Source: Bacillota bacterium
Lineage (GTDB): Bacteria > Bacillota > Clostridia > Oscillospirales > Oscillospiraceae
Reading direction: 5' to 3'
Assembly (NCBI GenBank): GCA_017861415.1
Contig: JAGFXS010000040.1
Location: 1 to 10,179, forward strand
DNA length: 10,179 nt
In this document: positions 1 through 10,179 of the stretch, piece after piece
How positions within the stretch are numbered: position 1 is the first letter of the stretch
Layout: every line of letters starts with the position of its first letter
Notes under the pieces: model-generated
Database searches by the model: none
The model's input: the letters and a program-made list of their open reading frames with translations, nothing else
Told to the model about the DNA's origin: nothing
Translations under genes and position numbers: made by a program

Positions 1-1296
1 TCCTCCTCTACGGCGGAACTGATCTTCAACGAGGTGAAGGTGCCCAAAAAAAACCTGTTGGGCAAGGAGGGCGATGGCTTTAAAATTGCCATGGCCACTC
101 TGGATGGCGGCCGTATCGGCATTGCTGCCCAGGCTCTGGGCATCGCCCAGGGCGCTTATGAGCAGGCCGTTACCTATGCCAAGGAGCGGGTACAGTTTGG
201 AAAGCCCATCGGCTTCCAACAGGCCATTTCCTTTAAGCTTGCCGACATGGCCACCAAGCTTCGCAGCGCTCGCCTGCTGGTCTACTCCGCCGCGGATATG
301 AAGGAGCACCACGTTCCCTACGGCATGGAGTCTGCCATGGCAAAGCAGTACGCCTCGGACATTGCCCTGGAAGTGACCAATGACGCCCTCCAGATTTTCG
401 GCGGTACCGGCTACCTCAAGGGCATGGATGTGGAGCGGATGTACCGCGACGCTAAAATCACCACCATCTACGAGGGCACCAACGAAATCCAGCGGGTCAT
501 CATTGCCTCTCACATTCTGGGCAAGCCCCCCAAGGAGGAGGGTTCCTCTGTCGGTTCCCTCCAGAAAGCAGCCCCCATCACCGGTCTGCGCAAGCGGGTG
601 ATTTACCGCGAGGGCTCGCCAGAGGATCAGGTCGCCGCCTTGGTGGAATCCCTAAAGAAGAACGGTATTGACTTCTCCGTTGGCATCCCTATGGATACCC
701 CCATCTCCGCAGCTGAGCGGGTAGTTTCCGCCGGTCTTGGCGTCGGCTCCCAGGAAAATATGAAGCTGGTGGAGAATTTGGCCCGGGCCGCCGGGGCAGC
801 CATCGGCAGCTCCCGCCCCGTGGCGGAAACCCTGAAATATTTGCCCCTTGACCGCTACGTGGGTATGTCTGGCCAGAAATTCAGGGGCAACCTCTACATC
901 GCCTGCGGCATTTCCGGCGCCAGCCAGCACCTGAAGGGCATTAAAGATGCCTCTATCATCGTGGCCATCAACAAGGACGGCAGTGCCCCCATCTTTAAGA
1001 ACTGTGACTACGGCATCGTGGGTGATGTCAACGAGATTCTGCCCCTGCTCACCGCAGCACTGGGTACAGGAGAAAAGGAAGCCGCCCCTCCCATGGTGAA
1101 AATAAAGCGTCCCCAGGTGCCCAAACCTGCACCCATCGGGCCTACCTACATTTGCAGTGGCTGCGGCTACGCCTATGTGCCTGAGACTGGCGACCAGGAT
1201 AACGACGTCCCTCCGGGCACCCTGTTTGCCAAGCTACCGGAATCTTGGGTCTGCCCGGAATGTGCCGAGCCCCGAGATCAATTTGTTCAGGCATAA
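1..1296 (+). CDS. Acyl-CoA dehydrogenase / ETF-alpha FAD domain / rubredoxin fusion protein (5' partial)
   Basis: The reading frame is open from base 1, so the true start lies outside the window; the GTG at 34 falls inside a conserved acyl-CoA dehydrogenase segment and is not the start. Three domains are visible. (1) Bases 1-525 are the C-terminal part of a butyryl-CoA-dehydrogenase-like enzyme, with RVQFGKPI, the FGGTGY motif and [10 protein letters not shown], whose Glu (472-474) is the family's catalytic base. (2) About 595-1065 is the FAD-binding C-terminal domain of ETF alpha, with [21 protein letters not shown] and AINKD. The N-terminal ETF-alpha domain is absent. (3) About 1138-1290 is a rubredoxin, with CxxCGY and WVCPEC; the iron ligands are the Cys codons at 1153, 1162, 1252 and 1261. 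A Pro/Ala/Lys-rich linker joins (2) and (3). Roughly the first 215 residues are missing if the dehydrogenase is of normal length. The protein should pass acyl-CoA electrons to a rubredoxin partner; the adjacent flavodiiron protein is the obvious candidate (inference). Confidence 0.93.
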
Positions 1297-1317
1297 CGCC
1301 GAAGGGAGGAACGCTAG

Positions 1318-2526
1318 ATGTATTCTGTCAGAACCGTAACCGACGACCTTTACTGGGTCGGCGCCAATGACCATCGATTGGCCTTATTTGAAAACGCATA
1401 CCCCATCCCCAGAGGTGTCTCCTATAATTCCTATCTGCTGCTGGATGAGAAAACCGTCCTCTTTGATACCGTGGACTGGTCCGCCTGCCGGCAGCTGCTG
1501 GAAAATGTGAATCATCTGCTGTCGGGCCGCCCGCTGGATTATCTAGTCATCAATCATTTAGAGCCGGACCATGCCGGTTCCATTGAGGAAATCCTCCTCC
1601 GTTGGCCTAATATCACCGTCATCAGCAACGAAAAGGCCTTTATGCTCATGCGTCAGTTTGGCTTTCATGTGGACGAGCATGCCACTGTTCAAGTTAAGGA
1701 GGGCGACACCTTCAGCTTTGGCACCCACACCGTCACCTTTGTGTTCGCACCCATGGTCCATTGGCCTGAGGTAATGGTCACATTTGACCTCACAAACGGT
1801 GTTCTCTTCTCCGCTGATGCCTTCGGTACCTTCGGCGCTCTGGACGGAAAGCTCTTCGCCGATGAGGTGAACTTCGACCGGGATTGGCTGGACGACGCCC
1901 GGCGCTACCTCACCAATATCGTGGGGAAATACGGCCCCCACATTCAGCTGCTTTTGAAAAAGGCAGGTGGAATACTGGATCAGATCAAATTTATTTGCCC
2001 CCTCCACGGCCCAGTTTGGCGAGAGGATCTCATGTATTTTATCCGAAAATACGACCTGTGGAGCCGGTATCTCCCCGAGGAAAAGGGCGTACTCATCGCC
2101 TACGCTTCCATGTACGGCAACACCGAGTCTGTCGCCCAGGCTCTGGCCGCCAGGCTTTGCGACAAGGGCATGACCAATGTCGCCCTGTATGATGTCTCCT
2201 CCACCCATGTGTCTCAGCTGATCTCCGAGTCCTTCAAATACAGCCACATGGTGCTGGCCAGCGTCACCTATAATCTTGGAATTTACCCCGCCATGCACAA
2301 CCTCCTCATAGACATGAAAGCCTTAAACGTCCAGAATCGCACAGTAGCCATTGTGGAGAACGGCTCTTGGGCGGTGAAATCAGGAGATCTGATCTCTAAG
2401 TTTCTCACCGATGAGATGAAAAAAATGACGGTGCTTAATGAGCGTATCAGTATTGCCTCTTCCCTGGGGGCGGACAAGGCCTCGGAGATTGACACCCTCG
2501 CCGATGCCATTCTTGCTTCCATGTAG
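1318..2526 (+). CDS. fprA: A-type flavodiiron protein (O2/NO reductase), FprA family
   Basis: This 402-residue protein has the standard length and order of a class A flavodiiron protein: an N-terminal metallo-beta-lactamase-like diiron domain, then a flavodoxin domain. All diiron ligands are present: His80, Glu82, Asp84 and His85 (NHLEPDH), His148 (MVHWPE), Asp167 (SADAFG) and His230 (CPLHGP). The FMN phosphate loop is seen around residues 264-270 (SMYGNTE). The family is cytoplasmic and reduces O2 to water or NO to N2O, usually taking electrons from rubredoxin. The start is ATG with GGGAGGA about 8 bases upstream. The gene follows the rubredoxin-carrying fusion gene by 21 bases with no terminator between them, so the two are probably co-transcribed and the fused rubredoxin domain is a likely donor (inference). 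A terminator follows. Whether O2 or NO is the physiological substrate cannot be read from the sequence. Confidence 0.96.
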   Translation: MYSVRTVTDDLYWVGANDHRLALFENAYPIPRGVSYNSYLLLDEKTVLFDTVDWSACRQLLENVNHLLSGRPLDYLVINHLEPDHAGSIEEILLRWPNITVISNEKAFMLMRQFGFHVDEHATVQVKEGDTFSFGTHTVTFVFAPMVHWPEVMVTFDLTNGVLFSADAFGTFGALDGKLFADEVNFDRDWLDDARRYLTNIVGKYGPHIQLLLKKAGGILDQIKFICPLHGPVWREDLMYFIRKYDLWSRYLPEEKGVLIAYASMYGNTESVAQALAARLCDKGMTNVALYDVSSTHVSQLISESFKYSHMVLASVTYNLGIYPAMHNLLIDMKALNVQNRTVAIVENGSWAVKSGDLISKFLTDEMKKMTVLNERISIASSLGADKASEIDTLADAILASM

Positions 2527-2563
2527 AGCCTGCACCCGCGCTCCTTCCCCTATCTTTTTTGCG

Positions 2564-2605
2564 AAGAAGCCCATCATCCTCATAGGGACAATGGGCTTCT
2601 TTTTC
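2564..2605 (+). terminator. Rho-independent terminator after the flavodiiron gene
   Basis: A perfect 11-bp stem (AAGAAGCCCAT at 2564-2574 paired with ATGGGCTTCTT at 2591-2601) is followed directly by a T run (2600-2604). The 16-base loop can form a further CCT/AGG pairing. It lies about 38 bases after the flavodiiron stop codon and closes the fusion/fprA transcription unit. Confidence 0.9.
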
Positions 2606-2699
2606 CCTGGAGAAAGCAGGATGTCCCCCAATTAGGTAAAATTTCACTGCAAAACTATTAAAATGATCGTTGCGGGCACAAGTATACCCCTGGGAATTG

Positions 2700-2711
2700 T
2701 GGTAAATACCA
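2700..2711. promoter_or_regulatory. Inverted repeat just upstream of the nfn -35 element (candidate operator)
   Basis: TGGTA-AA-TACCA is a perfect 12-bp dyad that ends one base before the proposed -35 hexamer of the nfnAB promoter. Its position suits an activator or repressor site. I do not recognise the binding protein, and such a short dyad may be chance. Confidence 0.35.
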
Positions 2712-2712
2712 A

Positions 2713-2740
2713 TTGAGTCCTACCTCAGGCATGCTATACT
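2713..2740 (+). promoter_or_regulatory. Promoter of nfnAB (extended -10)
   Basis: The -35 element is TTGAGT (2713-2718), followed by a 16-base spacer and TATACT (2735-2740), which is preceded by TGC to give an extended -10. Five of six -10 bases and four of six -35 bases match the SigA consensus. Transcription would start near 2747, leaving a leader of about 85 bases before nfnA. The element lies downstream of the fprA terminator, so nfnAB is a separate transcription unit. Confidence 0.7.
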
Positions 2741-2756
2741 ATATTCAACATGATAA

Positions 2757-2776
2757 ATTGGGTCATTTTACCCAAT
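2757..2776. promoter_or_regulatory. Inverted repeat at the start of the nfn leader (candidate operator or hairpin)
   Basis: ATTGGGT-CATTTT-ACCCAAT is a perfect 7-bp dyad with a 6-base loop, beginning 16 bases after the -10 element, so it covers the first transcribed bases. It could be a repressor site or a 5' hairpin that stabilises the mRNA. A similar single half (ATTAGGTAAAAT) occurs at about 2632-2643. No known regulator is assigned. Confidence 0.4.
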
Positions 2777-2830
2777 CGGTGGCCCGATGTATGATGCCAA
2801 GGAGCCGCCCAATGGTTTTGGAGGACGCTT

Positions 2831-3670
2831 ATGTACCGTATCGTTAATAAAAAGCAATTGAACCAGTTCGCCACTCTCATGGAGATTGAGGCTCCTCTTG
2901 TCGCTGACAAGGCTAAGGCTGGTCAGTTTATCATTTTTCGGATTGATACCCAGGGAGAACGCGTCCCCCTGACCATTGCCGACTACAACCGGGATGCAGG
3001 GACTATCACCCTCATTTTTCAGGCAGTTGGTCAGACAACCACACGGCTATCCCAGATGAATGTTGGCGATCAGCTCCTGGATTTGGTGGGGCCACTGGGG
3101 AATCCTACCCATTTTGACGGGGCGAAAAATGTCTGTGTCATTGGCGGAGGCGTTGGCTGTGCCATTGCCTACCCCCAGGCAAAAGCCCTGTTTCGGGAGA
3201 GTGCCCGGGTCACCGTGATCGCCGGCTTCCGCAGCGGAGAGCATGTCCTTCTGGAGGAAGAGCTTCGTCAGGTCTCCCATAGCCTTTTCATCACCACGGA
3301 TGACGGTTCCTATGGAGAGGCTGGCTTTGTCACCACCAAGCTCCAAGACCTCATCGAGGCCGGAAACCAATTTGACCTTGTAATCACCATCGGCCCGGTA
3401 CCCATGATGAAATCTGTGTCCCTACTCACCAAAAACTACGGGATCAAAACTCTGGTAAGCCTAAATCCCATCATGATTGACGGCACCGGCATGTGCGGCG
3501 GCTGCCGGGTCACCGTGGACGGCGCCTTGAAATTTGCCTGCGTAGACGGGCCTGATTTTGACGGCCACCTAGTAGACTTCGATGAGCTGATGCTCCGCAA
3601 CACTGTTTATAAGGAAATTGAGACCCACCGCTGCCGCCTATCGGAAGGGGAAAACCATGCAGACACATAA
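2831..3670 (+). CDS. nfnA: NADH-dependent ferredoxin:NADP+ oxidoreductase subunit alpha (NfnA)
   Basis: This 279-residue protein is of the ferredoxin-NADP reductase / PyrK-like type. Visible are the FAD-binding RVPLTI (residues 44-50), the nucleotide-binding GGGVGCA (105-111), and a C-terminal [2Fe-2S] site with Asp217, Cys222, Cys225 and Cys237; one Asp and three Cys is the ligand pattern known for NfnA. In the Nfn complex this subunit handles NADH and the [2Fe-2S] cluster, while NfnB bifurcates electrons between ferredoxin and NAD. The ATG is preceded by GGAGG with a 6-base spacer. The end overlaps the nfnB start by 14 bases, indicating translational coupling. On its own it could be mistaken for the dihydroorotate dehydrogenase subunit PyrK or a sulfide dehydrogenase subunit; the partner gene settles it as NfnA. 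Confidence 0.92.
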   Translation: MYRIVNKKQLNQFATLMEIEAPLVADKAKAGQFIIFRIDTQGERVPLTIADYNRDAGTITLIFQAVGQTTTRLSQMNVGDQLLDLVGPLGNPTHFDGAKNVCVIGGGVGCAIAYPQAKALFRESARVTVIAGFRSGEHVLLEEELRQVSHSLFITTDDGSYGEAGFVTTKLQDLIEAGNQFDLVITIGPVPMMKSVSLLTKNYGIKTLVSLNPIMIDGTGMCGGCRVTVDGALKFACVDGPDFDGHLVDFDELMLRNTVYKEIETHRCRLSEGENHADT

Positions 3671-5042
3671 GACGCCAATGCCAGAGCAGCCCCCCCAGTT
3701 GCGCGTGCGCAATTTTGACGAGGTTGCGTTGGGCTACACCGAGGAAATGGCCCTGCAAGAGGCCGCCCGCTGCCTCAACTGTAAAACCAAACCCTGTGTC
3801 GCCGCCTGCCCAGTGAACGTCCATATCCCGGAGTTCATTCAGGCCGTGGTGGACCGGGACTATGAAAAAGCCTACCACATCATCACCGAAACCAATTCCA
3901 TGCCCGCCATTTGTGGGCGGGTTTGCCCCCAGGAAACCCAGTGCGAGGCAAAATGCGTCCTTGCTGCCAAGCACGAGCCGGTAGCCATTGGGCGGCTGGA
4001 ACGCTTTGTGGCCGACTGGTATATGAAAAACATTAAGGACGCAGTGATTGCTCCCTCGCCCAACGGAAAAAAAGTGGCCACCATCGGTGCCGGGCCTTCC
4101 GGACTCTCCTGCGCCTACGATCTTGCCATCAAGGGCTACGATGTCACCATTTTTGAGGCTCTCCACGAAGCCGGTGGCGTGCTGGCCTATGGAATCCCCG
4201 AATTTCGGCTGCCAACCTGGGTCATTAACTATGAAATCGGACGTTTGCTGGAGCTGGGCGTCGACATCAAGTGCAATGTGGTCATTGGCAGGGCCCTGGA
4301 CATGGACGATCTGTTCTCCCGTGGCTTTGACGCCGTGTATATCGCTTCAGGGGCCGGTCTGCCCAACTTCATGAATATCGAGGGAGAAAACTTAAAGGGT
4401 GTTTACTCCGCCAACGAGTACCTCACCCGAGTGAATCTGATGAAAAGCTACCAGAAGGACGCCGGGACTCCCATTCGCCAGAGCCGGGCTGTGGCGGTGG
4501 TGGGAGGTGGCAACGTAGCCATGGATGCGGTGCGCTGTGCCAAGCGATTGGGAGCTGAGACCGTATACCTCATCTACCGCCGCTCTGAGGAAGAGATGCC
4601 CGCCCGCCTAGAGGAGGCGCACCACGCCAAAGAGGAGGGGGTAATTTTTCGCACCCTCACCAATCCCATCCGCATTTTGGGAGACGAGACCGGCCAGGTT
4701 TCTGCTATCGAATGCGTGGAAATGTCCCTGGGCGAGGCCGACGCCTCCGGCCGCCGAAGCGCCCACCCTAAGGAGGGCACAGAGTTCCTTCTCCCGGTGG
4801 ACACCGTGATTATGGCTATCGGCACCTCTCCGAACCCTCTGGTCACCCGGGCCATAAAGGATCTGGAAACCAACCGCCACGGCTGTATCGTCACCGACGC
4901 TGGCATGCAGACCAGCATTCGTAACATCTATGCCGGCGGGGATGCAGTGAAGGGTGCGGCTACGGTTATCTATGCCATGGGCACCGGGAAGATCGCCGCA
5001 GAGTCCATCCACCGCTCTCTTTCGGAGCCTCCAACAGATTGA
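3657..5042 (+). CDS. nfnB: NADH-dependent ferredoxin:NADP+ oxidoreductase subunit beta (NfnB, GltD-like)
   Basis: This 461-residue protein starts at the ATG at 3657, which has GGAAGGGG just upstream and gives the typical MxTHKTPMPEQ N-terminus. The in-frame TTG at 3618 lacks a ribosome binding site. Cysteines for two [4Fe-4S] clusters are present (Cys39, 42, 47, 51 and Cys86, 90, 96, 100). The FAD dinucleotide loop is GAGPSGL (144-150), and the NADP loop is GGGNVAMD (283-290) followed by YRRSEEEMPAR, whose arginines favour NADP(H). A second FAD-contact segment, IYAGGDAVKGA, is near the C-terminus. With NfnA this cytoplasmic flavoprotein couples NADPH oxidation to reduction of NAD+ and ferredoxin, or the reverse. 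It resembles the small subunit of glutamate synthase, but no gltB is present and nfnA is directly upstream. It is the last gene before a shared terminator. Confidence 0.93.
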   Translation: MQTHKTPMPEQPPQLRVRNFDEVALGYTEEMALQEAARCLNCKTKPCVAACPVNVHIPEFIQAVVDRDYEKAYHIITETNSMPAICGRVCPQETQCEAKCVLAAKHEPVAIGRLERFVADWYMKNIKDAVIAPSPNGKKVATIGAGPSGLSCAYDLAIKGYDVTIFEALHEAGGVLAYGIPEFRLPTWVINYEIGRLLELGVDIKCNVVIGRALDMDDLFSRGFDAVYIASGAGLPNFMNIEGENLKGVYSANEYLTRVNLMKSYQKDAGTPIRQSRAVAVVGGGNVAMDAVRCAKRLGAETVYLIYRRSEEEMPARLEEAHHAKEEGVIFRTLTNPIRILGDETGQVSAIECVEMSLGEADASGRRSAHPKEGTEFLLPVDTVIMAIGTSPNPLVTRAIKDLETNRHGCIVTDAGMQTSIRNIYAGGDAVKGAATVIYAMGTGKIAAESIHRSLSEPPTD

Positions 5043-5051
5043 CAGAAGAAC

Positions 5052-5081
5052 GCCCCCACGGCCGAACTCGGCTGTGGGGGC
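5052..5081. terminator. Bidirectional terminator between nfnB and ttcA
   Basis: Arms GCCCCCACGGCCGA (5052-5065) and TCGGCTGTGGGGGC (5068-5081) pair along nearly their whole length with a single G-T wobble and a short AACT loop. The plus side is followed by TCATTTAAT and the minus side by GTTCTTCTGTC. Neither tail is a strong T run, but the very stable GC stem between two converging genes fits a terminator used from both sides. Confidence 0.75.
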
Positions 5082-5109
5082 TCATTTAATACAAATTGGA
5101 TAAAGCGTG

Positions 5110-5991
5110 TCAGTCCTCCAGATCCCCGATTTCTTCCAAGGGTGCGTGCATATTTCGGTAGTGTTCTGTAAAGGAAACCTCTCGCCCTTGGGATTTATAG
5201 CCCACCATGGTGTCCAGGCAAAGGGAGTGGATGCTGCTGAATATACTCTTTTCGATGTTTGGATTGTCCCGCTTCAGATGGCGGATGAGAGTTTTGATCT
5301 CCTGCCGTTTCGACCCGCCTCCGCCGTTGTCACACATGGTGCACAGCTCAGTAAAGCGGCAGGCGCACTGTATGAACTCCAGATCGTTGTAGCGCTTCCA
5401 GGCCAAGATGTCCTCCTCGTGGATGCAGTACAAGGGACGTATCAGCTCCATGCCCTCAAAATTCCGACTGCGCAGCTTTGGCGGCATGGCCTGGAGCTGG
5501 GAGCCGTAGAACATCCCCATCACCGTGGTCTCGATGACATCGCTGAAGTGGTGGCCCAGGGCAATTTTATTGCAGCCCCGCTTCTTCGCCTCGCTGTACA
5601 GGTGTCCCCGGCGCATTCTGGCGCACAGATAACAAGGAGACTGGTCGGTGTTGTTGGCGATTGCAAAGATATCCGTTTCAAAAATGGTAATTGGCACATG
5701 GAGCAGCGCGGCGTTGCTTTCGATTTTCTGCCGATTTACTTCGTTGTAGCCCGGGTCCATCACCAGAAACAGAAGCTCAAAGGGGACATCACTGTGCCGA
5801 TGAAGCTCCTGCATAAGCTTAGCCATGAGCATGGAGTCCTTCCCCCCGGAGATGCAGACGGCAATTTTATCCCCCGCCTCCACCAGCTGATACCGTTTTA
5901 CCGCCAGGATAAAGGGCTTCCATATTTGTTTTCTAAATTTTTTGTTGATGCTTCGTTCAATGAGCTGATGCTGTTCCAGTTCCCTGCCCAT
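5110..5991 (-). CDS. ttcA: PP-loop ATPase, TtcA-like tRNA 2-thiocytidine synthase
   Basis: This 293-residue protein carries the ATP-pyrophosphatase PP-loop SGGKDS (48-53), PCxLCARMRRG with Cys120 and Cys123, and an AMPPKL...IRPLYC segment seen in TtcA. It then has Cys209, 211, 217 and 220 before a GGGG-SKRQ stretch. In E. coli TtcA, two cysteines of the first CxxC and one later cysteine hold a [4Fe-4S] cluster used to thiolate C32 of some tRNAs; the spacing here fits that family, with more cysteines than usual in the second group. The start is ATG with GGGAGG five to six bases upstream. It is the third gene of a minus-strand set led by tcdA, 45 bases after a cysteine desulfurase that could supply its sulfur. 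Many such genes in Clostridia are annotated only as 'ATP-binding protein', so the exact target nucleoside is inferred. Confidence 0.8.
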   Translation of the reverse strand: MGRELEQHQLIERSINKKFRKQIWKPFILAVKRYQLVEAGDKIAVCISGGKDSMLMAKLMQELHRHSDVPFELLFLVMDPGYNEVNRQKIESNAALLHVPITIFETDIFAIANNTDQSPCYLCARMRRGHLYSEAKKRGCNKIALGHHFSDVIETTVMGMFYGSQLQAMPPKLRSRNFEGMELIRPLYCIHEEDILAWKRYNDLEFIQCACRFTELCTMCDNGGGGSKRQEIKTLIRHLKRDNPNIEKSIFSSIHSLCLDTMVGYKSQGREVSFTEHYRNMHAPLEEIGDLED

Positions 5992-6036
5992 AATATCCTC
6001 CCGAATGTGGTTCCGTGGGTATTGTACTATGCTCTG

Positions 6037-7158
6037 CTACCGGCAAAGAGCCTGATAGCAGCGGTCAAATGCCTCTAAAAATCTCTGAAGCTCTTCCTCC
6101 GTGGTCAGGTGGCTCAGACTGATGCGCCAGGAGGACAAAGCGTTTTTTCGATCCCGGCTCACGGCAAAGACCGCCCGGGAGGGGGTGCCCTCCGCCGCGC
6201 AGGCTGACTTCACCGACACGCAGACGCCTTCTTCATCCAGCGCCTGCTGGAAGACCCCGGCCTTCACTCCCTGAACGCTCAGGTTCAGAATATGGGGCAC
6301 CGCTTCAAGTGGGCTGTTGATCCGCACCTTGGGATAGGCCCCGATGGCTTCTCGCAGGGCCCGATTTTTCTCCTGAACTTGAACCGTCCGCTCATTCAGT
6401 TGATGAAGGGCCAACTCCAAGGCCGCCTCCAGCCCGGCAGCCAGGGCTAGGGCCGGGGTGCCGCTGCGGTAGATGGTGGTGCTGGTTCCCCCGTGTATTA
6501 GGGGTTCAAGCGAGGTGCCTGTTCGCTTAATCAGAAGTCCGCTGCCCTTGAGTCCGTAAAACTTGTGGGGCGCAAGACTCACGGTGTCCGCTAGAGAGAG
6601 ATCAAGCGACACCTTCCCCACGGCTTGGGTAGCATCCACGTGGAGTCGGCAGCTTGTCCCCTGACGGAGAAGCGCTGCAATCTCTACAATGGGCTGAATG
6701 GTACCCAGCTCGCTGTCCACGGCACAAATTGCCGCCAGCACCGTGTCCTTCCGCAGCAGATACTTCAAGTGCGCTGTATCCACTGTGCCGTCTCGGCGGA
6801 TGTCCACCAGATCAATTTCATAGCCCTGCTCCTGGAGAACCGTCAGGCAGCCGCTAACCGAGGAGTGCTCAAGCGGGGTGGAAATAATGTGCCTGCCCAC
6901 GTGGCGATAGGCACGCACCAACCCCTTGATAGCGGTGTTGTTGGACTCGCTGGCTCCGGAGGTATAGATGATTTCCTCGGGGATGACCTCCAACAATCCG
7001 GCGATAGACGCCGTAATCCGGCAGAGTTCCTCCTGTGCCTCACGCCCTACCCGATGCCGGGCATTTGGGTTTCCCGGAAATGCTGCCTCTGCCTGGCAGA
7101 AGCGCGCCAGCACCGCCGGATCAACCGGTGTAGTGGCGGAGTAATCCAGATAGATCAT
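6037..7158 (-). CDS. Cysteine desulfurase, NifS/IscS family (PLP enzyme)
   Basis: This 373-residue class V aminotransferase-fold protein starts with MIYLDYSATTPVD, the classic N-terminus of the family. Visible sites are TSGASESNN (PLP phosphate region), His98 in the EHSS motif (PLP stacking), HVDATQAVGK with Asp175 and Gln178, the PLP-binding Lys199 in the APHKFYG motif, and the persulfide Cys320 in the KSACAAEG loop. It removes sulfur from cysteine to give alanine and an enzyme persulfide. No iscU or other scaffold lies beside it; instead it sits between tcdA (ATGA overlap, so translationally coupled) and a TtcA-like gene, so a role in tRNA thiolation and in TcdA function is likely. This recalls E. 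coli csdA-csdE-tcdA, though no csdE is present. The loop ending in SACAAEG is slightly divergent, so I give no paralogue name. Confidence 0.92.
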   Translation of the reverse strand: MIYLDYSATTPVDPAVLARFCQAEAAFPGNPNARHRVGREAQEELCRITASIAGLLEVIPEEIIYTSGASESNNTAIKGLVRAYRHVGRHIISTPLEHSSVSGCLTVLQEQGYEIDLVDIRRDGTVDTAHLKYLLRKDTVLAAICAVDSELGTIQPIVEIAALLRQGTSCRLHVDATQAVGKVSLDLSLADTVSLAPHKFYGLKGSGLLIKRTGTSLEPLIHGGTSTTIYRSGTPALALAAGLEAALELALHQLNERTVQVQEKNRALREAIGAYPKVRINSPLEAVPHILNLSVQGVKAGVFQQALDEEGVCVSVKSACAAEGTPSRAVFAVSRDRKNALSSWRISLSHLTTEEELQRFLEAFDRCYQALCR

Positions 7159-7925
7159 CCTCGCCCGCCTCCCGCCCAGGCAAGATCCTTTACAACCTCC
7201 CCGGCGATGATCAGCCCCGCCACGGCGGGAACAAAGGCGTTACTGCCGGGCACTTGCCGCCGCTGGACGCAGGTGCGCGCCGCCTCGGGCGGACAGACGC
7301 AGTGGGTGTGGCAGCTGGCCTCCAAATCCTCCAGGGGCTTCATGGCAGGCTCTTTAGAGTAGACCACCTTCAGTCTAGCAATCCCGCGTTTTTTCAGCTC
7401 CCGGCGCATTACCCGAGCCAAGGGGCAAACGGAGGTCTCGTAGATATCCGCCACCTGCAAGGCGGTGGGATCCATCTTATTCCCTGCCCCCATACAGCTA
7501 ATAATGGGAACACCGCTCCGGTTGGCCTGCTCCACCAGCTCCAGCTTGCCGGAAACGGTGTCTATGGCGTCCACCACGTAGTCATACTGGGAAAAGTCAA
7601 ACTGCCCTGCTGTTTCCGGGGTGTAAAACACCTGATGGGTATGCACCACAGCCTTAGGGTTGATTTCCCCCACCCGATCCCGTGCTACCTCGACCTTCTG
7701 TTTGCCGATGGTCTTGTAGGTGGCGACAATCTGCCGGTTGAGGTTGGTGAGACACACCCGATCGTCGTCAATGAGATCCAGAGTGCCGACACCACTGCGA
7801 GCCAGTGCCTCAACGGTGTAGCCTCCCACACCCCCGATGCCAAACACCGCCACCCGAGCCAATCGCAGGCGCTCCAACCCCTCTTTTCCCAATAATAGTT
7901 CCGTTCTTGAAAACTGGTTTAACAT
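7155..7925 (-). CDS. tcdA: tRNA threonylcarbamoyladenosine dehydratase (TcdA/CsdL, ThiF/MoeB superfamily)
   Basis: This 256-residue E1-like enzyme has the ATP-binding loop GIGGVGGYTVEALARSG (about 29-45), the D-D-D-R-V-x-x-T-N-x-N-R-Q motif (53-65) of the ThiF/MoeB superfamily, and the TcdA-specific CMGAGNKMDPT and CPLARVMRRELKKRGI stretches. TcdA uses ATP to dehydrate t6A at tRNA position 37 to the cyclic form ct6A. A late cysteine group (CHTHCVCPPEAARTC) lies in the region where relatives carry metal- or sulfur-linked cysteines. The ATG is preceded on the minus strand by AGGAG at 6 bases. Its stop overlaps the desulfurase start as ATGA. It is the first gene of the minus-strand unit, with a leader of about 110 bases. 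Confidence 0.93.
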   Translation of the reverse strand: MLNQFSRTELLLGKEGLERLRLARVAVFGIGGVGGYTVEALARSGVGTLDLIDDDRVCLTNLNRQIVATYKTIGKQKVEVARDRVGEINPKAVVHTHQVFYTPETAGQFDFSQYDYVVDAIDTVSGKLELVEQANRSGVPIISCMGAGNKMDPTALQVADIYETSVCPLARVMRRELKKRGIARLKVVYSKEPAMKPLEDLEASCHTHCVCPPEAARTCVQRRQVPGSNAFVPAVAGLIIAGEVVKDLAWAGGGRG

Positions 7926-7947
7926 GATCGTCTCCTGCTGCTCCTAC

Positions 7948-8027
7948 GCGTCAAAGTCAAATTTCGCATCAAGTGACTTCGCGGAATATCCTCACGGCAC
8001 TTCACATGACGCAGCGGCTCTGCCGCT
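7948..8027. other. Structured tcdA leader or small intergenic dyad element
   Basis: The bases between tcdA and its putative promoter can fold. GCGTCA (7948-7953) pairs with TGACGC (8007-8012), AAGTG (7971-7975) with CACTT (7998-8002) inside it, and an AGCGGC-TCT-GCCGCT hairpin (8013-8027) with a TTT tail stands beside it. This may be a leader RNA structure of tcdA or a short intergenic repeat family. I do not recognise a known riboswitch, and no protein-coding signal is evident. Confidence 0.3.
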
Positions 8028-8040
8028 TTTAATGTAACAT

Positions 8041-8069
8041 AGCATACCATGAACAATCCTAAATTTCTA
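8041..8069 (-). promoter_or_regulatory. Possible promoter of the tcdA operon
   Basis: Read on the minus strand: TAGAAA (8064-8069), a 17-base spacer, and TATGCT (8041-8046) preceded by TGG as an extended -10. Each hexamer matches only four of six consensus bases. A second overlapping reading (TTTAGG, 16 bases, TATGTT) exists. Confidence 0.35.
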
Positions 8070-8119
8070 CTGTGGATTTATCCTTTCCTCTCCGGCATTT
8101 CATGGAATATCAAAATAGC

Positions 8120-8147
8120 GCGAGAGCGCCCCATGGGGCGCTCTCGC
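8120..8147 (-). terminator. Perfect 28-bp palindrome, likely terminator of the chemotaxis gene remnant
   Basis: GCGAGAGCGCCCC at 8120-8132 and its exact complement at 8135-8147 form a 13-bp GC-rich stem around a central AT. On the minus strand it begins one base after the stop codon of the chemoreceptor remnant and is followed by GCTATTTTGATATT, a loose T-rich tail. It probably ended transcription of the ancestral gene. It now also separates sodA read-through from tcdA. Confidence 0.65.
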
Positions 8148-8148
8148 T

Positions 8149-8262
8149 TCATGATTCTCTCACTGTTATGCCAAAGGAACGCACTTGAGAGGCCAACTCC
8201 TCGCTAACCGCAGCACTCTGCTGGGCGGAATTGTTGCTGATTGCGCCGGAAATGTATGTAAC
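8149..8262 (-). pseudogene. C-terminal remnant of a methyl-accepting chemotaxis protein
   Basis: The minus-strand frame ending at the TGA at 8151-8149 contains ISNNSAQQSAAVSEELASQ, the hallmark end of the cytoplasmic signalling domain of chemoreceptors (the NSAxxSAAxSEEL pattern of many Firmicutes). It is followed by about 12 further residues and a stop. Upstream, the likeness fades after roughly V-T-Y-I-S (near 8262), and no ribosome binding site, start, membrane segments or HAMP domain exists before the sodA terminator. Only about 37 of several hundred residues are left, so the gene body was deleted or replaced, and the surviving piece keeps its own terminator. The identification rests on motif recognition by eye; the intact parent is not in the window. 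Confidence 0.75.
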
Positions 8263-8306
8263 CCACTTTTTCTCCCCCGCAGCTTGTCTGGGCAGATAGA
8301 CAGAAA

Positions 8307-8341
8307 GAGAAGATACCGAATGGACTATTCGGTATCTTCTC
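8307..8341 (-). terminator. Terminator downstream of sodA
   Basis: A perfect 15-bp stem (8307-8321 with 8327-8341; arm GAAGATACCGAAT within it) carries a 5-base loop. On the minus strand it is followed by TTTCTGTCTATCTG, a moderate T-rich tail. It lies about 75 bases after the sodA stop. Between them a weaker ACGGC/GCCGT pairing (about 8376-8398) is also possible. Confidence 0.75.
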
Positions 8342-8415
8342 CCATTACTGCTTACTTTGATCTTGTTTGTTAGTCCTAAACGGCTCTCTACGGGCCGTCA
8401 TATGCCGACTTTTTG

Positions 8416-9036
8416 TTATCCTTCCACCACAGCCTTATAATTCTCTGCCACGGTCTTCCAGTCAATCACTTCATAGTAAGCCTTGATATAATCCGGGCGC
8501 AGGTTCTTGTACTTCAGATAGTAAGCGTGCTCCCAGACGTCAATGCCTAAGATGGGGATGAATCCCGACTTTTCGATGATGGGGTTATCCTGGTTGGGGC
8601 TGGAGGAGAGCTTCAGCTCCCCCGCCTTGTTAGCGGAAAGCCAGGCCCAGCCAGAGCCGAACTGGCCCGTAGCCAGCTTCGTAAACTGCTCCCGGAAGGC
8701 TTCATAGCTGCCGAAGGTCTTCAGGAATATCTCTCCAAACTCTCCCGTGGGCTGGCCGCCGCCGTTGGGGCTCATGGTAGAGAAATACAGATTGTGATTA
8801 TAGAAGCCGCCGCTGTTGTTGCGAAGGGCGGTACGCAGACCCTGGTCGGTGACAGTCTCCAAAGAGCTCATCAGCTCCTCAATCCCCAAGTGAGAAAGCC
8901 CCGCCTTCTCAGCGGCGTCGTTTAAGTTCTTGGTGTAGGTAGCGTGATGTTTGCTGTAGTGGGTCTCCATGGTTAAAGCGTCAACATGAGGCTCAAGGGC
9001 TTCATAAGAATAAGGCAGTTGAACTTGATAAAACAT
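8416..9036 (-). CDS. sodA: Superoxide dismutase, Fe/Mn family, Mn-type signature
   Basis: The protein is 206 residues from the ATG at 9036, which has AAAGGAG 8 bases upstream; an in-frame TTG at 9054 lies within the ribosome-binding region and is rejected. The N-terminal helical hairpin begins FYQVQLPYSYEALEPH. Metal ligands are His26, His81 (FYNHNLYF), Asp166 and His170 (GIDVWEHAYYLKY); Tyr34 and His30 complete the active site. Gly77 together with a Gln at about 149 in the NQDNP motif resembles Mn-type enzymes, while HYSKHH at 26-31 is closer to Fe-type, so metal use could be mixed. The enzyme converts superoxide to O2 and H2O2 in the cytoplasm; there is no signal peptide. It is monocistronic, divergent from a flavodiiron gene, which suggests shared oxygen-stress control. 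Confidence 0.97.
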   Translation of the reverse strand: MFYQVQLPYSYEALEPHVDALTMETHYSKHHATYTKNLNDAAEKAGLSHLGIEELMSSLETVTDQGLRTALRNNSGGFYNHNLYFSTMSPNGGGQPTGEFGEIFLKTFGSYEAFREQFTKLATGQFGSGWAWLSANKAGELKLSSSPNQDNPIIEKSGFIPILGIDVWEHAYYLKYKNLRPDYIKAYYEVIDWKTVAENYKAVVEG

Positions 9037-9094
9037 AGTGATTGCTCCTTTCAAAATTCTGTATGTACGTATATTGCGTCAAATTTTCTCTTGT

Positions 9095-9110
9095 ATTATA
9101 CTTGTGATAA
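9095..9110 (-). promoter_or_regulatory. sodA -10 element overlapped by a PerR/Fur-like box
   Basis: On the minus strand a perfect TATAAT lies at 9095-9100, about 59 bases upstream of the sodA start. No good -35 is found at 16-18 bases. TTATCACAAGTATAA (9096-9110) overlaps it and matches the PerR box consensus TTATAATNATTATAA at 11 of 14 defined positions by hand count. Repression by PerR would fit sodA, but other Fur-family proteins or chance are possible. Confidence 0.4.
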
Positions 9111-9150
9111 GGATTTAGCTCTGTATGAACCGTCCTTCTTGTTTCTATGG

Positions 9151-9163
9151 CTGTATCATACAG
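9151..9163. promoter_or_regulatory. Inverted repeat in the sodA-fprA2 divergent region
   Basis: CTGTAT-C-ATACAG is a perfect 13-bp dyad. The same half, CTGTAT, recurs singly at 9059-9064 and 9121-9126 in this short region. It may be an operator for one or both divergent genes. The binding protein is unknown to me. Confidence 0.35.
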
Positions 9164-9181
9164 GATCTATTTTCTTTTTTC

Positions 9182-9196
9182 TGTGATGTTATCACA
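9182..9196. promoter_or_regulatory. CRP/FNR-like dyad upstream of the second flavodiiron gene
   Basis: TGTGAT-GTT-ATCACA is a perfect 15-bp inverted repeat about 55 bases before the flavodiiron start. TGTGA/TCACA halves are typical of CRP/FNR-family regulators, but the spacing between them is 5 rather than 6 bases, so assignment is tentative. It sits in a T-rich leader (about 9168-9222). No convincing sigma-A promoter for the plus strand could be picked. Confidence 0.4.
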
Positions 9197-9250
9197 CACT
9201 AACATGTTTTTTCTGTTTTTATTATACATATTTAAGAGGAGGTTTTGACT

Positions 9251-10179
9251 TTGCATTGCGTCAAACAAGTGGATCAAGACTTATACTGGGTGGGCGGCAA
9301 CGACCGCCGTTTGACTTTATTTGAGAACATTCATCCCATCCCCAAGGGCATCTCCTACAACTCCTTTTTGCTGATGGATGAGAAAACGGTGCTGCTGGAC
9401 ACCGTGGACCGTGCTATCACCGACCTGTTTATGGAAAACGTCCTCCACGTACTGGATCAGCGGCCTCTGGACTACATTGTCATGAACCACATGGAGCCGG
9501 ATCACTGCGGCACCCTAATTGACCTGCTGCGCCTGTATCCCAAGGCCATTGTGGTGGGAAACCCCAAAACCTTTCAGATTATCCGGCAGCTGTACAACCT
9601 CACCCTAGAGGACCGCTCCCTGGTGGTTGGCAACGGAGACACGCTGGTGACAGGCAAGCACACCCTGCGCTTTATCACCATGCCCATGGTTCACTGGCCG
9701 GAGGTGATGGCTACCTTTGATGAGACCAACGGCACCCTCTTCTCTGCAGATGCCTTCGGCACCTTCGGTGCCCTATCCGGGCATCTCTTTGCAGACGAGC
9801 TGGAGTTTGAAAAGGACTGGCTGGATGAAACCAGACGGTACTACAGCAACATTGTGGGAAAGTATGGCTCGCAGGTGCAGGATGCCTTCAAGAAGCTGCT
9901 TCCCCTCAATCCCCGGATGATTTGCCCCCTCCACGGCCCTGTGTGGCGGAAAAATCTGGACTACATTCTGGACAAGTATCAGAAGTGGAGCCTGTATCAG
10001 CCGGAAGAACCAGGGGTGGTCATTGCCTGCGGCTCCATCTACGGCAACACAGAAAACGCAGCCAATATTTTAGCCTACCGCCTAGGGGATCTGGGTGTGC
10101 GGCGGGTTGTCCTGTACGATGTTTCTGCCACAGACCCCTCCTATATCCTCTCCGATGTATTTCGGTTCAGCCATCTGGT
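9251..10179 (+). CDS. fprA: Second A-type flavodiiron protein, FprA family (3' partial, TTG start)
   Basis: The frame is open from an in-frame TAA at 9233 to the window end, giving 309 codons of a protein that should be about 400. The start is TTG at 9251, with AGAGGAGG (9235-9242) 8 bases upstream; the TTG at 9245 is too close to that site. With this start the N-terminus aligns without a gap to the flavodiiron protein at 1318 (M-x-x-V-x-x-V-x-x-DLYWVG; 37 of the first 60 residues identical by hand count). Diiron ligands His80, Glu82, Asp84, His85, His148, Asp167 and His228 are all present, and the flavodoxin loop GSIYGNTEN follows before truncation. One difference is Cys86 (DHCGT) where the first copy has Ala. 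It is expected to reduce O2 or NO; its divergent pairing with sodA supports an oxygen-defence role (inference). Confidence 0.95.
   Translation, partial: MHCVKQVDQDLYWVGGNDRRLTLFENIHPIPKGISYNSFLLMDEKTVLLDTVDRAITDLFMENVLHVLDQRPLDYIVMNHMEPDHCGTLIDLLRLYPKAIVVGNPKTFQIIRQLYNLTLEDRSLVVGNGDTLVTGKHTLRFITMPMVHWPEVMATFDETNGTLFSADAFGTFGALSGHLFADELEFEKDWLDETRRYYSNIVGKYGSQVQDAFKKLLPLNPRMICPLHGPVWRKNLDYILDKYQKWSLYQPEEPGVVIACGSIYGNTENAANILAYRLGDLGVRRVVLYDVSATDPSYILSDVFRFSHL

Follow-up and report, generated by a model that had tools for sequence, protein, structure and literature searches.

A probable BOOR-type pair in a genome of the Oscillospiraceae: an acyl-CoA dehydrogenase–EtfA–rubredoxin fusion and its flavodiiron neighbour

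Do two adjacent genes at the edge of a bacterial contig encode a complete electron wire that runs from acyl-CoA to O2 or NO? Such a wire had been proposed in the initial annotation of the window, which is the whole stretch of 10,179 nucleotides analysed here. The window is contig C109 of an assembly of 1.27 Mb in 152 contigs that is 72.87% complete. The two genes and their parts are as follows.

1..1296, + strand: 3' part of a BCR-type fusion gene (431 amino acids), its 5' end cut by the contig end
Residues 24-172 of the fusion, + strand: Acyl-CoA_dh_1 domain (Pfam E 4e-52)
469..480, + strand: YEGT motif of the dehydrogenase part, present in all of the best 120 homologues listed
703..945 (residues 235-315), + strand: ETF_alpha, the EtfA FAD-binding domain (Pfam E 1e-26), aligned to the genome's own EtfA
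1147..1284 (residues 383-428), + strand: rubredoxin domain with CSGCG and CPEC (Pfam E 2e-17)
1153-1167 and 1252-1263, + strand: rubredoxin Cys pairs (motif positions)
1297..1317, + strand: gap of 21 bases between the two genes, with a GGGAGG ribosome-binding-like site ahead of the ATG
1318..2526, + strand: class A flavodiiron protein (FDP) of BOOR type, 402 amino acids (Pfam ODP/Lactamase_B and Flavodoxin_1)

Along the fusion, Pfam places first the C-terminal acyl-CoA dehydrogenase domain, then the EtfA FAD domain and last the rubredoxin, which is the order that had been read from the sequence. The rubredoxin had been credited with four Cys, and both Cys pairs are found; we take them to be the FeCys4 ligands. 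The accompanying claim of an acyl-CoA dehydrogenase with its catalytic Glu holds for the residue but not for the whole enzyme: the YEGT motif, which presumably holds the catalytic Glu of short-chain acyl-CoA dehydrogenases, is in place, but only the ~175 C-terminal residues of the dehydrogenase lie in the window because the contig begins inside the fusion gene. In a homologue search with the fusion, 7,999 of the 8,000 proteins scored pass E 1e-20. Among the best 120 of these 7,999, YEGT, CxxCG and CPxC are each found in 120 of 120, GISGAxQH in 119 and SSRPVAE in 114. Three homologues (P0002, P0003 and P0026) appear by eye to carry an internal stretch twice over, possibly through assembly errors. 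Among the 60 listed of 190 matching PDB sequences, each matches the fusion over a single stretch, in either the dehydrogenase or the EtfA part, and none spans the whole fusion.

The matching N-terminal half of the fusion is found on another contig of the same assembly (G000:C82, 988-2, - strand), in an open frame of 329 residues that holds the N-terminal and middle dehydrogenase domains. This piece is 99% identical to residues 1-329 of the homologue P0001, a protein of 636 residues that also has N-terminal dehydrogenase domains and shares 99% identity with the window fusion. The two contig ends overlap (window 1-373 against C82 373-1) with 97.6% identity over 373 bases. The likeliest reading is that the window and C82 form a single locus that was split in the assembly, with strain variation; that the C82 piece is a second copy of the fusion is the less likely alternative. 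On C82, an Rrf2-family regulator gene (1058-1468, - strand) lies 69 bases upstream of the fusion start codon on the same strand, and beyond it stands a divergent acyl-CoA dehydrogenase gene (1865-3016, + strand). Among 94 comparison loci, 84 (two of them with rubredoxin-less fusions) have at least 700 bases of upstream sequence, and an Rrf2 gene precedes the fusion in at least 34 of the 84, a lower bound because the queries were one Rrf2 protein cluster from the same loci.

Downstream of the fusion, a flavodiiron gene with its diiron ligands had been placed 21 bases on. The gap measures 21 bases, and the four motifs HLEPDH, MVHWPE, SADAFG and CPLHGP, which we take to be the diiron ligand motifs, all fall within 1555-2013. 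Pfam finds no rubredoxin domain in this FDP. Its nearest NCBIfam models are flavorubredoxin NO reductases, which it matches at 214 bits against a curated cut-off of 635. The flavorubredoxin NO reductase (NorV) family was rejected on this score and on the lack of a fused rubredoxin. The NorV type and the window pair have in common an FDP core with rubredoxin as electron donor, but in NorV the rubredoxin sits on the FDP, whereas in the window pair it sits on the dehydrogenase. Bifurcating Bcd-EtfAB was also rejected as a family for the fusion. Its dehydrogenase and EtfA FAD domain are homologous to those of the window fusion, but the fusion has no EtfB and no full EtfA (the EtfA N-terminal domain is missing, so that only the FAD domain is present), carries a rubredoxin in addition, and coexists with a separate EtfB-EtfA-Bcd-like cluster on contig C55, whose genes match their best NCBIfam models below the curated cut-offs.

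The remainder of the window holds several further genes. A pair at 2831-5042 (+ strand) scores above the NCBIfam cut-offs for PRK06222, a sulfide/dihydroorotate dehydrogenase-like FAD/NAD protein, and for gltA, an NADPH-dependent glutamate synthase, and presumably resembles the NfnAB transhydrogenase subunits. Three consecutive genes at 5110-7925 (- strand) have TtcA, the cysteine desulfurase NifS and TcdA as their best NCBIfam models, all below cut-off. An Fe/Mn superoxide dismutase gene (8416-9054, - strand) is divergent from a second FDP gene (9245-10177, + strand), which is cut by the contig end; its product is 55% identical to the first FDP and lies outside the BOOR FDP group.

That the fusion usually lies beside a flavodiiron gene, as the initial annotation would have it, was examined by counting FDPs from tblastn matches in several sets of genomes, and the opposite outcome was not found. 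A survey of named genomes took the 80 best loci of 485 relatives in genome contigs, a choice that leans to close relatives because only the best matches enter it. Four of these loci (L038, L064, L065 and L070) end less than 100 bases downstream of the fusion; an FDP follows in all 76 assessable ones, its match starting 17-478 bases after the last matched codon of the fusion. The FDP is shortened by a contig end in L042, L051, L086 and L089 and is in two pieces in L048. A sample of the family (101 genomes) yields 11 rubredoxin-bearing fusions with E values no higher than 1.6e-100, including a fragment at a contig end, and an FDP is next in 11 of 11, the window included. In a sample of the class (391 genomes), 32 have a match at E 1e-36, 31 of these are rubredoxin-bearing fusions, and all 31 have an FDP next (29 in L137-L165, genome G344 in L200, and the window). 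A sample of the phylum (398 genomes), searched with a rubredoxin-less fusion as query and with at most three candidates scored per genome, gives at least four rubredoxin-bearing fusions (L166-L169), each followed by an FDP; two of the four, in genomes G217 and G131, were already counted in the class sample. The sets overlap further, as the window's genome is in both the family and class samples, and G022 and G050 of the family sample look the same as L069 and L061 of the named genomes. On these surveys (76/76, 11/11 and 31/31), the FDP as a chance neighbour of the fusion was rejected. One locus, L131 of Vescimonas fastidiosa, has its Rrf2-BOOR set on a replicon of 142 kb that was deposited as a plasmid (pMM35_02); genes for a nitroreductase and for another FDP-like MBL protein lie downstream.

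A pair of this kind has been described in Fusobacterium. According to section 8 of PMC12288474, whose source is Bystrom & Wolthers (2024, Biochemistry 63:2352), Fusobacterium BOOR couples the oxidation of butyryl-CoA to the reduction of O2; BCR and FDP assemble into a complex with four subunits of each, and this complex is reported there to have no NO reductase activity. A wire from acyl-CoA through FAD, FAD and rubredoxin to the FDP and O2 is reported for this pair in the available text of PMC12288474 and PMC12630350, the latter naming it FN1423-FN1424. The BOOR of F. nucleatum has the same domain order as the window fusion, and its class A FDP adjoins the fusion on the same strand, as in the window. 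A co-linear pair was found by tblastn in the plasmid collection, on the 2.1-Mb record NZ_CP084075.1 of F. vincentii SB055, which is labelled a plasmid. The F. vincentii fusion has 636 residues and is 70.8% identical across the 431 residues of the window fusion, and the FDP 24 bases after it is 65.0% identical to the window FDP, both figures being against the F. vincentii proteins. The other FDP of F. vincentii is only 38% identical to the window FDP, and the second FDP of the window is 51% identical to the F. vincentii BOOR-type FDP over 310 residues. The loci differ upstream: an Rrf2 search gave no match in the F. vincentii stretch, whereas C82 has its Rrf2 gene.

In a tree of 54 FDP rows, which were the author's choice from the loci rather than every FDP, the 47 fusion-adjacent FDPs, those of the window and F. 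vincentii included, form one side of a branch with support 93/99, the 93 being slightly under the tool's mark of 95. The branch is present in 94% of 200 bootstrap trees, and none of 500 shuffles came as low. The seven other FDPs, among them the second FDP of the window, are on the opposite side; several of the seven are on long branches, and the tool gives their positions as unsure. The window pair is thus likely, judged by sequence, to be an orthologue of the Fusobacterium pair.

The two genes very probably encode a BOOR orthologue, a reading based on the domains, motifs and adjacency, the similarity to F. vincentii and the separate FDP group. By orthology, what is published for Fusobacterium on the path of the electrons, the subunit complex, the substrate and the acceptor would apply to the window organism too. 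The fusion (BCR) would oxidise butyryl-CoA or a similar short acyl-CoA at the dehydrogenase FAD, from which electrons would move to the EtfA-domain FAD and on to the fused rubredoxin. The rubredoxin would reduce the FMN and then the diiron site of the FDP, which would reduce O2 to water. Butyryl-CoA metabolism is plausible in this genome, given its EtfB-EtfA-Bcd-like cluster and one clear 3-hydroxyacyl-CoA dehydrogenase gene. Searches of the genome for the RnfC_N and NQR2_RnfD_RnfE families gave no match, which is weak evidence because the assembly is 73% complete; the energy-conserving cycle that has been proposed in Fusobacterium may therefore not apply in full here.

Electrons could also be spread more widely. 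Reduced rubredoxins are often promiscuous, and the window holds both a second FDP and a superoxide dismutase, so that the fusion could be a general acyl-CoA:rubredoxin reductase that also feeds rubrerythrin or the second FDP at 9245. This is improbable, as the rubredoxin is tethered, the fusion-adjacent FDPs group apart from the second FDP of the window, and the available text of PMC12288474 reports a two-protein complex for Fusobacterium.

The acceptor itself had been left as O2 or NO, and the two do not fare alike: O2 would hold, as reported for the Fusobacterium orthologue, and NO would fall away. A pair acting mainly as an acyl-CoA:NO reductase would fit the nearest NCBIfam models of the FDP and the Rrf2 family of the upstream regulator, in that PMC13404960, as far as the available preprint goes, likens one BOOR-linked regulator to NsrR. 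It is nonetheless very unlikely, since the score of 214 bits is far under the cut-off, the BOOR-type FDP of F. vincentii reaches a similar score (202 bits), and the Fusobacterium complex is reported in PMC12288474 to be without NO reductase activity. O2 is the likely acceptor for this last reason.

Bcd-type enzymes are reversible, and among NCBIfam models acryloyl-CoA reductase fits the dehydrogenase part best. A reverse flow, in which a rubredoxin reduced elsewhere would pass electrons through the EtfA FAD to the dehydrogenase and crotonyl-CoA or acryloyl-CoA while the FDP was merely co-regulated, is scarcely credible, as the truncated protein reaches 250 bits against a cut-off of 640, the F. 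vincentii fusion at full length also falls short of that mark (485 bits), every assessable locus has an FDP beside the fusion, these FDPs group separately, and butyryl-CoA oxidation coupled to O2 reduction is what PMC12288474 reports.

Both BOOR and its occurrence in gut Firmicutes have already been published, the idea by 2024, and the window pair is a further example of BOOR and no new kind of system. Its surroundings also have a published counterpart. In gut Clostridia, Rrf2-BOOR neighbourhoods with Rrf2 upstream of the fusion, as on C82, are described in the available text of PMC13404960, a preprint of 2026; among 149 neighbourhoods of its Rrf2 cluster, the fusion architecture is present in 123 and the FDP in 115. 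The C82 regulator belongs to the Rrf2 family, as does the preprint's C0FN14, of which it may be an orthologue. Judged by these neighbours and the preprint, the upstream Rrf2 regulator may control the BOOR pair.

Fusions that end after the EtfA domain are also known from the surveys. Searches with several queries and at differing cut-offs gave a non-exhaustive list of six dehydrogenase-EtfA(C) fusions that lack rubredoxin; five have 561-572 residues, and the sixth, in L197, has an internal stop.

Rubredoxin-less fusions: L116 5279-6973; L117 4974-6656; L196 6975-8690; L198 4617-6305; L199 6386-8068

None of the six (0/6, stretches of 7-14 kb) has a BOOR-group FDP nearby. The five loci listed have no FDP match at all in the stretch read, which in L117 extends only 557 bases downstream of the fusion, and L197 has a divergent FDP nearby that is outside the BOOR group. 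The L198 fusion has a 3-hydroxyacyl-CoA dehydrogenase gene on one side and an acetyl-CoA hydrolase/transferase gene on the other. The sequences suggest that rubredoxin and FDP may be gained or lost together. Tentatively, but quite possibly, the dehydrogenase-EtfA(C) chassis has two wirings: one, BOOR, in which rubredoxin and a dedicated FDP are present, and one with neither, as a self-contained acyl-CoA flavoenzyme with another partner. If so, the rubredoxin tail would act as an adaptor through which the enzyme is tied to O2.

A reading of the raw sequence has thus recovered a real and recently published electron chain. That fusion and FDP are so tightly linked across the loci surveyed speaks for the generality of the published mechanism. 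The window adds one more genome to those that carry this system, with which butyrate producers may clear oxygen at a cost in butyrate.
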